A stretch of 64,000 bases of DNA from Rhodoplanes sp. Z2-YC6860. GTDB lineage: Bacteria > Pseudomonadota > Alphaproteobacteria > Rhizobiales > Xanthobacteraceae. Within the stretch, counting starts at the first letter, position 1; each line of letters starts with the position of its first letter. The position numbers and the translations under genes were made by a program. This document shows positions 1 through 64,000 of this stretch, piece after piece. The notes under the pieces are model-generated. The model made no database searches. It had not been told where the DNA came from and saw only the letters and a program-made list of their open reading frames with translations. The stretch lies in assembly GCF_001579845.1 (NCBI RefSeq), contig NZ_CP007440.1, forward strand, positions 6,532,029 through 6,596,028, written 5' to 3'.

Positions 1-43
1 TGAGCAACCCAGCGATCGCAGCAGTGAGCAGAAGCTTCTTCAT
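1..43 (-). CDS. N-terminus of an exported protein (runs off the left edge)
   Basis: Reading leftward from an ATG at 43 gives a start MKKLLLTAAIAGLL, a Lys-Lys plus hydrophobic core typical of a signal peptide. An AAGGAAAAA ribosome binding site lies about 7 nt upstream. The rest of the gene is outside the window, so only export can be inferred, not function. Confidence 0.6.
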   Translation of the reverse strand, partial: MKKLLLTAAIAGLL

Positions 44-258
44 CGTGTTTTTCCTTGTTGATCGAGGCGTTGCGCCTCCCGATGAAAGAATGCGCGTCTA
101 AGTCATTGTGTTCCAAGGAATTTTCTGAACGGACATTCAACGGTCGCGTTTCAAACCAAGATCGCATTTTACGGCTAGCCGCCTGGCCTTTGCGTTTGCT
201 CTGACAAAGGATTCGTAGACATCACTCAAGGTTCGATGCTGGCCGTTGGTCGCGTGAT

Positions 259-489
259 GTGACTGAAGATGTCGCGCGATGGGTGATCTCGATGGTAAGC
301 CCGGCGGGCTTAACTCTGATCACAGCCGGTGCAGAATTTGTCTCTGTGGCGACTGAAGATGGGCATTCGTGGTGGCAAGGTCGCCTAGTCGATATGCGGG
401 TCGGACGTTACCGAAAACGCTTCGTAGGAACATCAACTGATCGCGCGTCACGCCGGCTTTACGAATCAAAAGTCGCTTTCGCTCAGTAG
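259..489 (+). CDS. Small hypothetical protein (weak)
   Basis: A 76-codon open frame from a GTG start. It contains a basic C-terminal half (GRYRKRF ... RASRRLYESK) with two Trp residues. No domain is recognised and no convincing ribosome binding site is seen. It could be a chance frame; it is listed because composition is protein-like and nothing competes on the other strand. Confidence 0.3.
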   Translation: MTEDVARWVISMVSPAGLTLITAGAEFVSVATEDGHSWWQGRLVDMRVGRYRKRFVGTSTDRASRRLYESKVAFAQ

Positions 490-736
490 TCCGCGAAGAC
501 CCTGCCAGTCTCTCTGCGGTGGGTTTTAGGTTCTGGCAAAATTAAGTTCCGCGGATTATTTGGGCGTACGAGCAAGGCCCCAGCAACCACTTGCTCGCAC
601 AGCCCCGCAAGGTGCCTTTTGCATTGAGTCGGGGCCATCCCTCAGCTTAGCCGAACGAGCAACAACAGCCGCACGTCCGTTGCGCGAAGCTCACTCAGGA
701 CTCTTGCCCGAGCCCTGCCTCGGCAAATTGCGCTGA

Positions 737-871
737 TTACTGCCGCCCCTTCTTGTCAGGTGGCAGCTTTTTTGGTGACGGCTCCGAGTTGAACAATTTC
801 AGGAGCGCGTCCGCTATCTCGCGATTCAACGTCTCCGTGTCATCGGACACAGGTTTTTCATTGTCAGACAT
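737..871 (-). CDS. Small acidic/basic hypothetical protein, 44 aa
   Basis: ATG at 871 preceded by GAGATGGG. The protein begins MSDNEKPVSDD, has an amphipathic stretch TLNREIADALLKLF, and ends in a Lys/Pro-rich tail (SPKKLPPDKKGRQ). This layout recalls short Bradyrhizobium proteins of unknown function. No domain assigned. Confidence 0.5.
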   Translation of the reverse strand: MSDNEKPVSDDTETLNREIADALLKLFNSEPSPKKLPPDKKGRQ

Positions 872-1202
872 CGCCCATCTCTAATGTCGTGTTCGAGCGG
901 CGCAATGCGCCTGCTCCACAGGGCTAATCATAAGGCTTGTGCAGTGTTCCTGACTCGGCAGGCCAAAAAGAACGAATTTGAGTTCGTAGATAGGACCTAC
1001 TTTCTAGCCATCGCACGTCTATGAAGATCAAGCGCTTCTGGAGACGATTACGAATTGCCTTCAGCACAACGGTCATCAGGCCGGGGGATTTGGTAAGAAC
1101 AATTTCCAGCTTCCCCAGAGCCTTCCGAAGACGCACCCGAGTGCAACTGCCGCCGGTACGGCAAAAAACACATCCCAAAGTAAATCCCGAACGGGCTAGC
1201 TC
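872..1202. other. No convincing gene
   Basis: Two long opposed frames cross this stretch but neither shows a ribosome binding site or recognisable protein pattern. It probably holds the promoter of the 55-aa gene that follows and possibly of the 44-aa gene to the left. Confidence 0.4.
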
Positions 1203-1370
1203 ATGCAGTACCGGACTTACAAGATCCAGGACGGTCACATCGCCGAGCCCGGCCAATACTTTGAGGCCGCCAATGACCGATCTGCGGTTGAGGTCGCACG
1301 CGATCAATCAGACGGAAAGTCGTTCGAAGTATGGGAAGGCACGCGACTCGTCAGCACTCAAAAGTCCTGA
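1203..1370 (+). CDS. Small conserved hypothetical protein, 55 aa (YxxY-DGHI type)
   Basis: ATG at 1203; the product begins MQYRTYKIQDGHIAEP, has a middle helix (NDRSAVEVARDQSDGK) and ends FEVWEGTRLVSTQKS. I recognise this pattern (a Y-x-Y-x-x-x-x-GHI start and a terminal V/LW-x-GxRLV motif) as a short protein family abundant in Bradyrhizobium and relatives, function unknown. Family membership is from memory; the reading frame and motifs are seen directly. Confidence 0.75.
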   Translation: MQYRTYKIQDGHIAEPGQYFEAANDRSAVEVARDQSDGKSFEVWEGTRLVSTQKS

Positions 1371-1421
1371 CATCCGTATCAATACGGACGACACGCGCTT
1401 TGCACCTTGTAGCATCAGTTC

Positions 1422-1613
1422 ATGACTGATGATCCGTTCGTCTGCCCGAAATGTTCAGAACGCGCCGAATATAACGGACGCATAGGATTGCCGCCGCAGG
1501 TGATCTATCGCTGTACGTCATGTGCCCATGAGAGCTGGGTCTCATACCGACCTGATGCGCCGGTCACCCAGCAACAACAACCACAGAAGCCTAAGCCGGT
1601 CGATCAAACCTGA
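1422..1613 (+). CDS. Small zinc-ribbon protein, 63 aa
   Basis: Two CxxC knuckles (CPKC at residues 8-11 and CTSC around 31-34) separated by about 20 residues form a probable zinc ribbon. A Gln/Pro/Lys tail follows. Such stand-alone ribbons may bind nucleic acid or protein, but nothing here says which. Its 3' end overlaps the 3' end of the convergent helix-turn-helix gene by 23 nt. Confidence 0.7.
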   Translation: MTDDPFVCPKCSERAEYNGRIGLPPQVIYRCTSCAHESWVSYRPDAPVTQQQQPQKPKPVDQT

Positions 1614-1791
1614 ATGGCGTTCGCGGCGTGACCTGAAGCTTGATGCCGAGGTCATGTGCCCGCTTCTTGATGCTGCTCTCTGATCTTTTCAGACGGATGG
1701 CGATGTTGCGGAGATAAATCCCTTCCGCTGCCATATCCTTCAGCTTGGCTTCGTCCTCAGGGGTCCAAGCGTAGACCTTTCTCTTGAGCAT
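1591..1791 (-). CDS. Small SANT/GcrA-like helix-turn-helix protein, 66 aa
   Basis: The N-terminal part (YAWTPEDEAKLKDMAAEG) followed by IAIRLKRSESSIKKRAHDLG is a short helix-turn-helix of the kind seen in SANT/Myb-like and GcrA N-terminal domains, suggesting DNA binding. A paralogue with the same W-T-x-x-[DE]-E start lies at 10545-10754. It overlaps the preceding zinc-knuckle gene by 35 nt on the same strand, so the two may be co-transcribed. Target unknown. Confidence 0.65.
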   Translation of the reverse strand: MLKRKVYAWTPEDEAKLKDMAAEGIYLRNIAIRLKRSESSIKKRAHDLGIKLQVTPRTPFRFDRPA

Positions 1792-1948
1792 CCTCTTTCG
1801 CTTTCTCGTTGAGGAGACCCATGGTGGCGACCTCTGCCTCGCAGACCTGACACTTGAAATGGCTGCGCTGGATGGTGGGCTGTGCCAGCTCGAGTTTCAC
1901 CAGCCACATCGGAACGTTGCAGTCCGGGCATTTTGGATGGGTAGCCAT
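1757..1948 (-). CDS. Small zinc-knuckle protein, 63 aa
   Basis: The start at 1948 is preferred over upstream in-frame starts because CGGAGGGACCCC sits just before the ATG. The protein begins MATHPKCPDCNVPMWLVKLE and has a second CxxC (CQVC), giving a four-Cys zinc site. The C-P-x-C/P-MWL-x-K-x-E-L pattern is shared with the products at 2600-2833 and, less closely, 7540-7785, so this is a local paralogue family. Function unknown. Confidence 0.7.
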   Translation of the reverse strand: MATHPKCPDCNVPMWLVKLELAQPTIQRSHFKCQVCEAEVATMGLLNEKAKEDAQEKGLRLDP

Positions 1949-2063
1949 GGGGTCCCTCCGTTTTTCCCGCAAACGACCATCGGAACGATTTGTTCCAACT
2001 TGACTCGATGACCATTTTTGTTCACGTTTTACCCCGTCTATCCACTTAGCGAACGCAGACCCC

Positions 2064-2234
2064 ATGACCTCCAAGTACCTTGAAGCGGGATCGCCCCTGT
2101 CCTGTGCCCTCTGTCGTCAGCCTTTTGCAGGAAGAGCCATCCACGCGACGGACGGACACTTCTATTGCTCATCCGGTTGTGCGGCTGAGGGACAGAAACT
2201 CGACATGTCAAAGGTCGTGGAATTGAAGCGGTGA
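2064..2234 (+). CDS. Small Cys-rich treble-clef-like protein, 56 aa
   Basis: ATG at 2064. The product has CALC near residue 14 and HFYCSSGC near residue 33, a Cys/His pattern like YHS or treble-clef zinc sites. The stop codon overlaps a GTG start of the next gene (GTGA), which supports both frames by translational coupling. Function unknown. Confidence 0.6.
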   Translation: MTSKYLEAGSPLSCALCRQPFAGRAIHATDGHFYCSSGCAAEGQKLDMSKVVELKR

Positions 2235-2437
2235 CCTACACCCGTGGAAAGATGCTGCGGGATACGATCGCGTTCGCTCTGCGCGGAATAAAGCTTCACA
2301 TGGGAAAGAGATTCGTTCCGCTGAAACTCACCGAGGAGCAGAGATACAAGATCGGTGATGAGGTCGTCCGCAAGCTCAAGGATCAGTGGAAGCTTGACGA
2401 GGACATGCCCGAGAACCTTCCCGGTCCGAGGATCTAG
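2231..2437 (+). CDS. Small basic hypothetical protein, 68 aa
   Basis: GTG start at 2231 overlaps the stop of the upstream Cys-rich gene by 4 nt. The protein is mostly helical in appearance, with LTEEQRYKIGDEVVRKLKDQW in the middle and a Pro-rich end. No domain recognised. The coupling suggests a two-gene unit with its neighbour. Confidence 0.55.
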   Translation: MTYTRGKMLRDTIAFALRGIKLHMGKRFVPLKLTEEQRYKIGDEVVRKLKDQWKLDEDMPENLPGPRI

Positions 2438-2517
2438 AGAGGAAAATAGCTTCCCTCTCCGCATGAAATGACTTCGAGAACTGGTGAAGATTTTCGTCGA
2501 GGTCTCAGGCCTGACGA

Positions 2518-2676
2518 TTAGTTTTGACCCAACTCTGGGACATGTTTCGGCGGGTATTCGATCGCCTCTTCGAGAGCGCAATCGATCAGACCTGCAAGCC
2601 TAGGCTCCTGCAGATCGTTCGCCAGCATTTGAGCCGTTTTTAAAAGGCTCACGATTTTCTGCTTCTGGTCTGCCAT
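2518..2676 (-). CDS. Small hypothetical protein, 52 aa (LLxTAxMLANDL family)
   Basis: ATG at 2676 with GAGGGTGATAG upstream. The protein begins MADQKQKIVSLLKTAQMLAND and carries a short helix IDCALEEAIE. A clear paralogue lies at 32412-32588, where the shared core (KI-x-SLL-x-TA-x-MLANDL ... AL-E-A) is conserved. It overlaps the end of the upstream zinc-knuckle gene by 77 nt in another frame, so that gene may originally have been shorter. Function unknown. Confidence 0.65.
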   Translation of the reverse strand: MADQKQKIVSLLKTAQMLANDLQEPRLAGLIDCALEEAIEYPPKHVPELGQN

Positions 2677-2833
2677 CTATCACCCTCAGAACGCCGAACG
2701 CCCTTGTCGGCACGGTACGCTTCGTCTCAGCGTCGCAGACCATGCACTGGAATGTCTGGAGGTCGGCGCAGTCACCCAACTCAGCTTTCATGAGCCACAT
2801 GGGGACGCCGCAGCAGTGTGGACGATCTGACAT
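2600..2833 (-). CDS. Small zinc-knuckle protein, 77 aa
   Basis: Starts MSDRPHCCGVPMWLMKAELG after an AGGGGTGAAGC ribosome binding site and has a second CxxC (CMVC). It is a paralogue of the product at 1757-1948. The last 25 residues run over the start of the 52-aa gene in another frame and look unconserved, so the C-terminus may be an extension after loss of an earlier stop. Confidence 0.65.
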   Translation of the reverse strand: MSDRPHCCGVPMWLMKAELGDCADLQTFQCMVCDAETKRTVPTRAFGVLRVIDGRPEAENREPFKNGSNAGERSAGA

Positions 2834-2839
2834 GCTTCA

Positions 2840-3002
2840 CCCCTATACCTGCCGGGTTTCGGGTTAGTGAACTTCATCTCGTCTGCGGAAATCGAAGCGA
2901 TGATACGACGCTGATTGGCGCTCCGCCGAGATTCGGAAAAGTGCTTCCCTCGACGTTCGCTTGGACGGTCTTTGTCCCTTCATCCACGGTGTAAGTACCG
3001 GT
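2840..3002 (-). pseudogene. Remnant of a lipocalin-like domain protein
   Basis: Read leftward, one frame gives GTYTVDEGTKTVQANVEGST followed by FPNLGG; after a shift another frame gives RIIASISADEMKFTNPKPG. Together these match the C-terminal strands of the lipocalin-like (Lipocalin_5) domain, which typically reads GTYTVDE ... STFPNW ... ITSxSGDELKxTNP. The frame change and missing N-terminus mean it is decayed. Identification is from memory of the family. Confidence 0.55.
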
Positions 3003-3145
3003 GGGGCTATGAGCTGCCATCAGTGCTGGCCGGTCACCACCGGCGGCGGCTTATCAGGTGCGAAATAGCCGACCTCCCACATAGCGCTAACGGCGCCTGC
3101 CGGCTGAGTGACGCTTTGCGAGGAGGATGTGACCGATAACGCCAT

Positions 3146-3229
3146 CCCCGAGAAGCGAAGCGGCAAATGGACGCCACGGTTGCCATGGTCGCGCGCAACA
3201 TGGGCGCCTATGGGCGCGACTGTGGGTGA
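3146..3229 (+). pseudogene. C-terminal fragment of the duplicated exported protein family
   Basis: The + strand encodes PREAKRQMDATVAMVARNMG and then AYGRDCG and a stop. This is nearly identical to the C-terminus of the 143-aa proteins at 21762-22193 and 29884-30315. Nothing upstream matches the rest of that protein. It abuts the lipocalin remnant on the opposite strand, so this is a junction of two gene fragments. Confidence 0.75.
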
Positions 3230-3647
3230 CGGGCCCATTGCTTGTTCGCGCTCGATGCTCCTGCCGCAATTGTAGGCCCCATCTCGCTCCGCCCCACCAG
3301 CAGACGGATGAATTCCGCCGCGCGCATGGTGTTCTTCAGCACCTGCGCCCTCGTGTTCAGGGGCTTCATTGCCGCCGTTGCGTTTTGCGATGTGCCGGGC
3401 TCTCCTGTCGGCACTTCTCCCAACCAATAAGCGGCGTCGGGGCAACCCCCAACCGGCGAGGTCAAACCCGTCGACGAAGGGCCCCGCGAAACGACCGGCC
3501 GGGGCGCGCCCATCGGAGCGCAACCGCCCCGGCAGTAATCCCAGCAATGGGTGGTTCTGCACGCGTTGCAAGGCTATGCGAAATACTCTCGTCTTATGTG
3601 AAAAGACGCATTCTTGCATTCTGTGATGGTTTCACCATCTGAAACGG
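3230..3647. other. No convincing gene
   Basis: Open frames exist on both strands; the best (minus strand, up to 3513) contains TRAQVLKNTMRAAEFIRLLV but has no recognisable domain or ribosome binding site. I regard the stretch as intergenic or decayed. Confidence 0.4.
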
Positions 3648-4034
3648 ATGCGGGTGCAGCCGTATTCACCTAGGTTCAGTTACCCTATAAGCTCGCATGC
3701 CGTGCGTTTGGCGCGGCTCGATATGATCGCCAACTTGCTGGACACTGCGCTCGTTATTCCCGGCACAGGCATTCGCTTTGGGATCGACGCTATCGTCGGC
3801 ATTGTGCCTGGCATCGGCGACGCCCTCACCACCGCGGTTTCTCTTTATATCGTCTACGAAGCTCACCAACTCGGCGCGCCATGGCATGTCGTCTCCCGAA
3901 TGCTCATAAACGTTGCAATCGATAGCGCCGTCGGCGCGGTCCCACTTCTAGGCGACGCCTTCGACGTGATGTGGCGTGCCAATTGCCGCAACGTCAAATT
4001 GTTGCGCGATCACTTCGAAGGAAGAGCTCTATGA
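3648..4034 (+). CDS. DUF4112 family membrane protein, 128 aa
   Basis: The protein contains the DUF4112 signature: IPGTGIRFGIDAIVGIVPGIGD followed by a hydrophobic stretch (LTTAVSLYIVYEAHQLGAP) and a C-terminal copy VPLLGDAFDVMWRANCRN. These Gly/Pro-rich hydrophobic segments suggest membrane association. The start at 3648 is uncertain; an internal start near 3723 would remove about 25 residues. The stop overlaps the next gene's ATG (ATGA), indicating an operon with the PHA-system gene. The family function is unknown. Confidence 0.85.
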   Translation: MRVQPYSPRFSYPISSHAVRLARLDMIANLLDTALVIPGTGIRFGIDAIVGIVPGIGDALTTAVSLYIVYEAHQLGAPWHVVSRMLINVAIDSAVGAVPLLGDAFDVMWRANCRNVKLLRDHFEGRAL

Positions 4035-4342
4035 CCAAGCCGCTCGTGGTTTGCATTCCTCATCGTCTTGGAAAGGATAAAGCCATCGACCGCCTTAAAG
4101 GAGGCCTCGATCGCGCGGCGCGGGACTTCAAGCAAGTCATCACGATCGAACAACAGGTGTGGACTGGCGACTCCCTCTCGTTCCACATCCGCGCCGTCGG
4201 CCAGTTCGCCTCCGGCAACCTCCAAGTCTTTGAGAACTTCGTGCGCCTTGAAGTCACACTGCCATGGTTGCTGGCGAAGCTGGCTGAGCGCCTTGCCCCG
4301 GCGCTTGAGCAGCAAGGTAAGTTATTGCTGGAACACAAGTGA
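4031..4342 (+). CDS. Polyhydroxyalkanoic acid system (PHA_gran_rgn) family protein
   Basis: A 103-aa protein with the family's features: start KPLVVCIPHRLGKDKAIDRL, then WTGDSLSFHIRAVGQFASG, and VRLEVTLPWLLAKLAERL near the end. Members lie near PHA synthesis genes and are proposed to act at PHA granules; the biochemical role is not settled. The ATG overlaps the DUF4112 stop by 4 nt, so translation is probably coupled. No PHA synthase is in this window. Confidence 0.85.
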   Translation: MTKPLVVCIPHRLGKDKAIDRLKGGLDRAARDFKQVITIEQQVWTGDSLSFHIRAVGQFASGNLQVFENFVRLEVTLPWLLAKLAERLAPALEQQGKLLLEHK

Positions 4343-4506
4343 AGCTGCGGGCACTTCGGGCAATTTATTAACCCAAGGCACCTGACAAGCGCGCGCGGGT
4401 TAGAGCGTAGCCAAGCGAAGGGTGAGTATTCATCGGCTGAGGCGCTTTCCGTCCTTCACGACGGGCACAGACAGTCAGCGCGATAGCCGCTGAGACGGAA
4501 CCACTA

Positions 4507-4731
4507 TTATTTGAGCCGAAGGGCGTTGGTCGCGATTGCTTGTCGGTAGTGCTCAATTACTTGGTCGCACGTTCCACCGCGTGCGAGAATTGCAAACACA
4601 TCAAACCCTACCGAGACTTTCTCGGTCATCATCAGCCGGGTCTCCGCCTGGTCGATCCCGATTTTGGGTACACGGCGGGCGATCACCTCACCAGCTTCAA
4701 GCGCCAACATTGCTAATGGAAACCAGAACAT
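4507..4731 (-). CDS. Small hypothetical protein, 74 aa
   Basis: Begins MFWFPLAMLALEAGEVIARR and continues with an amphipathic helical middle (AETRLMMTEKVSVGFDVFAI) and a YRQAIATNALRLK end. I have seen similar short helical proteins in Bradyrhizobium, sometimes loosely phasin-like, but would not assign a function. No strong ribosome binding site. It converges on the PHA-system gene. Confidence 0.6.
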   Translation of the reverse strand: MFWFPLAMLALEAGEVIARRVPKIGIDQAETRLMMTEKVSVGFDVFAILARGGTCDQVIEHYRQAIATNALRLK

Positions 4732-4945
4732 GCATGCGCTACCGGGCCCGTTCTGATTTTGTTGCAGCTGAAGATATCAGTCGAAAATTTCGAAGGAAGG
4801 ACGGCTTTGATGATGCAGGCTTGGTGTCGTTCATTGAACTGGGCCGAACCGACCTGTCGAACTGTTGCATTCGAAGGAACCACCCGTCTTGAGCCGGCAA
4901 GATCGAAGCCCGGGCCGAAACAGCAACCTTAGGAAAATTTCGAAA

Positions 4946-5380
4946 TCAAGGGGACGCGCTAGTTGCACGCCAGACCGCGTTGCCAACGTCATCCGCAACG
5001 AGCAACGCGCCTGCGCTGTCAATCGCAACGCCCACAGGACGACCGCGAGCTTTGCCATCCGAGTTTAGAAAACCTGTCACCACGTCTTCAGCCTTCCCGG
5101 TTGGTAGGCCGTCCTTGAATGGCACGAACACGACCTTGTACCCATTGAACTGATTTCGGTCCCAACTGCCATGCTCTCCGACAAATGCGCCGCCCTTGTA
5201 TTTCTGCGGAAGAGCGTCAGACGTGTTGAACGCCATTCCCAAAGGAGCAACGTGCGAACTCAATGCGTAGTCTGGCAAGATTGCTTTCTCGACTAGATCC
5301 GGACGTTACGGATACACCCGCGGATCGATGTGTTTGCCGTAGTAACTGTAAGGCCACCCATAGAAGCCGGGCCCGAGGAA
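4946..5380 (-). pseudogene. Decayed PQQ-dependent sugar (sorbosone) dehydrogenase, C-terminal part
   Basis: Read leftward the frame gives GFYGWPYSYYGKHIDPRVYP, then an in-frame TAA, then DYALSSHVAPLGMAF, GGAFVGEHGSWDRN and a terminal GRPVGVAIDSAGALLVADD. It aligns along its whole length with the C-terminal third of the intact gene at 46032-47315. The N-terminal two thirds are absent and the stop interrupts what remains, so it is a pseudogene. The porin 225 nt away may once have served the same sugar-oxidation role. Confidence 0.85.
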
Positions 5381-5604
5381 TCGAGCGATTTGAGTCCGCA
5401 GAGGTTGAGGTGCAGCTTCGACCCCGGCTGCTTTACAGGATTTTTTCTTCATTGATGAGTCCTATTACGGAAGGTGCGGCCCGCGAAGCCCCGCTCTGCA
5501 GATGGTCCGATGGACATCTGTCATTTGACACGTGATGCGCGGTGACGATTGAACGCGCCGCTCGACCGTGCCAGCATCGAACGAGTACTTAAGACGATCC
5601 GCGC

Positions 5605-7179
5605 ATGCGTGTTTTCCTCATTGTAGTCCCTGTATGTTCAATGCTCGCGCTGCCTTTAGTGGGCAGCCAAGCTAAAGAAGAATCAGCATCATCAAGCACG
5701 ACTACACCGTCTGCATCCCCTTCCCCACCCGAAACGACCCCCGCCCCGGCGGAGAACAAAAAACCAAAGGAAGTTCCTGCCGCCGAGCGGAAGCCGATCA
5801 CCGAGAAGCCGCCGTCGGAGAAACCGGATCCGCATACGGGGAAGCCGAAATCCGCCGCGAAAAAGGACAAGGAACAAGAGCACGAGCCGCTTGATCCTGA
5901 CACAGGGTCTAGCACTCTGACCCATGATACCCTTGGCGTGTTGCCCAATCCTTGGACCGACAAGGGCGTCAAGTTCGCGCTCAGCTATGTCACCGACACG
6001 TTGGGAAACGTGTCGGGCGGCATCCGCCGCCAGCTTACATATACGGGACGGCTGAACGGTGCGATTGACGTTGATCTAGCGCGCATCGCTGGGTGGCAAG
6101 GCCTGAGCTTTCACGCCAACGTGTTTCAGATCAACGGCCGGGGGCTGTCGCGCACCGATATCGACAATCTGATGCCGGTCAGCAGCATAGAGGCCTTGGC
6201 AACGACCCGGCTCTATGAGGCATGGTTCGAGCAACGCTGGGCAAATGACAAGTATTCGGTTCGTGCAGGACAGCTTGCCGCAGATGCCGAGTTTTTCACG
6301 ACGCGCTACAGCGACGCCTTCATCAATGCCAGCTACGGCTGGCCGGCGATCCTCGCCGTAAATCTTCCCGGTGGCGCGCCTTCACCGCCGCTATCCTCGG
6401 TTGGCGCGCGCTTCAAAGCGGCGATCACTGATCAAATCACCATCCTGTCAGCGGTGTTCAACGGCGATCCTGCCGGACCAGGTCCCGATGATCCGCAATC
6501 GCGCGATCGTTATGGCTTGAACTTCCGCATCAACGATCCGCCGCTATTGTTGCAGGAATTCCAATTCGCCTGGAATCAGGACAAGGACGCGAAGGGCTTA
6601 CCCGGCACTTTCAAGCTCGGCGGTTGGTATCATGCCGGTTTGTTCAACGACCAGCGTTTCGCAGCCAATGGCCTGTCGCAAGCTGCCCCCGGAGCGGCGG
6701 CTGACCCCGCGCAGCTTCGTTCCGACTACGGCATCTATGGTACCATCGAGCAGCTGGTGAAGCGGTTTTCGGGCGACGATGACGCACGCGGTATTGGGAC
6801 GTTTCTGCGGCTCTCTACGACGCCGGCCGATCGCAACCTGGTGAGTTTTTACACCGACGCCGGAATCAGCATCATTGGCCTCGATGAAAAGCGTCCTCAC
6901 GACAAAATCGCGCTTGGGTTTGCTTATGCGCGCGTCTCAAACCACGCGCGGGATCTTGACCGGGACTATGAGGCAATGGGGGAATTGAATCGCCCTGTCC
7001 GTGATTACGAAGGACTTCTCTATGCGAGCTATCTCGCCGAAATAAAGACCGGCTGGACGATGCTGCCAAACTTCCAATACATCATTCATCCAGGCGGCGG
7101 TTATGTGTTCGACAATGGCGTGCCCAAGCGTATCGGTAATACGGCTGTTATCGGGGTCCGAAGCGTCTTGAAATTCTGA
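5605..7179 (+). CDS. OprB-family carbohydrate porin
   Basis: A 524-aa outer-membrane protein. It starts with a signal peptide (MRVFLIVVPVCSMLALPLVG), then has a long Pro/Lys/Glu/Ser-rich spacer (about residues 25-105) and a beta-barrel region of alternating polar/hydrophobic residues with OprB hallmarks (YTGRLNGAIDVDLARIAGWQ, RLYEAWFEQRW, GGWYHAG). It ends in Phe (SVLKF), as expected for a barrel inserted by the BAM complex. OprB-type porins let sugars and small solutes across the outer membrane. The charged spacer is longer than usual. The neighbour is a dead sugar dehydrogenase. Confidence 0.85.
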   Translation: MRVFLIVVPVCSMLALPLVGSQAKEESASSSTTTPSASPSPPETTPAPAENKKPKEVPAAERKPITEKPPSEKPDPHTGKPKSAAKKDKEQEHEPLDPDTGSSTLTHDTLGVLPNPWTDKGVKFALSYVTDTLGNVSGGIRRQLTYTGRLNGAIDVDLARIAGWQGLSFHANVFQINGRGLSRTDIDNLMPVSSIEALATTRLYEAWFEQRWANDKYSVRAGQLAADAEFFTTRYSDAFINASYGWPAILAVNLPGGAPSPPLSSVGARFKAAITDQITILSAVFNGDPAGPGPDDPQSRDRYGLNFRINDPPLLLQEFQFAWNQDKDAKGLPGTFKLGGWYHAGLFNDQRFAANGLSQAAPGAAADPAQLRSDYGIYGTIEQLVKRFSGDDDARGIGTFLRLSTTPADRNLVSFYTDAGISIIGLDEKRPHDKIALGFAYARVSNHARDLDRDYEAMGELNRPVRDYEGLLYASYLAEIKTGWTMLPNFQYIIHPGGGYVFDNGVPKRIGNTAVIGVRSVLKF

Positions 7180-7539
7180 TCCCGGGCGAAAGCCAACGGT
7201 TGTGAGCGGCTGGTCGAAGTCAGTTGACCCGGCTTCGTGCAACCCACCTCTAACCAACGGCGCATTGCGTGACCTCGATCACTCTCAATCGCTTGAGGAG
7301 GCTTACCCCACAATTGTTGCTGCCCTTGCAGCGGCTCTGTTTTTTATCGTTTCGATGGAGGTACGCGAGGCTCTCCCGGCTATTTCACCGGGTTTGGAAA
7401 CTGTGTCGATAGATTTCCCCGTAGTTCCCTCCGGGCCGTGAGGGGGCATTTGCGAGCGGCCCGATGCTTGCACTCGCACGGCAGAGCCGCGATCTTCAGG
7501 AGCAACTCGATCCCAGAAGCGGCGTCAGTGACAGTAGCG
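7180..7539. other. No convincing gene
   Basis: A plus-strand open frame ending at 7441 includes a hydrophobic patch (TIVAALAAALFFIVSMEV) with GAGG upstream, but no family is recognised and the C-terminus is not protein-like. I treat the stretch as intergenic. Confidence 0.35.
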
Positions 7540-7785
7540 CTACTTGAATTTGACTTCGTGCTGCTGGACTTCTTCACATCTCGGACATTCGAAAGTCCGA
7601 AGATCCCAGTCGGAATCGTCAGTCGGCTCAATGGCCGATAGCCACATCATAGTGCCGCACCAGCAGCAAGTGGGATGCCCGATGACGTTGGTTGCCACTA
7701 GCGTATGTTTGAAATCGCGCATGCCGACCCTCCCCAGAGCCTTGCGTAAGCGATTGTCTGTGACGTCTTGATCCTGCTCCGTCAA
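7540..7785 (-). CDS. Small zinc-knuckle protein, up to 81 aa
   Basis: Two CxxC pairs (CCWCGTMMWL and FECPRCEE) give a probable zinc site. The spacing and the MWL following the first knuckle match the small proteins at 1757-1948 and 2600-2833. The start is uncertain: an internal Met (MRDFKHTL) would give about 60 residues, closer to the paralogues. Function unknown. Confidence 0.6.
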   Translation of the reverse strand: MTEQDQDVTDNRLRKALGRVGMRDFKHTLVATNVIGHPTCCWCGTMMWLSAIEPTDDSDWDLRTFECPRCEEVQQHEVKFK

Positions 7786-8044
7786 ATGTGAACGGGCAAT
7801 GGCTGTTTCATTAAATCACTGCGACATGGCGCCGTCTAAGTGTCGCATACCACGCTTATCCATTTGGTTGCTGCCAGCTACAAAGAGGTACTTGAAGCTT
7901 GCTCTGGCTTGCGCTGCTTTTTTTTTCCGATCGGTCCTTTAGCGTCTGGCATTCCAATAGAACGCGCTCAGTCGCCCTGGTCTTTGCTGGTGTGATCGGA
8001 CTGTGCTCCTGAAGAAGACGATAGGGATGCCGCGTTTTCGTGGT

Positions 8045-8134
8045 TCAGCTTCCAAATCTGCTTGTGAGCATTAAAAGCATTGCCGCGCTGACGCAGAAAC
8101 CAGCGAGAAAGAACAGCAGTCGGGTATCGGACAT
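8045..8134 (-). CDS. Tiny single-pass membrane peptide, 29 aa
   Basis: Reads MSDTRLLFFLAGFCVSAAML followed by LMLTSRFGS: almost one transmembrane segment with a short basic end. The ribosome binding site is weak (GAGAGC). Such peptides are real in rhizobia but easy to find by chance, so confidence is modest. Function unknown. Confidence 0.4.
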   Translation of the reverse strand: MSDTRLLFFLAGFCVSAAMLLMLTSRFGS

Positions 8135-8304
8135 GTCGCTCTCGTAGAGGAAGCCGGGCGATGTTGCTGACCCGCCCAGCCCCTCGTTGGACGGATGAAA
8201 GCCATTGGCTCCCCTTCCTGCCAAAATAACCCGTGACCGAGCCGCGGCGTTCCTGATCTTTCTTTGTTGCGCCGCGTCTAACAAAAGAAACAGAGCGGAC
8301 TCGG

Positions 8305-8358
8305 CCGGGCTGTTTCTCATTGATACTAGTACCGGGCTGTTTCTCATTGATACTAGTA
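8305..8358. repeat. Two tandem copies of a 27-bp unit
   Basis: The unit starting ccgggctgtttctcattgat and ending actagta occurs twice back to back with no mismatch. The second copy includes the stop codon of the Gly/Tyr-rich protein gene (8353-8355), so the duplication lies at and just after that gene's 3' end. Confidence 0.95.
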
Positions 8359-8667
8359 GCAGACTCGAACGCGATGGACTCGCGGCCCCCATGGCGTATA
8401 GCGGACACGCCGCTGCACAAAACAATCGCCGCCCCAACCGGCTGCGGCATAGTAAGGGCCACCTCCGTAGTAGTAGCCAGGGCCGCCGCCATAATAGTAT
8501 GGAGCAGCCGCGACCGCGCCGAGCGCAAGGCCACCAGCAAAGGCGGGACCAAAACCGCCGCCCCAGCCATGATGGCCCCACGGGCGAGCGTCTGCGGACG
8601 TCGCTGCAAAGGCGCTGGCTCCAAGCGATACGGCAGCAAGTCCGGCGATTTTCCACGATGAACGCAT
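8353..8667 (-). CDS. Exported Gly/Tyr/Pro-rich protein, 104 aa
   Basis: Start at 8667 is chosen because it opens a classical signal peptide (MRSSWKIAGLAAVSLGASAF ... ADA) after GGAAAAC. The mature part is low complexity, rich in Gly, Tyr, Trp and His (GWGGGFGPAFAGG, PYYYGGGPGYYYGGGPYY), and ends with a Cys/Arg/Val tail (RRVRYTPWGPRVHRVRVCY). Proteins of this style are common exported proteins in Bradyrhizobium; the role is unknown. Confidence 0.75.
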   Translation of the reverse strand: MRSSWKIAGLAAVSLGASAFAATSADARPWGHHGWGGGFGPAFAGGLALGAVAAAPYYYGGGPGYYYGGGPYYAAAGWGGDCFVQRRVRYTPWGPRVHRVRVCY

Positions 8668-8974
8668 GACATGTTTTCCTTGCTTTTGTCGCCACCGTTT
8701 AAATAAGCGAATGGGAAATAGGGCGTTCCGATTGGGAGCGAGAGAATTTTCTGAATAGGCATTCAAAATTGGCCCCGCAATGTACTTCAACACATGAAAT
8801 CTTCCAGAAAGCGAAACAGAGCGGCGCCAAATTAAAGCTTAAAGGTGCCTAGCCAAACCTTCGTACAATACACGGCCTGTCGAGTCGTCGGGTTTCGTAA
8901 GCTAATCCGACAGGAACCGCCAGCGTTACCCGCTGGTTATCGCCGAGTCATGCGCCGCGCCGTCGCCGCTGTTG

Positions 8975-9559
8975 ATGCTTGCCGTCAGCCTTTCGAGTGC
9001 CGATGCGCGCCATCGTCACCGCCATCATCGCGGTCCGGACCAGCCGTTAAGCGCCGATCAGCAAAACCAATCGACCTCACGGTCAGAGGTGCGTTCGAGG
9101 TTGAGTCTCGCGCAACTGATACCCAGAGATTGGCTTCAACAGAAGCCCGACCATAGTTCGCCCGGAAAGCGGTTCACATCGCCGGACGGATCGGCTTCGG
9201 TGGCCGTCTATACGTCGCCGGTCGATCAATCCCAGCTCGAGCTGTTCATGAAAGATTTCGCGTTCGTCGTCGGCGAGAAGATCACCGATTTGCGAGCTCA
9301 ACAAAATTGGGTTGCCGTAACCGGCAACAAGGGCGACCGCCTCTTCTATAGAGAAGCTGTGATTGCGAGCGCTGGCCGGACTTGGCACCAGATCGCTTTC
9401 GAATACCCAGAAGGTATGAAAGCTCAGATGGACCGCTTTATCAGCGATGCGGCTCTCGCCGTTTTGCACAGCGAGAACGACGGCTGTGACAAAGAGCTTT
9501 GGTCCGCCCCAAATCGGAATGACGGCGCAAAGGCGCTCGAAGGCCGAGAACAGAAGTGA
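8975..9559 (+). CDS. Exported hypothetical protein, probable frameshift in the signal peptide
   Basis: The mature region contains FTSPDGSASVAVY, WVAVTGNKGDRLFYREAV and WHQIAFEYPEGMKAQMDRFI, matching the family seen at 21762-22193 (VSPDGSAR, YRGEEIYYRKGN, EFRYP-x-x-x-KRQMDATV). In frame it opens only at TTG 8972/ATG 8975 (MLAVSLSSADARHRH), without a ribosome binding site. An ATG at 8950 one frame away encodes MRRAVAA directly upstream; joining the two would give a proper signal peptide. Either a one-base frameshift (real or a sequence error) has disabled export, or the short start is used. Confidence 0.6.
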   Translation: MLAVSLSSADARHRHRHHRGPDQPLSADQQNQSTSRSEVRSRLSLAQLIPRDWLQQKPDHSSPGKRFTSPDGSASVAVYTSPVDQSQLELFMKDFAFVVGEKITDLRAQQNWVAVTGNKGDRLFYREAVIASAGRTWHQIAFEYPEGMKAQMDRFISDAALAVLHSENDGCDKELWSAPNRNDGAKALEGREQK

Positions 9560-9625
9560 ACTACGAATACAGAAGTGAACTATGACTCTTATGCCGCTTG
9601 ATGCCAGCCGCCGAGCGCCGTTTTT

Positions 9626-9916
9626 ATGGTGCTCGGCGACTTCGGAAGGCTGACCCGCGCCTGGCGAGAAATGGACGATGAGCAGACGTCGGAACACGAT
9701 GTGGTCCAGGCCATTATATCGGGCGAATACACTAGGCCGGTGAAAGTGGTTGCCTTCGATCTTGATGAACGTTGGGCCGGAGACGTGACGGAAAACATCG
9801 CGCGAGCTGTTGTAACGACCGCAATTGAAGAAGGCTTGACGCTTGGGCGTACCGCGTCAGAATTTGTCACGCGCGTGACTGGTGAGGATTTGCCGGCCGA
9901 TCTCATTGAAGCGTGA
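9626..9916 (+). CDS. Conserved hypothetical protein, 96 aa
   Basis: Starts MVLGDFGRLTRAWREMDDEQ, has a middle segment VVAFDLDERWAGDVTENIAR and a helical end (FVTRVTGEDLPADLIEA). I recall similar short proteins in Bradyrhizobium of unknown function. The stop overlaps the ATG of the next gene by one base (TGATG), indicating an operon. Confidence 0.65.
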   Translation: MVLGDFGRLTRAWREMDDEQTSEHDVVQAIISGEYTRPVKVVAFDLDERWAGDVTENIARAVVTTAIEEGLTLGRTASEFVTRVTGEDLPADLIEA

Positions 9917-10209
9917 TGGGCGACGTCATCAAATTCAGATCGAAGCGGCAACGTGGCCGCGGGCCAGTTCCTCCCTCTGGAGCGGCAACCACGCCGAACC
10001 GCCCTGCCCCGGTCTACCGCTCCGTCGATGGGTTTCCGATCCATTGGAAAGACGCCGTCGGCACCATCCATGCCTGCGAAGTCACAGAGCCCAGCCCGGG
10101 CGCCCGCGTCGCATGGACGATCTGCGGGAAGGACGTTACCGACAACGCCGCATACGCGGCTGAGAATCCGAACGAAGTGAACTGTGTGAAATGCTCGGAG
10201 TGGCGTTGA
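9916..10209 (+). CDS. Small hypothetical protein, 97 aa
   Basis: ATG at 9916 shares a base with the upstream stop. The N-terminus is basic (KFRSKRQRGRG); the rest contains a YRSVDGFPIHWKDAVG segment and three Cys near the end (CGKDV, CVKC), which could form a metal site together with CEV. Not recognised as a known domain. Confidence 0.6.
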   Translation: MGDVIKFRSKRQRGRGPVPPSGAATTPNRPAPVYRSVDGFPIHWKDAVGTIHACEVTEPSPGARVAWTICGKDVTDNAAYAAENPNEVNCVKCSEWR

Positions 10210-10544
10210 GGAGCCGAGGTCTTCAAACGAGCATCCGAGCAGCTTCGTAGTCTGCGGAATCGAAAGCGATTTTTTGGAGTTTGGCCGCTTGGGCGAAGGA
10301 AGTCCTGCATTCATCACCGAAAAAAATCGCCGCGGCAACAAGGGCTTCAGAGATGCCGCGGCGAGGATGTCAGTCGGAAATGACGGCGGTGAATTCATCA
10401 GAGGGGCAGAGTGTAGTTCCGCGGTCGGCAAATTATTTTGAGAACTTTACTGCGTTCGTGGTTCGGCCGTAAGAACATTACGTGAACGGAGCCCAGCCGT
10501 GCCGCCTATCGAAACGCTCGGTGAAGCGTGGAATTTCAGCTGGA
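10210..10544. other. No convincing gene
   Basis: Only short frames without ribosome binding sites or recognisable motifs are present on either strand. Confidence 0.4.
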
Positions 10545-10754
10545 CTAAGCGCCCGGTAATGAGCGGTCTGAAGGCGGCAGCCGTGATATCTTGCCACTGA
10601 TCTGAATGCCCATGTCAGTCGTCCGACTCTTCACGCTCGCCGGGCTACGGCGCAGCCTCAGTGCGATCTGGAGAAGTGATTTATCTTGGGAGGCCGTCCG
10701 CCGCAGCGATGTTTCGTCTTGCGCGGTCCAATAACCATTTCGTCGTCGCATCAT
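10545..10754 (-). CDS. Small SANT/GcrA-like helix-turn-helix protein
   Basis: The start MMRRRNGYWTAQDETSLRRT followed by LLQIALRLRRSPASVKSRTTDMG parallels the protein at 1591-1791 (YAWTPEDEAKLK ... IAIRLKRSESSIKKRAHDLG). The DNA-binding helix is therefore conserved between the two. The start is placed at the Met before RRRNG because upstream residues do not match. Probable DNA-binding protein, target unknown. Confidence 0.6.
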   Translation of the reverse strand: MMRRRNGYWTAQDETSLRRTASQDKSLLQIALRLRRSPASVKSRTTDMGIQISGKISRLPPSDRSLPGA

Positions 10755-10916
10755 GCCGTAACGGATTCTTGCACGCGACGTTCCGAGAGTTTTGATGATA
10801 GCTTTTTGCAAATCACTGGTTCGCATATGAATTTGACAAATCGGCAGCGCTCGGGCCACGCGCGTTAGTCGCAAACAAATGCTCGAGCCGGCGCTTTGTG
10901 TTTCAGAACTCGGGTC

Positions 10917-11120
10917 TTAACGCTTGATGCCAGCACGCTCACGGCGCTCTCGATGTATCCGATCTATCTCGGACTCTTCTTGTGGGAGACGTCCACCAAA
11001 GTCGTCTCTTGAGCGGCATGTCTCCGCATACCAGAGCAACGCGCGCTGACTGTATGGATCAGAATTTCCTAAGCGAGCCAGGCGCTCGTAGTATTCGGCC
11101 GTTTTGGTCCATTCGCTCAT
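10917..11120 (-). CDS. Small hypothetical protein, 67 aa
   Basis: A charged helical protein (MSEWTKTAEYYERLARLG ... LLWYAETCRSRDDFGG ... IDRIHRERRERAGIKR). It resembles short cytoplasmic proteins common in rhizobia but has no named domain. Ribosome binding site weak. Confidence 0.5.
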   Translation of the reverse strand: MSEWTKTAEYYERLARLGNSDPYSQRALLWYAETCRSRDDFGGRLPQEESEIDRIHRERRERAGIKR

Positions 11121-11311
11121 GGGAAACGCTCGTTGTTTTTTATTTCCGCGCCCCTTCAGCCACTATAGGGCGAACGAGCCCAGCAACGCTTTGTTTCGCA
11201 AGCGACGCCTAAGCGTAGGCGCGGCCGAATAGGAGGCTACGGCCCCTGGAAGTCGTCCGAGGCCCCGCAACAAACTTGAAACAAGTTCAACAAACTTCAT
11301 CTTGGACGCGT

Positions 11312-11683
11312 ATGGAAATCAGCTCTTCAATCCGATCACGCGACTGGCTGAGCAGCCCCTTTTCAACTCTTTTTGCTTGGTGGCTACCGAAAGCCGTGAT
11401 CATAGGCGGACTATTCGCCTCTACGGAAATTAGGACCGCGATATGGATCGCCGCACTTGCGTGGATGGGGCTCGCGTGCATTTTCAACGCAAAGCGTTGT
11501 GGGCGCACTCATTGCCGCTACACCGGCCCTTTCTACCTTGCGATGATCGGGCCGACTCTTCTGCTGGGGTCCGGCACCCTGCCCGTAGGCATTCTCGGCT
11601 GGTCAATATTGGCCTGCGTCATCCTGCTTGGTGGCAAGATCCTCTGGTGGGTAACTGAGCGCGCGTGGGGCGAATTTTCGTAA
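11312..11683 (+). CDS. Small multi-pass membrane protein
   Basis: About 123 aa with three to four hydrophobic segments (WLPKAVIIGGLFAS, AIWIAALAWMGLACIF, PFYLAMIGPTLLLGSG, WSILACVILLGGKIL). Between the second and third lies NAKRCGRTHCRYTGP, a Cys/His motif that I recall as conserved in a family of small membrane proteins of unknown role; it could bind metal. The start near 11312 is chosen as the first Met before the conserved part; 11276 is possible. Confidence 0.65.
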   Translation: MEISSSIRSRDWLSSPFSTLFAWWLPKAVIIGGLFASTEIRTAIWIAALAWMGLACIFNAKRCGRTHCRYTGPFYLAMIGPTLLLGSGTLPVGILGWSILACVILLGGKILWWVTERAWGEFS

Positions 11684-11922
11684 CTTGCCGGCCAATCCAG
11701 AAAAGTCTCGGCCGTTCCTATTCCCAGCTACGATGGGCGCGTGTTGGGCCAGAGCTGCGCTCTGATCGGCTTCTGGCGCTAATCGCAGCGACGGGGCCTT
11801 GGCGGGCGAGATATTCGAGATAGACAATTGCTAAATCGGCTGTGACAGCGTGACGCGTCCTGGCGCAAAGCGACAGGCCCTAAGCTCGCGCCAGCAATAA
11901 AGAAGTAGGAGAGGAACGAAAA

Positions 11923-12069
11923 ATGCCAACGATGCTGGCGATGTTAGCCTTTTGCTTGGTGATTGCCCTTTTCACCCTCGCCATGGCGAATGAGCTCCGT
12001 GCCTTCTATTGCAAGGCTCGCCAGTCTTATGCGACGTCCCGTAACCAAGCGATACGCTCGCACTGGTAG
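11923..12069 (+). CDS. Small membrane protein, 48 aa
   Basis: A strong AGGAGAGGAACG ribosome binding site precedes the ATG. The product has one N-terminal membrane segment (MLAMLAFCLVIALFTLAMA) and a short basic cytoplasmic-type tail (KARQSYATSRNQAIRSHW). It lies 29 nt upstream of tspO and may be co-transcribed with it. Function unknown. Confidence 0.65.
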   Translation: MPTMLAMLAFCLVIALFTLAMANELRAFYCKARQSYATSRNQAIRSHW

Positions 12070-12098
12070 ACATTTCCCGGCTGCGCTAGCGTGCGGCC

Positions 12099-12590
12099 AT
12101 GTTCACCATTGCATCACCGAAATCCCGCAATGTCGCACTTGGCGGGGTGGTCGTATCTTCGGTGGTCATTGCATCAGGCCTGGGCCAACTTGCGACCTTT
12201 CCCAATCTGGGTTGGTACTCCACCCTGGTGAAGCCCGCATTCAACCCGCCGAATTGGATCTTCGGTCCAGTTTGGACGACGCTGTACGCTCTGATGGCAT
12301 TTGCCTCGTGGCGAATCATGAGGCTTCCAGGTTCGAGCCAACGATCGTTAGCGCTCCTGTTGTTCTTCGGCCAGCTCGTGCTGAACGCAGTTTGGTCTTG
12401 GATGTTTTTCGGCCTCCACAGCCCCCTGCTCGGGCTCATCGATATCATTCCCCAGCTATCACTCATCGTGCTCACCATCGTCGCGTTTTCCCGGCTCGAC
12501 GTTATAGCGGGCTGGCTGCTCGTTCCGCTCGCTGCGTGGGTAAGCTTTGCAACGATCCTCAACGTTGCAGTCTGGCGGCTGAACGCCTGA
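12099..12590 (+). CDS. tspO: TspO/MBR family tryptophan-rich sensory protein
   Basis: A 163-aa five-helix membrane protein. The family's signature loop is present (LGWYSTLVKPAFNPPNWIFG followed by PVWTTLYALMAF), as is the Trp-rich helix VLNAVWSWMFFGLHSPLLG. TspO proteins bind tetrapyrroles and affect porphyrin/redox-dependent regulation; in photosynthetic alphaproteobacteria they act in the outer membrane. Length is normal for the family. The start is supported by the N-terminal hydrophobic segment, though no strong ribosome binding site is visible. Confidence 0.9.
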   Translation: MFTIASPKSRNVALGGVVVSSVVIASGLGQLATFPNLGWYSTLVKPAFNPPNWIFGPVWTTLYALMAFASWRIMRLPGSSQRSLALLLFFGQLVLNAVWSWMFFGLHSPLLGLIDIIPQLSLIVLTIVAFSRLDVIAGWLLVPLAAWVSFATILNVAVWRLNA

Positions 12591-12834
12591 CGCAAAATTG
12601 CGGCCACCGCTTTCCGCGGTGATGGATATAGGGCTTTCGACTTTAGATTGGTCAACGATTGGATGACTTTATGAGTCGTTGCAGTTGCTTGCGGCTCGCT
12701 TAGAGATATTCCCTACATCCAAGAACGCTCCGCAAGGGTCTACCGGAGCGGACCGGGCTCGCCCATCGTGCCCCACACAAACAAAATGAGATTGGGCCCC
12801 TTGAACAAAATTGGCGTGAACGTGTTCGATACGC

Positions 12835-13089
12835 ATGTTAGCAATTGGTCGACTCCTGGCTGCTGCCGTTCGTGCAAACCCGGCCCTGGCTACAGCTCTC
12901 GCGTTCGAAGCCGGGATACTGGTCATGCGGGCTATCCAGAAGAACGCCGGCAAGAGTCCCGTCGGTAGGTCGGCCAAGCAGATTGAGGCAACCCTACTAG
13001 CCCACAAGCCGGAAAGCTTTTCGCAGCTCACCTTATCCCAACCTCTTAAGAGGCGACGAACGCGAACTCGCCGCCGCCGTGCCTCGTAG
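12835..13089 (+). CDS. Small basic hypothetical protein, 84 aa
   Basis: Begins MLAIGRLLAAAVRANPALAT, continues with an Ala-rich helix and ends in a run of Arg/Lys (KRRRTRTRRRRAS). The terminal basic tail suggests nucleic acid or acidic-surface contact, but this is only inference. No ribosome binding site; could be spurious. Confidence 0.4.
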   Translation: MLAIGRLLAAAVRANPALATALAFEAGILVMRAIQKNAGKSPVGRSAKQIEATLLAHKPESFSQLTLSQPLKRRRTRTRRRRAS

Positions 13090-13157
13090 TCCGCGCTCGA
13101 ATCGGAACGTAGTAGGCGCTCGGGTGGTTGCTCGTGGATAAATCCAGGAGGCGTCCA

Positions 13158-13484
13158 ATGAAACTAGCAACGATTGTAGCGCTCGCAGCTCTGGCACTTC
13201 CTCCGGTTGCTCTCGCTGAGACCGGCAATGGACCGTCCAGCAACGGTGCGGCATCGGACTCCAATGGTTTAGCGCCGTCGCCCGGAGTTACGCAAAATGC
13301 GCCTGGCCAACAGCGTCCCAGGAACGGAAGCCCTGGCGATCCGGGAAACACCGGCAGCGACTCAGGAATGGAAGCCTCCGATATGGGCGGCTCGGGCGCG
13401 GCCAACACTGGGCAGAAAACTACGACCTCCCCCGCCACGACAGGACAATCTGAACCGCAAACCGGCGCCCCGCCATCGCGCTAG
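13158..13484 (+). CDS. Exported low-complexity protein, 108 aa
   Basis: AGGAGGCGTCC precedes the ATG at 13158. A clear signal peptide (MKLATIVALAALALPPVALA) is followed by a Gly/Ser/Asn/Pro/Thr-rich mature region with no predicted fold. Such short periplasmic proteins are frequent in Bradyrhizobium. Role unknown. Confidence 0.65.
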   Translation: MKLATIVALAALALPPVALAETGNGPSSNGAASDSNGLAPSPGVTQNAPGQQRPRNGSPGDPGNTGSDSGMEASDMGGSGAANTGQKTTTSPATTGQSEPQTGAPPSR

Positions 13485-13691
13485 CGCATCGGGCAGCTAT
13501 AAGGCCGAGCCTATCCGTTATCGCACGGGTGGGCTTTTCCTTGGATCGTGGGCAATTGTCCGTGGGTTACGACGCCGCGCGCCTTTTGCTGTGCAACACG
13601 CGTTGAGCAATCTTGTTGCTTGAAAAACAGCAACTTAGTTGCTCAGAACTCGGCTACGTACAATCCGCAAACGGTGGTATGCCGTTTGTAC

Positions 13692-14375
13692 ATGGAGCGG
13701 GCTGTCGCATATCTTCGAGTTTCCACGCAACGACAGCAGCGCTCTGGCCTCGGCATTGAAGCACAGCGGGCCGCAATTGCCCGGTTCGCTGAGGCCGCGG
13801 GAATCGCCATCATCAGCGAATATGTCGAGGCCGAAACTGCTGCGGGCTCTGACGCGCTGGACCGCAGGCCGCAGCTGGCTGCCGCTCTGGCTGCAGCCAA
13901 ATCGGCCAAGTGCTGCGTCCTGGTGTCCAAGCTGGATCGGCTGTCGCGTGATGTCGCGTTCGTCGCCAGCCTGATGGCTCAGCGGGTGCCCTTTATCGTC
14001 GCTGAGCTGGGACGCGATGCAGACCCATTTATGCTGCATCTTTATGCGGCATTGGCTGAGAAAGAGCGCCGGCTTATTTCCGAGCGCACTAAGGCGGCCT
14101 TGGCTGCCAAGAAAGCCGGCGGTGCTAGGCTGGGCAACCCGAGCAACATCGCGCAAGCGGGCGAATTAGGCCGTATTGTTCAGACTAATGAATTCGTCAC
14201 GGGCTTGGTGCCGATCATCCAGGCTATCCAGAGCGCCGGTGCGACCACGTTGCGTGAAATGAGCGACGCATTGAACCAGCGCGGCATCCGATCGCCGCGT
14301 GGCGGCAGATGGCACGTTTCGTCAGTTTTGAACGTTCTGACTCGTGCTCACGAGTTGGAGCGCAGTCTAGCGTAA
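13692..14375 (+). CDS. Small serine recombinase (resolvase family)
   Basis: A 227-aa protein starting [20 protein letters not shown]; Ser11 in YLRVST is the expected nucleophile. The resolvase core motif [11 protein letters not shown] is present and [19 protein letters not shown] matches the E-helix. The C-terminus has a recombinase-type segment ([20 protein letters not shown]) typical of the helix-turn-helix end. It would cut and rejoin DNA at paired sites, either resolving or inserting an element. No partner transposase is adjacent. Two C-terminal crumbs of related genes lie at 15157-15249 and 20098-20195. Confidence 0.85.
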
Positions 14376-14483
14376 CATAAGCGGCACCATGCGCATGGCG
14401 CTTCGTGCGCTGCGGTAAAGCGCGGCTCGAGCAGGTCCAGTTGCAACAAGCTCGCACGGTAATCGGGCCTAGCGACTCGTTGG

Positions 14484-14987
14484 TCAATGTGAACCAGTCG
14501 TACCGCTATCTCTCTGCAGCGTTTCGGCTCGCTGAAGATGCTTCTGCAGGGTGGGCAGCGCTTCGGTCGCATACTTGCCGGCAGCGTCCTGCTTCTTGGC
14601 GGCCGTCTGGTACTCGGCGATGTCCTTCTTGTGATCCATCACCATGTGCTCAGCGAACTTCTTGTCAAAGCTCGGACCGGTAAGCTTGGCCAACTCGTCA
14701 TGATCAGCCTTCTGTTTGGCAGTCGGCTCAGTCGGAGGTGTTATGCCCAGCGTTCTCGCTGCATCGGTCGCCTTCTTGTTGGACTCGGTATGGTCGGTTT
14801 GAAGCATCTCCCCAAAGGTTTTGACCTGCCCGCTCTGACCGTTCTTTTGAGCCAGCTCACCCATCGAAACCTCGGCGAGATTCCCCTGGATTGCTTTCGT
14901 AAGGAACTCCTGACCCGGCTTTTCTTGAGCCATTGCCGCCGTTGCACTTAACACCAAAGCCGCAGTTACGACCGATACGCGTTTCAT
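14484..14987 (-). CDS. DUF4142 family exported protein
   Basis: GGAGGTGTAGA precedes the ATG at 14987. A signal peptide (MKRVSVVTAALVLSATAAMA) leads to a four-helix ferritin-like region with DUF4142 features: FLTKAIQGNLAEVSMGELAQ, VKTFGEMLQTDHTESNKK, and MVMDHKKDIAEYQ. Proteins of this family are periplasmic or secreted; their activity is not established. Length (167 aa) is normal. Confidence 0.85.
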   Translation of the reverse strand: MKRVSVVTAALVLSATAAMAQEKPGQEFLTKAIQGNLAEVSMGELAQKNGQSGQVKTFGEMLQTDHTESNKKATDAARTLGITPPTEPTAKQKADHDELAKLTGPSFDKKFAEHMVMDHKKDIAEYQTAAKKQDAAGKYATEALPTLQKHLQRAETLQRDSGTTGSH

Positions 14988-15156
14988 TCTACACCTCCGC
15001 TACTCTGGCGGATAAGCGCGTAGCGTCAGGTAAGTTCCGAATGCAGCTTCAATAGCCGTTTGCGTCCGGCAGCCGTCATTGCATGGCAGCGCGCCGCGCT
15101 GACAGGGATTGTCTGCGCTGGAAAGCCCGCTGCCGATCTGCAGGCACGGGCGCGTA

Positions 15157-15249
15157 ACGCTTCGTGACATGACTGCTGCGCTGAACCAACGTGGCATCCG
15201 ATCGGCGTGCGGCGGCACGCGAAGCATGGCGACGCCGCGTAAAACATGA
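15157..15249 (+). pseudogene. C-terminal remnant of a serine recombinase
   Basis: The frame reads [20 protein letters not shown] before ending a few codons later. It matches the end of the recombinase at 13692-14375 ([20 protein letters not shown]). No catalytic domain precedes it, so it is a fragment left by an older element. Confidence 0.75.
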
Positions 15250-15517
15250 AGCTCGTCCAAATCTTTTTGCCGCGATACGACAACAACCGTCGCCGAGTCC
15301 CTGCAAGCTGGTGAAAAGTTCGGCGGCGTGACGGCATATATGCAGGCGCCAGCGGTCGATCTTTTGGAAAGATGGTCCGCGCACCAAGCGCGACGAGATT
15401 GTGATCTACGAAGTGATGGCGAACCCACACTTGCGCCGACGGTCGAAAGATTATCGTCGCGAATTCGAACGCGTCTTTCGGCAAGAGGAGATCGCGATCC
15501 GCGTCACGGCGGTCTAG
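15246..15517 (+). pseudogene. Frameshifted small hypothetical protein gene
   Basis: Three frames must be joined to recover one protein: MKLVQIFLPRYDNNRRRVPA, then FGGVTAYMQAPA, then KDGPRTKRDEIVIYEVMA and YRREFERVFRQEEIAIR with a stop. I recognise this order as a short conserved bacterial protein (KLVQIFLPLYDN ... FGGVTAY ... DEIVVYEVM ... RRLE-x-x-F-x-QEEI). At least two frameshifts make it non-functional. Confidence 0.7.
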
Positions 15518-15599
15518 CTGTGGCAACGTTGGGCCGTCCAAGTCGGTGAGCCAATAGGAACTCGCCGAGAAGCCATACGTTGGGCTTCGAGGAGAGCCA

Positions 15600-16340
15600 A
15601 TGTCTCGGCTCGTAGCACCCAAATTGACCGTTCGGGCGACCGGCCCAAGCGCCCGCACCGCGAGACGGCCCTCCTCTCCCGCACGTTCTATCCCAGCGCG
15701 AAAAAGCCGCAGCAAATTCCTCCGATATTACCCAGGTGGCTTCAAGGATGCTGACTACATTGATCTTGAGCGGGGCTACAAGTGGACGGCACACGAACGC
15801 TGGATTGAGACCCTCAGTGATACGCAATTTCGCGCCTTGCTTAGGAGGGGAGACTTTGCCGGGATCGCGCAGCGCGCGGTAGCAATAGAGTCTCGTACAA
15901 ATTTGCTCTTCTCGTTCGAGAAAATGGCGCTAAGGGACGCGGTGAAATCTTCCGCTGGAGCGAAGGCCTTCGCGAACGGCTTATGGGCTCTTCTACACGG
16001 CGACAGTGCAATGTCGGTCCGCTTCGAGGCTTGGATCGATGCCCTGTCAGGTCTACCTCGTCGTCAGACCCGCGTACTCACGTGGCCATTGGCGACCGTA
16101 TTTGGCTTCATCGCGCAACCGCGGCTGCACTTCTTTCTGAAGCCGATGGTGACGCGGCGCGCAGCGACGAACTACGGCTACGACCTTCATTATCAGGCTC
16201 GACCGGATTGGACCGCATACTCGGGCGCATTGCGATTTGCACGCGCTGTCGGCTCCGACATCCGGGATCTGAGACCCCGTGACATGATTGACCTTCAATC
16301 CTTTATTTGGGTCCAAGGGTCGGACGAATATCCGGACTAA
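15600..16340 (+). CDS. Conserved hypothetical protein, 246 aa
   Basis: GAGGAGAGCCA precedes the ATG. After a basic, disordered-looking N-terminus (about 38 residues) comes a folded region: KFLRYYPGGFKDADYIDLER, FSFEKMALRDAVKS, GLPRRQTRVLTWPLATVFGF and PRDMIDLQSFIWVQGSDEY at the end. I recall this as a widespread bacterial family without assigned activity. No signal peptide or membrane segment. It stands alone between a pseudogene and an 80-bp-plus spacer. Confidence 0.7.
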   Translation: MSRLVAPKLTVRATGPSARTARRPSSPARSIPARKSRSKFLRYYPGGFKDADYIDLERGYKWTAHERWIETLSDTQFRALLRRGDFAGIAQRAVAIESRTNLLFSFEKMALRDAVKSSAGAKAFANGLWALLHGDSAMSVRFEAWIDALSGLPRRQTRVLTWPLATVFGFIAQPRLHFFLKPMVTRRAATNYGYDLHYQARPDWTAYSGALRFARAVGSDIRDLRPRDMIDLQSFIWVQGSDEYPD

Positions 16341-16569
16341 ATTTGGGGGCTGATCCGGTTCGCCAGCGCAGCGAAAGTTTTACGCGTCTCTTCGCGCGCA
16401 CGTATCAACAGCTGTGAATCAGCATGGTCCCGCTGAAGCGTCAGCCGAAGTGAATCGGCGCTTTAGGAGTTCGCGAATGGCGGCAGCGCAGCTGTGCATC
16501 CTGCGCTCGAAGCGATTTGTGCGGGAACCAGCTTTGGATGAATCGGTTGCGCTTTTCCATCGGTTGAGC

Positions 16570-16722
16570 ATGACGTCTGTGATGAATTCGCCCCAGCGCG
16601 GCATCGTTATTGGATGCTTGATGCTCGGCTTCGCCCTAGCAGCGCTCGCCGCCGGCTATACGACAACCCATTGGACTGATGCAATTGAAGGCGCAAGATC
16701 ACGCATCGGGCATTTGAAGTAG
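16570..16722 (+). CDS. Small single-pass membrane protein, about 50 aa
   Basis: The likely product is MTSVMNSPQRGIVIGCLMLG followed by FALAALAAGYTTTHW and a short polar tail: one membrane segment. The start could also be the second Met (16582). No strong ribosome binding site. Function unknown. Confidence 0.4.
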   Translation: MTSVMNSPQRGIVIGCLMLGFALAALAAGYTTTHWTDAIEGARSRIGHLK

Positions 16723-17543
16723 TCGTTCACGGCTTGCGAACGAAACGGGCCGGCGCCATTTCTTCGCTCGTGCGCCGGCTGTTCGTTCTTCTCTTCCCCT
16801 TATCCGGCTCGGGCGTGATGGGTCCAAGACGAAGATCGTCCAAGGACATGTCCTACTAACACTCATGACCGCGGCTTCTACCAGCAGATGGACAAGTCTT
16901 ACGACATTCAGGCAGAACCCGGAAATCGATGGCGTATCGCGTACCATAGCGTAGGAGTGTCCCGACAAGCTCGCGCCTACCAACGCAGTGAGAACGGTTC
17001 AGCGCCTTCACGCCAAACGGAGGCTGTTGATAAGCCGCGCCTGCCGAGCCATTAAGCGCCACACAGCCGCTATCTCAAGGTAGCTCGCTCGGAACAGTGG
17101 AAATTGCGAGGCCCGCAGTTCGGCTTCGTCAGCTTTTTCGTTCAGCACGTCAACCCTTGACATCGCAATGTCCCACGCACAACCGCTCCCACCCGCTACA
17201 AACCTCTCCGTAAAAGCTTAAGACAATTCCAAGATTGCAGAAGTGCGAAAATTTGCTCTGGGTGCTTGGCCGCCCTCGTCCGTCGTTTTCATAGCATTGG
17301 CCGTCTCGTTGTCTCGTTGCCATGTATCCACGCTGTTGCCCCAACTGCTGGCGGCTGCAACCGGGAAAACGTCGGCTCCTCCTCACAACACGTTTCGTTT
17401 CGTAGAAATCGTTATCGAAATCAATTGGAACGAAACGCTTTCTGTCCGAATGCATCGCACAATGAACACACTTCGTGGCGAATAGGTGCATCGACTGTGC
17501 CATTGGCTAAGTCGATCAATCCCACAAGAATGAGGTTCAAAGA
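16723..17543. other. Long stretch without a convincing gene
   Basis: About 820 bases. Several short frames occur (for example 17243-17485, plus strand, with a hydrophobic start), but none has a ribosome binding site or a recognisable domain. The last 100 bases probably hold the promoter of the RlpA-like gene. Confidence 0.45.
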
Positions 17544-17909
17544 ATGAAGGTTCGGGGAGCGCTGTTTGCCTTGTCGTTGGTTTTCGTTTCTTCGCTTATA
17601 TTTGCCGCGCCTAGCAAGGCAGGTTCGTACTCTGGAATCGCCTCGGTATATGGCAATAGGGATGGGTACGCTTGGCGGAAAACGGCGAATGGCGAGCGTA
17701 TGAACCCGGGCGCGTTAACGGCTGCGCACCGGACGTTGCCGTTCGGAACTCGGGTTAGTGTGGTAAATCGACGGAACGGCAAAAAAGTCGTTGTCCGGAT
17801 TACGGATCGCGGTCCCTTCGTCCGTGGACGCATAATCGATCTCACACCCGCCGGAGCTCGCGCTATCGGGCTTTCGGGCCTGGCGCCGGTGAACCTGAGC
17901 GTTCTTTGA
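17544..17909 (+). CDS. RlpA-like double-psi beta-barrel protein
   Basis: A 121-aa exported protein: signal peptide MKVRGALFALSLVFVSSLIF ... SKA, then the RlpA barrel (GIASVYGNRDGYAWRKTANG, NPGALTAAHRTLPFGTRVSV, VRITDRGPFVRGRIIDLTP, ARAIGL). The conserved Asp of ITDRGP and the AHRTLPFGT loop are present. In RlpA proteins this fold cleaves denuded peptidoglycan strands; there is no SPOR domain here, so septal targeting is not indicated. GAGGTTCAAAG precedes the start. An L,D-transpeptidase follows convergently, so both neighbours act on the wall. Confidence 0.88.
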   Translation: MKVRGALFALSLVFVSSLIFAAPSKAGSYSGIASVYGNRDGYAWRKTANGERMNPGALTAAHRTLPFGTRVSVVNRRNGKKVVVRITDRGPFVRGRIIDLTPAGARAIGLSGLAPVNLSVL

Positions 17910-17982
17910 GCAGTGCAGAGCCAGTTAAGCGCGTTTTCGCTTTGCGGTCCGGCTAAGGGTGTGAATTGATTTAGGAGGAGGA

Positions 17983-18585
17983 CTAATCGCCCTCCTCCGC
18001 AAACCCAATTCCGGATTGGTAGCCATAGAAGCCCGAATGAGCTTCTAAATCGCCGTCAGCATTGTTCGTTTTTGCACCGGTCTCGGCATAACTTTTCCGT
18101 TGCGTCCTTTCGGCGTAGCGCCGAGCTTTGGAGTGCGCGAGAGCAACTTGTTCGCTCCCGCTAAGGAGCACTCGCGTGTTGGCCAAACCTTCCTGCTTCA
18201 CCAGTGCAAACAATTTGGCTGCATTGGCTGGGGCAAGCCGCACGCAGCCATGGCTCACGGGCGATCCGAGGCGCCTGGTATCAAACGTGCCGTGTATCGC
18301 GTGGCCCCTTTGAGTAAAGAACACTGAGTGCGGCATTGGCGCATCGTCCCACTCCTTCGAAAAATGTTCAGCCTCCATCCTGGTTGCTGTGAAACTCCCA
18401 GACGGCGTTCCGAAGCCCGTCCTTCCGGTAGATACCGGCCAACGATGCAATACTTCACCGTCGCGGCTCACAGTGAGCGTTTGCGTGGATTTGTTGACGT
18501 TGATGAGCAGAGTAGCAGAGGCAGGGGATACCGCGAGGCGCAGACTAATCGCCAATAGGCCGAAGAGAATTGTGAGCTTCTGCAT
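17983..18585 (-). CDS. L,D-transpeptidase (YkuD family)
   Basis: A 200-aa exported enzyme that would form 3-3 cross-links or attach proteins to peptidoglycan. GAGGAAAAC precedes the ATG. A signal peptide (about residues 1-24) is followed by the YkuD domain with the full catalytic motif: His98 in HGT, then SPVSHGCVRL with His112 and Cys114. The C-terminal 60 residues are a basic, low-complexity tail. It converges on the RlpA-like gene. Confidence 0.92.
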   Translation of the reverse strand: MQKLTILFGLLAISLRLAVSPASATLLINVNKSTQTLTVSRDGEVLHRWPVSTGRTGFGTPSGSFTATRMEAEHFSKEWDDAPMPHSVFFTQRGHAIHGTFDTRRLGSPVSHGCVRLAPANAAKLFALVKQEGLANTRVLLSGSEQVALAHSKARRYAERTQRKSYAETGAKTNNADGDLEAHSGFYGYQSGIGFAEEGD

Positions 18586-18765
18586 GTTTTCCTCGGACGG
18601 ACGAGTCTGCTGGCGGACACAACACCGTTGAAGGTGATCCGTTCCGACTGTGTCAATTGCCGTACCAGCGCATCAGGCCAACCGATTGAGCTGTTCGCGG
18701 CGCAGGCAGCGGAAACAAAATGCGGCCGTGAGTGTTCGAAGAATCTGTGCAGCCGAAAGGTCTAA

Positions 18766-19179
18766 ATGCTCGTAAATCCAGCCGTCCCTACTAATTGCAC
18801 GGGCACTCGCATTGTCGTTTGCCTAATTGTTACGATCAGCGCCCTCTGCTTTCTATGGGTATACAGCGCGGTTGCACACCGGGAGCCAATCGTATTCCCA
18901 GGCAAGCAGCAAACCGCGACCTTGATTGACAGACCCGCTTCCGGCTCCCAACAGGCGGTATCTCCACCGACACCATCCACGGCCGCTGTTGAAACTGCAG
19001 CCGCTAAAGGACCTGTCCCTTCGGAGCGCAAGCGCAAGATCGATCATCGGAAAAGCACAACCAAAACTGCCACTAAGTCAAACAGACGCCCCGTCCTCGC
19101 AAGCAAATCGCGTTTGCGGCCTGACGTTGGTCGCACCTACGCGCAGGCGCCAGCTCCAGGGCTTTTCACCCCATTTTGA
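18766..19179 (+). CDS. Membrane-anchored hypothetical protein, 137 aa
   Basis: One N-terminal membrane segment (IVVCLIVTISALCFLWVYSA) is followed by a Pro/Thr/Ser/Ala-rich linker and a strongly basic region (SERKRKIDHRKSTTKTATKS), ending APAPGLFTPF. It resembles anchored, disordered rhizobial proteins. No domain recognised. Confidence 0.55.
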   Translation: MLVNPAVPTNCTGTRIVVCLIVTISALCFLWVYSAVAHREPIVFPGKQQTATLIDRPASGSQQAVSPPTPSTAAVETAAAKGPVPSERKRKIDHRKSTTKTATKSNRRPVLASKSRLRPDVGRTYAQAPAPGLFTPF

Positions 19180-19391
19180 CCTCGGTCCTATCCACTCGGC
19201 CGCTTGGAACAGTGCCGCGGCGCAATCTGGGGCCTACCAATCAGCCCGGCCGGGGAAATTCCGTTTAATGGATAATGTGCAGAGGTTAGCACTATAGAAA
19301 GTGTGCCGCCGAGTGGCCGTGCTGTTTGGCCGCTCTACCGTGGAGAGACGAAGTGCTGTGGCCGCGCGTGCTTACGATTGGAGAAGTTCGG

Positions 19392-19604
19392 ATGAGAGTG
19401 ACGATTGAGAACGAGAAGCTCGAACAAGGCTCGCCTTACTTAAACGCAGACGCCCCGAAACAGTACTTCTTGCCGCGGTGCCGAAAGCCCTTCAGCGAGG
19501 CATGCGCGCACGGCGAGGACGGCCGCTACTACTGCTCATTCGTGCGCGCTGACGAGGCTCGCAAAGTTGACCTCGTGCAGGAGCTTCTGCAGCGACGCGC
19601 ATGA
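19392..19604 (+). CDS. Small Cys-containing hypothetical protein, 70 aa
   Basis: GGAGAAGTTCG precedes the ATG at 19392. The product starts MRVTIENEKLEQGSPYLNAD and carries FLPRCRKPFSEACAHGEDG then YYCSF, three Cys plus a His that could bind a metal. The helical end (EARKVDLVQELLQRRA) suggests a cytosolic protein. Function unknown. Confidence 0.6.
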   Translation: MRVTIENEKLEQGSPYLNADAPKQYFLPRCRKPFSEACAHGEDGRYYCSFVRADEARKVDLVQELLQRRA

Positions 19605-19659
19605 CGGAACGGGCTCTGCTGATTATATTCCTCAGCTGCTCAAGCTGAGGAGATTAGAA

Positions 19660-19881
19660 ATGGCTAAGAAGCGAAAGCAGACCCCCGGGGCCGCAAACAG
19701 GACCGTGCACGCGTTGGCCAGTGGCCAGCGGTACGAAGTGAGCTACGAGGCGAAGAAAACCGGACGCAACGCCAAGTCAGTCAAGCGTGCGGTCAAGAAA
19801 GTCGGCAACAGCCGCAAGAAGGTTGAGCGGCGGCTAGCCGCAATGTCGTTTTACACATCGCCCCTGATTTCTCGGGTCTGA
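19660..19881 (+). CDS. DUF3606-like small protein, 73 aa
   Basis: GAGGAGATTAGAA precedes the ATG. After a basic start (MAKKRKQTPGAANRT) comes the motif QRYEVSYEAKKTGRNAKSVK and AVKKVGNSRKKVERRLA, which matches the DUF3606 pattern (x-YEV-x-Y-x-x-K-x-x-G ... L-x-x-AVKKVG-x-S ... VE-x-x-L). The family function is unknown. Confidence 0.7.
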   Translation: MAKKRKQTPGAANRTVHALASGQRYEVSYEAKKTGRNAKSVKRAVKKVGNSRKKVERRLAAMSFYTSPLISRV

Positions 19882-19965
19882 AACCTTGCCGATGTAGAGC
19901 CGTTCCAAGTCTAATCCCTGCTGCAGCACGCGCTTCCCGCCTCCCTCAGCGTGTTGCGGCGGGGG

Positions 19966-19993
19966 AAGCCCCGGCGCATCGCCGGGGCTTTTT
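19966..19993 (+). terminator. Rho-independent terminator
   Basis: A perfect 10-bp stem, AAGCCCCGGC / GCCGGGGCTT, with a 5-nt loop is followed by a run of T (TTTTTG). It lies 85 nt after the DUF3606 gene. Confidence 0.85.
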
Positions 19994-20097
19994 GTTTCAG
20001 CGCCGCATCTCTGTCAGTGTGTCCTAGTAATCCCTTGACGCCACACAGCGACCTATAAGTGCGCAAGTACCCTGGACACTTGCGCAGCAGATCACGC

Positions 20098-20195
20098 CTA
20101 ATTGGCGGGCCGTAGGATCCCGCGGATGTTCAAGCCCTCGGCGATGGCGAGCAACGTTGTCGCGCCCCCTGCTCTGATTTCCGCGATTGTAAACC
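20098..20195 (-). pseudogene. C-terminal remnant of a serine recombinase
   Basis: Read leftward the frame gives FTIAEIRAGGATTLLAIAEG then LNIRGILRPAN and a stop. The order (AGATTL-x-x-I-x-x-x-LN-x-RGI) is the same as the end of the recombinase at 13692-14375. No catalytic part is present. Confidence 0.6.
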
Positions 20196-20592
20196 CAGAT
20201 TTTTGCGGGACGGTCCCTGCAAGTCTTCAGCACTTAAATGGCGATGAGAGACGGCGAGCGATTATCGGCGCTGTCAATCGCGGCTGGTCGACTGCGAGAT
20301 TATCAACGCCGCGCGCAGAAGATAGGCAGTGCTCCTGACCAAAACAGCATGCAATGGCCGCGGCCCGGGTTGGCCGCAGGGCCGCGCAAAAAGTTGTCGC
20401 CAATTTTTAGTACCATTTTTGGATTGTAAATTTCCTCTCTAAGTTGTTGATTAGGCATACGAGGTCGCTTGGCGTCCACCTTTTAGGGACAACGGAATCT
20501 CCTTTTTTCAAGTGATCTAACAACGTCGCGCTGTCCGAACGAATTTAAAATTTCCGAAACGAGGCGGTACCATTTCCCCTCAAATCAATATA
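20196..20592. other. No convincing gene; AT-rich toward the acyltransferase
   Basis: Roughly 400 bases with no supported frame. The last 150 bases are AT-rich (for example gaatttaaaatttccgaaac) and probably contain the promoter of the acyltransferase. I looked for a nod-box-like palindrome and did not see one. Confidence 0.45.
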
Positions 20593-21672
20593 ATGAGCGC
20601 TGGTTTGGACCAGACCTTGCCATCGCGGGTCGAATGGATTGATAGCGCTCGTGGGTACTGCCTAATCCTTGTCGTGATCGGCCACGCCACGCGCTCTCTT
20701 CTAAGTTCCGGCATTATGACTACCAGCTTCGAGAGGGACTTGATCGATACGTTCATATATCTGTTCCACATGCCGGCCCTATTTGCCTTGTCCGGCTTTG
20801 TGTCGAACGATCAGAACAAGCCGCTACTCCCGTTCATATCTTCACTTTTACAATGGATAGTTTGGCCATACTTTTTGTGGTCTACCGCATATATTGTACT
20901 TCAAAGTCTTTTTGAAAAAATTAGCAATCACCATCCTGACTCCAACGCCCTGTTCTCCGTTCTGGTCGAACCAAGCAGTCTATTTTGGTTTCTATACGTG
21001 CTCGTCGTCATCAAAATCATAGATCGTCTATTGTGTTTCATTGTTGATGATGGAGCAAAGTCGGCGGCGGTCATTGCTGCCATAGGTCTTGCAGGCGACG
21101 CTTGTGTCGAAATGTCCGGAGTTCGGGTCTGGCTAATACATCCGATATGTTTGAGCTTGTTCTTTTATGGCCTGGGGAGAGCGCTGAGATCCAACCCGAC
21201 ATTAGGCCACTTTGTTGGCAAGCTATCTGCCATCTCCACATACTCGCTTGCTGCAGCCATCTCGTTTTGCGTATCGCTGCTTGGATGCACAGCCTTTCTC
21301 GTGTTGTCGCAAGGTTGGTCCCGCACTGCGGTGACCCCATTAGCTGGAATTATTGGAACTGCACTGGTCGCTGCAATGGCAATCATTAGCACTCGAACGA
21401 CTATCCTTCATAACGTGCGCTGGATCGGGTTGTTCGCGATGGTGATTTATGTTCAACACGTTATCTGGGGCACAGCCGCGAAGACGATCGTTACCATGGC
21501 TTTTGGCCGATTGGGCTGGCAAACATATTTTATAACGATGACACTTGCGGGCTTGGCTGGGCCAATTGCGTGGCAAATAATTTCGCAAAGAATGAATATT
21601 TCGAATTTCTTCGGAATACGGCCGGTGCCTCTAACCCACGGCGTTGTTGGGAGGACTGCAATCAGAATGTAG
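20593..21672 (+). CDS. Acyltransferase family 3 membrane protein
   Basis: A 359-aa protein with about ten membrane helices. The N-terminal signature RVEWIDSARGYCLILVVIGH contains the conserved His of acyltransferase-3 proteins; FHMPALFALSGFV and PSSLFWFLYVLVVIKI are the other typical segments. The family transfers acetyl or other acyl groups to sugars or lipids at the inner membrane (OafA, NolL and similar). Its codons are noticeably more AT-rich than the neighbours, suggesting horizontal acquisition. The substrate cannot be told from sequence. No ribosome binding site is obvious. Confidence 0.85.
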   Translation: MSAGLDQTLPSRVEWIDSARGYCLILVVIGHATRSLLSSGIMTTSFERDLIDTFIYLFHMPALFALSGFVSNDQNKPLLPFISSLLQWIVWPYFLWSTAYIVLQSLFEKISNHHPDSNALFSVLVEPSSLFWFLYVLVVIKIIDRLLCFIVDDGAKSAAVIAAIGLAGDACVEMSGVRVWLIHPICLSLFFYGLGRALRSNPTLGHFVGKLSAISTYSLAAAISFCVSLLGCTAFLVLSQGWSRTAVTPLAGIIGTALVAAMAIISTRTTILHNVRWIGLFAMVIYVQHVIWGTAAKTIVTMAFGRLGWQTYFITMTLAGLAGPIAWQIISQRMNISNFFGIRPVPLTHGVVGRTAIRM

Positions 21673-21761
21673 CGCAATAATCGCGACCGCAGCGGCAGGA
21701 AAATTAGACCTGCCGGATCGCACAGCCATCCAATAGTTCAAGGCCCTGCGTCTCACCCTGG

Positions 21762-22193
21762 TCAACCGCAGTCGCGCCCATAAGCGCCCATGTTGCGAGC
21801 GACCATGGCAACGGTGGCATCCATCTGCCGCTTCGCTCCACGGGGATAGCGAAACTCAATAAGATTCCACCGTGAACCTCGGCAGGCCAAGTTGCCCTTC
21901 CGGTAGTAGATCTCTTCACCTCGGTATCCCGAGACGACGAACCATGACTCCCCGCCATCCTGGTAAGTGACCCGTTCACCCGGTCGGTGGATGTACCGGT
22001 CTGGGCTTTGCGCCGGCTCGTGACCGAAACGGATGCGTGCCGAGCCATCCGGCGAGACGAAGACGCGGCCCGTGTTACCTGCTGATCGAACCTGATGCCA
22101 CCCAGGTGGCACTATTTGCGGCGAGGCTGCCATAGCACCCGCACTAATCACGGTGGTCGCAGCCACGAGAATAAGGGCACGAAAGATCAGCAT
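21762..22193 (-). CDS. Exported hypothetical protein, 143 aa (copy 1)
   Basis: A signal peptide (MLIFRALILVAATTVISAGA ... MAA) is followed by VSPDGSARIRFGHEP, GERVTYQDGGESWFVVSGYR and KRQMDATVAMVARNMGAYGR. The conserved Gly-Asp/Glu, YYRKGN and terminal DCG are typical of a Bradyrhizobium exported family of unknown role. The twin at 29884-30315 differs at only a few residues (for example RNMG/RQMG). Related proteins: 8975-9559 and the fragment at 3146-3229. Confidence 0.75.
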   Translation of the reverse strand: MLIFRALILVAATTVISAGAMAASPQIVPPGWHQVRSAGNTGRVFVSPDGSARIRFGHEPAQSPDRYIHRPGERVTYQDGGESWFVVSGYRGEEIYYRKGNLACRGSRWNLIEFRYPRGAKRQMDATVAMVARNMGAYGRDCG

Positions 22194-22328
22194 ACGTGCC
22201 CAACGAACTTGGACCGAGTAAGTTGCTCAGCCGCCAGAAAAGCCGTCGAGGTGTCTGCCGACCAGGAACGACAGCCGGGCAGCGGCATTTATCATGCGGA
22301 TCGCGTTTCGTGTATGGGTGGCACCGTC

Positions 22329-22592
22329 ATGAACACAGAGGAAACTCATAGGCTTAAGGCCACTGAGATCCGGCGTCAGGCGCGCGCAGAGGGAAACGCC
22401 TCGACTCGTCTTGAGCTTGAGCTTTTGGCGCTTTCCTTTGACCGGCTAGCCGATCAGGCAAAACGCAACGCTCAGAACAACATTGTTTACGAATACAATC
22501 CGGAGACAACTGCCGAGCACCGCCAGAGGAAGCGCCTACTGGCCCAGAGACAGCAGCAACAGCAACCACAGCCGCGAAAGCGACATCGGTGA
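22329..22592 (+). CDS. Small helical Gln-rich protein, 87 aa (copy 1)
   Basis: Starts MNTEETHRLKATEIRRQARA, followed by a helix LELELLALSFDRLADQAKRN and a poly-Gln/basic tail (QRQQQQQPQPRKRHR). It appears cytosolic and mostly helical. The protein in copy 2 (30451-30714) is identical. It is transcribed divergently from the exported protein gene. Function unknown. Confidence 0.7.
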   Translation: MNTEETHRLKATEIRRQARAEGNASTRLELELLALSFDRLADQAKRNAQNNIVYEYNPETTAEHRQRKRLLAQRQQQQQPQPRKRHR

Positions 22593-22852
22593 TACCAAGC
22601 GCATCTGGCCCGGGGACGGAGTCAGGACAAAGCGAGCCTGAATTCGGAAGGCCGCTCAGTAGCGAGGATATCTAGCAATACCTCTCAAGGGTCAAACATC
22701 GCGTGCTTGCCGGCAAAGGACACACAAGGTTCGACTTGGCGTTCGAGTTCAAGGCGGGTTAATAGGCGTGCCGGCCAGCAAAGCCGAGTTTGCACTCGAC
22801 TGGCACCTCCTCTAAATGGCAAGCCCGCGGTGACCGGGGTGGCTACGCTGGT

Positions 22853-23497
22853 CTACAGCATCGCAGTCGTCGCATCTTGTTGGCCGCGAAAGACTCCGCC
22901 GCTGAGATAATGGATGAGCTTAACAATTTCGGTCACCACAAGGACGGCGGACTCTTTGTCCTTCCACCACCTTTTTTGCACCTTGTCCTTTTCAGGCCAA
23001 ACGATTAGGCAACGCACATTCGGCAGTTCTCGCTCGAATATGATCTTGGCCCGTCGAGCTTGGTAGGGAGACGTTACCAGCAGAATGGTCGCCTTCCGCT
23101 TCCCTAAAAACATCCCAAGTGCCTCGGCCTCTTCTGCCGTCGATAGCAGGTTCGATCCATAGGTTGAAACGCGTGGCTCGGGTACGCCGAGTGCTGTCAG
23201 AAACGCTACGCGGCTGTCTTGCGCTTCGAAGTCGGCTGCTACTTTCGTAGCAACTGAGACTGGTTGGTGCCATTCGTTGCTCAGCAGAACAAATGGAGCG
23301 AGTCCCGCTTGAAACAATTCTGCGGCCTTGGACAGGCGTGCTGTGTCACCAGCAAGCGGCAGAATGAAATCAGCGGCCAAAGGATGGTCCCGGTATTGAA
23401 GCCAGTCCGAAACCGAAAAGAAGAATGCTCCTGCCGAAACGATAGACGCCAAGGCCAAGAGGCCTAGAGCATCTAGTAGCAATCTTGCGATCCGCAT
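22853..23497 (-). CDS. YdcF/SanA-like (DUF218) membrane protein
   Basis: A 214-aa protein: N-terminal membrane anchor (LLLDALGLLALASIVSAGAF), then the DUF218 core: ADFILPLAGDTARLSKAAEL, YGSNLLSTAEEAEALGMFLG and ILLVTSPYQARRAKIIFERE. The SPYQARRA segment is a strong family mark. Members such as SanA, ElyC and YdcF are linked to envelope integrity; the reaction is not known. Start at 23497 (MRIARLLL) is preferred to the one 36 nt upstream because it opens the anchor. Confidence 0.8.
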   Translation of the reverse strand: MRIARLLLDALGLLALASIVSAGAFFFSVSDWLQYRDHPLAADFILPLAGDTARLSKAAELFQAGLAPFVLLSNEWHQPVSVATKVAADFEAQDSRVAFLTALGVPEPRVSTYGSNLLSTAEEAEALGMFLGKRKATILLVTSPYQARRAKIIFERELPNVRCLIVWPEKDKVQKRWWKDKESAVLVVTEIVKLIHYLSGGVFRGQQDATTAML

Positions 23498-23636
23498 GGG
23501 TTTTCGGCGCCAGAGACACCCTGCCAAACACACGGCTCAAGAGCGAGTTCCGCCGTTGTCGTGAGTGGACCCGAAGCCGATGCAGTCTTTAGCGCGCTGA
23601 GAGCATTACGACAGAGCGAGGGGGCTTCCCCGTCAC

Positions 23637-23990
23637 TTAATTTCGCCGTGCGGTCCATATCCCTGAACACTTGGAAGTCTCCGAATGACCTGACCACCGG
23701 CCGCAGCCGCTGCTGCCATTCACCCGACCTGAGCCCGCCGCAAACTTTCCAGGTACGGCGACAGATACACGGACGGCACCATTGGGCTTTACCCGCCCGT
23801 TAAGCCGCACAATATTTGGATGCGAGATCACCCCATTGCGCACGTCCAGCTGGATATCGTAGCTCGCGTCGCAGTCGCCGCGTTGCGTAATAACCGTAAG
23901 GCTCCAGCTTCCGTCATAAGCCGAGGTGGCGCGCGCAGCCGTTGCCCAAATGGTGGCGATTACAAATGCAATCAAGCACGAACGCATCAT
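23637..23990 (-). CDS. Exported hypothetical protein, about 117 aa (paralogue A)
   Basis: Signal peptide (MMRSCLIAFVIATIWATAAR) then a beta-rich mature part: YDGSWSLTVITQRGDCD, RLNGRVKPNGAVRVSVAVPG and SGRVNGSSGCGRWSGHS, ending CSGIWTARRN. This is a family I associate with Bradyrhizobium; activity unknown. Paralogue B lies at 25005-25358, and the middle of the two genes is identical at DNA level while the ends differ. Confidence 0.75.
   Translation of the reverse strand: MMRSCLIAFVIATIWATAARATSAYDGSWSLTVITQRGDCDASYDIQLDVRNGVISHPNIVRLNGRVKPNGAVRVSVAVPGKFAAGSGRVNGSSGCGRWSGHSETSKCSGIWTARRN
23713..23855. repeat. 143-bp block identical to 25081-25223
   Basis: Every base of this block matches the block in paralogue B, whereas the flanking parts of the two genes (signal peptide and C-terminus) contain many substitutions. 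It covers the codons for the GRVKPNGAVRVSVAVPGKF region. Confidence 0.9.
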
Positions 23991-24027
23991 GTCGGTTGCG
24001 AATTGCACAAACCACCTCGACGCCTAG

Positions 24028-24382
24028 AGCATCCCGCCGACGCTGTATGGCGGGACGCAGCGTGTCGTGCCATGGCTCGTGTACGAATTGGTTGCGTCAG
24101 GCCACGATATTACGTTATTCGCGATAGGCGACTCAGTCAGCAGGGCATGTCTCGTTCCAGCCTTGCCTGGTGGACTCTGTCCGGGTCGTCCGAAATCTGA
24201 TCCGATGGCTTCACATACCGCGTTGCTCGAATCCGTGGCTGAGCATGCAGAAACGTTCGATGTATTGCATTTCAACATCGACTGGATTTATCCACCGCTC
24301 TTGGCCCGCCTACACGCCGATGGGTAGAGTGATCGCAACACCTCTGGAGCACCGCCTCGAGCCGAATAGGGAACTCGAATAA
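24028..24382 (+). pseudogene. N-terminal fragment of a family 4 glycosyltransferase
   Basis: The frame reads IPPTLYGGTQRVVPWLVYEL, VASGHDITLFAIGDSVS and FDVLHFNIDWIYPPLLARLH, the typical start of GT4 enzymes (P-x-x-YGGTER-x-V ... GH-x-VTLFA-x-GDS ... FDV-x-H-x-H-x-D). A stop at 24325 and a frame change (IATPLEHRLEPNRELE follows in another frame) end the similarity. The catalytic C-terminal domain is absent. Confidence 0.75.
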
Positions 24383-24458
24383 GGTCATTACTGAGAGTCG
24401 ATTTGGTAGCGGATCGGCTCCTTCAGGCGCAACGTTCGCTGCCGCTCTTTTTTACGGG

Positions 24459-24761
24459 ATGTCGTCACAAATGTTCGAATTTCAGAAGACGTATGCTGTA
24501 TTGGCATTGGCCCTGTTATCAGGGTGCGCGAATACGAGCTTGGATCGGGTCACCAATAGCCCCCAGGTGGAGGGCGACTCAAACGGCGGAAAAATTGCGC
24601 ACACTCTGGAAACATCGGACAAGCAGACTGCAGCCTATCAGGCCGTCACGACGCATTGCGAGAAGTTTGGCAAGAAGGGTTACATCACTAAAATGAATTA
24701 CGACACTGGTTTAGTGACATTTGACTGTCGTCTGATCAGTAAGACCAAGTCCGCAAATTAG
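24459..24761 (+). CDS. Small lipoprotein, about 100 aa
   Basis: The N-terminus (FQKTYAVLALALLSGCANTS) has a lipobox LLSGC, so the mature protein should start at a lipidated Cys. The rest is polar with a CEKFGKKGYITKMNYDTG segment and a terminal FDCRLISK. No known domain. The start may be 24459 or the Met at 24471. Confidence 0.65.
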   Translation: MSSQMFEFQKTYAVLALALLSGCANTSLDRVTNSPQVEGDSNGGKIAHTLETSDKQTAAYQAVTTHCEKFGKKGYITKMNYDTGLVTFDCRLISKTKSAN

Positions 24762-25004
24762 CTCTATAGGTGGCTGTCGCAGTACGACTACCGGGCTGCC
24801 AATGTTTGCGCAATTTTACAGGTCGATGCATGGCGCAGTGGATTCGATCCACCGGGGCTCCGAGATAGAAGGCGTGTGCAGCGGATGGGCAAATTATTGG
24901 CGATTATTTTGAGCTTCAGCGTAAACACGGTCACAGCCACCGCCGAGAGCTGCACGTAGCGGGCGGAGAGTCTAACGACAAAGCAAAGGGCTGCGACGTC
25001 AGAG

Positions 25005-25358
25005 TCAATTGCGCTGTGCGGTCCATATCCCCGAACACTTGGAAGTTTCCGAATGACCTGACCACCGGCCGCGGCCCTTCCTGCCATTCACCCGACCTGA
25101 GCCCGCCGCAAACTTTCCAGGTACGGCGACAGATACACGGACGGCACCATTGGGCTTTACCCGCCCGTTAAGCCGCACAATATTTGGATGCGAGATCACC
25201 CCATTGCGCACGTCCAGCTGGATTTCGTAGCTCGAATCGCAGTCACCGCGTTGCGTGATGACCGTAAGGCTCCAGCTCCCATCATAAACTGAGGTCGCGC
25301 GCGCAGCCGTTGCCCACATGGACGCAATCGTGAAAGGAATCAAGAACGAACGGATCAT
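25005..25358 (-). CDS. Exported hypothetical protein, 117 aa (paralogue B)
   Basis: Starts MIRSFLIPFTIASMWATAAR and has the same mature layout as paralogue A (YDGSWSLTVITQRGDCD ... GHSETSKCSGIWTAQRN). It differs from A in the signal peptide and around RKGRGRWSG. The two genes are 1.37 kb apart in the same orientation and probably arose by tandem duplication. Function unknown. Confidence 0.75.
   Translation of the reverse strand: MIRSFLIPFTIASMWATAARATSVYDGSWSLTVITQRGDCDSSYEIQLDVRNGVISHPNIVRLNGRVKPNGAVRVSVAVPGKFAAGSGRVNGRKGRGRWSGHSETSKCSGIWTAQRN
25081..25223. repeat. 143-bp block identical to 23713-23855
   Basis: Partner of the identical block in paralogue A; see that entry for the contrast with the diverged flanks. 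Confidence 0.9.
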
Positions 25359-25647
25359 GTTGGCTTCGTCCAGACAAACGCTACTTATGTTCGAAAACCA
25401 GCATAACTTGGGATCGGCCCATCTTCCATCAGCCAGTCTGCAGAAATGGATTGATCGAGAAAGAGGTTCGGCTGGAAGCAGTCCCAAACGATACGATGAC
25501 GTGTCATTTGACAGCAAAGCGGCTGTTGACGCCGATTTTTTGTCGAAAGCCGCGAGAATCTTTCTTGCTGTGGTTTTTGGGCACTAGGCCCGACCAGCCG
25601 TCGAATGCTTCTATTTCGGCGCATACCTACCTGGACAGGGGCACAAA

Positions 25648-25749
25648 ATGAAAAAGTTGGCTTTGGCATTGGTTTTGGTGGTCGCGGGCGTGAGCCTGGG
25701 CGGCTGCTTCGTGGGTAAGTCACCGGCTCCGGTGATCACGAAGGGCTAA
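25648..25749 (+). CDS. Very small lipoprotein, 33 aa
   Basis: ACAGGGGCACAAA precedes the ATG. The product MKKLALALVLVVAGVSLGGC has a textbook lipobox (LGGC) followed by a 13-residue mature peptide FVGKSPAPVITKG. It resembles entericidin-type or other mini-lipoproteins common in rhizobia. A terminator follows 21 nt after the stop, so it is a complete single-gene unit. Confidence 0.8.
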   Translation: MKKLALALVLVVAGVSLGGCFVGKSPAPVITKG

Positions 25750-25770
25750 GCTCACCACTTAAACACGAAC

Positions 25771-25803
25771 AGGGGCATCGGAAACGATGCCCCTAATCTT
25801 TTG
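25771..25803 (+). terminator. Rho-independent terminator
   Basis: Perfect 10-bp stem AGGGGCATCG / CGATGCCCCT with a GAAA loop, then AATCTTTT. It closes the 33-aa lipoprotein transcript. Confidence 0.8.
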
Positions 25804-25875
25804 TGCACGCCTTGCTGCCGTGGTGATGAGCAGTTTTGTATAGCGGCCTTCGCTCGCCGGCCTTAAAGAAGTTTG

Positions 25876-27075
25876 ATGGCGGCGCAATCTGTCCGACGAA
25901 GGAAAGTATTCTATATCGCAGGTTACGATCCGGGAGCGGCGGCCGGGTTTTATCGGCGCTTCCTCCGCCAATTGGAGATTTTCAAGCGCACTTGGTGCGT
26001 TGAAAGCAAGTGCAGCGAGCGATCCATTTTCGAACAAGGCTCAACATGGTCCGTGACGACATCGTGCCGTGATTGGTCAGTTCAGACGGATTTTGTGCTG
26101 CTTTCATGGGACGACCTCATTGCCAAAGAAGCTTCCGGTCCGGCGTTAAGACGATTTAGCCGTGGTGCCGCTGTGTATGCAGATTTGATCCTGTCCGGCA
26201 CTTTGCATAGTTACTTCAAAGCCAATCCGCGATATTTTGCGTTCGCGATCGCTCCGTTTTTCCAGATCGCTGCACTGCTCATCCTGTCCTTTGTTGTGGG
26301 CTTCGCTGTGAGTTCGGGCCTACCCCCGCCCTGGTCTTCATTTAGCGGGGCGATCGCTGCAATGGCCGCCTTTATTGTCTTCCAGCACTGGCTTGGCCGC
26401 CGCTGGCGAATGCATCAAGCGCTCGACGACTGGATCATGTCGCTGGACTACATCCGCAAGAGGCGCGATGAACTGGAGACGCGCATCTCACGGTTTGCTA
26501 ATCTGATTTCGGCGGCAACATGTGACAACGCCGCAGACGAAATCCTTGTCGTGGGCCATAGCTTGGGCGCCACTTTCGCCGCGGATGCCCTAAGCCAAGC
26601 GCTTTGCTTGAAGGGCGTCGCCGTCGCATTTGCTTCGTTGGGAGCGACGATTCCCAAGTGCACATTGCATCCAGACGCATCATGGTTGCGCGACAGGATC
26701 GCTGGTGTCGCGCGCAACCCAACGGTCAGCTGGGTTGAGATCCAGACGCGTGCTGATCCGATCAGTTTCTTTCGCGTTCATCCGGTTTCGCTCAAGCGGG
26801 TTCATGAGGCTAATCAATTGCCTAGTGATAACCCGGTTATCCGCCGGGCTCGGCTCCAGCAAATGCTGGAACCGGCCACGTATAAAAAAATCCGATGGCG
26901 GCCGCTCCGACTTCACTATCAATGCGTCAGCGCCAATGAACGAAAAGCGCCGTACGACTTTTTTATGATGATCTGCGGGCCCGCTCCCGTTGCGATGTGG
27001 AGCAAGAGCGAGTTCGGCCTCATGAACATCGGCCACGACCCAGAGGCCGGCGATCCAAAGCGCGTCGTCGGATGA
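25876..27075 (+). CDS. Membrane protein with alpha/beta-hydrolase (lipase-like) domain
   Basis: A 399-aa protein. The start has RRRKVFYIAGYDPGAAAGFY, a motif like the first strand of an alpha/beta hydrolase. Two membrane segments lie at about residues 115-165 (FFQIAALLILSFVVGFAVSS; FSGAIAAMAAFIVFQHW). A nucleophile elbow VVGHSLGATFAADAL lies near residue 222-236. The C-terminal part is unassigned. It may hydrolyse a lipid or ester at the inner membrane; substrate unknown. Its stop overlaps the methyltransferase start (ATGA), so the two are translationally coupled. Confidence 0.75.
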   Translation: MAAQSVRRRKVFYIAGYDPGAAAGFYRRFLRQLEIFKRTWCVESKCSERSIFEQGSTWSVTTSCRDWSVQTDFVLLSWDDLIAKEASGPALRRFSRGAAVYADLILSGTLHSYFKANPRYFAFAIAPFFQIAALLILSFVVGFAVSSGLPPPWSSFSGAIAAMAAFIVFQHWLGRRWRMHQALDDWIMSLDYIRKRRDELETRISRFANLISAATCDNAADEILVVGHSLGATFAADALSQALCLKGVAVAFASLGATIPKCTLHPDASWLRDRIAGVARNPTVSWVEIQTRADPISFFRVHPVSLKRVHEANQLPSDNPVIRRARLQQMLEPATYKKIRWRPLRLHYQCVSANERKAPYDFFMMICGPAPVAMWSKSEFGLMNIGHDPEAGDPKRVVG

Positions 27076-27656
27076 CGATTCTTTTGGCCAAATTGATTTG
27101 GATTTGTGGTGTCATCTCTTGGTACCTAATCCGATATCCTTTTGCACGGCGAAGCAGGAAAACCAAGATCGTTCGCCGCGATTACAAGGTGCGTGAAGCC
27201 ATCTTGCTGACGATTTCAGCCGCGGGATTGGGTTTTCTGCCGGCGCTTTACATGTTTACGCCAGTTCTAAAAGTTGCCAATTATCCGATACAAATCTGGC
27301 AACCGTGGATGGGCGCGATCATCTTTGGTCTGGCGCTTTATATGTTTCGCCAGACCCATCGCGCCCTAGACCGATATTGGTCCGTCACCTTGGAGGTCAA
27401 GGAGCGACACATTTTGATGACCGACGGCGTGTACAAGCGCGTACGCCATCCAATGTACGCGGCGTTCTGGCTCTGGGCGCTGGCCCAGGCCGTTCTCATT
27501 CCGAATGCGATTGCCGGACTTGCCGGTCTCGTCGGCTTCGGAACTCTATACTTCCTCCGCGTGAGGAAAGAGGAAGCTTTGATGATTGAGACATTTGGTG
27601 ATGAGTACAAACTCTACATGCAACGGACACACCGCGTCATTCCGCACGTATATTGA
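27072..27656 (+). CDS. Isoprenylcysteine carboxyl methyltransferase (ICMT/PEMT)-like membrane protein
   Basis: A 194-aa protein with about five membrane helices and the ICMT/PEMT C-terminal signature: DGVYKRVRHPMYAAFWLWAL, RKEEALMIETFGDEYKLYMQ and RTHRVIP. The RHPMY and E(x)xF-x-x-EY motifs bind S-adenosylmethionine in this family. Bacterial members methylate unknown lipids or small molecules. It starts inside the stop of the hydrolase gene, so the pair probably acts on one substrate. Confidence 0.85.
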   Translation: MTILLAKLIWICGVISWYLIRYPFARRSRKTKIVRRDYKVREAILLTISAAGLGFLPALYMFTPVLKVANYPIQIWQPWMGAIIFGLALYMFRQTHRALDRYWSVTLEVKERHILMTDGVYKRVRHPMYAAFWLWALAQAVLIPNAIAGLAGLVGFGTLYFLRVRKEEALMIETFGDEYKLYMQRTHRVIPHVY

Positions 27657-28256
27657 TTAGGTTTGAGGTGCTTGCGGCTTTGACGAGCGCTTGCTTGTGG
27701 AAGCACCATCCGGATGGTTCGCGACATTAAGCGCCTTCAACGCCGGCACAAACGCGTACGAAACTTGGAACGACCCGGGCACCGTAAGTCCGATTGCCTC
27801 GGCTAGCTCGCCGATGAAGTGATTGCAGTTATTTGTCACTGCGTTCCAGGTTGGTGACCGGTTTGTTTTTGCTTTCGCAATTGCAGCAGTTAACCGGGCG
27901 TATTGCGCGTTGGTCAACGAAACACGATAGCGCGAGGCGATCGGCAATTTCAGGACGTCTGGATCCCATTCGGTGTTCGCCGGCACGGGAAGAACATGAC
28001 CGATGGCCATGATGGCGTAATTTCCCATCGGATGCAGATCGGTGTACTTCACGCGCGATCCGGCACCATAAGCCGCATAGCTGTGACCATAGGCGCCGAT
28101 CGTGGCCACCCTGAACTCGATGAAATAAGAGTGGCCCTCCGAAGCAGTGGCGGTGGACTTGGCCGGCTGAGCTAGGCTGACTGATACGGTCAGCCCTGCC
28201 AGGATGAAAGACAACGCGACAGCAATGCCAACGCGCTTCGCCCGATGAGCAAACAT
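27657..28256 (-). CDS. Exported protein with conserved NCN motif (paralogue 1)
   Basis: GGGGAGCGCTGG precedes the ATG. A signal peptide (about residues 1-29, ending SLAQ) is followed by YFIEFRVATIGAYGHSYAAY, LHPMGNYAIMAIGHVLPVPA, YRVSLTNAQYARL and AVTNNCNHFIGELAEAIGL. The order YG-H ... LHP ... IGH ... W-x-AV-x-x-NCN-x-x-x-G-x-x-A is shared with the protein at 28953-29858. A Cys in an NC motif with preceding His residues recalls papain-like (NlpC/LRAT-type) enzymes, but that is inference. It lies 11 nt after the L,D-transpeptidase gene, same strand. Confidence 0.65.
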   Translation of the reverse strand: MFAHRAKRVGIAVALSFILAGLTVSVSLAQPAKSTATASEGHSYFIEFRVATIGAYGHSYAAYGAGSRVKYTDLHPMGNYAIMAIGHVLPVPANTEWDPDVLKLPIASRYRVSLTNAQYARLTAAIAKAKTNRSPTWNAVTNNCNHFIGELAEAIGLTVPGSFQVSYAFVPALKALNVANHPDGASTSKRSSKPQAPQT

Positions 28257-28267
28257 CCAGCGCTCCC

Positions 28268-28780
28268 CTAATGCATTACAACAACTTTGGTGCCCACGCC
28301 CACACGTTCGTAAAGGTCCAGTACGTCCCTGTTGTACATCCGGATGCAGCCATAGGAGACGTAACCGCCGATAGACGACGGATTGTTCGTCCCGTGGATT
28401 GCATATTGACCATCGGCTAGCAGCAGAGCGGCCGCCCCCATCGGATTGCTGGGGGAGCCGGCGGGTATCACATCAGGTATTGATGGCCGGTCTCGCTTGA
28501 TTTCGTCGGGCGGTGACCATGCGGGCTTCAGCCGCTTGCTGTATATGAAGGACGTGCCGGCCCATTGTTTGCCTGCACGGCCAACTCCGACCGGATAGCT
28601 CAACGCATGCCCTGGTCCTGTCATTAGATACAGGCGGCGTTGCGTTGTCTTCACGACAATCGTACCGGCGGAAAAGTCTAAGTTGGTGGCGACCTGCTGG
28701 GCGGCCCCCGCGGCTGACGGAGGGAGCACCGCAAGCCACGAGATCAGCAGAATCGGTCCAGCTAGTCGAAACAATTTCAT
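28268..28780 (-). CDS. L,D-transpeptidase (YkuD/ErfK family)
   Basis: A 170-aa exported enzyme: signal peptide MKLFRLAGPILLISWLAVLP ... GA, then IVVKTTQRRLYLMTGPGHAL and the active-site block with His129 (YAIHGTN) and Cys145 in YVSYGCIRMYNRDV. The residue before Gly-Cys is Tyr where many family members have His; this variant is known in rhizobial ErfK proteins. It would cross-link peptidoglycan or attach protein to it. GGGAGCCCTC precedes the start. It forms an operon with the NCN protein downstream and is divergent from the second NCN paralogue. Confidence 0.88.
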   Translation of the reverse strand: MKLFRLAGPILLISWLAVLPPSAAGAAQQVATNLDFSAGTIVVKTTQRRLYLMTGPGHALSYPVGVGRAGKQWAGTSFIYSKRLKPAWSPPDEIKRDRPSIPDVIPAGSPSNPMGAAALLLADGQYAIHGTNNPSSIGGYVSYGCIRMYNRDVLDLYERVGVGTKVVVMH

Positions 28781-28952
28781 GAGGGCTCCCATGCTATGAA
28801 CCAATTCTTGAAGAGAGTGCCTGTGAACAACAAGAGGCTGATCCCGGGGCAATCGCAAAAAACAGTGGTCATGTGGCTTTTTGGCACTAGAGCACCAGTT
28901 CGGCGGGCGGCAAAAATAGGTTGCATCTCCCAGCATGATTTCGAGGTTCAGG

Positions 28953-29858
28953 ATGCAGAACGCCAAGGGTTCCGACGGGACCACTTTTCGGTCCGTATTG
29001 CGCCCTTTGGTCGGCGCTTTGTTCTCAAGTGTGCTGTTGGTTGTCAGCGCGCCGGTTTGGTCGCAGGAGCAACCGGTTGTTGAGCAAACAGCTGCGGCGA
29101 AGCCCAAGCCTGTCGCCGAGGCCACCCACGGTAGACCGGCGGACAAACCATATTACATCGAGTTCCGTGCGCGTAACGCCGACAGCTACGGACATACGTT
29201 CTCCATTTATGGAAAGGTCAACGCCAACGGCAAGGTTGGAAACTTCACCGTCGCCGGCTTGCATCCGATTTCGGAAAGCCCGTTGCCATGGATGATCGGG
29301 CACCTCGTCGTGGTGCCGTCGGAAACGGGAGCCAGTGATGGCGATACCGACGATCAGTATGTTCTGGCGCGTTTCCACGTGGCGTTGTCCGCCGAAGAGT
29401 TCAAAAAGGTTGTAGCGTACGTTAAGCAGCATCAGAAGAATTCCCCGATGTGGCACGCGGTCCTCTACAATTGCAACGCCTGGGTTGGCGACGTTGCCAA
29501 GTTCATGGGAATGGACACCCCCTCGTCACCACTGTTGATGCCGGCTGACTACATTGAGAGCCTGAAAAAACTCAACATGGGTAGGATCGGCATCATCGGC
29601 ACCCCCGTCGAGGTGGCGACGCCGGCGCAGTTGCGTCAAGCCAGACTGAAAGCTATTGCAGCGCAGGGCAGAAAATCTGCTGACGGGCCTGCTAAGAGCG
29701 CCGAGCACCCAGATGCTAAGGCACAAGGCGACAAGCCCCTACGGGAGAAGTCGTCAATGGCGAGGCCTCGAGACACAAAGCCACAAGCGGTCAAGCAACA
29801 AGCGTCCGCGACCGCAGCGGGAAAATTAGACCTGCCAGATCGCACAGCCGTCCAATAG
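28953..29858 (+). CDS. Exported protein with conserved NCN motif (paralogue 2)
   Basis: GAGGTTCAGG precedes the ATG at 28953, favouring it over 28935. After a signal peptide (VGALFSSVLLVVSAPVWSQ) the core reads YYIEFRARNADSYGHTFSIY, GLHPISESPLPWMIGHLVVV, FHVALSAEEFKKVV and AVLYNCNAWVGDVAKFMG, paralogous to 27657-28256. The last 100 residues are a Lys/Ala/Gln-rich tail. The final codons (KLDLPDRTAVQ) are inside duplication copy 2, and reappear as an orphan tail in copy 1. Confidence 0.65.
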   Translation: MQNAKGSDGTTFRSVLRPLVGALFSSVLLVVSAPVWSQEQPVVEQTAAAKPKPVAEATHGRPADKPYYIEFRARNADSYGHTFSIYGKVNANGKVGNFTVAGLHPISESPLPWMIGHLVVVPSETGASDGDTDDQYVLARFHVALSAEEFKKVVAYVKQHQKNSPMWHAVLYNCNAWVGDVAKFMGMDTPSSPLLMPADYIESLKKLNMGRIGIIGTPVEVATPAQLRQARLKAIAAQGRKSADGPAKSAEHPDAKAQGDKPLREKSSMARPRDTKPQAVKQQASATAAGKLDLPDRTAVQ

Positions 29859-29883
29859 TTCAAGGCCCTGCGTCTTACCCTGG

Positions 29884-30315
29884 TCAACCGCAGTCGCGCC
29901 CATACGCGCCCATCTGGCGAGCGACCATGGCAACGGTGGCATCCATCTGCCGCTTCGCTTCACGGGGATAGCGAAACTCAATGAGATTCCACCGTGAACC
30001 TCGGCAGGCCAAGTTGCCCTTCCGGTAGTAGATCTCTTCACCTCGGTATCCCGAGACGACGAACCATGACTCCCCGCCATCCTGGTAAGTGACCCGTTCA
30101 CCCGGTCGGTGGATGTACCGGTCTGGGCTTTGCGCCGGCTCGTGACCGAAACGGATGCGTGCCGAGCCATCCGGCGAGACGAAGACGCGGCCCGTGTTAC
30201 CTGCTGATCGAACCTGATGCCACCCAGGTGGCACTATTTGCGGCGAGGCTGCCATAGCACCCGCACTAATCACGGTGGTCGCAGCCACGAGAATAAGGGC
30301 ACGAAAGATCAGCAT
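29884..30315 (-). CDS. Exported hypothetical protein, 143 aa (copy 2)
   Basis: Same protein as 21762-22193 with a few differences (YPREAKRQ in place of YPRGAKRQ; VARQMG in place of VARNMG). Signal peptide and FVSPDGSAR core are intact in both copies, so both could be functional. Convergent with the NCN paralogue 2 gene. Confidence 0.75.
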   Translation of the reverse strand: MLIFRALILVAATTVISAGAMAASPQIVPPGWHQVRSAGNTGRVFVSPDGSARIRFGHEPAQSPDRYIHRPGERVTYQDGGESWFVVSGYRGEEIYYRKGNLACRGSRWNLIEFRYPREAKRQMDATVAMVARQMGAYGRDCG

Positions 30316-30450
30316 ACGTGCCCAACGAACTTGGACCGAGTAAGTTGCTCAGCCGCCAGAAAAGCCGTCGAGGTGTCTGCCGACCAGGAACGACAGCCGG
30401 GCAGCGGCATTTATCATGCGGATCGCGTTTCGTGTATGGGTGGCACCGTC

Positions 30451-30714
30451 ATGAACACAGAGGAAACTCATAGGCTTAAGGCCACTGAGATCCGGCGTCA
30501 GGCGCGCGCAGAGGGAAACGCCTCGACTCGTCTTGAGCTTGAGCTTTTGGCGCTTTCCTTTGACCGGCTAGCCGATCAGGCAAAACGCAACGCTCAGAAC
30601 AACATTGTTTACGAATACAATCCGGAGACAACTGCCGAGCACCGCCAGAGGAAGCGCCTACTGGCCCAGAGACAGCAGCAACAGCAACCACAGCCGCGAA
30701 AGCGACATCGGTGA
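30451..30714 (+). CDS. Small helical Gln-rich protein, 87 aa (copy 2)
   Basis: Encodes a protein identical to that at 22329-22592. Two identical copies 8 kb apart point to a very recent duplication or continuing gene conversion. Confidence 0.7.
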   Translation: MNTEETHRLKATEIRRQARAEGNASTRLELELLALSFDRLADQAKRNAQNNIVYEYNPETTAEHRQRKRLLAQRQQQQQPQPRKRHR

Positions 30715-30849
30715 TACCAGGCGCATCTGGCCAGCGACGGAGTCCGGTCAAAGCGAGGAGCCTGAATTCGGAACGCGCTCAGCAGCGAGGAGACCTAGCA
30801 AGACTTCTCAAGGGTCAAACATCGCGTGCTTGCCGGCAAAGGACACACA

Positions 30850-31408
30850 GTCTCGCCCTAACCGGCAGGGCTCATCAATCGTGTGTCGAGTTCTCCGAGG
30901 CCCTAAAGGGACGTCCGACCTTGGGAAGCCCTAGATCACGACACACCAGAACCTCGTCACGCATACCGCGGGTTTTGTTTGCGGAACCAGAACCTGATAC
31001 CGCCCTTGCTTCTGTGTCGATCCCCAGACCGACGGTGACGGCCTCCACCCAATCCCAGCCTCCCCCGGCTCAGGTGGGGGCCGATCATTTCTGCTTAGCC
31101 GCGAAAATCTGCAAAGAACGTCCTCCACTTATCAACCAGATGTGGAGGTCTTTTTCTCGTCGGTATGTCCGAAAGTGCTCGCAACAAGTTTTCATCGGGA
31201 ATGTTCATCAGGTGGCAGCTTCGGCTGCCGCGGTAGACGGCCCTCACAGCCCCCAACTCCCCCGGGGGCCGTCACATCTTGGCAGCCAGCCCCCGTTCGC
31301 TCCGAGAGACCTCACCTTCCATGGGCGAGGTCCCCTTGTTAGATGCGGAAGTCATCCTTCTTCAGCTGACAGGGCGCTTCGAAGCTTCTAATCTCAGCAA
31401 GGGGCAGC
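30850..31408. other. No convincing gene; possible hairpin terminator near 31115-31155
   Basis: About 560 bases. CCTCCAC / GTGGAGG with a 13-nt loop followed by TCTTTTT (around 31115-31155, plus strand) looks like a terminator, though no gene is clearly upstream. A second GC-rich hairpin (GACGGCCC ... GGGCCGTC, around 31238-31274) follows. A small RNA is conceivable but not supported by a known family. Confidence 0.35.
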
Positions 31409-32206
31409 ATGGGGCGGCACAGCACACGAATAAGGGATCTGTGGCGTAGCTTGCGCTTCTCAGCGCTGCGTCGCGTTCCGCCCCTATATTTCGCTTGGCT
31501 ATGCTGGGAAGAGGCGCGGTTGCGGTCGGCCAAGAACGGTGGGGGCGAGCGGTCCCTTCGGCAGCCGACCCTGCAAGACCGCGAATATGAGAGCCTTGAT
31601 AGCTTACGTCGCTACACGATCGTCGATGGAAGCAAGATTGCGATGGTCACGCGCCGGCAAGAGCGCCTCTGTTGGCTCGAGCCTGTATTTAACTCAATCG
31701 ATCAGCTACTCTGCTCGCGCGATCGCATAAGCGTCCACGAGGTGGGTTGCGGAAGCACGATCAATCTAAGGCTGCTCCGCGACAAATACGGTAATCGGGT
31801 GACGCTGTCGGGGTCAGATGTGGCGCCGGTTCAATCGAGTGAGTTCGATGTGCTGCGGGTGTCATTCGATGACCCGGCATATGTCCCCGAACACGCGTTT
31901 GACATCGTTTTCAGCAACACAGCGCTCTGTCTTTCCAAAAACCCGAACGTTGCGTTCAGAAACGTGCTCGCCTTATCGCACGATGTCGTCGTGCTGGTAG
32001 AGCCTATCGAGCATCTTGCCATGCAACATCAAAAGATGTTTCTCCGGCGAGCGGGACACTCTGCGTCGTGGGATGAGTTGGCAGCGGCAGATAGCTCAAA
32101 TGCGATTGTGGCAACAGGTCGCTGTCGATTGCCGTTTTCAATCAAGCATCCGGCAGCATTCATCACATTGCGGAAGCGGGATCGACTTACGAAGTCAGAA
32201 CGCTAA
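31409..32206 (+). CDS. SAM-dependent methyltransferase-like protein
   Basis: AAGGGGCAGC precedes the ATG. The 265-aa protein has an N-terminal basic helix, then a class I methyltransferase core: motif I ISVHEVGCGSTINLRLLRDK, an acidic strand LSGSDVAP, motif FDIVFSNTALCLSKNP, and VVVLVEPIEH. The SAM-binding glycine loop VGCGS is present. Substrate unknown. It stands alone. Confidence 0.75.
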   Translation: MGRHSTRIRDLWRSLRFSALRRVPPLYFAWLCWEEARLRSAKNGGGERSLRQPTLQDREYESLDSLRRYTIVDGSKIAMVTRRQERLCWLEPVFNSIDQLLCSRDRISVHEVGCGSTINLRLLRDKYGNRVTLSGSDVAPVQSSEFDVLRVSFDDPAYVPEHAFDIVFSNTALCLSKNPNVAFRNVLALSHDVVVLVEPIEHLAMQHQKMFLRRAGHSASWDELAAADSSNAIVATGRCRLPFSIKHPAAFITLRKRDRLTKSER

Positions 32207-32411
32207 GCGCGCATTCCGTTGCTGACCAAACCTATATGCCGCAGCAATCCCGCCGTAACCGCCTCCGGGGATAAGAGGAAGAATCGTTGCCGAGCCGGCC
32301 TTGGCATTTGCGTCAATCGACTTCCCGTCAGGAGTCTTTTTCGTCGAACAATCTGTCACGTGACGGTCGGAAACCGGACGAGCGTGCACCGTATTTCTTT
32401 CCCGGGCCGCG

Positions 32412-32588
32412 CTAGCCTGGAAAGTAGGGTGCCTGCTTGAGATTCGGCGGGAAGAGCGCTCCCGCCCTCGCTTCGTCAAGAGCGCGCTCGATGTAGTATT
32501 CAAGTGCCCCCTCTCCTAAGTCATTCGCCAGCATGTGCGCCGTTTCCAGCAGGCTAATGATCTTCTGAAATTGATCGTTCTCGGCCAT
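32412..32588 (-). CDS. Small hypothetical protein, 58 aa (LLxTAxMLANDL family)
   Basis: Starts MAENDQFQKIISLLETAHML followed by ANDLGEGALEYYIERALDEA; CAGGTGGCAGG lies upstream. It is paralogous to the 52-aa protein at 2518-2676 (shared SLL-x-TA-x-MLANDL core and an acidic AL-x-EA helix). The family is probably cytosolic and helical. Function unknown. Confidence 0.65.
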   Translation of the reverse strand: MAENDQFQKIISLLETAHMLANDLGEGALEYYIERALDEARAGALFPPNLKQAPYFPG

Positions 32589-32693
32589 CCTGCCACCTGT
32601 TCGCTACGACCGTCCCGTGGTCCATCGCAATGGATTCAAATCTGCTGTTTGAATGATACGCAAAATTCTGCCTGTCTCCAGCAACATGTTTCT

Positions 32694-34274
32694 ATGTCAA
32701 TCTATCGCGTCGAGACCGGGGGCTACGACCCCGAAGCCAGCACGCAAGCAGTATCACGCATCCGCGCCGCGGAGTATGTCCGCATGTCGACGGATCATCA
32801 GAGATATTCGATAGATAACCAATCCAATGCCATTCGAAGCTACGCAGACCGGCGGGGAATGGAGATCGTGCGGACTTATACCGACGCTGGGCGCAGCGGC
32901 CTCAATATCAGTGGGCGTACAGGCTTGCAGCAGTTGCTTGCTGACGTTCGGTCCGGAGCAGCCGACTACTCTGTTATCCTTGTCTATGACATTAGCCGGT
33001 GGGGCCGTTTTCAGGATTCAGACGAGCCTGCGGCTTACGAATATGCATGCCGAGTAATGGGCGTCCACGTCGCTTACTGCGCCGAGCAGTTCGAGAACGA
33101 TGGAAGCATAGGCTCCGACATCCAAAAAGTGGTCAAACGGCGTATGGCCGCCGAGTTCAGCCGCGAACTGTCGGTCAAGGTTTTCAGCGGTCAGGCCCGT
33201 CTTATCGAACTCGGGTATCGTCAAGGCGGTCAGCCGGGGCTTGGCCTGCGGCGGCAACTCTTCGACGAGACTGGCGCAGCGAAAGGCGAACTTGCCTTTA
33301 AACAGAAAAAGAGCATCCAGACCGACAGGGTCGTGCTCGTTCTAGGCCCGACGAAAGAACGCGCCATCGTCCGGAGCATATACAACGATTTTGTGAACAG
33401 AGGTTTGAACGAAGGGGAGATCGCGGCGCGTCTCAACGAGCGCGGCGTCCTGAACGGCAGCGGAAGGGCATGGGAACGCGGCGCCGTGCATAATATTTTG
33501 ACCAACGAAAAATACATCGGCAACAACGTATGGAACCGCGGATCGTCCAAACTCCGACAGCGCCGTGTACGAAACACCCCCAACCTTTGGATTAGGGCGG
33601 AGGGCGCGTTTCCAGCGATCGTCGAACGGTCCTTGTTCGATACCGCGCAGGACATGATTCGCGCGCGATCGCATCGGATGACCGATGACGAACTCTTGCA
33701 AACGCTTCGCAATATCCTCCATAGCCGGGGGCGTCTTTCGGAACCGATCATTAACGCCACTCTGCAAGGGCCTTCTACCGGTACATACAGACGCCGGTTC
33801 GGCTCACTACTCCGCGCCTACCAACTCATCGGCTATTCGCGCGAATGCGACTATCTCCCTGTCACGAGAAAACGGTTCCTCCAGCGCTTCCGTCCGAAGG
33901 TGGTTGAGCAAGTCATTGAGGGCATCGAGCGAGTCGGAGGCAAGGTTACGCTAGGCGGTTCTAATCGGCTGCTGGTCAATGGAGAATTTTCAGTGTCGAT
34001 CGTGGTGGTGCGCTGTCGCACGTACCCCGGAGGCTCCATGCGATGGATGATCCGGCTTGATCGCAGCGTCCTCTCGGACGTGACGATTGCTGTCCGGATG
34101 AACCATCTCAACAGCGCGGCGCGCGACTATCTCATTCTACCGACCGCGAACATCGACAGCGATGTCATGCGCGTGGCCGATTACAACGGTATCGCGCTCG
34201 ACGGTTATCGATTCGACTCTCTTGATCCGTTCTTCGAGATGGCTGGGCGCGTCCATTTGAAAGATGTGGCGTGA
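32694..34274 (+). CDS. Large serine recombinase
   Basis: A 526-aa recombinase. The catalytic domain has AAEYVRMSTDHQRYSIDNQS (nucleophile Ser32) and VYDISRWGRFQDSDEPAAYE. A Recombinase domain follows (ERAIVRSIYNDFVNRGLNEG; GRAWERGAVHNILTNEKYIG). The last 200 residues are specific to this subfamily and lack an obvious zinc ribbon. Such enzymes integrate or excise DNA between unequal sites. The stop overlaps the next ATG (TGATG), and the pattern repeats at the third gene, so all three form one transcript. No clear ribosome binding site at the start. Confidence 0.88.
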   Translation: MSIYRVETGGYDPEASTQAVSRIRAAEYVRMSTDHQRYSIDNQSNAIRSYADRRGMEIVRTYTDAGRSGLNISGRTGLQQLLADVRSGAADYSVILVYDISRWGRFQDSDEPAAYEYACRVMGVHVAYCAEQFENDGSIGSDIQKVVKRRMAAEFSRELSVKVFSGQARLIELGYRQGGQPGLGLRRQLFDETGAAKGELAFKQKKSIQTDRVVLVLGPTKERAIVRSIYNDFVNRGLNEGEIAARLNERGVLNGSGRAWERGAVHNILTNEKYIGNNVWNRGSSKLRQRRVRNTPNLWIRAEGAFPAIVERSLFDTAQDMIRARSHRMTDDELLQTLRNILHSRGRLSEPIINATLQGPSTGTYRRRFGSLLRAYQLIGYSRECDYLPVTRKRFLQRFRPKVVEQVIEGIERVGGKVTLGGSNRLLVNGEFSVSIVVVRCRTYPGGSMRWMIRLDRSVLSDVTIAVRMNHLNSAARDYLILPTANIDSDVMRVADYNGIALDGYRFDSLDPFFEMAGRVHLKDVA

Positions 34275-34534
34275 TGTCGGGAAAAGCCGGCGGTGTCGTT
34301 CGCCATTTTCGAAAAAACAAGAGAGTTACGGTTGCAGAAGCCTATCGCGAGGCTACCGAGCGCAAGCGGCTTTTGATCCGTAACGCGGGTGAGACACACA
34401 ACCGGCTGACGTTCATCGCGCATGCCATGCGTGAGTTGCTCAGAGACGATAAATTCATCTTGCTTCTGATGACCGAAAACTTGGACACCATCCCGCGGAA
34501 ACTGGCGGCCCGTATGGAACGAACGGGGGCTTGA
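34274..34534 (+). CDS. Small helical protein, middle gene of the recombinase module
   Basis: An 86-aa basic helical protein (MSGKAGGVVRHFRKNKRVTV, AEAYREATERKRLLIRNAGE, FIAHAMRELLRDDKFILLLM, TIPRKLAARMERTGA). It is coupled by TGATG overlaps on both sides. Not a known domain to me; the helices and the position suggest a partner of the recombinase or of the RepB-C-like protein. Confidence 0.7.
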   Translation: MSGKAGGVVRHFRKNKRVTVAEAYREATERKRLLIRNAGETHNRLTFIAHAMRELLRDDKFILLLMTENLDTIPRKLAARMERTGA

Positions 34535-35046
34535 TGGCGAAAAAATCGAAGCCCCGGCCCGTGATAAAGGCGTTTCAGCACAGGCGGGTAAACATAAAAC
34601 GCCGCACGCTAAGCCTCTGCCCCGAAGCGGTCGAGTTACTTAAAAGCAGATATGTGTCCCGCTACGCATTCGCTGAGCTGAAAAAAATGCTGCCGGCACG
34701 GCAGATCGAGGCGGCGCAATTGATGATCGCGATGAACGAATTTTCGGTCGGCTTCGCGAGGTTGCTCGTGAGTGCCACACCCTGCGATCGACTTGTGGAA
34801 CTCAAAAAACCCAAGTACGTCGCGAGACTCGCGCTCAAGCAGATCGCGAGAATGGAGCAAGAATCCACCAATCTGGATCACCAAGTCTGCCTCATAGCAC
34901 AATCTTATGGAGATGATCATCTCGATCTGGTGGTCGTGGTCGGTTACGTCTTGCGGCTACTCGAAAACGCGCGTGTGGTGCGGTTTCTTGCGCAGAATTA
35001 TTCCGAACTACTCTCTGAGTTTCAGAAAATCGCAGAATCTCATTAG
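34534..35046 (+). CDS. RepB C-terminal-domain-like protein
   Basis: A 170-aa protein with a basic N-terminus (MAKKSKPRPVIKAFQHRRVN). The middle (AFAELKKMLPARQIEAAQLM, IAMNEFSVGFARLLVSATP, DRLVELKKPKYVARLALKQI) and the end (LDLVVVVGYVLRLLENARVV, RFLAQNYSELLSEFQKI) follow the pattern of the C-terminal domain of rhizobial plasmid-partition protein RepB. The ParB-type nuclease/DNA-binding half is missing. In a recombinase operon it could bind DNA ends or direct the element, but that is inference. Confidence 0.65.
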   Translation: MAKKSKPRPVIKAFQHRRVNIKRRTLSLCPEAVELLKSRYVSRYAFAELKKMLPARQIEAAQLMIAMNEFSVGFARLLVSATPCDRLVELKKPKYVARLALKQIARMEQESTNLDHQVCLIAQSYGDDHLDLVVVVGYVLRLLENARVVRFLAQNYSELLSEFQKIAESH

Positions 35047-35665
35047 GCAACGACTTAGCGCGCTAGCACACGGTTGGAACTAGCCAACACGCTACGGTAT
35101 TTTCCCACTGGCACTCGACCAACAGACGCCCTCCCACGCATTTGACACAAACTCGGCAAATTTCTGTACCGAATGAAACCAACGTTCGTTCGATTCTCCC
35201 GACATCGTTCAGAACTGCATCGAGAGTTGGTTGGGGACGGCAGTGCTGCGTGCGTTTAGGCCATTTTGGAAGATATTGACGGCCGTCTGTTCTGCGACAA
35301 ACCGTACGCCACAGAAGATCGCCGCTCGTACCACCACGCCAAAACGAAGACGCACGCTAGTGCGGATGCGCAAGCCGGTAACGGAAATAGCACTTGGCAA
35401 AATTTCGCAAACGAGATGATGCTGTTTAGTCGCAATCTAGCTGATTGCTCAGCTGGCGAACTCCATGTCTGCGCGCAGCATTCGAGGGCGAGGCGACGGC
35501 CCTGAAATTGTAGAATATTATTTTTATCCGGGGCGCGGCCGCCGAGAAAAATTTCCTGGGAGACCCGGGTGGCGCCAGCCACAAAAAATATTTCCTACCA
35601 CTTGCCTATGATGCGATTCAGCATCACAGAGGATCTGGCTCTTCCTTTTTTGTATGGAGGAGTCC
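35047..35665. other. No convincing gene
   Basis: Two opposing frames around 35209-35505 have no ribosome binding site or recognisable motif. Right-hand end of any element carrying the recombinase operon could lie here, but I could not find matching direct or inverted ends. Confidence 0.35.
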
Positions 35666-35836
35666 ATGACCATCGATCCTAAATCTTCTACGACTTGGCG
35701 CGATCGGCTGCAGGTGTTCGCACAGATGGCCGCGATTGGTTCATTCGCTGCCGCACTGATCATCGCCAGCCTTGCAATAGCAAACTACCGGAGACTTCCG
35801 ACGGAGGCCCCTTCTCCTGTGTCGCGAAGCCCGTGA
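35666..35836 (+). CDS. Small single-pass membrane protein, 56 aa
   Basis: GGAGGAGTCC precedes the ATG at 35666. The product has a polar start (MTIDPKSSTTWRDRLQVFAQ), one membrane segment (MAAIGSFAAALIIASLAIAN) and a short Pro-rich tail. Function unknown. Confidence 0.6.
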   Translation: MTIDPKSSTTWRDRLQVFAQMAAIGSFAAALIIASLAIANYRRLPTEAPSPVSRSP

Positions 35837-36429
35837 GACAGAAGAGTGGGTCCTGCGATTTGCGTCAGTTACGACGGGGCTACGCCTACCGTACTAGATA
35901 GGCCGGGTGTGCCGAGCTTGGAAACCCCGGAACTGGCGCTCCCAAAACTGTGCCGAGACGGGTAGTGGCCGGGCGAAGATGTGCGTAAAGTGGAGAATGT
36001 TGGATCCCAGTTCCTCTCCCTCCGCCAGCCGGCCCCGGCGAGATATTCTCCGCTGCGAGAGGAGCCCGGAGAAAGCCCACGTTTATCGGCTTTTCAAGGA
36101 AGACCTCCGCACTTTCCATCTCGCAGACAGCCCGGAATTCTCTCTCTTGGCCCGATTGTCTCTGAAGCTCCGCACTTCGGCGTTTAGTGCGGAATTCAGT
36201 TGAGGCCCAATTTTGCTGGCCTTCAGAAGCTAAGCGGCCTCCGAGTTGGAATGAGCGGATCGGCCGAGCGAGGACCGCAAAAACCGTCGACGAGGTCTAC
36301 GTCGGGTAAAAGCAGACATGGCCGCAACGGGTAGGGATATCGGCCTATGACTCAAGGCCGACATCGGGGGGACCTTCCAAGGTGTCCTTTTGAGCAGCTA
36401 CGATGCCGTCTTAAACGATGAGGCGCGGA
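35837..36429. other. Decayed or non-coding stretch with a dispersed repeat
   Basis: No supported gene. It contains one copy of a 48-bp repeat (35979-36026) also found at 53583-53631, and is bounded on the right by a truncated transporter gene. The composition suggests an old integration site or a deletion scar. Confidence 0.4.
35979..36026 (+). repeat. Dispersed 48-bp repeat, copy 1
   Basis: Begins tgtgcgtaaagtggagaatg and ends gttcctctccctccgcca. It matches 53583-53631 with about seven differences and one 1-base gap, same orientation. The right end (GTTC-x-TCTCCCTCCGCCA) resembles the T-arm plus acceptor end of a tRNA such as tRNA-Ser, which is a common trace of integration; this reading is tentative. 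Confidence 0.65.
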
Positions 36430-36726
36430 ATGAGGCGGCGAGAACTACTGGGCCTTATTATCGGTGGTGCTGTGGCGTGGCCCTCATGCACGTTTGCACA
36501 GCCGCCCACACAGCCGGTCATCGGCTTCCTGCATAGCGGCTCACCCGGCCCCACGTCGAACTACGTGACTGCATTCCGTGCAGGCCTTGGCGAGACCGGG
36601 TTCATCGCAGGTGGCAACGTGGCCATGGAGCATCTCTGGGCAGAAGACCAGTTCGATCGTCTCCCCGCATTAGCCAAAGAACTTGTCCAGCACAAAGTCT
36701 CACTAATACGCGCTCGATGTCTTTAG
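36430..36726 (+). pseudogene. Truncated ABC transporter substrate-binding protein (ABC_sub_bind type)
   Basis: The start MRRRELLGLIIGGAVAWPSC is the Tat-like signal of this family; PVIGFLHSGSPGPTSNYVTA, FRAGLGETGFIAGGNVAMEH and DRLPALAKELVQHKVSLI follow, matching the first third of a 320-330 aa protein. The match stops near residue 95 and the frame ends soon after. No membrane or ATPase partner is adjacent. Confidence 0.8.
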
Positions 36727-36905
36727 CGACGCCTATGAGGAGCGGCAATCACGATTGAGATAGGATCGCTAGCTGGAAAAGTCTCCTCGAGAGCCTCATC
36801 GAGACGACGCTCCAACTCGGCATACGTGTTAGAATGATCAGCCGATGACACGGTCTCCTCCGTACGATGTTTCCAGGAGCTCTCAGATTTTGCGAATGTA
36901 GTCAT
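36723..36905 (-). CDS. Small hypothetical protein, 60 aa
   Basis: ACAGGACTAAATT precedes the ATG. The C-terminal half ELERRLDEALEETFPASDPI (then SIVIAAP) is a motif (LDE-x-LE-x-TFPASDP-x-S) that recurs in short proteobacterial proteins of unknown function. The 3' end touches the truncated transporter gene. Confidence 0.65.
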   Translation of the reverse strand: MTTFAKSESSWKHRTEETVSSADHSNTYAELERRLDEALEETFPASDPISIVIAAPHRRR

Positions 36906-37023
36906 AATTTAGTCCTGTCTTTCCGGTCTGCAGCTGAAGGACCGTGTTAGAAAACGCGCAGCCACCCCCAACCGTTCGGTGTGCTCCTGCGATACCCTCG
37001 CCGCATGGGCCGGCCGATCCCAT

Positions 37024-37446
37024 TTAATCCGGCTGGGGTTGCGGAATTAACAGGACGGTCAATTGGCGCACCTCACCGTTCGGGGTTTCCCAGGTGATAG
37101 AGGAATCCTCTTCAAGTCCGATGAGTGCTGTTCCAACTGGCGTTAAAACCGACACCTTCCGTTGTAAGATGTCTGCGTGCTCGGGATAAACGAGCGTCAC
37201 CCGCTGGATCTTACCCGTGGTGTCATCACGGAACTCCACCTCGCTGTTCATGCACACGACGTGCTGTGGGTGCTCGCCCTTGGCCAGCACGCGGGCGCGC
37301 CCGACCTCGTCAGCAAGCTCATCCGCCAGATCTGGCATCTGTTTTCGAGCCGCATGCGCGAGAACCGACAGCCGCTCGTAGTCATCAGCTGACAGTACAA
37401 TGGACGGCTTAACTCGATGTGGCGACGTCGTGTTCTCAATGGACAT
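37024..37446 (-). CDS. rnk: Nucleoside diphosphate kinase regulator / GreA-GreB family protein (Rnk-like)
   Basis: GGAGGCAAAA precedes the ATG at 37446. The 140-aa protein has an N-terminal coiled region (IVLSADDYERLSVLAHAARK, DLADELADEVGRARVL) and the GreA/B C-terminal FKBP-like fold: VVCMNSEVEFRDDTTGKIQR, VTLVYPEHAD, SVLTPVGTALIGLEEDSSI and TWETPNGEVRQLTVL. Rnk binds RNA polymerase and influences NDP kinase and alginate or polyphosphate traits in other bacteria. The acidic tip of true GreA is not present at this short coiled coil. Confidence 0.88.
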   Translation of the reverse strand: MSIENTTSPHRVKPSIVLSADDYERLSVLAHAARKQMPDLADELADEVGRARVLAKGEHPQHVVCMNSEVEFRDDTTGKIQRVTLVYPEHADILQRKVSVLTPVGTALIGLEEDSSITWETPNGEVRQLTVLLIPQPQPD

Positions 37447-37875
37447 TTTTGCCTCCAACTGTTCGCCGCGTTTACGCGGCGGAGGGACCTGGATCGTCAT
37501 CGTGATCGTCTACATCGTCTCAGTTCACGGGAGCCTGCTCGATCTTCTGGGGGCGCCTCGGCAGGAACGGGCGCACGTTTGTCGGTTCGCGATTCATTTC
37601 CTTCACTGGCTCATGGAGCGACATACGGTCTTCCTGTATACGGTCTTGCAAAAGCTACGGGAGCAGCCGGAGACGCTGCTTGTTGAGTCACAGCGCTCGC
37701 CCGAATCGCTATCGGAAAAGCTGCCAACTCGATTTTGTGGTGGTCCCCGAGCTCGCGCGAATGCGCGCCAAACTCGGGGCTAATTGCCCGCGATCAGATT
37801 ACCGGCACGAAAAAGGCCGCGTTGGAATGTCGCAAAGCTCAACATCCGTCAAATGTAAGCATTGAATCGCAAGTT
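37447..37875. other. No convincing gene
   Basis: Open frames on both strands lack ribosome binding sites and domain signatures. Separates rnk from the PTS-IIA operon, so rnk likely has its own promoter here. Confidence 0.4.
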
Positions 37876-38379
37876 TCAATCGGCGCTTTGTCGCACTGGG
37901 CTCCTGCCGCTTGCCGCGAGATCTTGAGTCTCCTCGTAACCGCACAGTACGGCGTATATCGAGTCACGGCTTTCCGCGCCGCGGAGAAGCTTCCGCACGT
38001 GAACGTCTCGCAGCGTGCGCGCGACGCAAGCAAGCGCCTGCAAATGCCCCCTGGGATTATCCAGCGGACTGAGAAGCAACGCCACCAGATCCGTCTTGGA
38101 GCCGTCGGTGGAGCCGAAATCGACCGGCGGATTCAGCTTGGCGAAGATCACGAAAGGATCGCCAAGGCCGGGTATGAAGGCGTGAGGCAGAGATATGCCG
38201 GTGCCTGGGCCAAAGGCAGGCATTTCGGCCCCATCGAGCACCGCGCTTACGACGAGGTCTGCTGGCGTCGCACTGTTGGTGGCGGCAACTGCAGCGAGTT
38301 TGCGAAGTGCATCACTCTTGTCGGCCGCGTAGAGGTTCGGAATGACCCGCTCGATGCTCAGCAGATTCCGCATCTTCAT
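37876..38379 (-). CDS. PTS IIA domain protein (PtsN/fructose type)
   Basis: A 167-aa protein: MKMRNLLSIERVIPNLYAAD and KSDALRKLAAVAA at the start, then FGPGTGISLPHAFIPGLGDP with the phosphorylatable His in LPHA, and LVALLLSPLDNPRGHLQALA toward the end. This is the EIIA(Ntr/Fru) fold; PtsN-type proteins regulate nitrogen, potassium or stress functions rather than transport. No other PTS gene is nearby. The location beside a Na+/K+-antiporter operon fits potassium-related regulation, but that is inference. Last gene of a three-gene minus-strand unit. Confidence 0.8.
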   Translation of the reverse strand: MKMRNLLSIERVIPNLYAADKSDALRKLAAVAATNSATPADLVVSAVLDGAEMPAFGPGTGISLPHAFIPGLGDPFVIFAKLNPPVDFGSTDGSKTDLVALLLSPLDNPRGHLQALACVARTLRDVHVRKLLRGAESRDSIYAVLCGYEETQDLAASGRSPVRQSAD

Positions 38380-38392
38380 CTTCGTATTCCTA

Positions 38393-38617
38393 TCAATCTG
38401 CGAGCACCTTTTGTCGCACGTGCGCGGCAAATTCGCTTCTGCTCAGCTGCGTGCCGTCTTCTCCCTCGATCGAGATGACGGTCGTTCCGTGTCGTACGAC
38501 GGCGCGCGCCCAAAGCAGCGCCTCATCTAAAGTGGCGAACTGATTGTTGGGCCATTGGTCTTTTTCCATAGGTGGAACGGCTGCGCCGCCCCCGCCGCCG
38601 TAGTAGGCTCGGTACAT
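38393..38617 (-). CDS. Small hypothetical protein, 74 aa
   Basis: GGAGGTTGAT precedes the ATG at 38617. The protein begins MYRAYYGGGGGAAVPPMEKD and continues with FATLDEALLWARAVVRHGTT, VISIEGEDGTQLSRSEFAAH. The C-terminal half resembles short domains found in rhizobial proteins of unknown function. 13 nt upstream of the PTS IIA gene, 11 nt after the small membrane-protein gene. Confidence 0.7.
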   Translation of the reverse strand: MYRAYYGGGGGAAVPPMEKDQWPNNQFATLDEALLWARAVVRHGTTVISIEGEDGTQLSRSEFAAHVRQKVLAD

Positions 38618-38628
38618 ATCAACCTCCA

Positions 38629-38760
38629 TTATCGTTCGTCTCGTGTTGCGGAGCGCGCCCGGGCTACAGCCACTCTGGCCTCGCGAAAACCGTCGGGATC
38701 GCAGAACCAGATGAATGCCAGCCACACCGCGATGACCGTAACCGTTCCAATTAGCAACAT
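38629..38760 (-). CDS. Small membrane protein, 43 aa
   Basis: GGAGGAACCA is placed ideally before the ATG at 38760. The product MLLIGTVTVIAVWLAFIWFC is one membrane segment, followed by a basic tail (DPDGFREARVAVARARSATR). First gene of a unit leading to the 74-aa protein and the PTS IIA protein; it is divergent from phaA with about 290 nt between. Confidence 0.65.
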   Translation of the reverse strand: MLLIGTVTVIAVWLAFIWFCDPDGFREARVAVARARSATRDER

Positions 38761-39052
38761 TGGTTCCTCCAATTGGCGCTCATGACGCGCTGAACCCCGC
38801 CGTGAGGTATCACGGCGCGGTGAATGCTCAAATTGTAAGTTGGGACCCGGACGGCTAAGCCGGCCGGGTTACTGGCCAGCGCGCAGGAGGCCGGCGCGTA
38901 GCTGCGATCGTTGAGCCTTCGTCATCATACCTGGGACGTAAGCGCCAAAGTTCCTGAGTCAAGCGGGGCATTGCGCCACAGGATTTGCTGCGCCGCAGGA
39001 CGGGTTGAGATTACCATGCCACAATGTAAGTCCTCCCAACGCGGTGCAGCGA

Positions 39053-41986
39053 ATGGCGCTTATCTCTGCCGTAGTTTTACTTACGCTCATCACGCTGCCC
39101 TTCTGCGGCAGTTTGGTCGCTGCTCTTTTCCCGCCAAATGCCCGCAATACGGAGACCTATGTCGCCGGCGGAATAGCGCTCACAGCGCTCCTACTCGTCA
39201 TCGCCTGCTATTCCCAAGTCGTCGATGGCGGCGTGGTGCATCACTGCATCCCCTGGATGCCCGAGCTCGGACTGACCTTCGACCTGCGGATGGATGGGTT
39301 CGCATGGGTGATGGCCGTGTTGGTTACAGGAATCGGGTTCCTGGTGGTCGTCTATGCCCGCTATTACATGTCGGCCGCCGATCCCGTTCCCCGGTTCTTC
39401 GCTTTTCTGCTCGCATTCATGGGCGCGATGCTCGGGATCGTGTTGTCGGGCAATCTCATCCAGTTGGTCTTTTTTTGGGAGCTAACAAGTCTCTTCTCGT
39501 TCCTCCTGATTGGCTACCGGCATCACACCGCGCAAGCGCGCGATGGCGCACGCATGGCGCTGATCATCACCTCATCGGGGGGACTCTGCCTGTTCGCTGG
39601 CGTGCTGATCCTTGGGCATATCGTCGGCAGCTATGACCTCGATCGAGTATTGGCATCCGGCGCGCAGATTCGCGGCCATTCCCTTTACGTGCCCGCGATG
39701 GTTCTCATCCTTCTCGGTGCACTGACAAAGAGCGCACAATTTCCGTTTCATTTCTGGCTGCCCCATGCGATGGCGGCGCCGACCCCGGTCTCGGCTTATC
39801 TGCATTCCGCTACCATGGTGAAGGCGGGCGTCTTTCTTCTGGTACGGCTGTGGCCGGCCCTGGGCGGCACCAACGAATGGCTCTGGCTCGTCGGATCGGC
39901 TGGGCTCGTGACTTTCATTCTCGGTGCCTTTATCGCCGTGTTTCAGCAGGATCTGAAAGGATTGCTCGCCTATTCGACCATCAGTCATCTCGGGCTGATT
40001 ACTCTGCTGATCGGGCTCGATACCCCCCTCGGGCAAGTGGCCGCGATCTTCCACATCATGAATCACGCGACGTTCAAGGCGTCCTTGTTCATGGCGGCTG
40101 GAATCATCGACCACGAAACCGGGACACGCGATATTCGCCGTCTCAGCGGATTGAGAAAATTCATGCCGATCACCGCGGCATTGGCCATGGTTGCGGCAGC
40201 CGCCATGGCCGGCGTCCCACTGCTGAACGGCTTTCTGTCGAAGGAAATGTTCTTCGCCGAGACCATCGAGATCCACGACAACTCTTTCGTCGACCAAGCG
40301 CTGCCCTATATCGTCACCGCCGCGAGCATGTTCACAGTCGCGTATTCACTGCGCTTCATACGTGACGTGTTTTTTGGCCCGCCGCCGACCGCTGTTCTTC
40401 GGACGCCACGCGAACCACCGTTCCTGATGCGCTTTCCGGCGGAGTTGCTTGTGCTCGCCTGCCTTGTGGTGGGTATGGTTCCGGCTTTCACGATTGCTCC
40501 GCTACTTGCGACCGCGCTGCATGCGGTTCTGGGTCCCACGCTGCCGCAGTACAGCCTCCAGCTCTGGCACGGCTTCACTCCTGAACTCGTGATGAGCGCC
40601 GTGGCGATCTTGGGCGGTGTGGCTTTGTACATGATACTCCGATCGTATCTCCAAGTTCATGAGGGTCCGCCGCTCTTGCGTCACATCAAAGGGCAGCGAA
40701 TTTTTGATCTCGCGCTCTTCACCCTCTCGTGGCGGATAGCCAAACGGTTGGAGCAATTGTTCGGCACACGACGGCTGCAGCCACAACTTCAGCTCCTCGT
40801 CTGTGTTGCATTCCTTGCCGGCTTTGCTCCCATCTACCTTCGTGGAGTTCACACGCAGCTCTCTTGGCCAGGAAACATCGATATTGCGCTCAGCATCGTC
40901 TGGGCTGTGGGCATATCCTGTGCTGTGGCTGCCGCCTACCAGGCAAAATTCCACCGTCTTGCTGCGCTGATTCTGCTCGGCGGCGCAGGGCTGGTGACGT
41001 GCGTCACTTTCGTCTGGCTGGCAGCGCCGGATCTGGCGTTGACGCAGCTTGCGGTCGAGACCGTGACGACTGTTTTGCTTTTGTTGGGTCTCCGCTGGCT
41101 ACCCAAACGAATCCGAAATCCTCAATCGGCCGGTAGGGTTATTCGATGGTACCGCGCCCGTGACTTCCTCATGGCCGTCGCCGCAGGGTTTGGTCTGGCC
41201 ACGCTTGCGTATCTGGTCATGACCCGTCCTGGACCAGAGAGTATTGCGGGATTCTTTGCCGAGAATGCCTACACCAAGGGAGGGGGCACCAATATCGTGA
41301 ACGTCATCTTGGTGGACTTCAGGGCGTTCGACACGCTCGGTGAAATTTCAGTGCTCGCCATTGTAGCGGCCAGCGTCTACGCGCTGTTGCGTCGGTTCCG
41401 GCCGGCCGCCGAAAGTATCCGCGTCCCCGAGCAGCAGCAGATAGGCGCCGCGGCGGGCGATAAGCAGCCCCAGGGGGCCCGGCACGCAGCTGTCGACGAT
41501 GTGATGGCGGTGCCAGCGCTACTGGTGGGAATGCTGTTCCCGGTCGTGGGAGCCGCGGCACTCTATCTTCTTCTGCGAGGCCACGATCTGCCTGGCGGAG
41601 GGTTCGTCGCTGGGATCATCATGGCAGTGGCATTCATCCTTCAATACATGGCGCGAGGCACGACGTGGGTCGAGTCCCATTTGCGCGTGCTGCCGGTCCG
41701 ATGGATGGGCTTTGGCCTTCTTCTCGCGGCCGGAGTGGGAGCTGGGGCTTTTGCGTTCGGCAGGCCATTCCTGAGCTCCTCGTTCTCTTATCTGGAAATT
41801 CCACTGGTCGGGTCCACTCCTCTGGCCAGCGCTTTATTGTTCGATGTCGGCGTATTCGCGCTGGTCGTCGGCGCGACTGTCCTGATGTTAATCGCGATCG
41901 CGCACCAGTCCCTGCGAAGCCACAGGATTTCCATCGCCGCCGATACCACCGCTCCTCAGGTGTCACCAGAAACTGAGGTGCGATGA
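39053..41986 (+). CDS. phaA: Monovalent cation/H+ antiporter subunit A (fused A/B, Mrp/Pha type)
   Basis: A 977-aa multi-helix membrane protein. The first 500 residues match the NuoL/MrpA proton-translocating domain (FPFHFWLPHAMAAPTPVSAY, LHSATMVKAGVFLL, FIAVFQQDLKGLLAYSTISH, GVPLLNGFLSKEMFFAET). The C-terminal part has MrpA-C features (APDLALTQLAVETVTTVLLL, NIVNVILVDFRAFDTLGE) and a fused MrpB domain (RGHDLPGGGFVAGIIMAVAF). Fusion of A and B is normal in rhizobial pha loci. With C-G it exports Na+ or K+ for H+. The start is the first Met of a membrane helix. Confidence 0.95.
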   Translation: MALISAVVLLTLITLPFCGSLVAALFPPNARNTETYVAGGIALTALLLVIACYSQVVDGGVVHHCIPWMPELGLTFDLRMDGFAWVMAVLVTGIGFLVVVYARYYMSAADPVPRFFAFLLAFMGAMLGIVLSGNLIQLVFFWELTSLFSFLLIGYRHHTAQARDGARMALIITSSGGLCLFAGVLILGHIVGSYDLDRVLASGAQIRGHSLYVPAMVLILLGALTKSAQFPFHFWLPHAMAAPTPVSAYLHSATMVKAGVFLLVRLWPALGGTNEWLWLVGSAGLVTFILGAFIAVFQQDLKGLLAYSTISHLGLITLLIGLDTPLGQVAAIFHIMNHATFKASLFMAAGIIDHETGTRDIRRLSGLRKFMPITAALAMVAAAAMAGVPLLNGFLSKEMFFAETIEIHDNSFVDQALPYIVTAASMFTVAYSLRFIRDVFFGPPPTAVLRTPREPPFLMRFPAELLVLACLVVGMVPAFTIAPLLATALHAVLGPTLPQYSLQLWHGFTPELVMSAVAILGGVALYMILRSYLQVHEGPPLLRHIKGQRIFDLALFTLSWRIAKRLEQLFGTRRLQPQLQLLVCVAFLAGFAPIYLRGVHTQLSWPGNIDIALSIVWAVGISCAVAAAYQAKFHRLAALILLGGAGLVTCVTFVWLAAPDLALTQLAVETVTTVLLLLGLRWLPKRIRNPQSAGRVIRWYRARDFLMAVAAGFGLATLAYLVMTRPGPESIAGFFAENAYTKGGGTNIVNVILVDFRAFDTLGEISVLAIVAASVYALLRRFRPAAESIRVPEQQQIGAAAGDKQPQGARHAAVDDVMAVPALLVGMLFPVVGAAALYLLLRGHDLPGGGFVAGIIMAVAFILQYMARGTTWVESHLRVLPVRWMGFGLLLAAGVGAGAFAFGRPFLSSSFSYLEIPLVGSTPLASALLFDVGVFALVVGATVLMLIAIAHQSLRSHRISIAADTTAPQVSPETEVR

Positions 41987-42330
41987 TGGAAATAATAGTT
42001 GCCGCGGGAATCGGTGTGCTCACCGCCTCTGGCGTCTGGTTGTTGCTTCGACCGCGCACATTCCAGGTGATTGTCGGCCTGTCGCTCCTATCCTACGCAG
42101 TGAACCTCTTCATCATCGCCATGGGGCGGCTCCATACCAGATCACCGCCAATCCTGTCCGAGCGCGCCGCCGGGATGGCGTCGGACTACGCTGATCCGTT
42201 GCCGCAAGCGCTCGTCCTGACAGCCATCGTCATCAGCTTTGCGACGACTGCGCTCCTGCTGGTGGTTCTGCTCGCTTCGCGCGGACTGACCGGCACTGAC
42301 CACGTGGATGGACGGGAGTCGGAGCAGTGA
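41983..42330 (+). CDS. phaC: Antiporter subunit C (MrpC/PhaC)
   Basis: A 114-115 aa NuoK-like protein with three helices. The signature FQVIVGLSLLSYAVNLFIIA and DYADPLPQALVLTAIVISFA (then TTALLLV) is typical of MrpC. The start overlaps the phaA stop (ATGATG lets either Met serve). In the complex it contacts subunit A and D. It also overlaps phaD by 4 nt. Confidence 0.95.
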   Translation: MMEIIVAAGIGVLTASGVWLLLRPRTFQVIVGLSLLSYAVNLFIIAMGRLHTRSPPILSERAAGMASDYADPLPQALVLTAIVISFATTALLLVVLLASRGLTGTDHVDGRESEQ

Positions 42331-43946
42331 TCCGATTCTCCGACCACTTAATCGTGGCGCCGGTATTGCTGCCGTTGTTGGCCGCCGCCGTGATGTTTGC
42401 ACTGGGCGGCGAGCGCCATCGCAGCATCAATGCCGCGCTGAATATAGCCGCCACTCTCGGATTGATTGCGATCTCGATTGCCCTCGTGTGGGCGGCCGAC
42501 GGTGCGACGAGCGGCGTGGCTGGCGTTTACCGCCTTGGCGAGTGGTCGGCGCCATTCGGGATTGTGCTCGTCGCGGATCGACTCTCCACCCTCATGCTGC
42601 TGTTGACGAGCGTCGTGGCCATGGCGGCCGCCGTGTTCTCATTGGCTCGCTGGCACCGTGTCGGGGTGCTCTTCCATCCGCTCTTTCAATTCCTGCTGAT
42701 GGGGATCAATGGAGCGTTCCTCACCGGTGACCTCTTCAACCTCTTCGTTTTCTTCGAGGTGCTGCTGGCTGCGTCGTATGGCCTGGCGCTGCATGGCTCG
42801 GGAAGTCCGAGAGTGACGGCCGGACTCCAATATATTGTGGTCAATCTCGCGGCATCTCTGCTTTTCCTGATCGGCGTTAGTTTGATTTACGGCGTTGCCG
42901 GTACTCTGAATATGGCCGATCTTGCAGGCCGCATCGCTTCCATCCGCGAGCAGGATCGTGCGTTGTTAGAGGCAGGGGCGGGTATCCTCGCCGTGGCCTT
43001 CCTAACCAAGGCCGGGATGTGGCCGTTGTGCTTCTGGCTGCCGGGGACCTATGCCGCCTCTCCGCCGCCCGTCGCTTGCATCTTCGCAATCCTTACAAAG
43101 GTGGGCGCCTATATCGTCCTGCGGTTATGGCTTCTTCTGTTCGGCGCCGAAGCAGGTGCATCAGCTCAATTCGGAGGGGAGTGGCTGCTGCTGGGTGGTA
43201 TGGTGACCATCGCATTTGGTGCGATCGGCAGCCTGGCCTCACAGGGCATGGCGAGGATCGGGGCGTTCTCGGTGCTTGTGTCCTCCGGTACCGTTCTTGC
43301 CGCCATCGGTATGGGACAGGCTAGTGTGACGGCGGGTGCCTTGTTTTACCTCGTAAGCTCGACACTTGGTCTAAGCGCCTACTTCTTGTTGGTCGAACTT
43401 GTGGAGCGCGGCCGTGAGCCGGGCGCGGACGTGCTCGCCGTGACGCGCGAACTTTACGGCGAAGAGGACGAATTGGAAGAAACGGAGGAAAGAGGGATCG
43501 CCATTCCAGCGACGATGGGCATTCTCGGTCTGGCTTTTATTGGCTGCGCTCTCGTGATCTCTGGCCTGCCTCCTTTCTCCGGATTTGTTGCCAAATTCGC
43601 GCTGCTGACTGCGGCGCTGGGTCCCCCTTCGAATTCTATCTCCGTTGCTCAATGGTCCTGGGTTCCGGCTCTTATCTTGTCTGGCCTGGGCGCCATTATC
43701 GCCATGGCGCGAGCCGGCATATGGGCTTTCTGGAGCTCGACAGACCGAACGGTGCCGCGGGTTAGGGTGATCGAAATCGCGCCTGTTGTGCTGCTTTTGC
43801 TGCTGTCGGCATGGCAGACCGTGCAAGCTGGGCCAATGATGCGGTACATGCAGTCAACGGCGCAGGCTTTGCACTCGCCTGATGTCTATATCCGCGACGT
43901 GCTCGGAGATGGTTACAGGACGATCCGTGCGCGGGGGCCGTCATGA
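42327..43946 (+). CDS. phaD: Antiporter subunit D (MrpD/PhaD)
   Basis: A 539-aa NuoM/N-like protein with about 14 helices. Typical blocks are NGAFLTGDLFNLFVFFEVLL, FLTKAGMWPLCFWLPGTYAA and SGLPPFSGFVAKFALLTAAL. A GTG start overlaps the phaC stop (GTGA). It is one of the two proton channels of the complex. An acidic insertion (GEEDELEETEERG) lies in a loop near residue 380. Confidence 0.95.
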   Translation: MIRFSDHLIVAPVLLPLLAAAVMFALGGERHRSINAALNIAATLGLIAISIALVWAADGATSGVAGVYRLGEWSAPFGIVLVADRLSTLMLLLTSVVAMAAAVFSLARWHRVGVLFHPLFQFLLMGINGAFLTGDLFNLFVFFEVLLAASYGLALHGSGSPRVTAGLQYIVVNLAASLLFLIGVSLIYGVAGTLNMADLAGRIASIREQDRALLEAGAGILAVAFLTKAGMWPLCFWLPGTYAASPPPVACIFAILTKVGAYIVLRLWLLLFGAEAGASAQFGGEWLLLGGMVTIAFGAIGSLASQGMARIGAFSVLVSSGTVLAAIGMGQASVTAGALFYLVSSTLGLSAYFLLVELVERGREPGADVLAVTRELYGEEDELEETEERGIAIPATMGILGLAFIGCALVISGLPPFSGFVAKFALLTAALGPPSNSISVAQWSWVPALILSGLGAIIAMARAGIWAFWSSTDRTVPRVRVIEIAPVVLLLLLSAWQTVQAGPMMRYMQSTAQALHSPDVYIRDVLGDGYRTIRARGPS

Positions 43947-44431
43947 CAAAATTGTTTCCATATCCGCTGGCGAGCGTCGGACTCCTCGCGCTTTGGTTGC
44001 TTCTCAATCAAACCGTTTCGCTTGGGCAATTTATCATCGGCGTTACGATCGCTCTGGTCGGCGGTTGGATACTCTACGCCATGAAACTCGAGAATGCGCG
44101 CCCGAAGAAACTTGGCGCCATCTTATGCTTGGCTGCTGTTGTCGTTGCAGACATCGTGCGTTCCAACATTGCGGTCGCGCGCATCATTCTCGGTTCGCGG
44201 GATAAGCCACGAACATCGGGCTTTGTTGAAATCCCTCTCGAACTCAGCAACTCCTACGGGCTCGCGACTCTTGCCTGTATCATCACATCCACCCCTGGGA
44301 CGCTTTGGGTGGCCTTCGACAGCGCCAGCGGAATTCTGACCATTCACGTCCTTGATCTCGTCGACCAGTCGGAGTGGGTGCGCATCATAAAACAGCGCTA
44401 CGAGCGGCGGTTGCTGGAGATATTCGCATGA
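43943..44431 (+). CDS. phaE: Antiporter subunit E (MrpE/PhaE)
   Basis: A 162-aa membrane protein with two to three N-terminal helices and a soluble C-terminal domain. Family marks include SNIAVARIILGSRDKPRTSG, SYGLATLACIITSTPGTLWV and VLDLVDQSEWVRIIKQRYER. It overlaps phaD by 4 nt (ATGA). Needed for complex assembly in homologues. Confidence 0.93.
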   Translation: MTKLFPYPLASVGLLALWLLLNQTVSLGQFIIGVTIALVGGWILYAMKLENARPKKLGAILCLAAVVVADIVRSNIAVARIILGSRDKPRTSGFVEIPLELSNSYGLATLACIITSTPGTLWVAFDSASGILTIHVLDLVDQSEWVRIIKQRYERRLLEIFA

Positions 44432-44706
44432 GTGACATGCTGACTTGGGCAGTCACGACTGCCCAGATACTGCTGAGTCTCGCCCTGGCGTGCGCGACCA
44501 TCCGCACTCTGCGGGGCCCAAGAGCGCAGGACCGGATCGTTGGGTTTGATAGCCTTTACGTGAGCGCCATGCTGCTACTTGTCACGGTCGGCTTCAGGTC
44601 GGGAAGCACGCTGTATTTCGAGGCTGCTCTGATCGTCGCCCTTTTGGGTTTCGTCAGTACGCTGGCGCTCGGAAAATTTCTGCTTCGCGGTGAGATCATC
44701 GAATGA
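44428..44706 (+). CDS. phaF: Antiporter subunit F (MrpF/PhaF)
   Basis: A 92-aa three-helix protein. TIRTLRGPRAQDRIVGFDSL and EAALIVALLGFVSTLALGKF are typical of MrpF. Its ATG is inside the phaE stop (ATGA), and its stop overlaps phaG in the same way. Confidence 0.93.
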   Translation: MSDMLTWAVTTAQILLSLALACATIRTLRGPRAQDRIVGFDSLYVSAMLLLVTVGFRSGSTLYFEAALIVALLGFVSTLALGKFLLRGEIIE

Positions 44707-45032
44707 ATGAAGGATCCATTCTTTTTCCTATTGCCGAAGTTCTGTCGGCTGTATTGCTCGTTATGGGCGCTGCGATCACGCTGATCGGCTCCGCAGGGTT
44801 GCTTCGGCTTCACACGTTCTATGAACGGGTGCACGCGCCTACGCTTGGAACGACTCTGGGCACAGCCTGCGTCGCTCTCGCATCGATGATTTATTTTTCC
44901 GCACTTGGAGGCAGGCTCGTCCTGCACGAGCTGTTAATCGTTATTTTTGTAACGGTGACGACGCCAATTAGCTTGACGGTGCTGGTGCGCGCCGCGGTGT
45001 TCCGCGGCACATTTGAAAGCAAAAAGCGCTAG
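44703..45032 (+). CDS. phaG: Antiporter subunit G (MrpG/PhaG)
   Basis: A 109-aa three-helix protein with the MrpG pattern LIGSAGLLRLHTFYERVHAP, TLGTTLGTACVALASMIYF and ITTPISLTVLVRAA-like end (TVTTPISLTVLVRAA). It is the last gene of the operon and converges on the universal stress gene only 13 nt away, so the two transcripts meet tail to tail. Confidence 0.93.
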   Translation: MNEGSILFPIAEVLSAVLLVMGAAITLIGSAGLLRLHTFYERVHAPTLGTTLGTACVALASMIYFSALGGRLVLHELLIVIFVTVTTPISLTVLVRAAVFRGTFESKKR

Positions 45033-45045
45033 GCGAGAATATGCT

Positions 45046-45906
45046 TCATCGTCGGGCAGGCGGTACGGCCAAGATGTCCACGTTTAGAGAGCGAAGCGCC
45101 TCTTCCGTGACGCTTCCGATCAGCGCTTTCAGCAGTCCGGAGCGGCCGTGCGTGCCCATGACCAGCAAGTCGGCCCCCAACTGTGCCACGGCACGCGAGA
45201 TGATTTCCATAGCACCGCCTTCCTCTACTCGGAGTTTCCATCGGCTGCGATCTCCCAGGTCCTTGCTGACCAGGAATGCTACCAACTCGTCCGTGACCCG
45301 CTGACGTTCACTCGCAATGTAACTATTGATGCTGGCCTGATCCGTCCCGACCAAAGACATCTTGCCGGCGGCGAGAGCCGTGAATGCGTGAACCAACGTA
45401 GCGCCCTTATCAGTCAAAAGGCCCCTGGAGAGCGCCACTTGAATTGCATGGGCCGATGGATCCGACATATCCACCGGCACAATAACCTTTTCATATTTTC
45501 GCTGAGCTTCGTGATTCACCATCAGGACCGGGAAAGCCCCCTTGCGGACCACCCGTTCGATGGTAGTTCCGATGAAGATGTCGAGGAGCATTTGCTTGCG
45601 ATGCGAACCTAATACAACAAGGTCAGCCTTTACGTCCTCGGCCGTCTTCAAAATTGCAGCGAAGGGATCGCCTGTCACCACCATTAATCGGACGTCGACG
45701 CCCTTGAGCTCAGGCATTGATGCTGACTGCTCCTCGAGGATGCGCTCGGCTTCTTTCTTTTCAAGGCGTATCAAATCTTCAGGCTGATCGTCATCGACCA
45801 CGTGTACGACGTGGAGCTGTGCGTTGACCGGTGATGCCAATAAGCCGGCCTGTCGCAAAGCGCGATTGGACCGGGTCGAAAAATCCGTCGCTGCGAGAAT
45901 TTTCAT
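45046..45906 (-). CDS. Universal stress protein, two UspA domains
   Basis: GGGAGAACGATC precedes the ATG. The 286-aa protein has two Usp domains. The first (residues 1-145) contains DFSTRSNRALRQAGLLA and VVLGSHRKQMLLDIFIGTTI; the second (about 150-286) has the ATP-binding motif GTHGRSGLLKALIGSVTEEA. Tandem Usp proteins respond to starvation, redox or osmotic stress. Location beside the cation antiporter operon fits stress physiology. Soluble, cytosolic. Confidence 0.92.
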   Translation of the reverse strand: MKILAATDFSTRSNRALRQAGLLASPVNAQLHVVHVVDDDQPEDLIRLEKKEAERILEEQSASMPELKGVDVRLMVVTGDPFAAILKTAEDVKADLVVLGSHRKQMLLDIFIGTTIERVVRKGAFPVLMVNHEAQRKYEKVIVPVDMSDPSAHAIQVALSRGLLTDKGATLVHAFTALAAGKMSLVGTDQASINSYIASERQRVTDELVAFLVSKDLGDRSRWKLRVEEGGAMEIISRAVAQLGADLLVMGTHGRSGLLKALIGSVTEEALRSLNVDILAVPPARR

Positions 45907-46031
45907 GATCGTTCTCCCGGGCAGGCTCGTCCATTGTAGGCTAAGCGCAGACCGTTGTCGGGTTCACGGTCGGTAGATGGCCTCTTAAACAGAATTCTGG
46001 GCGGCATGCCGATTGCGACCGGTGGCGGTCG

Positions 46032-47315
46032 CTATCGTGTCGGCGTCACGCGCCAAACCACATTTGCAAGGTCGTCGGCAATTATCAGAGCGCCCTTCGG
46101 GTCGACGGTCACTCCAACCGGTCGCCCACGGGTCCTGCCGTCCGTCCCACGAAAGCCCGCGACGAAGTCGACGGGCGAACCAATAGGACTGCCGTCGCGG
46201 AACGGTACGAAGCTCACCCGGTAGCCGACCGGGACACTCCGATTCCAGCTCCCATGCTCCCCAACAAACACCCCATCTGCGAACTGGGTTCCCATTTTAG
46301 GCGTGGAGAAGGCGACCCCCAGCGCAGCAACATGTGATCCCAGACTGTAGTCCGGGCGGATAGCTGTAGCGACCTTCTGCGGATCGGGAGGTCGCACGCG
46401 AGTGTCGACGTTCTGACCCCAATAACTATACGGCCATCCGTAAAATCCGCCCTCCCGGACGGCGGTGAGGTAATCAGGGACGAGGTTCGGTCCGATTTCA
46501 TCCCGCTCGTTCACCACCGCCCATACCTGGCCTGTGCTTGGCTGGATAGCCAGCGCTGTGGGATTGCGGAGCCCGGTGGCGTACGGCTTATGTGCGCCTG
46601 TTTGAGCATCAACCTGCCAGACCATTGCACGATCGGCTTCGGCCGGCATTCCACGTTCAGTGATGTTACTGTTGGAGCCGATGCCGACATACAGAAAACG
46701 TCCATCCGAGCTGGCGGCCAGCGCCTTGGTCCAATGATGATTGAGGTGCGAAGGCAAGTCCGCGATTTTGACAGGCGGTCCGCTTGCGCGGGCTTGTCCA
46801 TCCGCATAGTCAAAACGCACCAGGGCATCCTGGTTAGCTACGTAAAGGTGGTTGCCAACCAAGGCGAGCCCGTAAGGTGCATTGAGGCCTTCGGCGAAGA
46901 CCATTTTTTCGTATGTACCCTTACCTTGGCTATCCCGCAGCAGCGTCAGGCGGTTGCCACCCACAACAGGGCTTGTGCCGAACGCCTTGATGAATCCGGC
47001 GATAATGTCCTTCGGGGTAAGTCTCGGCGCGCTTCCGCCTCTACCTTCCGCAACCAGGATATCACCATTCGGAAGGAGCAATGTCTGGCGCGGGATCTGA
47101 AGATCGGCCGCGATGGCCGTGATCGTGTAGCCCTCGGGCACGGTGGGCCGTTGGTCGCCCCATTCCATCGGGTTCGCGATCTTCATGGCCGGTAAGAGTC
47201 CGCGCTGCGGCTCCGGAAGCTGCGGGTCAGGCCCATATTGCGGCTCGGGATCGCGGCCGCAGGCAGCTACGAGGGTGGATACGGCCAAGATCAGCAGCAG
47301 GTCTGCGTACCTCAT
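46032..47315 (-). CDS. PQQ-dependent sugar dehydrogenase (sorbosone dehydrogenase family), lipoprotein
   Basis: GAGGGAGGGCTGAT precedes the ATG. The 427-aa protein starts with a lipoprotein signal (LLLILAVSTLVAACGRD). The six-bladed propeller shows APYGLALVGNHLYVANQDAL, GRFLYVGIGSNSNITERG, EGGFYGWPYSYWGQNVDTRV, GVFVGEHGSWNRS and GRPVGVTVDPKGALIIADD. Such enzymes oxidise aldoses in the periplasm with pyrroloquinoline quinone and pass electrons to the membrane. It is one base after the DUF2231 membrane protein gene ends, so both form an operon. A decayed relative lies at 4946-5380. Confidence 0.92.
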   Translation of the reverse strand: MRYADLLLILAVSTLVAACGRDPEPQYGPDPQLPEPQRGLLPAMKIANPMEWGDQRPTVPEGYTITAIAADLQIPRQTLLLPNGDILVAEGRGGSAPRLTPKDIIAGFIKAFGTSPVVGGNRLTLLRDSQGKGTYEKMVFAEGLNAPYGLALVGNHLYVANQDALVRFDYADGQARASGPPVKIADLPSHLNHHWTKALAASSDGRFLYVGIGSNSNITERGMPAEADRAMVWQVDAQTGAHKPYATGLRNPTALAIQPSTGQVWAVVNERDEIGPNLVPDYLTAVREGGFYGWPYSYWGQNVDTRVRPPDPQKVATAIRPDYSLGSHVAALGVAFSTPKMGTQFADGVFVGEHGSWNRSVPVGYRVSFVPFRDGSPIGSPVDFVAGFRGTDGRTRGRPVGVTVDPKGALIIADDLANVVWRVTPTR

Positions 47316-47316
47316 A

Positions 47317-47739
47317 TCAGCCCTCCCTCTTGAGGGCGTTGAAGCCGAACCCGGTGGCGATGATCGCGAGCGCGGCAACAATAGCTGACAATAAGAGGGC
47401 TTCGGGCATGGCCTCCCATGCATCCATCGCGTGAACCAATGCGTTGATAAAGCCGAGCACCCATGTGGCCAGCAGGAGAAAGAAGAAAAATGCCGACCAG
47501 CCACGCGGACCTGCACGGAAAAGACCGATGAATGCCCACAGCATGGCAAAGCCTGCAAACACCAAGCCCCCGGCGATTAGCCAGGAAGCAAAATTTTTCC
47601 ATTGCACCTCGTAGCTCAACGCGTACGCGACGTCATTGAGCAGCGCGCCCAAGAATAGTGGAACGGTTCCCGCCAAAATAGCCGCGTGAAGCGGATGAAG
47701 CGATTCGGCATGAGTTCTGCGGAGGACTGTGACAGCCAC
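47317..47739 (-). CDS. DUF2231 membrane protein
   Basis: A GTG start at 47739 with CGGAG upstream gives a 140-aa protein beginning just before the conserved SLHPLHAAILAGTVPLFLGA. Four membrane helices follow (FASWLIAGGLVFAGFAMLWA; WSAFFFFLLLATWVLGFINA; LLLSAIVAALAIIATGFGF). HP-x-H at the first helix is the DUF2231 mark. It is directly upstream of the sugar dehydrogenase and may anchor or accept electrons, as DUF2231 proteins often accompany such oxidases. Function unproved. Confidence 0.8.
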   Translation of the reverse strand: MAVTVLRRTHAESLHPLHAAILAGTVPLFLGALLNDVAYALSYEVQWKNFASWLIAGGLVFAGFAMLWAFIGLFRAGPRGWSAFFFFLLLATWVLGFINALVHAMDAWEAMPEALLLSAIVAALAIIATGFGFNALKREG

Positions 47740-48025
47740 AACATACTCCGTGAGCGCATCAGCAAGCGGCCGATTAACGGTGTCCTCGTTTCGACCCGCG
47801 CCAAGCAGATTAAACTCATGCGGGCAATTGTCGAGGGCCGAGAGCAGCGACCCGCAGGGGCGCTCTGCTAGACGGAGGCGAATCAGATGCCCGTGGGAGC
47901 GTATTTCAAGGCAACATGCTGCGAGACGTATCAAGCCCGAAAGGTGAGCTTTCGAGAGTGGCGATTAGAAACGAGTAAGTGCCATGTCTGCTATAGACCC
48001 ATTGGGACCAAGTTCGGGGCCGCAA

Positions 48026-48676
48026 CTATCTACTTTCATCTTCCTGGTTGCATCGATTGAGCGCATGTCCGGCCGGCTTCGCGGCCGGCAAGTGCCAGCC
48101 GCGATGGATGGCCATAAGACGCAGCGCGAAACAAAGAAGTGCGCCTACGGCGGTGTAAACCGTCGCCGATATCGCTAGCGCGGAACCGATCACAACCACC
48201 GCGGCTCCCGCCAAGGCAGCGAGCGCATAGATGTCGGCCTTCAGTACGGTGGGAATTTCGTTCACAAGGACATCGCGTACCATTCCGCCACCAATGCCAG
48301 TCAGCATCCCTAGCAGCGCTGCCATAACCGGATTCAACCCAAATGCGAGCGCTTTGTGCGTACCGGACACCGCAAACAGGGCCAATCCTGCGGCATCGAA
48401 CACCAGGACCGAGTTGCTCAGTTTTTCCACGAGCGGCGACCAAAAGAACGTGATGACGCCGGCCAGCAACGACGCAGCCAAATATCGCCAGTCGCTGATG
48501 GCGGCGGGCGGTACCGAACCGATTAAGACATCGCGCGTGATTCCACCAAAATTCGCCGCGACGAAAGAAAGAACAAGGATGCCAAACAAATCTAATTGTC
48601 GTTTGGCTCCTGCGGTCGCACCGCTAATCGCAAACACAAAGGTGCCGAGAAGGTCCAACAAAATTTGCAGCGACAT
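48026..48676 (-). CDS. TRIC-family cation channel (UPF0126)
   Basis: A 216-aa protein made of two homologous halves, each with three helices and a glycine-rich segment: DLLGTFVFAISGATAGAKR and FVAANFGGITRDVLIG in the first; FDAAGLALFAVSGTHKAL and GMLTGIGGGMVRDVLV in the second. The GG-x-x-RD loops are the family mark. Bacterial TRIC proteins are trimeric monovalent cation channels. Fits the ion-homeostasis theme of this region. Confidence 0.9.
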   Translation of the reverse strand: MSLQILLDLLGTFVFAISGATAGAKRQLDLFGILVLSFVAANFGGITRDVLIGSVPPAAISDWRYLAASLLAGVITFFWSPLVEKLSNSVLVFDAAGLALFAVSGTHKALAFGLNPVMAALLGMLTGIGGGMVRDVLVNEIPTVLKADIYALAALAGAAVVVIGSALAISATVYTAVGALLCFALRLMAIHRGWHLPAAKPAGHALNRCNQEDESR

Positions 48677-48720
48677 CCATAGCCCCGTCTAAAAGCAACT
48701 GTGCTGGATCTGCTCGAGAT

Positions 48721-50004
48721 TTAGTGCGCTCCCTGCTGTGCAAAAAACCACGCCTGGGCCGCGACAACCAGAGCCTCGACCCCCGTCCGCAACGTCGGAT
48801 GTATGACCGGGGCAAACATGGGACTGTGATTGACCGGAAGCTCGTTAAGCCGCCCGGCTTCCTTCGCCTTCGCGTAGACATCGGGATCGGTACCGCCAAC
48901 GAACCAAAACACGGAAGGCACGTGCCACTCGGTCCCGAACGATCCGAAGTCCTCGCTTGCGGGAGCCGGGCCGGTAAGCCGAACCCTTTCAGCCGAGAAA
49001 TGCCCCCGAAATGCTTCGGCGACGCGATGGGTTGCCTCGGCGTCGTTTACGTTGAGCGGATAGTGGTCCAGGGTCGTGATCTCTGGAGGTCGAGGCGAAC
49101 CCGAGGCGGCTGCTTCCGCATTCACGATTCGGTGGATAGCCGAGAGAACGCGTTTTCGGACGCCTTCGTCGAATGTGCGAACGTTCAGCTTGATGATCGC
49201 CTCATCCGGAATGACGTTTTCTTTGGTGCCCGCTTGCAACGCGCCGACGGTGACCACGGCCGCCTCGGCGGCGGCGAGCTCGCGCGACACGATCGTTTGC
49301 AATCGCAATACCGTCGATGCCGCCATAACCACCGGATCGATGCTTGCTTGAGGCATCGAGCCATGCGCGCCGCGCCCGAAGAGCCGGATTTGAAGGCTGT
49401 CTGCAGAAGATGTAATCGCACCCGCTCGCCCTGCAACCGTGCCTGAAGGCCCTACCATGACATGCTGGCCAAGGACCACGTCGGCCTTTGGAAAGCGCTT
49501 GAACAGCCCGTCGTCGATCATGGCTTGGGCGCCTTCAGCCGTCTCCTCGCCAGGCTGAAAGACGGCCATCAAGGTCCCGCGCCAAGTCGTCTTCGCTTCG
49601 GCAAGCAACTTGGTCGCTCCGACAAGCCAAGTCACATGCATGTCGTGACCGCACATGTGGCTGACGGGTACGATGTTTCCCTCGCGATCCTTCGCCGTGA
49701 TCTTGCTGGCATAGGGAAGGCCGGTTGCTTCCTGGACTGGTAGCGCGTCCATATCCGCACGTAGCATGACGGTGGGACCGTCCCCGTTACGGAGGAGCCC
49801 GACGACGCCAGTCTTCCCGACGCCTGTGGTCACCTTAAAGCCTGCGGCGCTAAGGCGATCCGCCGCCAAGGCCGCCGTGCGTGTCTCCTGCATCGACAAT
49901 TCCGGATGCGAATGCACGTCTTTATAGAGAGCCTCCAATTCCGGGAGCAGCGGATCAAGCTTTCGCAATACGGGACCGAGAGAAATAACCGGCTTCGATG
50001 CCAT
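48721..50004 (-). CDS. M20-family amidohydrolase/peptidase
   Basis: A 427-aa zinc enzyme. Metal ligands are seen in SHMCGHDMHVTWLVGATKLL; the catalytic Glu-Glu in FQPGEETAEGAQAMIDDGLF; the dimerisation domain runs from about residue 185 to 300 (GRGAHGSMPQASIDPVVMAA); and the last ligand in NHSPMFAPVI. It would hydrolyse N-acyl amino acids, hippurate-like compounds or peptides. The N-terminal segment lacks a classical signal peptide. Substrate cannot be told from sequence. Confidence 0.9.
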   Translation of the reverse strand: MASKPVISLGPVLRKLDPLLPELEALYKDVHSHPELSMQETRTAALAADRLSAAGFKVTTGVGKTGVVGLLRNGDGPTVMLRADMDALPVQEATGLPYASKITAKDREGNIVPVSHMCGHDMHVTWLVGATKLLAEAKTTWRGTLMAVFQPGEETAEGAQAMIDDGLFKRFPKADVVLGQHVMVGPSGTVAGRAGAITSSADSLQIRLFGRGAHGSMPQASIDPVVMAASTVLRLQTIVSRELAAAEAAVVTVGALQAGTKENVIPDEAIIKLNVRTFDEGVRKRVLSAIHRIVNAEAAASGSPRPPEITTLDHYPLNVNDAEATHRVAEAFRGHFSAERVRLTGPAPASEDFGSFGTEWHVPSVFWFVGGTDPDVYAKAKEAGRLNELPVNHSPMFAPVIHPTLRTGVEALVVAAQAWFFAQQGAH

Positions 50005-50116
50005 GGCCTACTCCATCGCGATCGCCCCTACTTCAGTCTTATCCCGCGCGTGCTACGGCGCAAGAGCCGCCACGGTCGTCACACGCACCATGCGCGGACC
50101 GGCAGCGTTGGGATAA

Positions 50117-50896
50117 TTACCCTACTTGCACCGCGAGCATCGAGATCGACCCGCCGTCGACGCCTTCGACCGGGAAGTGCACTTTCTCGCGTTGTTGCAT
50201 AGTAGCCAGCACATACAGCAACGGCAGGTAATGCTCCGGTGTCGGTATCGACAGTGTGGCATCGCGTCCGAGCTTGTCGTAGTTGATCAGCTCCTTGAAC
50301 TCGCCGGCCTTCATCCTCTCCCGTGCCGCAGCTTCGAAGCGAAGTGCCCAATCATACGGCTCCTGGGGGTGCCGCCCCCAAGCATAAGTATGGAGGTTGT
50401 GCACGATATTACCGCTGCCGACGATCAGCACGCCTTCCTCGCGCAATGGGGCCAGCTTGCGCGCAAGTCCAAAATGAAACGAAGCAGGTTTGGTTTCGTC
50501 GATACTCAGCTGAACCACCGGTATGTCGGCAGCCGGATAGACATGCTTCAGGACGGACCAAGTGCCGTGATCCAGTCCCCACGACTCGTCCAGCCTCACT
50601 TCTTGCGGCGCCAGCAACTGCTGCACGCGCCTCGCCAACGCCGGGTCGCCTGGCGCCGGATATTGTACCTGGTAAAGCGCCTCCGGAAATCCGCCGAAAT
50701 CGTGGATGGTGCGAGGGTTGGTCGAGACGGTCACGCCAGTCTCCGGTACGTACCAGTGTGCCGAAACCGACAGGATCGCTTTCGGGCGCAGCAGCTGTTT
50801 CCCGATCTTGTGCCATTCCTTCGTGTAGGCATTCTGCCCAATCGCGTTCATGGGGTTGCCGTGGCCAAAGAAGATTGCCGGCAAAAGGTCCGTCAT
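50117..50896 (-). CDS. 4,5-DOPA-extradiol-dioxygenase-like protein (YgiD/LigB fold)
   Basis: A 259-aa protein with the class III extradiol fold. Probable metal-binding histidines are in FFGHGNPMNA, SVSAHWYVPE, and GLDHGTWSVLKHVYP; PTPEHYLPLLYVL lies near the end. YgiD-type enzymes open catechol rings such as DOPA. It is 91 nt downstream of the FMN reductase gene on the same strand, so the two may be co-regulated. Confidence 0.88.
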   Translation of the reverse strand: MTDLLPAIFFGHGNPMNAIGQNAYTKEWHKIGKQLLRPKAILSVSAHWYVPETGVTVSTNPRTIHDFGGFPEALYQVQYPAPGDPALARRVQQLLAPQEVRLDESWGLDHGTWSVLKHVYPAADIPVVQLSIDETKPASFHFGLARKLAPLREEGVLIVGSGNIVHNLHTYAWGRHPQEPYDWALRFEAAARERMKAGEFKELINYDKLGRDATLSIPTPEHYLPLLYVLATMQQREKVHFPVEGVDGGSISMLAVQVG

Positions 50897-50987
50897 AATT
50901 GAGCCCGCTCCAAGACCCGTTGGGTCATCGACCGCTCCTTTACCCGCTCATGTTTGTGTCGCCCCGCAACACTTGCAAATTACGCGA

Positions 50988-51539
50988 CTAGCCGGCGTGC
51001 TTTTTCACGAAGGCAACGTACCGTCCCATCCAATCCGTGAGGAATTGCCGCCTGCCGGCACCGATTCCGCCGTCGGCATCGAAGAGGCCTTCTTTGGCCT
51101 GGATGAACCCTTCGGGCTGGCCGAGCGTGGCGACGTCGAGATAGGCGAGGATGTTACGTAGATGCTGTTGCGCCAATGCCGTACCGATTGCGCCGACCGA
51201 AACGCCGATGACGCCGGCGGGTTTGCCGGCGAAGGCGCTCTGCCCATAAGGGCGCGACGCGTTGTCGATGGCGTTCTTGAGTACGCCGGGAATCGAACGG
51301 TTGTATTCCGGAGTAACGAAAAGCAGCCCCTGAGCTGCTTTGATCTCCGCTTTCAGACGCTTGACCGACTCCACCTGATTGGCATCGTCGTCCTGGTTAT
51401 AGAGTGGGAGGTCGCCGATCTGCGAATGCTTGAAAGTAAATTCGGCCGGCGCAAGCTTCTCGATCGCCTTGGCAAACTTCGCGTTGAAGGAGTCGCGGCG
51501 TAGACTGCCAACAAGCACGGCTATGTTGTACTGACTCAT
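50988..51539 (-). CDS. NADPH-dependent FMN reductase
   Basis: GAAGGAGTAAAC precedes the ATG at 51539. The 183-aa flavodoxin-like protein has the phosphate loop LVGSLRRDSFNAKFAKAIEK and the flavin-binding TPEYNRSIPGVLKNAIDNAS followed by RPYGQSAFAGKPAGVIGVSV. It belongs with ChrR/ArsH-type NAD(P)H:quinone or chromate reductases. Dimer typical. First gene of a possible unit with the dioxygenase. Confidence 0.92.
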   Translation of the reverse strand: MSQYNIAVLVGSLRRDSFNAKFAKAIEKLAPAEFTFKHSQIGDLPLYNQDDDANQVESVKRLKAEIKAAQGLLFVTPEYNRSIPGVLKNAIDNASRPYGQSAFAGKPAGVIGVSVGAIGTALAQQHLRNILAYLDVATLGQPEGFIQAKEGLFDADGGIGAGRRQFLTDWMGRYVAFVKKHAG

Positions 51540-51774
51540 GTTTACTCCTTCGAGCATAGAGCCTCAGCGTGAAGCTAGGTCCCCGATGATTCTGCTGGCT
51601 CCAGCGCTAGTTACGACGGCCCGCCGCATTAATCCTCATCGTGGTCACGATCATCAACTCAGCATGCGCCCATCTCTGGCGGCGAGCCAGCCCCTCACAA
51701 GGGCATCAAAGCCCCTTTGCGCAATGTCGATTATCGGTCTTGGCCGTGCAAAAACGTCTGGATACGCGGATTTT

Positions 51775-53330
51775 AAGCAGAGTCTGTGAGGGAGGCGAGC
51801 GTTGGGGCTGGCTATACCCTGATCGCGGCCATCAGCGGCCGGACGCCCATGATGCTCATCGCCCTCGTCATGTTGTAGGCCAGGACATGCAGCGCCATCT
51901 CTGAAGCGACCCGTGGCAGCGTCTTCATCAGGAAGTGGGTGGCGCCCATCCGGGCTTTGATCGTGCCAAATGGGTGTTCGACCGTCTCGCGACGCTGGCG
52001 CATTTTCTCTGGGTGCTCGTCGAGCCGACGCTGCACGGCTTCGAGAACATGCTCGTGTTCCCATCGGGTGATGCGTCGCTCCTTGCCGCTGGTGCAAGTC
52101 TGCTTGATGGCGCAGCCCTGGCAGGCATTGGTCCAATAGCGGCGCAGGAGCATTCCATGTTCTTCGTTGGTGTAGCGGTAAGGCAAGCTTTCCCCGGCCG
52201 GACAGATGTAAACGTCCTGCTCGGCCACGTAGCGGAAGTCCTGTTTGCCGAAACGCCCCTTGGCAATGATGCCTGAGGTCATCGGCTTGGGCAGCGTGAC
52301 CGTGATGCCGGCATCCTCGCAGGCCAGGATCTCTTCGCTGCTGAAGTAGCCGCGGTCAGCGACCGCATCGAGGCTCTCTACTCCCAATGTCGCCTTCGCG
52401 GCCTTCGCCATGGTCGAGAGCTGCGATCGGTCGGTTCCGACGTTGGTCACCTCATGCGTAATGATCAGATGATGCTTGGTCTCCACGGCAACCTGAACGT
52501 TGTAGCCGACGACCCCAGACCCTCGGCCGCTGGTCGCCATTGAGCGAGAGTCAGGATCGGTCAGTGATATCTGTTGATCCGGAGCCGCCAGCATCTGCGC
52601 CCGGAGTTCCCCGAGATTCTGCATCTGCTCCCTCAGCTTCGCGATCTTGTCTTTCAGACGGTTCGTCTTGCTTTGGAGTGCCTCTGATGGCTCATGCCGG
52701 TCGGCGGTATCAAGCTGTTGTAGATAGCGGGCAACGCTCTCCTCGATTTGCGCCATGCGCCGCTCCATTTTGGCGCGCGTGAAGTTCTTGTCCCGGTTAT
52801 TCACGGCCTTGAACTTGCTGCCGTCGATTGCCACGCTGGGGTCCGTCAACAGCCCCATGACGCGGCAAAGCGCTATGAACCGGGCACAGACCTGGCGGAT
52901 CGCGCCGCCATTGTCCTTGCGGAAGTCGGCAATCGTCTTGTGATCAGGCACCAGCCGACCCGTTAGCCACATCGCTTCAACGTTACGCCCAGCCTCGCGC
53001 TCCAGCCGTCGGCTCGACTGAACCCGATTGAGATAGCCGTAGATGTAGAGCTTCAGCAGGACAGACGGATGATACGCCGGCCGGCCGGTGACCTCCGGCG
53101 CAACCCCGTCAAATCCCAGCTCCGCCAGATCGAGCTCATCAACAAAGACATCGATCACACGAACCGGATTGTCCTCGCCGATCCAGTCTTCCAAGCATTC
53201 GGGAAAAAGCGTGCTTTGCCCGCGAGCCGTCCCCTCAACGAAGCGCTTCATCCGATCCCCCGCAGCCGCCAAGAATCAGCGCCGCAAGAATCTCATGGAG
53301 CGGGGCGTTTTCACACAGCCAGGGTCATTA
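51775..53330. mobile_element. IS1182-type insertion sequence (ends approximate)
   Basis: Contains one transposase gene. Possible ends are AGAGTCTGTGAGGGA near 51779 and the complement GGCTGTGTGAAAACGC near 53308-53323, which match imperfectly in inverted orientation. Target duplication not identified, so the boundaries may be off by tens of bases. Confidence 0.6.
51812..53251 (-). CDS. IS1182 family transposase
   Basis: A 479-aa DDE transposase starting MKRFVEGTARGQSTLFPECL. The N-terminal DUF772 domain is present (PAYHPSVLLKLYIYGYLNRV). The DDE triad is probably in VAIDGSKFKAVNN (D), DAVADRGYFSSEE (D) and RRETVEHPFGTIKARMG (E). A C-terminal Cys cluster (CQGCAIKQTC) matches the family. The frame is intact and full length, so the element may be active. 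The start at 53251 is chosen by family similarity over a Met 21 nt upstream. Confidence 0.92.
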   Translation of the reverse strand: MKRFVEGTARGQSTLFPECLEDWIGEDNPVRVIDVFVDELDLAELGFDGVAPEVTGRPAYHPSVLLKLYIYGYLNRVQSSRRLEREAGRNVEAMWLTGRLVPDHKTIADFRKDNGGAIRQVCARFIALCRVMGLLTDPSVAIDGSKFKAVNNRDKNFTRAKMERRMAQIEESVARYLQQLDTADRHEPSEALQSKTNRLKDKIAKLREQMQNLGELRAQMLAAPDQQISLTDPDSRSMATSGRGSGVVGYNVQVAVETKHHLIITHEVTNVGTDRSQLSTMAKAAKATLGVESLDAVADRGYFSSEEILACEDAGITVTLPKPMTSGIIAKGRFGKQDFRYVAEQDVYICPAGESLPYRYTNEEHGMLLRRYWTNACQGCAIKQTCTSGKERRITRWEHEHVLEAVQRRLDEHPEKMRQRRETVEHPFGTIKARMGATHFLMKTLPRVASEMALHVLAYNMTRAMSIMGVRPLMAAIRV

Positions 53331-53970
53331 GGCGACGTCTGAGGAAACCAGCTTTACGGGCGGTGGTCGGCGCAAAAGTGGGTAACGTCGGATTTCGGAT
53401 CGCCCTCTGCCAGCTCTGCGGGTTCAGCCCAGATACCGACGACCACCGTAACAGCGATCGAATCCGGAAAGCGCGTGATCCGTCGCGTATTGATGACGGA
53501 GCCGGAGTTGTTCGGGATTGCGGGATAGATGCCAGCCAAACGCCTGAAACTTCCGGCCGTCAACTACGCAACGCAGCGAATTTGTGCGCAAAACTGGAGA
53601 ACGTTGGATTTCAGTTCGTCTCCCTCCGCCATACACAATTGCTGCTGGCAGATCGCGGTTATGATGCCGATCACCGCAAGTCAACTTGAGGCCGTCCAAC
53701 CAAGGGGGAACGACGATGGCCTAAAGGCTGGAACTGCCATCCCGTAGGCTCAGCGGGTGACTCGAAAATGCGGCGCCGCTGACCTCCCCCGGCAAACCGA
53801 GCGCTTCTGGTAGTGCCGCCCCCGTTCGAACAGATCGATTGCCTCCGCCTTTCCATCCGAAGCCCCGTTAACCTCCCAGACGTCCGGCGCAGCCCAAGGA
53901 ATTGAGTTTACCACTGGTTGTACGGTAAGGTCGCGCACCCGCTGGAAAAAGGCGAGCTTTGGGGGAGACG
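53331..53970. other. No supported gene; carries the dispersed repeat
   Basis: Between the IS and the exported coiled-coil gene. Long frames on both strands are not protein-like. The repeat at 53583-53631 is inside. GGGGGAG at the end is the ribosome binding site of the next gene. Confidence 0.4.
53583..53631 (+). repeat. Dispersed 48-bp repeat, copy 2
   Basis: Begins tgtgcgcaaaactggagaac and ends gttcgtctccctccgcca; partner of 35979-36026. The last 18 bases look like a tRNA T-arm/acceptor end. Confidence 0.65.
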
Positions 53971-56139
53971 GTGCGTAGGCCAATTTTGACAGCGATTTGC
54001 GTAGCTGCCTTCACCGCGACCGCCAACGCCCCTGCCCACGCGCAACTTAATGTCGGAACTTTTATCAACGAGATGGCGCGTCGGGCGCAAGAGGCCGAAC
54101 GACAGCGGCTGCAAATCGAACAGCAACAGCGAGCCGAGCGTGCTCTCGCCCTTGAACAGAAGCGTTACGAGGCCGAAGTCCGAGCGCAGCAAAAGCTGGA
54201 TCAGGACAGGAAAGAAGCCCTGCTGGCGGCAGAGCAAGCCGACCTCGACCGAATAGCAAAGGCAGCCGAAGAAGCGAGACTTCGGGCCGCATCGTTGGAG
54301 CGCCTGCTGCCGGAAGCCCGTCAACTCATCGCAGACGCTACGGCGTTTCTCAAAACCAATCCGCCGCGAGTTATCGAACTGGTCGAGGCAATCTCCAATC
54401 TTGATGCGGCCACCAAAGGCGACGACCCAAACAAAGTTGCAAGCCTTATCGAAACTCTGAAGGCGTCACTACGTACTCGCGCCGGCTTTGACAGATTCGC
54501 CGTGGAACGCGAAGGGCTACGCCAGCGCGAGCTTGAACAAAGTCGCAATCAAGTGAACAAGCTAGCCGGTCAGCAGCGAGAGTTCTTCAATTTTTACTTC
54601 AGGGAATTTTCGGTCACGCCGTCCACGCAAGCTCTTGTGCCTGCTGCTGCAGAGCTAGAGCGTGCGTTGTCGAGTTCAGATTTCCGAAGAATCGAAGAAG
54701 CAAGCAATCGCGCAGCAGTCGCCATTCGCAACGCTGGTCTCGTCAACGAATTCAACAAGAGCCGCGATGTACTTGAGCACGCAAGCGACGACACAAACGC
54801 AATTCGCCGAACCGAGCGAAATGCCTTCCTAATCGATGGCAGCGGCGAAGATTTTGTCACTTTGGTCAACTCGTCGCCCAAAGCTCCGCACGTTTCTCGA
54901 GCATTGGGCGGCGGTGTGCAATTTGAAAAGGGCCTAGCGAAGGCCTGCATTTATGAACCGGGGTTCGACAAGCGCCAGACGTATCTCTTGAAACAACTTC
55001 TTCTCGATCTTCAAGCCCGCAGCATCGATCTCGATGCCGCGGAGTGCACACGCTCCGATCTCGGCAATTATGATGTGATTGGTATCAGGAGAAGCGGCTT
55101 CGCTCGCCTCAAATCCAGCCCTGCCCTCGCTCTCTTGTCCGAAATTGAAGCCGATCGATTTAGACCATTGAAGACCGTTACATCCGAAGAACAACTTCGA
55201 GCCAGGGAGATCGAAGAGCGAGAACGCGAACGAAACCGCGCGGCGATAGCGAGCGACAAAGACGACGGCTATGGCATCATCATTTCAGACGCTAAAAATT
55301 CTAACCTATGTTTGGTCGTGGATAGCCGCCTCAGAGCCCACAAGACATGGCTGGACGGCAGCGTAGACCGTCTTTCGTCCGAGGTCGTTGTCTCCAATGC
55401 TATCGAAAAGACCGGCATGGACGATGCTTACCGATCGATACAGCGACAGGAGTGCGGGTCGGTTTATAGCTCAAGCAAAGAATTGAAGAAATTGAACGAA
55501 GCCCTCGTTCGCGATCGTCTTCCAGATGTCATTTCCGTTCCGTGGGCCACAAGCGCCGAGATTCAGGCCATCGAAAAACGCCTCACCGATGAAGACGCTC
55601 GAATAAAGCAGATTGACTATGATCGTCGGCAGAAAGCTGCGATCGAGAGAGAAGCCGAAGACCGAAAATCGAAAGAGGAAGCGGCCAAACGCGAGAACAG
55701 GCAGAACCAGTTGAGAGCCCAGTTCGGTAATCTGGCCGCCTCCACGGCAGCGGCAGTTGCAAAGGATGTACGTGAGTCCTTCGATACAACTGATTGGCAA
55801 AGCACAGTCGGCTTTGCCCAGTTCCCTTGGGCGGTCGCCGCCTATCACAGACTGACTCAGACCAGGTGGGAGCTGCAAAGCTTCGACTCCCAGGTAGAGG
55901 ACTTCGGCACGGCTTATTGGGGCGGCCGCCCATTAGAGGCGGCGATAGCTAGAGTATCATTTCGAATGCGAAACCGAATCTTGGGCCAGTACAAGGATGT
56001 ATGTTTTATCTTAGCCCGCGTTAACGACACAGAGTTTGGAATGCGGCGCGATGGCGTGTCAGCGGATTGTACTGATTTCCGTGAGATCGAATCGTGGAAG
56101 GCCAACCACAAGTTCGAAAGCCGCTGGGTCGCGGAATGA
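53971..56139 (+). CDS. Large exported coiled-coil protein of unknown function
   Basis: A GTG start at 53971 with GGGGGAG four bases upstream gives a signal peptide (MRRPILTAICVAAFTATANA ... AHA); TTG at 53959 is possible. The 722-aa mature protein has a Gln/Glu/Arg-rich coiled coil (about residues 30-110: EAERQRLQIEQQQRAERALA), a middle helical region, a second short coiled coil near 410-430 (REIEERERERNRAAI), and a third near 555-600 (QIDYDRRQKAAIEREAEDRK). The segments between them are not recognised. Its stop overlaps the start of the next gene (ATGA). It sits between an IS and an integrase, so it is likely cargo of the element. Confidence 0.75.
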   Translation: MRRPILTAICVAAFTATANAPAHAQLNVGTFINEMARRAQEAERQRLQIEQQQRAERALALEQKRYEAEVRAQQKLDQDRKEALLAAEQADLDRIAKAAEEARLRAASLERLLPEARQLIADATAFLKTNPPRVIELVEAISNLDAATKGDDPNKVASLIETLKASLRTRAGFDRFAVEREGLRQRELEQSRNQVNKLAGQQREFFNFYFREFSVTPSTQALVPAAAELERALSSSDFRRIEEASNRAAVAIRNAGLVNEFNKSRDVLEHASDDTNAIRRTERNAFLIDGSGEDFVTLVNSSPKAPHVSRALGGGVQFEKGLAKACIYEPGFDKRQTYLLKQLLLDLQARSIDLDAAECTRSDLGNYDVIGIRRSGFARLKSSPALALLSEIEADRFRPLKTVTSEEQLRAREIEERERERNRAAIASDKDDGYGIIISDAKNSNLCLVVDSRLRAHKTWLDGSVDRLSSEVVVSNAIEKTGMDDAYRSIQRQECGSVYSSSKELKKLNEALVRDRLPDVISVPWATSAEIQAIEKRLTDEDARIKQIDYDRRQKAAIEREAEDRKSKEEAAKRENRQNQLRAQFGNLAASTAAAVAKDVRESFDTTDWQSTVGFAQFPWAVAAYHRLTQTRWELQSFDSQVEDFGTAYWGGRPLEAAIARVSFRMRNRILGQYKDVCFILARVNDTEFGMRRDGVSADCTDFREIESWKANHKFESRWVAE

Positions 56140-56933
56140 TACCGGCCTTCAGACTGACGCTCGTCGCGATAATGACCATCCATGCTTGGGTCGCTCAAGC
56201 AGCTGACAACAATATCCGTTTTGTCATTCCCGGTTCAAAGAGGATTGTGACGATTACTTGCGATACGACCGCAGGGTTGCGCATGCTTGGCCCTATTCCA
56301 GGAGGGTCGATCTCGCCCGGACGAGCTGTGGCACTGATCATCGCAACGGAAACAAACGAGGGTGAAATTCTCACAGGTGTCGCCGAGCAAATTGACGGAG
56401 AGCTCGAGTTTGTCGTCTCTTTGACTGGGAAACAGAGCCTATTATCGCGCCTCGCCCAGGACGAGCCCATGAGAATCGCTCGGCTGACCCAAGCGTATGT
56501 CGTCCCCGACCAAGGATTGGGCGCATCGATCATCAATCTATCACGCGCTTGTCGACCAACGGCGCCGAGAACTGCAGCAGTGAGCAAAGGTAGCTACTGG
56601 CGGCACGACAATTCGATTGTACGACTTGAGGCGACCGGGACGGAGCGCAAGTTCATCTTCTACAAACCAAGTACTGGTATGTCGAAGCTCAGTGCGAAGC
56701 CAGGAGACGTTCGGTTCCAAGGGCGGGTCGTTGGTAGCACATACTCAGGAACCGCAACATTATTCACTGAGAAGTGCGGCAGGCGGCCATACCAAGTGCA
56801 GGGGCCGATTGAAAATGAATCCCGAAAGGTCACGCTAGTTGGTCGGGCTCCGCGATTGGACGGAAATTGCAGGGAAACCGGTTTGCGCGACATGACTCTC
56901 ACTTTCGATTTTATGGACGATCCACCTGAGTAG
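56136..56933 (+). CDS. Exported protein of unknown function, partner of the coiled-coil protein
   Basis: A 265-aa protein; ATG overlaps the upstream stop by 4 nt, implying coupled translation. Signal peptide MIPAFRLTLVAIMTIHAWVA (then QAA). The first half has VTITCDTTAGLRMLGPIPGG and GEILTGVAEQIDGELEFVVS; the second half is beta-rich with SYWRHDNSIVRLEATGTERK, GDVRFQGRVVGSTYSGTATL and a terminal LRDMTLTFDFMDDPPE. No domain recognised. Several Cys could form disulphides in the periplasm. Confidence 0.75.
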   Translation: MIPAFRLTLVAIMTIHAWVAQAADNNIRFVIPGSKRIVTITCDTTAGLRMLGPIPGGSISPGRAVALIIATETNEGEILTGVAEQIDGELEFVVSLTGKQSLLSRLAQDEPMRIARLTQAYVVPDQGLGASIINLSRACRPTAPRTAAVSKGSYWRHDNSIVRLEATGTERKFIFYKPSTGMSKLSAKPGDVRFQGRVVGSTYSGTATLFTEKCGRRPYQVQGPIENESRKVTLVGRAPRLDGNCRETGLRDMTLTFDFMDDPPE

Positions 56934-56995
56934 TTCGAGATCTCGCGCCCCCCGCGAATTGGGCTACGGGACCGAGCTGCCGAACGGCTATCGCT

Positions 56996-57245
56996 GAGGC
57001 CGCAGGTCTTGAAATGCCACCTCAGGCCGAGGCAGCACGTCATCGAGCACCGCTTGCGGCGCCGTGCACCCGTCGCGGCCCTCGCCGCAATGTCTTTTGG
57101 GCGGCCGCCGCGTGCCCGAAAAATCGACCCACGTCAGGTAGGTGCCGTCGAGACGCATCGATCGTGCGCCAGCACAGCGGCTTCAATTCGCTTGTCGAAG
57201 ACATCGCAGTTTGCGGCGAGATATGACAGCAGTGCATCCGGCTAC
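56996..57245 (-). pseudogene. C-terminal remnant of a PatB/MalY-type aminotransferase
   Basis: Pieces in different frames read DALLSYLAANCDVFDKRIEA, SMRLDGTYLTWVDFSGT and PQAVLDDVLPRPEVAFQDLR, the order found at the end of class I/II aminotransferases such as PatB (LxANRDxFD ... L-x-GTYLxWVDFSG ... AF-x-DL). At least one frameshift and loss of the PLP-binding half. Identification is by motif only. Confidence 0.5.
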
Positions 57246-57535
57246 GCCTGCCTAGCGCTTCATTCCTTTGTCAGAGAACAGGTACCAAGCGCGCAATTTG
57301 CGAGGATCCACTGCAACGTCCGTCTTCCACCCAGTTGCGATGAGCGTCGGCGCATCGCGCTCATTTGAGGCGTTTCGTGTTCGTGACGCGGTGGAATGGA
57401 GTGGCTTCCAAAAGGGTGCCGTTGGGCCATCCGCAGACGTTCGGCGGCGTTCAAATTTCGCTTTGCCAGCAGAACCTTATATAGCGTCGCGCTGCAGGCT
57501 GGCCTTACGCCGGCGTTGCTTCCGTTGCCAGAACG
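57246..57535. other. No convincing gene; promoter region of the integration genes
   Basis: About 290 bases. Opposed short frames (for example 57268-57581) show no domain or ribosome binding site. Confidence 0.35.
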
Positions 57536-57808
57536 ATGTCAGACTCGACTGCACAGGGTGGCAATACTCGGCTCGGTTTGACGCCGCGTCTGCTGACGCG
57601 GCCTCAGGCTGCGACGTATTGTGGCCTCTCGCCGACGGGGTTCTCGATGTGGATTAAGCAAGGCCGACTGCCTGGACCGATCGCCGGCACCAGCCGATGG
57701 GACTTGAAAGCAATCGACGCGGCGCTCGACGCGCTGAGCAATCTTCAGCCTAGTAGCCCCGACTCAGCACTCGATACGTGGAAATCGAATCGTGCGCGTG
57801 CATCTTAA
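57536..57808 (+). CDS. AlpA/excisionase-like helix-turn-helix protein
   Basis: A 90-aa protein with LTPRLLTRPQAATYCGLSPT followed by GFSMWIKQGRLPGPI and SRWDLKAIDAALDAL, the winged helix of AlpA/Xis-type recombination directionality factors. The C-terminal 25 residues are polar. It overlaps the integrase start by 17 nt, so the two are transcribed together and probably control integration versus excision. Confidence 0.82.
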   Translation: MSDSTAQGGNTRLGLTPRLLTRPQAATYCGLSPTGFSMWIKQGRLPGPIAGTSRWDLKAIDAALDALSNLQPSSPDSALDTWKSNRARAS

Positions 57809-58814
57809 AGGCATTCATTGCGTTGAGATGAAGCTCGCGACCGGGGCGACGCGTATCTATTACTACGCGTGGCGTGGCGGTCCACGCATCACGGCTCTGC
57901 CTGGGACGCCAGACTTTGTCCGCCAGTATCAGGAGGCGCACGCTGATCTTCGTGCGCCGGCGGCCGGCACCTTCATGACGTTGATCGCAGCGTTCAAGGG
58001 ATCGGCCGACTACCTGAAGCTTGCATCCTCCACCGTTCGAGCCTACGCCGCCTATATCAAGCTCATCGAAGAAGAGTTCGGTGATTTGCCCTTGGCCGCG
58101 TTGAAGGACCCGCGTGTCCGTGGCGAGTTCAAAGCTTGGCGCGATCGTTTCGCCAACACGCCGCGCAAGGCAGACTATGCGTGGTCAACACTGTCTCGCA
58201 TCCTCTCGTTCAGCAAAGATCGTGGTTTGATCAGCTCCAACCCCTGCGAAGGCGGCGGCCGCCTGTACGCCGCAAACCGCACGGACAAGATTTGGCAAGA
58301 CACGGACGTCGCCGCGCTTCTCGGGGTGGCGCCGCCTGAACTGGCGCTCGCAATGATGCTCGCCCTCTGGACCGGCCAGCGCCAGGGCGATCTCTTGCGG
58401 CTGCCGTGGTCGGCTTACGACGGCAAGCACATTCGCCTGACCCAGTCGAAGACCGGCCGGCGCATTGTTGTGCCCGCCGGCCAGCCGCTGCGAACTCTTC
58501 TGGACAGAACCGAGCGGCGCGGACCGCTCGTGCTGACAACCACCCGAGGGCGGCCGTGGACGTCCGATGGGTTTCGGACGTCGTGGGGTAAGGCTTGCGA
58601 CCGCGCCGGCATCCGGGGCCTCACCTTCCACGATATTCGCGGGTCGGCGGTGGTGCGGCTCGCACTGGCGGACGCCACCGTGCCGCAGATCGCGACGTTC
58701 ACCGGACACAGCTTGAGGGACGTCGAGGCGATCCTCGACGCTCACTATCTTGGCCGTGACGTGCAGCTCGCCGAGATCGCGGTGATGAAGCTCGAAGCGC
58801 GAACAAAACTGTAA
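57792..58814 (+). CDS. Tyrosine site-specific integrase
   Basis: A 340-aa integrase with a GTG start. The core-binding domain (about residues 60-150) precedes the catalytic domain, where all active-site residues can be placed: Arg197 (WTGQRQGDLLRLPW), Lys220 (QSKTGRRIVV), His280-x-x-Arg283 (FHDIRGSA), His306 (FTGHSLRD) and the nucleophile Tyr319 (DAHYLGRD). It points at the 3' end of the tRNA-Lys gene 61 nt away, the usual arrangement for an island integrated at a tRNA. Confidence 0.93.
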   Translation: MRVHLKGIHCVEMKLATGATRIYYYAWRGGPRITALPGTPDFVRQYQEAHADLRAPAAGTFMTLIAAFKGSADYLKLASSTVRAYAAYIKLIEEEFGDLPLAALKDPRVRGEFKAWRDRFANTPRKADYAWSTLSRILSFSKDRGLISSNPCEGGGRLYAANRTDKIWQDTDVAALLGVAPPELALAMMLALWTGQRQGDLLRLPWSAYDGKHIRLTQSKTGRRIVVPAGQPLRTLLDRTERRGPLVLTTTRGRPWTSDGFRTSWGKACDRAGIRGLTFHDIRGSAVVRLALADATVPQIATFTGHSLRDVEAILDAHYLGRDVQLAEIAVMKLEARTKL

Positions 58815-58875
58815 AACGGGCTGTAAAACGTGCCCGGTTTGTCCAACCCGTGATCGGCTAAGTGATTGATTGGAT

Positions 58876-58951
<76 letters not shown>

Positions 58952-59044
58952 GGGCCACCGTCGCGGGGCAAGCCCCGCAGGCCGGGTCATGTAACAAACG
59001 AAGGCCGGGCTGTCCAGCAAGCCCACGGTAAAACTTCAAAGGAA

Positions 59045-59072
59045 AAGCCGCCGGACCTGGGTCCGGCGGCTT
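59045..59072 (-). terminator. Rho-independent terminator for the Spy-like gene
   Basis: Perfect 13-bp stem AAGCCGCCGGACC / GGTCCGGCGGCTT with a two-base loop. On the minus strand it is followed by TTTTCCTTTG. About 100 nt after the stop of the Spy/CpxP-like gene. Confidence 0.8.
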
Positions 59073-59173
59073 CCTGGCAGCGACCGTTCGTCGGGGGGCT
59101 GGATGCGACCGGTGCCGCCGCTTCGGTTCCTGAGGCGGGGGGTGACGCTCAGGTTCCTGAATTCAAGCGGGCG

Positions 59174-59737
59174 TCAGCCGCGCCGCCAGTGGTGGTGCTC
59201 CATCCCGCCCCGGCCGCCCATACGGATCAGCGCGGAAAAGCGGTGCTTCTGGCCGTCGTCGAGGCTCTTGTAGAGCGGCTCCGAGGCGTCAGCGAGTTTC
59301 TTCAGGCCGGCGGCCCGGGCGGTCATCGCGTCGGCGCGGTCGCGCATGCGGGCGATCGCGTCCGGCGCGGGCCGGGCCTGATCGTTGCCCTGGACGTTGG
59401 CGCGGGCGGCCTCGCGGCGCTCGGCACGGGCGTTCATCTGCATAGCGCGGTCCTTGGCGAGATCGCGCAGCGCGGTCTCGACCGCAGGCCAGTTCTTTTC
59501 CTGGTCGGCGTTGAGCTTGAGGCCGGCCTTCAGCGCAGCGATGCGCGCGTCGGTGAACGCGGCAACATCGGCGGCGCGATTCTCACGAAACTTGGCGCGG
59601 TCCTGAGCGCGGTCTTGCATCCGCATTTCCGAACGCGCGTGATCGCGTGACGGCGCAGATTGCGCGAGCACGGCGCCCGTGCTGGCGCCCGCAAGCAGAA
59701 GAGCAATCGTACCGGCAGCGAGTGTTTTGTTGATCAT
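59174..59737 (-). CDS. Spy/CpxP-family periplasmic chaperone-like protein
   Basis: AAGGAGGTGGCC precedes the ATG at 59737. The 187-aa protein has a signal peptide (LAAGTIALLLAGASTGAVLA) and a long helical body with LTxxQ-like motif (LKAGLKLNADQEKNWPAVET) and repeated Arg/Asp-rich helices; ends HHHWRRG. Spy-like proteins protect periplasmic proteins or sense metals. The C-terminal LKKLADASEPLYKSLDDGQK is typical of Bradyrhizobium members. Confidence 0.82.
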   Translation of the reverse strand: MINKTLAAGTIALLLAGASTGAVLAQSAPSRDHARSEMRMQDRAQDRAKFRENRAADVAAFTDARIAALKAGLKLNADQEKNWPAVETALRDLAKDRAMQMNARAERREAARANVQGNDQARPAPDAIARMRDRADAMTARAAGLKKLADASEPLYKSLDDGQKHRFSALIRMGGRGGMEHHHWRRG

Positions 59738-59931
59738 GGCCACCTCCTTGATGGCGTTGCTGGTCGCTCTGATATTGATCCACGCCATCGCGACAGCAAG
59801 TTAAGCTTTGGTCATGACATCGAAGTAATCCGCGCGCGCAAACGCAGCAACTGAACGCGCGTTTATCGACGTGGCGCAAATGTGGCTGACAAGAAACCTG
59901 ACAGACAAAAAACGACAGGCAAACTGACATG

Positions 59932-59963
59932 AAAAATGCCGCGCCCTTTCAGGTGCGGCATTT
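59932..59963 (-). terminator. Rho-independent terminator of leuA
   Basis: Stem AAATGCCGC / GCGGCATTT with a 12-nt loop, followed on the minus strand by TTTTTC, 35 nt after the leuA stop. Confidence 0.8.
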
Positions 59964-59997
59964 CGTTGTTTTGAATCGCTCGTGTTTATCGAAGGCT

Positions 59998-61581
59998 TCA
60001 ACCAACGTCGGTTGAGTGCACGCGCGACTCGCTGACCGCGACGCCGCCGCGCTGACGGCGCACCATCAGCTTGTTGAGCGCGCCGAGATAAGCCTTCGCC
60101 GAAGCAACCAGCGTGTCCGGATCGGCGCCGCGCGCGGTGACGGAGCGACCTTTCTCCGCGAGACGCACCGACACCTCGGCCTGCGCGTCGGTGCCTTCGG
60201 TGACGGCGTGCACCTGATAGAGCTCGAGCACCGCCTCATGCGGCACCAGCGTCTTGATGCAGTTGAAGATCGCATCGACCGGCCCGTTGCCCTCGCACTC
60301 CTCGAGCATACCGCGACCGTCGATGTCGAGCTTCATGGTGGCGCGTTGCGGCCCGCGGGTGCCGGCGATCACCGACAGTGACACAAGCTTCACGCGGTCC
60401 TGGGCGTGCGCGATCTCCTCGTCGACCAGCGCCTCGATGTCCTCGTCGTAGATCTGCTTCTTGCGGTCGGCCAAAGCCTTGAAGCGCGTGAACGCGTCTT
60501 CGAGCTGGTTGTCGCCGAGCTTGTAGCCCAGCTCCTCCAGCTTGTGCACGAAGGCGTGGCGGCCGGAGTGCTTGCCCATCACCAGCGAGGTCTGCTTCAC
60601 GCCGACCGTCTCCGGCGTCATGATCTCGTAGGTCTGGGTGTGCTTGAGCATGCCGTCCTGGTGGATGCCGCTCTCGTGCGCGAAGGCATTGCGTCCGACG
60701 ATCGCCTTGTTGAACTGCACCGGGAACGAGGTCGCGGCCGACACCAGCTTCGAGGCGCGCGTCAGCATCGTCGCGTTGATCCCGGTCCAGAACGGCAGCA
60801 CGTCGTTGCGCACGTTGATCGCCATCACGGCCTCTTCGAGCGCGGCATTGCCGGCCCGCTCGCCGATGCCGTTGATGGTGCATTCGATCTGCCGCGCGCC
60901 GCCGTTCACGCCGGCGAGCGAGTTCGCCACCGCCATGCCGAGGTCGTTGTGGCAATGCACCGAGAACCGCGCCTGGTCGGAGTTCGGCACGCGGTCGCGC
61001 AGCATCTTGATGAGCCGGAAGTACTCCTCCGGCACCGTGTAGCCGACGGTGTCGGGGATGTTGATGGTCGTCGCGCCGGCCTTGATCGCGGCCTCGACGC
61101 AGCGGCAGAGGAAATCGTGCTCGGTGCGGGTGGCGTCCTCGGCCGACCACTCGACGTCGTCGGTATGGCCTCTCGCGCGCGTGACCTGCGCGATCACCAT
61201 GTCGAGCACTTCGTGCGGCTCTTTCTGCAGCTTGTACTTCATGTGCACCGGCGAGGTGGACAGGAAGGTGTGGATGCGCTTGCGCTTGGCGGGCTTGATC
61301 GCCTCGGCGCAGCGGTCGATGTCCTTGAAGGCGGCGCGGCTCAGCCCGCAGATCACGGCGTTCTTGGCGCGCGTCGCGATCTCATGGACGGCGGCGAAAT
61401 CGCCCTCAGAGGCGATCGGGAAGCCCGCCTCGATGATGTCGACGCCCATGTCGTCGAGCAGTTCGGCGACCTCGAGCTTCTCCTCGTGGGTCATGGTGGC
61501 GCCGGGACACTGCTCGCCGTCGCGCAAGGTGGTATCGAAGATGACGACGCGGTCCTTCTCGGACTTGGCTGTCGTGGTCAT
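59998..61581 (-). CDS. leuA: 2-isopropylmalate synthase
   Basis: A 527-aa enzyme that condenses acetyl-CoA with 2-oxoisovalerate, the first committed step of leucine synthesis. Motif VVIFDTTLRDGEQCPGATMT opens the TIM barrel; the metal-binding FSVHCHNDLGMAVANSLAGV and GIGERAGNAALEEAVM are intact. The C-terminal allosteric domain (about residues 375-510) contains RATMKLDIDGRGMLEECEGN and VRLAEKGRSVTARGADPD and binds leucine for feedback inhibition. GAGAAGGACCG precedes the ATG. A Leu-rich leader lies upstream. The gene is single, as in many rhizobia. Confidence 0.97.
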   Translation of the reverse strand: MTTTAKSEKDRVVIFDTTLRDGEQCPGATMTHEEKLEVAELLDDMGVDIIEAGFPIASEGDFAAVHEIATRAKNAVICGLSRAAFKDIDRCAEAIKPAKRKRIHTFLSTSPVHMKYKLQKEPHEVLDMVIAQVTRARGHTDDVEWSAEDATRTEHDFLCRCVEAAIKAGATTINIPDTVGYTVPEEYFRLIKMLRDRVPNSDQARFSVHCHNDLGMAVANSLAGVNGGARQIECTINGIGERAGNAALEEAVMAINVRNDVLPFWTGINATMLTRASKLVSAATSFPVQFNKAIVGRNAFAHESGIHQDGMLKHTQTYEIMTPETVGVKQTSLVMGKHSGRHAFVHKLEELGYKLGDNQLEDAFTRFKALADRKKQIYDEDIEALVDEEIAHAQDRVKLVSLSVIAGTRGPQRATMKLDIDGRGMLEECEGNGPVDAIFNCIKTLVPHEAVLELYQVHAVTEGTDAQAEVSVRLAEKGRSVTARGADPDTLVASAKAYLGALNKLMVRRQRGGVAVSESRVHSTDVG

Positions 61582-61655
61582 GGAAACGGTCCTTCTCGGT
61601 TTGCGCCCGGCTGATCGGTCCTTGCAGGCGCTCTGGGTTTTCTGGTTTCAACCGA

Positions 61656-61698
61656 CCCCTGAGTGCCCAGGCGCAAATGCCCAGCCGGCCCTCAGGGG
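61656..61698 (-). promoter_or_regulatory. leuA: Paired hairpin arms in the leuA leader (possible attenuator)
   Basis: On the minus strand CCCCTGAG at the end of the leader peptide (61691-61698) is perfectly complementary to CTCAGGGG at 61656-61663. The pairing region overlaps the last codons of the leader, so ribosome position could decide whether it forms. I did not see a clear U-run directly after it, so a classical terminator is not proven. Confidence 0.5.
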
Positions 61699-61793
61699 CA
61701 GCTAAGAAGCAGGAGCCCGAGAATGAGGGCGGCAGCCGGCCGGGCGGAAACCGCCCCCGGAGCGAACGCGCAAGTGAAACGGCGCGCAGGCAT
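61692..61793 (-). CDS. Leu-rich leader peptide of leuA (candidate)
   Basis: A 33-codon frame from ATG 61793: MPARRFTCAFAPGAVSARPA followed by AALILGLLLLSCP. Six Leu codons occur within eight positions near the end, 110 nt upstream of leuA. This is what is expected of a peptide that senses charged tRNA-Leu (attenuation of leuA in alphaproteobacteria has been predicted by comparative work). Ribosome binding site GAGAGGG is 11 nt from the ATG. Codon usage alone does not prove translation. Confidence 0.55.
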   Translation of the reverse strand: MPARRFTCAFAPGAVSARPAAALILGLLLLSCP

Positions 61794-62026
61794 TGCCAAA
61801 AAGCCCTCTCAGTTGACCCACCCAGGATGGCGAAACACGGTAAATCGCGCGTTAACCCGGGCGGCCCGATGGCGCTTATGTAGCGGATGGGATGGGCCGC
61901 CCGCAAGGGGGAGCCGAACAGCGGCCTATCCACCCAAATCGAAGCATCGGAATTCGCGGCCCTGGGTCCCCGCTTCCGCAGGGACCCAGTCCTAATGCAA
62001 GGCGATTCGATGATGTTGATCCCGCT

Positions 62027-63034
62027 CTAGGCATTGCGCAGCGCGGGCATCACCTCCGCCGCGAACAGCTCGATGGAGCGCCTCGTCTCGGCCAGGGTCA
62101 GATCGCCGAAGGCGAACTGACCGACAAAATAGTCGGCGCCCGACTCCGCCATCTGCTTTCTGACGATCTCGGTGACGGTGCGCGGCGAGCCGCAGAAGCC
62201 GCGGCTGTCGGCCTGGATGGCCGAAAACTCCGATGGGCGCGGATGCCGCGGCATCCGGTCGTAGACCTTGAAAAGATGCAGGAAGCTCGCGTTCCACACC
62301 GGGTAGGCGCGCTCGGCAAGCCGTTGCGCCTCCGCATCGCTATCGGCAACCACCAGCATGCGGCCGATCCCGAACTTCGGCATCGGCCCGGCGCGGCCGG
62401 TCTCCTTCCAGTCGGCGCGATAGTGCTCGCTGAAACCGCGCGTCGCCTCAACATCGTCGAGGCTGATGACGTTGAGGCCCTGCTTCGCTGCGCGCACCGC
62501 GCTGTCGTTGGCATGCACGCCATACCACAGCGGCGGATGCGGCTTCTGCAGTGGATGGATCTCCATCGGCACGCTGTCGTAGCTGAAGTGCTTACCCTTG
62601 AAGCTAACGCTCTCGCCAGCCAATCCCTTCATCACCACCGCAAGCGACTCGTCGTAGATGTCGCGGGCGTCGTCCGGGTTGACGCCATAAAGCTCGAGCT
62701 CGATCGGCGAGGCGCCGCGGCCGAAGCCGACATCGAGGCGGCCGCCGCTCATCTGATCGAGCATGCAGATTTCCTCGATCATGCGGATCGGATGGTAGAG
62801 CGGCAGCGCGAAGATCATTGGCCCGAAGCGAAGCCGCTTGGTGCGCTGGGCGACCGCGGCGAGGAACACGCTCGGCGACGGCGCCATGCCGAGCGGCGTC
62901 GCGTGGTGCTCGGCGAGGTGATAGCCATAGAAGCCCGCGCGATCGAACAGCTCGACGATCGCGAGCCGCTCCTCGTAATAGTCCGCAAGCGATGCCGGGC
63001 TGCGATCGAGGTGGTCGAAGATTCCGAATTCCAT
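62027..63034 (-). CDS. LLM-class flavin-dependent oxidoreductase
   Basis: A 335-aa luciferase-like monooxygenase. Start at 63034 (MEFGIFDHLDRSPASL) fits the family; the barrel has GFYGYHLAEHHATPLGMAPS, IFALPLYHPIRMIEEICMLD, QMSGGRLDVGFGRGASPIEL and HPPLWYGVHA. It would use reduced FMN/F420-like flavin on an unknown substrate. No flavin reductase is adjacent. A larger frame to 63124 adds non-conserved residues. Confidence 0.9.
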   Translation of the reverse strand: MEFGIFDHLDRSPASLADYYEERLAIVELFDRAGFYGYHLAEHHATPLGMAPSPSVFLAAVAQRTKRLRFGPMIFALPLYHPIRMIEEICMLDQMSGGRLDVGFGRGASPIELELYGVNPDDARDIYDESLAVVMKGLAGESVSFKGKHFSYDSVPMEIHPLQKPHPPLWYGVHANDSAVRAAKQGLNVISLDDVEATRGFSEHYRADWKETGRAGPMPKFGIGRMLVVADSDAEAQRLAERAYPVWNASFLHLFKVYDRMPRHPRPSEFSAIQADSRGFCGSPRTVTEIVRKQMAESGADYFVGQFAFGDLTLAETRRSIELFAAEVMPALRNA

Positions 63035-63096
63035 CGCGCGTGACGCTATACCAACGCGCCGCGAAGGCAACTTCAGCGGCGCGCCTGCATGGCTGT

Positions 63097-63813
63097 TCAG
63101 CGTTGCTGGCCAGTACCCGCCCATTGCTCGCGGAGAAATCCGGCCACAAAGGGCAGCATCATCGGCTCGAGATCGGCCGGGCCGCGCACGATGCGGATGT
63201 CGGCAAGCTCCGGCGGATTTTGCCGCGCCAGGAACGCCATGATGCGCTTGCGCAGCGGCACGGCGTCTTCCCGTGCCTGCATGATCTTCAGATGCGCGAT
63301 CTGCGGACCCGAGAACACCGAGTACCAGCCGGGCTCCGCCTCGACATCAGCCGCGGTGAGTCCGGTCTCCTCCTCGATCTCGCGCCAGACGCTTGCCGCG
63401 AGATCGACCTTGTCGCCTTTCACGTCGCTCAGATCGGGCGTGCCGGCCGGGAAATAGATTTTTCCGGCGTTCGCGGTGTGCGAGCCCATCACGCCCAAAA
63501 GATAGGCGCCGTCCGCCGAGCGCAACGCGCCCTGCGAGAAGGAGTCGCGCACGGTCGCATCGGGATGCCCCCAGTCCATCCAGGAGAGGAAGCTCGCGTA
63601 GTCGGTCTTCAGGTACGAACCGCGAAACACCGCACCGTCGACGGCATGTTCGTAAAGCACGAGGACCTGGCCGTTCCACAACGCGGGCCGCGCAGCCTTG
63701 CGGCGCGCGAAATGCGCATCGATCTCGGCGCGGCGCGTTTGCGCAAAGGGCCACGGACGCGGAGCGTATGCCAAATCGAGCCGCTCGATCCGTTCCACCC
63801 GCACATCGGTCAT
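63097..63813 (-). CDS. NUDIX hydrolase
   Basis: A 238-aa protein with the Nudix box ASVWREIEEETGLTAADVEA preceded by KIYFPAGTPDLSDVKGDKVD. The N-terminal 100 residues (LWNGQVLVLYEHAVDGAVFR) are a Nudix-associated extension found in NUDIX proteins acting on larger substrates. Hydrolyses a nucleoside-diphosphate-linked compound; exact substrate unknown. 62 nt downstream lies the start of the LLM gene on the same strand. Confidence 0.9.
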   Translation of the reverse strand: MTDVRVERIERLDLAYAPRPWPFAQTRRAEIDAHFARRKAARPALWNGQVLVLYEHAVDGAVFRGSYLKTDYASFLSWMDWGHPDATVRDSFSQGALRSADGAYLLGVMGSHTANAGKIYFPAGTPDLSDVKGDKVDLAASVWREIEEETGLTAADVEAEPGWYSVFSGPQIAHLKIMQAREDAVPLRKRIMAFLARQNPPELADIRIVRGPADLEPMMLPFVAGFLREQWAGTGQQR

Positions 63814-63846
63814 GAGGGGGACATGGACCGCACCACAGCGCGAGCG

Positions 63847-64000
63847 TCAAGCTTCGATTGTGCCCTCCGCGACCAGCACGGCGTCGCCGCCGACCGTAGC
63901 GCTGGTCAGCACCCCGCCGCGGATATTCAGCGCCAGATGGATCAGGCTCGGCCGCTGCATCTCATAACCCTGCTCGATGGTGAAGCCGTGCTTGCCGTCG
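63847..64000 (-). CDS. PhzF-family protein, C-terminal part (runs off the right edge)
   Basis: The last 50 residues read DGKHGFTIEQGYEMQRPSLI, HLALNIRGGVLTSATVGGDA and VLVAEGTIEA with a stop. IEQG-x-x-M-x-RPS and VGG-x-AV-x-VAEG are typical of the end of PhzF/isomerase-fold proteins. The N-terminal part lies outside the window. Same strand and 33 nt upstream of the NUDIX gene, so they may share a transcript. Confidence 0.75.
   Translation of the reverse strand, partial: DGKHGFTIEQGYEMQRPSLIHLALNIRGGVLTSATVGGDAVLVAEGTIEA

Follow-up and report, generated by a model that had tools for sequence, protein, structure and literature searches.

The three-gene locus

Three intact genes lie in a row on the + strand of the window, the 64,000-nt stretch of the Rhodoplanes sp. 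Z2-YC6860 genome analysed here: a large serine recombinase (LSR) gene (32694..34274, 526 aa) followed by genes for an 86-aa protein (34274..34534) and a 170-aa protein (34534..35046). Consecutive genes share a single base, each junction reading TGATG, at 34272..34276 for the recombinase stop and 86-aa start and at 34532..34536 for the 86-aa stop and 170-aa start. These overlaps had been described in a first-pass annotation made from the sequence alone, and its proposal that the three genes are coupled is borne out. TGATG junctions are also present in full-length relatives of the locus, between the first two genes in L046 and between the last two in L044, indicating that the overlaps and the coupling in the window were inherited. 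The other junction of L044 reads TAATG, and ATGA overlaps occur at other loci such as L003.

The LSR is over 400 aa in length and comprises a resolvase catalytic domain (PF00239, 4e-20, residues 25-158), a recombinase domain (PF07508, 3.9e-22, residues 221-324) and a long C-terminal region; profile comparison with solved LSR structures gives matches confined to the catalytic or the recombinase domain. The YVRMST motif is unchanged across 11 aligned LSRs, and we take the serine of this region to be the catalytic residue. The two nearest relatives are 64-70% identical to the window LSR and the other LSRs compared that are of the operon type described below 51-60%. The closest, L046/L131 (one locus, 70%), is interrupted after about residue 255 of its second gene product by a frame that looks by eye like a transposase; the other is L044/L132 (64%), of which L132 is an Afipia record.

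The 170-aa protein matches the RepB family (PF07506, 6.5e-30), with residues 17-163 aligned to profile positions 40-185 of 185, and Pfam finds no ParB_N domain in it. The first-pass annotation had predicted this family and read the protein as the C-terminal half of RepB lacking its ParB part, a reading with which the Pfam result agrees. The 86-aa protein has no Pfam match at all. In L044 it aligns at 63% identity over 65 aa to the C-terminus of a second ParB/RepB paralogue, ParB-A, and from this alignment we conclude that it is the C-terminal piece of that protein. Its earlier description as a small helical protein was accurate as far as it went, the predicted structure being all-helical with one long and two short helices (pLDDT 87, pTM 0.56), and was incomplete in that the protein is a ParB-A remnant. 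The model of the 170-aa protein is also helical, with low confidence for the first 17 residues (pLDDT 80, pTM 0.45). A fold search with this model returned nothing significant, the best match having an E-value of 0.38 and Spo0J/ParB entries E-values of 2-9.

The full-length operon and an associated structured element

In its full-length form the locus is an operon of an LSR gene followed by genes for ParB-A and ParB-B (each ~298 aa), usually together with a divergent HTH-like gene. The same Rhodoplanes genome carries a second copy of this kind at C1:671458-674757, encoding an LSR (55% identical to that of the window), a 298-aa protein and a ~300-aa protein; the C-terminus of its ParB-A matches the 86-aa protein and that of its ParB-B the 170-aa protein. 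Full-length ParB-A matches both ParB_N (PF02195, 6.5e-9, above cut-off) and RepB (9.7e-25), and we presume that its GQGR and EN..R stretches resemble CTP motifs. Full-length ParB-B matches RepB at 5.5e-48, with a ParB_N match below cut-off (9.1e-4).

Adjacent matches to ParB-A and ParB-B were found in 24 of 25 further loci of the family, three of which are damaged or partial (L072, L076, L087); the exception, L083, lies at an edge and has ParB-B only. When 84,980 species genomes were scanned, at least 587 stretches encoding an LSR relative were obtained, and the best 80 of these were kept. A ParB-B frame lies directly downstream of the LSR in 73 of these best 80 loci, three of the 73 frames being cut or split (L134, L147, L176). 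The remaining seven comprise five in which the contig ends less than 1 kb away, the broken L131 and the truncated L177. By record title, the recombinase with two ParB-like partners is spread over Alpha- and Betaproteobacteria and is also present in an Acidithiobacillus record. Relatives of the 170-aa protein were matched in 38 of 391 Xanthobacteraceae genomes and, at class level, in 23 of 385 genomes (E<=1e-10), and relatives of the 86-aa protein at order level in 24 of 397; no relative of the 170-aa protein turned up in a scan of viral contigs. On plasmids the LSR was matched in 62 records at E<=1e-40, 28 of them typed conjugative, and the full ParB pair is present in 12 of 12 plasmid records examined, where the genes are mostly annotated as a 'recombinase family protein' and two 'RepB C-terminal domain-containing' proteins. 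In this respect the first-pass proposal was right, since such a recombinase is found with RepB-like partners in many genomes. More distant LSRs (38-44% identical: L052-L056, L058) have no adjoining ParB match, so the pair is confined to a single LSR branch.

The divergent HTH-like gene formed a cluster in 57 of 95 module loci, near-duplicates among them. The Pfam HTH matches of one copy fall slightly under cut-off, and some plasmid records annotate the gene as DeoR family. In the window its place is taken by a 27-codon frame (32604..32687, - strand) that begins MLLETG, the usual start being MLPKKG, and the rest of the gene is absent; the 34-bp block holding the start of this frame is 82% identical to L044 and L046. 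No other neighbour family occurs in more than 10 of the 95 loci, except for a family seen in 27 loci, which overlaps ParB-B in antisense; this count is of the 60 largest clusters, unannotated, and covers RepA/RepC or an ATPase only as recurring clusters. A fixed cargo gene was considered but not supported, as the neighbouring genes vary among loci. PADLOC was given 106 of the 319 candidates near operons and 106 of the 188 far from them, and the models of defence-type families matched at least once numbered 121 in the near set and 65 in the far set; these figures count models rather than genes, and enrichment is therefore not claimed. Six proteins of the module itself gave only weak PADLOC matches, the best at 5e-4 to a methyltransferase model.

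A full-text search of the literature, within its open-access part, returned no description of an operon of an LSR and two ParB proteins, in keeping with the earlier suggestion that a system of this type had not been described functionally. In the portion of one prophage survey available to us, most serine recombinases of Paracoccus prophages fall in one cluster without known integration sites (PMC6536676). The operon appears, as far as we could find, to be widespread yet undescribed.

An element of ~115 nt follows ParB-B in 58 of the 95 module loci, a count that includes incomplete copies and the copy that an insertion has displaced in L179; several of the 37 loci without it end before its expected place. 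In all but four loci that have it, the start of the element falls within a span from 3 bp ahead of the ParB-B stop to 38 bp beyond it; example copies (model R1) are L045:5122-5235, L003:7302-7415(-) and L140:13339-13452. Across 47 sequences a structure of 24 pairs forms in 98.8% of cells, and nine pairs change on both sides. The covariation score of 0.214, which is favoured by the derivation of the structure from the same 47 sequences, compares with 0.095 after shuffling, none of 500 shuffles reaching 0.214, and with at most 0.099 when the structure is slid. The L045 copy, searched against Rfam at E<=10, scored no higher than 15.1 bits with any family, the gathering score being 70, and six loci searched at Rfam gathering scores gave no match. 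Under strict genome-wide filters the element was found in 4 of 200 relatives, in five copies, four of them at the operon. Among 14 operon genomes, picked as 11 known to have the element and three without, the same 11 were matched. Matching genomes nearly always hold one copy, and three hold two. On this evidence the element probably represents an RNA not yet described, or else a DNA site that folds, and is linked to the operon.

The possibility that the element is an integron-like cassette site was not supported: operon genes adjoin it in 17 of the 25 viral contigs that have it; six of the other eight contigs are cut within 0.5 kb, and L254 and L256 are not cut. Copies away from the operon are mostly damaged, as in L236 (5' end lost behind an IS3-like frame), L256 and the second copy of L239; that of L254 appears whole. 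In Ruegeria conchae (L140:13338-18513), two copies of the element on the same strand, the second degraded, flank frames of 1162 aa and 291 aa. The window has no profile match to the element anywhere, the best score at 31000-39000 being 9.5 bits. L044 and L132 also lack it, so its absence from the window need not reflect decay.

State of the window copy and its genomic setting

Relative to L044, ParB-A of the window retains its start codon and about its last 70 residues. ParB-B retains its start codon and ~16 N-terminal residues (MAKKSKPRPVIKAFQ / MSRKLEKRPVAMAFE) and then resumes, fused in frame, at about residue 140 with the RepB C-terminal domain. Both deletions are in frame. By Pfam and alignment to L044, the 86-aa protein is without ParB_N, the HTH and the linker, and the 170-aa protein without ParB_N and the greater part of the HTH region. 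Alignment thus indicates that the window trio is a reduced derivative of the conserved LSR-ParB-A-ParB-B operon. The first-pass idea that the compact trio is itself a module conserved in other genomes was abandoned: every other copy examined is full-length, damaged or cut by a contig end, and relatives with short frames (L072, L076, L083, L297, L298, L299) proved to be decayed, frameshifted, fragments or cut. This comparison set aside the short matches in G231, G189, G642 and G576 and judged most class- and order-level matches by open-frame length alone.

The reduced copy might be a relict: once captured by the tRNA-Lys island described below, the operon would have begun to decay, and the trio would be functionless, its in-frame deletions having survived by chance. 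The chance of both deletions falling in frame is ~1 in 9, which is not rare. Decayed copies of the operon are common (L046, L072, L076, L134, L181, L187, L297-L299), and the window has also lost the divergent HTH-like gene and has no compact counterpart among the loci examined. Of 190 LSR alignment columns that at least 90% of 64 other loci conserve, 168 are kept in the window and 180 in L044 (22 vs 10 lost). Against decay, the three frames and their overlaps are preserved, and the pieces retain conserved positions, 10 of 10 in ParB-A and 19 of 21 in ParB-B (21 in L044). The ratio of third-position to first- plus second-position differences between the window and L044 is 1.38 for the LSR, 1.33 for ParB-A and 1.08 for ParB-B, so the third-position bias is mostly retained. 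For the ParB-B piece compared with L003 the ratio is weaker, at 0.91, vs 1.26 for the L044-L003 pair. The kept columns and the third-position ratios together indicate constraint on all three genes. By these measures the two pieces seem to be under roughly the same constraint as the LSR; the extra LSR losses and the lower ParB-B ratio fit some relaxation of selection, which may affect the ParB-B piece. A functionless relict is a strong contender that we place just short of an even chance, and the question of whether the reduced copy still functions or is a relict stands about evenly balanced.

The trio lies in the interior of a larger element. In the stretch 57792-58951 a tyrosine integrase (57792..58814, + strand; PF00589, 3.4e-14) abuts a tRNA-Lys whose 3' end (58874..58922) forms the right copy of an att-like repeat of 49 bp (96%, same strand), the left copy lying ~106 kb away at G000:C1:6484945-6484993. 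The resulting ~106-kb island takes in the window from position 1 as far as ~58900, with its Mrp-type antiporter genes, and the trio is ~24 kb from its right end. A place at an element end, for which the first-pass annotation proposed a check, did not hold, since the island ends go with the tyrosine integrase; the trio LSR is not the island's integrase. Another serine recombinase match (G000:C1:6489859-6490281(-); 35%, LSR residues 19-158) lies close to the island's left end. Separately, a direct duplication of ~1 kb (97%) occupies window positions 29807-30849 and 21682-22726 (G000:C1:6553710-6554754).

No empty site or att pair was established for the window LSR, and no reaction was found: apart from matches in the LSR and some short repeats, none of 40 relatives matched the surrounding DNA (up to ~39 kb) over any long stretch. 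A 38-bp repeat at 35990-36028 was considered as an att site but is not supported, having several copies in this genome and occurring also in relatives, including G018, a genome without a match to the 170-aa protein. ARAGORN predicts no tRNA at this repeat, and one guessed motif returned nothing. Dispersed copies of 35-38 bp lie in the window at 35990-36028 and ~53597 and at G000:C1 positions 675399, 699520, 702147, 1487117, 2304836 and 6531137; those in G018, which belongs to another genus, are near-identical.

Between pairs of operon loci, the limits of shared DNA often fall at the HTH stop and at the end of the structured element. Pair identity is 72-97%, so these limits may mark the end of constraint, and we do not call them element ends. 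Another explanation would make the LSR the integrase of an island of its own, with the ParB pair controlling excision and modules near tRNA 3' ends marking island ends. G230:C12:3171-13050 and G034:C2:1482851-1492730, from one genus, share 9.9 kb at 96% that includes the operon and further genes; the left break is 266 bp beyond the HTH stop, and in G230 a tRNA-like 3' sequence, recognised by eye, lies directly there. A similar tRNA-like 3' end follows ParB-B in L174 (by eye), and a tRNA-Met lies upstream in L180, L200 and L203. ARAGORN, however, is silent at the G230 and L174 sequences, and none of the 14 tRNAs that it predicts in the 95 module loci comes closer than 1 kb to where the LSR starts or ParB-B stops. 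To the right of the 9.9-kb stretch in G230 is a gene that by eye is IS-like, an empty site was not demonstrated, and the island ends in the window belong with the tyrosine integrase. An island integrase under ParB control is a tentative explanation and a rather unlikely one.

Possible roles and comparison with known systems

The reading that we favour, and regard as moderately probable, is that the window holds a reduced operon in which an LSR is served by a ParB pair as DNA-bound partners and from which the DNA-binding halves of that pair have been deleted. Its steps are proposed by comparison with serine integrases that work with directionality factors. The parent LSR would be a cut-and-rejoin enzyme of islands and plasmids, and ParB-A and ParB-B, made from the same message, would act as its DNA-bound partners. 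The N-terminal half of each partner (ParB_N and HTH) would bind DNA, and the C-terminal helical domain would touch the recombinase or the other ParB. Together the pair may set the timing or direction of the LSR, much as a recombination directionality factor does. In the window, the two in-frame internal deletions would then have stripped the DNA-binding halves and left the LSR with two C-terminal domains. As neither an att site nor a reaction was found for the LSR, the partner role of the ParB proteins rests on analogy.

A stabilisation or partition cassette, with the ParB pair responsible for partition of the element and the LSR for resolving multimers, is quite improbable: it would suit the plasmid records, all those examined holding the full pair, and the RepB domains of ParB-A and ParB-B, but the operon also occurs on chromosome-size contigs, as in Rhodoplanes sp. 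Z2-YC6860, no widely recurring neighbour besides the HTH-like gene was seen among the unannotated clusters of the 95 loci, the window copy lacks the DNA-binding halves, and an LSR would be an unusual enzyme for resolving multimers.

If ParB partners do steer the LSR as we propose, this would be a new mode of serine integrase control, and serine integrases are widely used genome tools. The window copy then indicates a protein domain to examine for LSR control. The structured element beside many copies raises the possible participation of an RNA or folded DNA site. A fuller version, which would make the operon recombination machinery of a new type, in which the LSR is governed by a ParB-type clamp pair, often with the structured RNA or DNA site, and in which the window copy, as a natural domain dissection, shows that the LSR needs no more of its ParB partners than their C-terminal domains, is speculative, and we consider it unlikely as a whole.

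The closest functional parallels would be the phage-type large serine integrases that work with a recombination directionality factor, such as phiC31 Int with gp3 and SPbeta YokA with YotN. These share the catalytic and recombinase domains with the LSR studied here, and a co-made partner acting as direction switch is a plausible further likeness; unlike in those systems, the partners here are two ParB/RepB proteins encoded in the LSR operon. RepB of repABC has the PF07506 domain in common with both parent partners and the 170-aa protein, whereas here the partner is a recombinase and the window protein is without ParB_N. With Noc and Spo0J, the likeness lies in the weak match of ParB-B to Noc (7ol9, 9e-4) and in the above-cut-off ParB_N match of ParB-A; the proteins described here differ in being encoded beside an LSR. 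Among NCBIfam models the LSR scores best against the SCC recombinase CcrB (E 1.2e-20, residues 20-322), but at 73.7 bits vs 900 the match is below the CcrB cut-off, CcrA and CcrC score lower still, and no Ccr pair is seen; the pairing found in this operon is that of one LSR with two ParB/RepB proteins.
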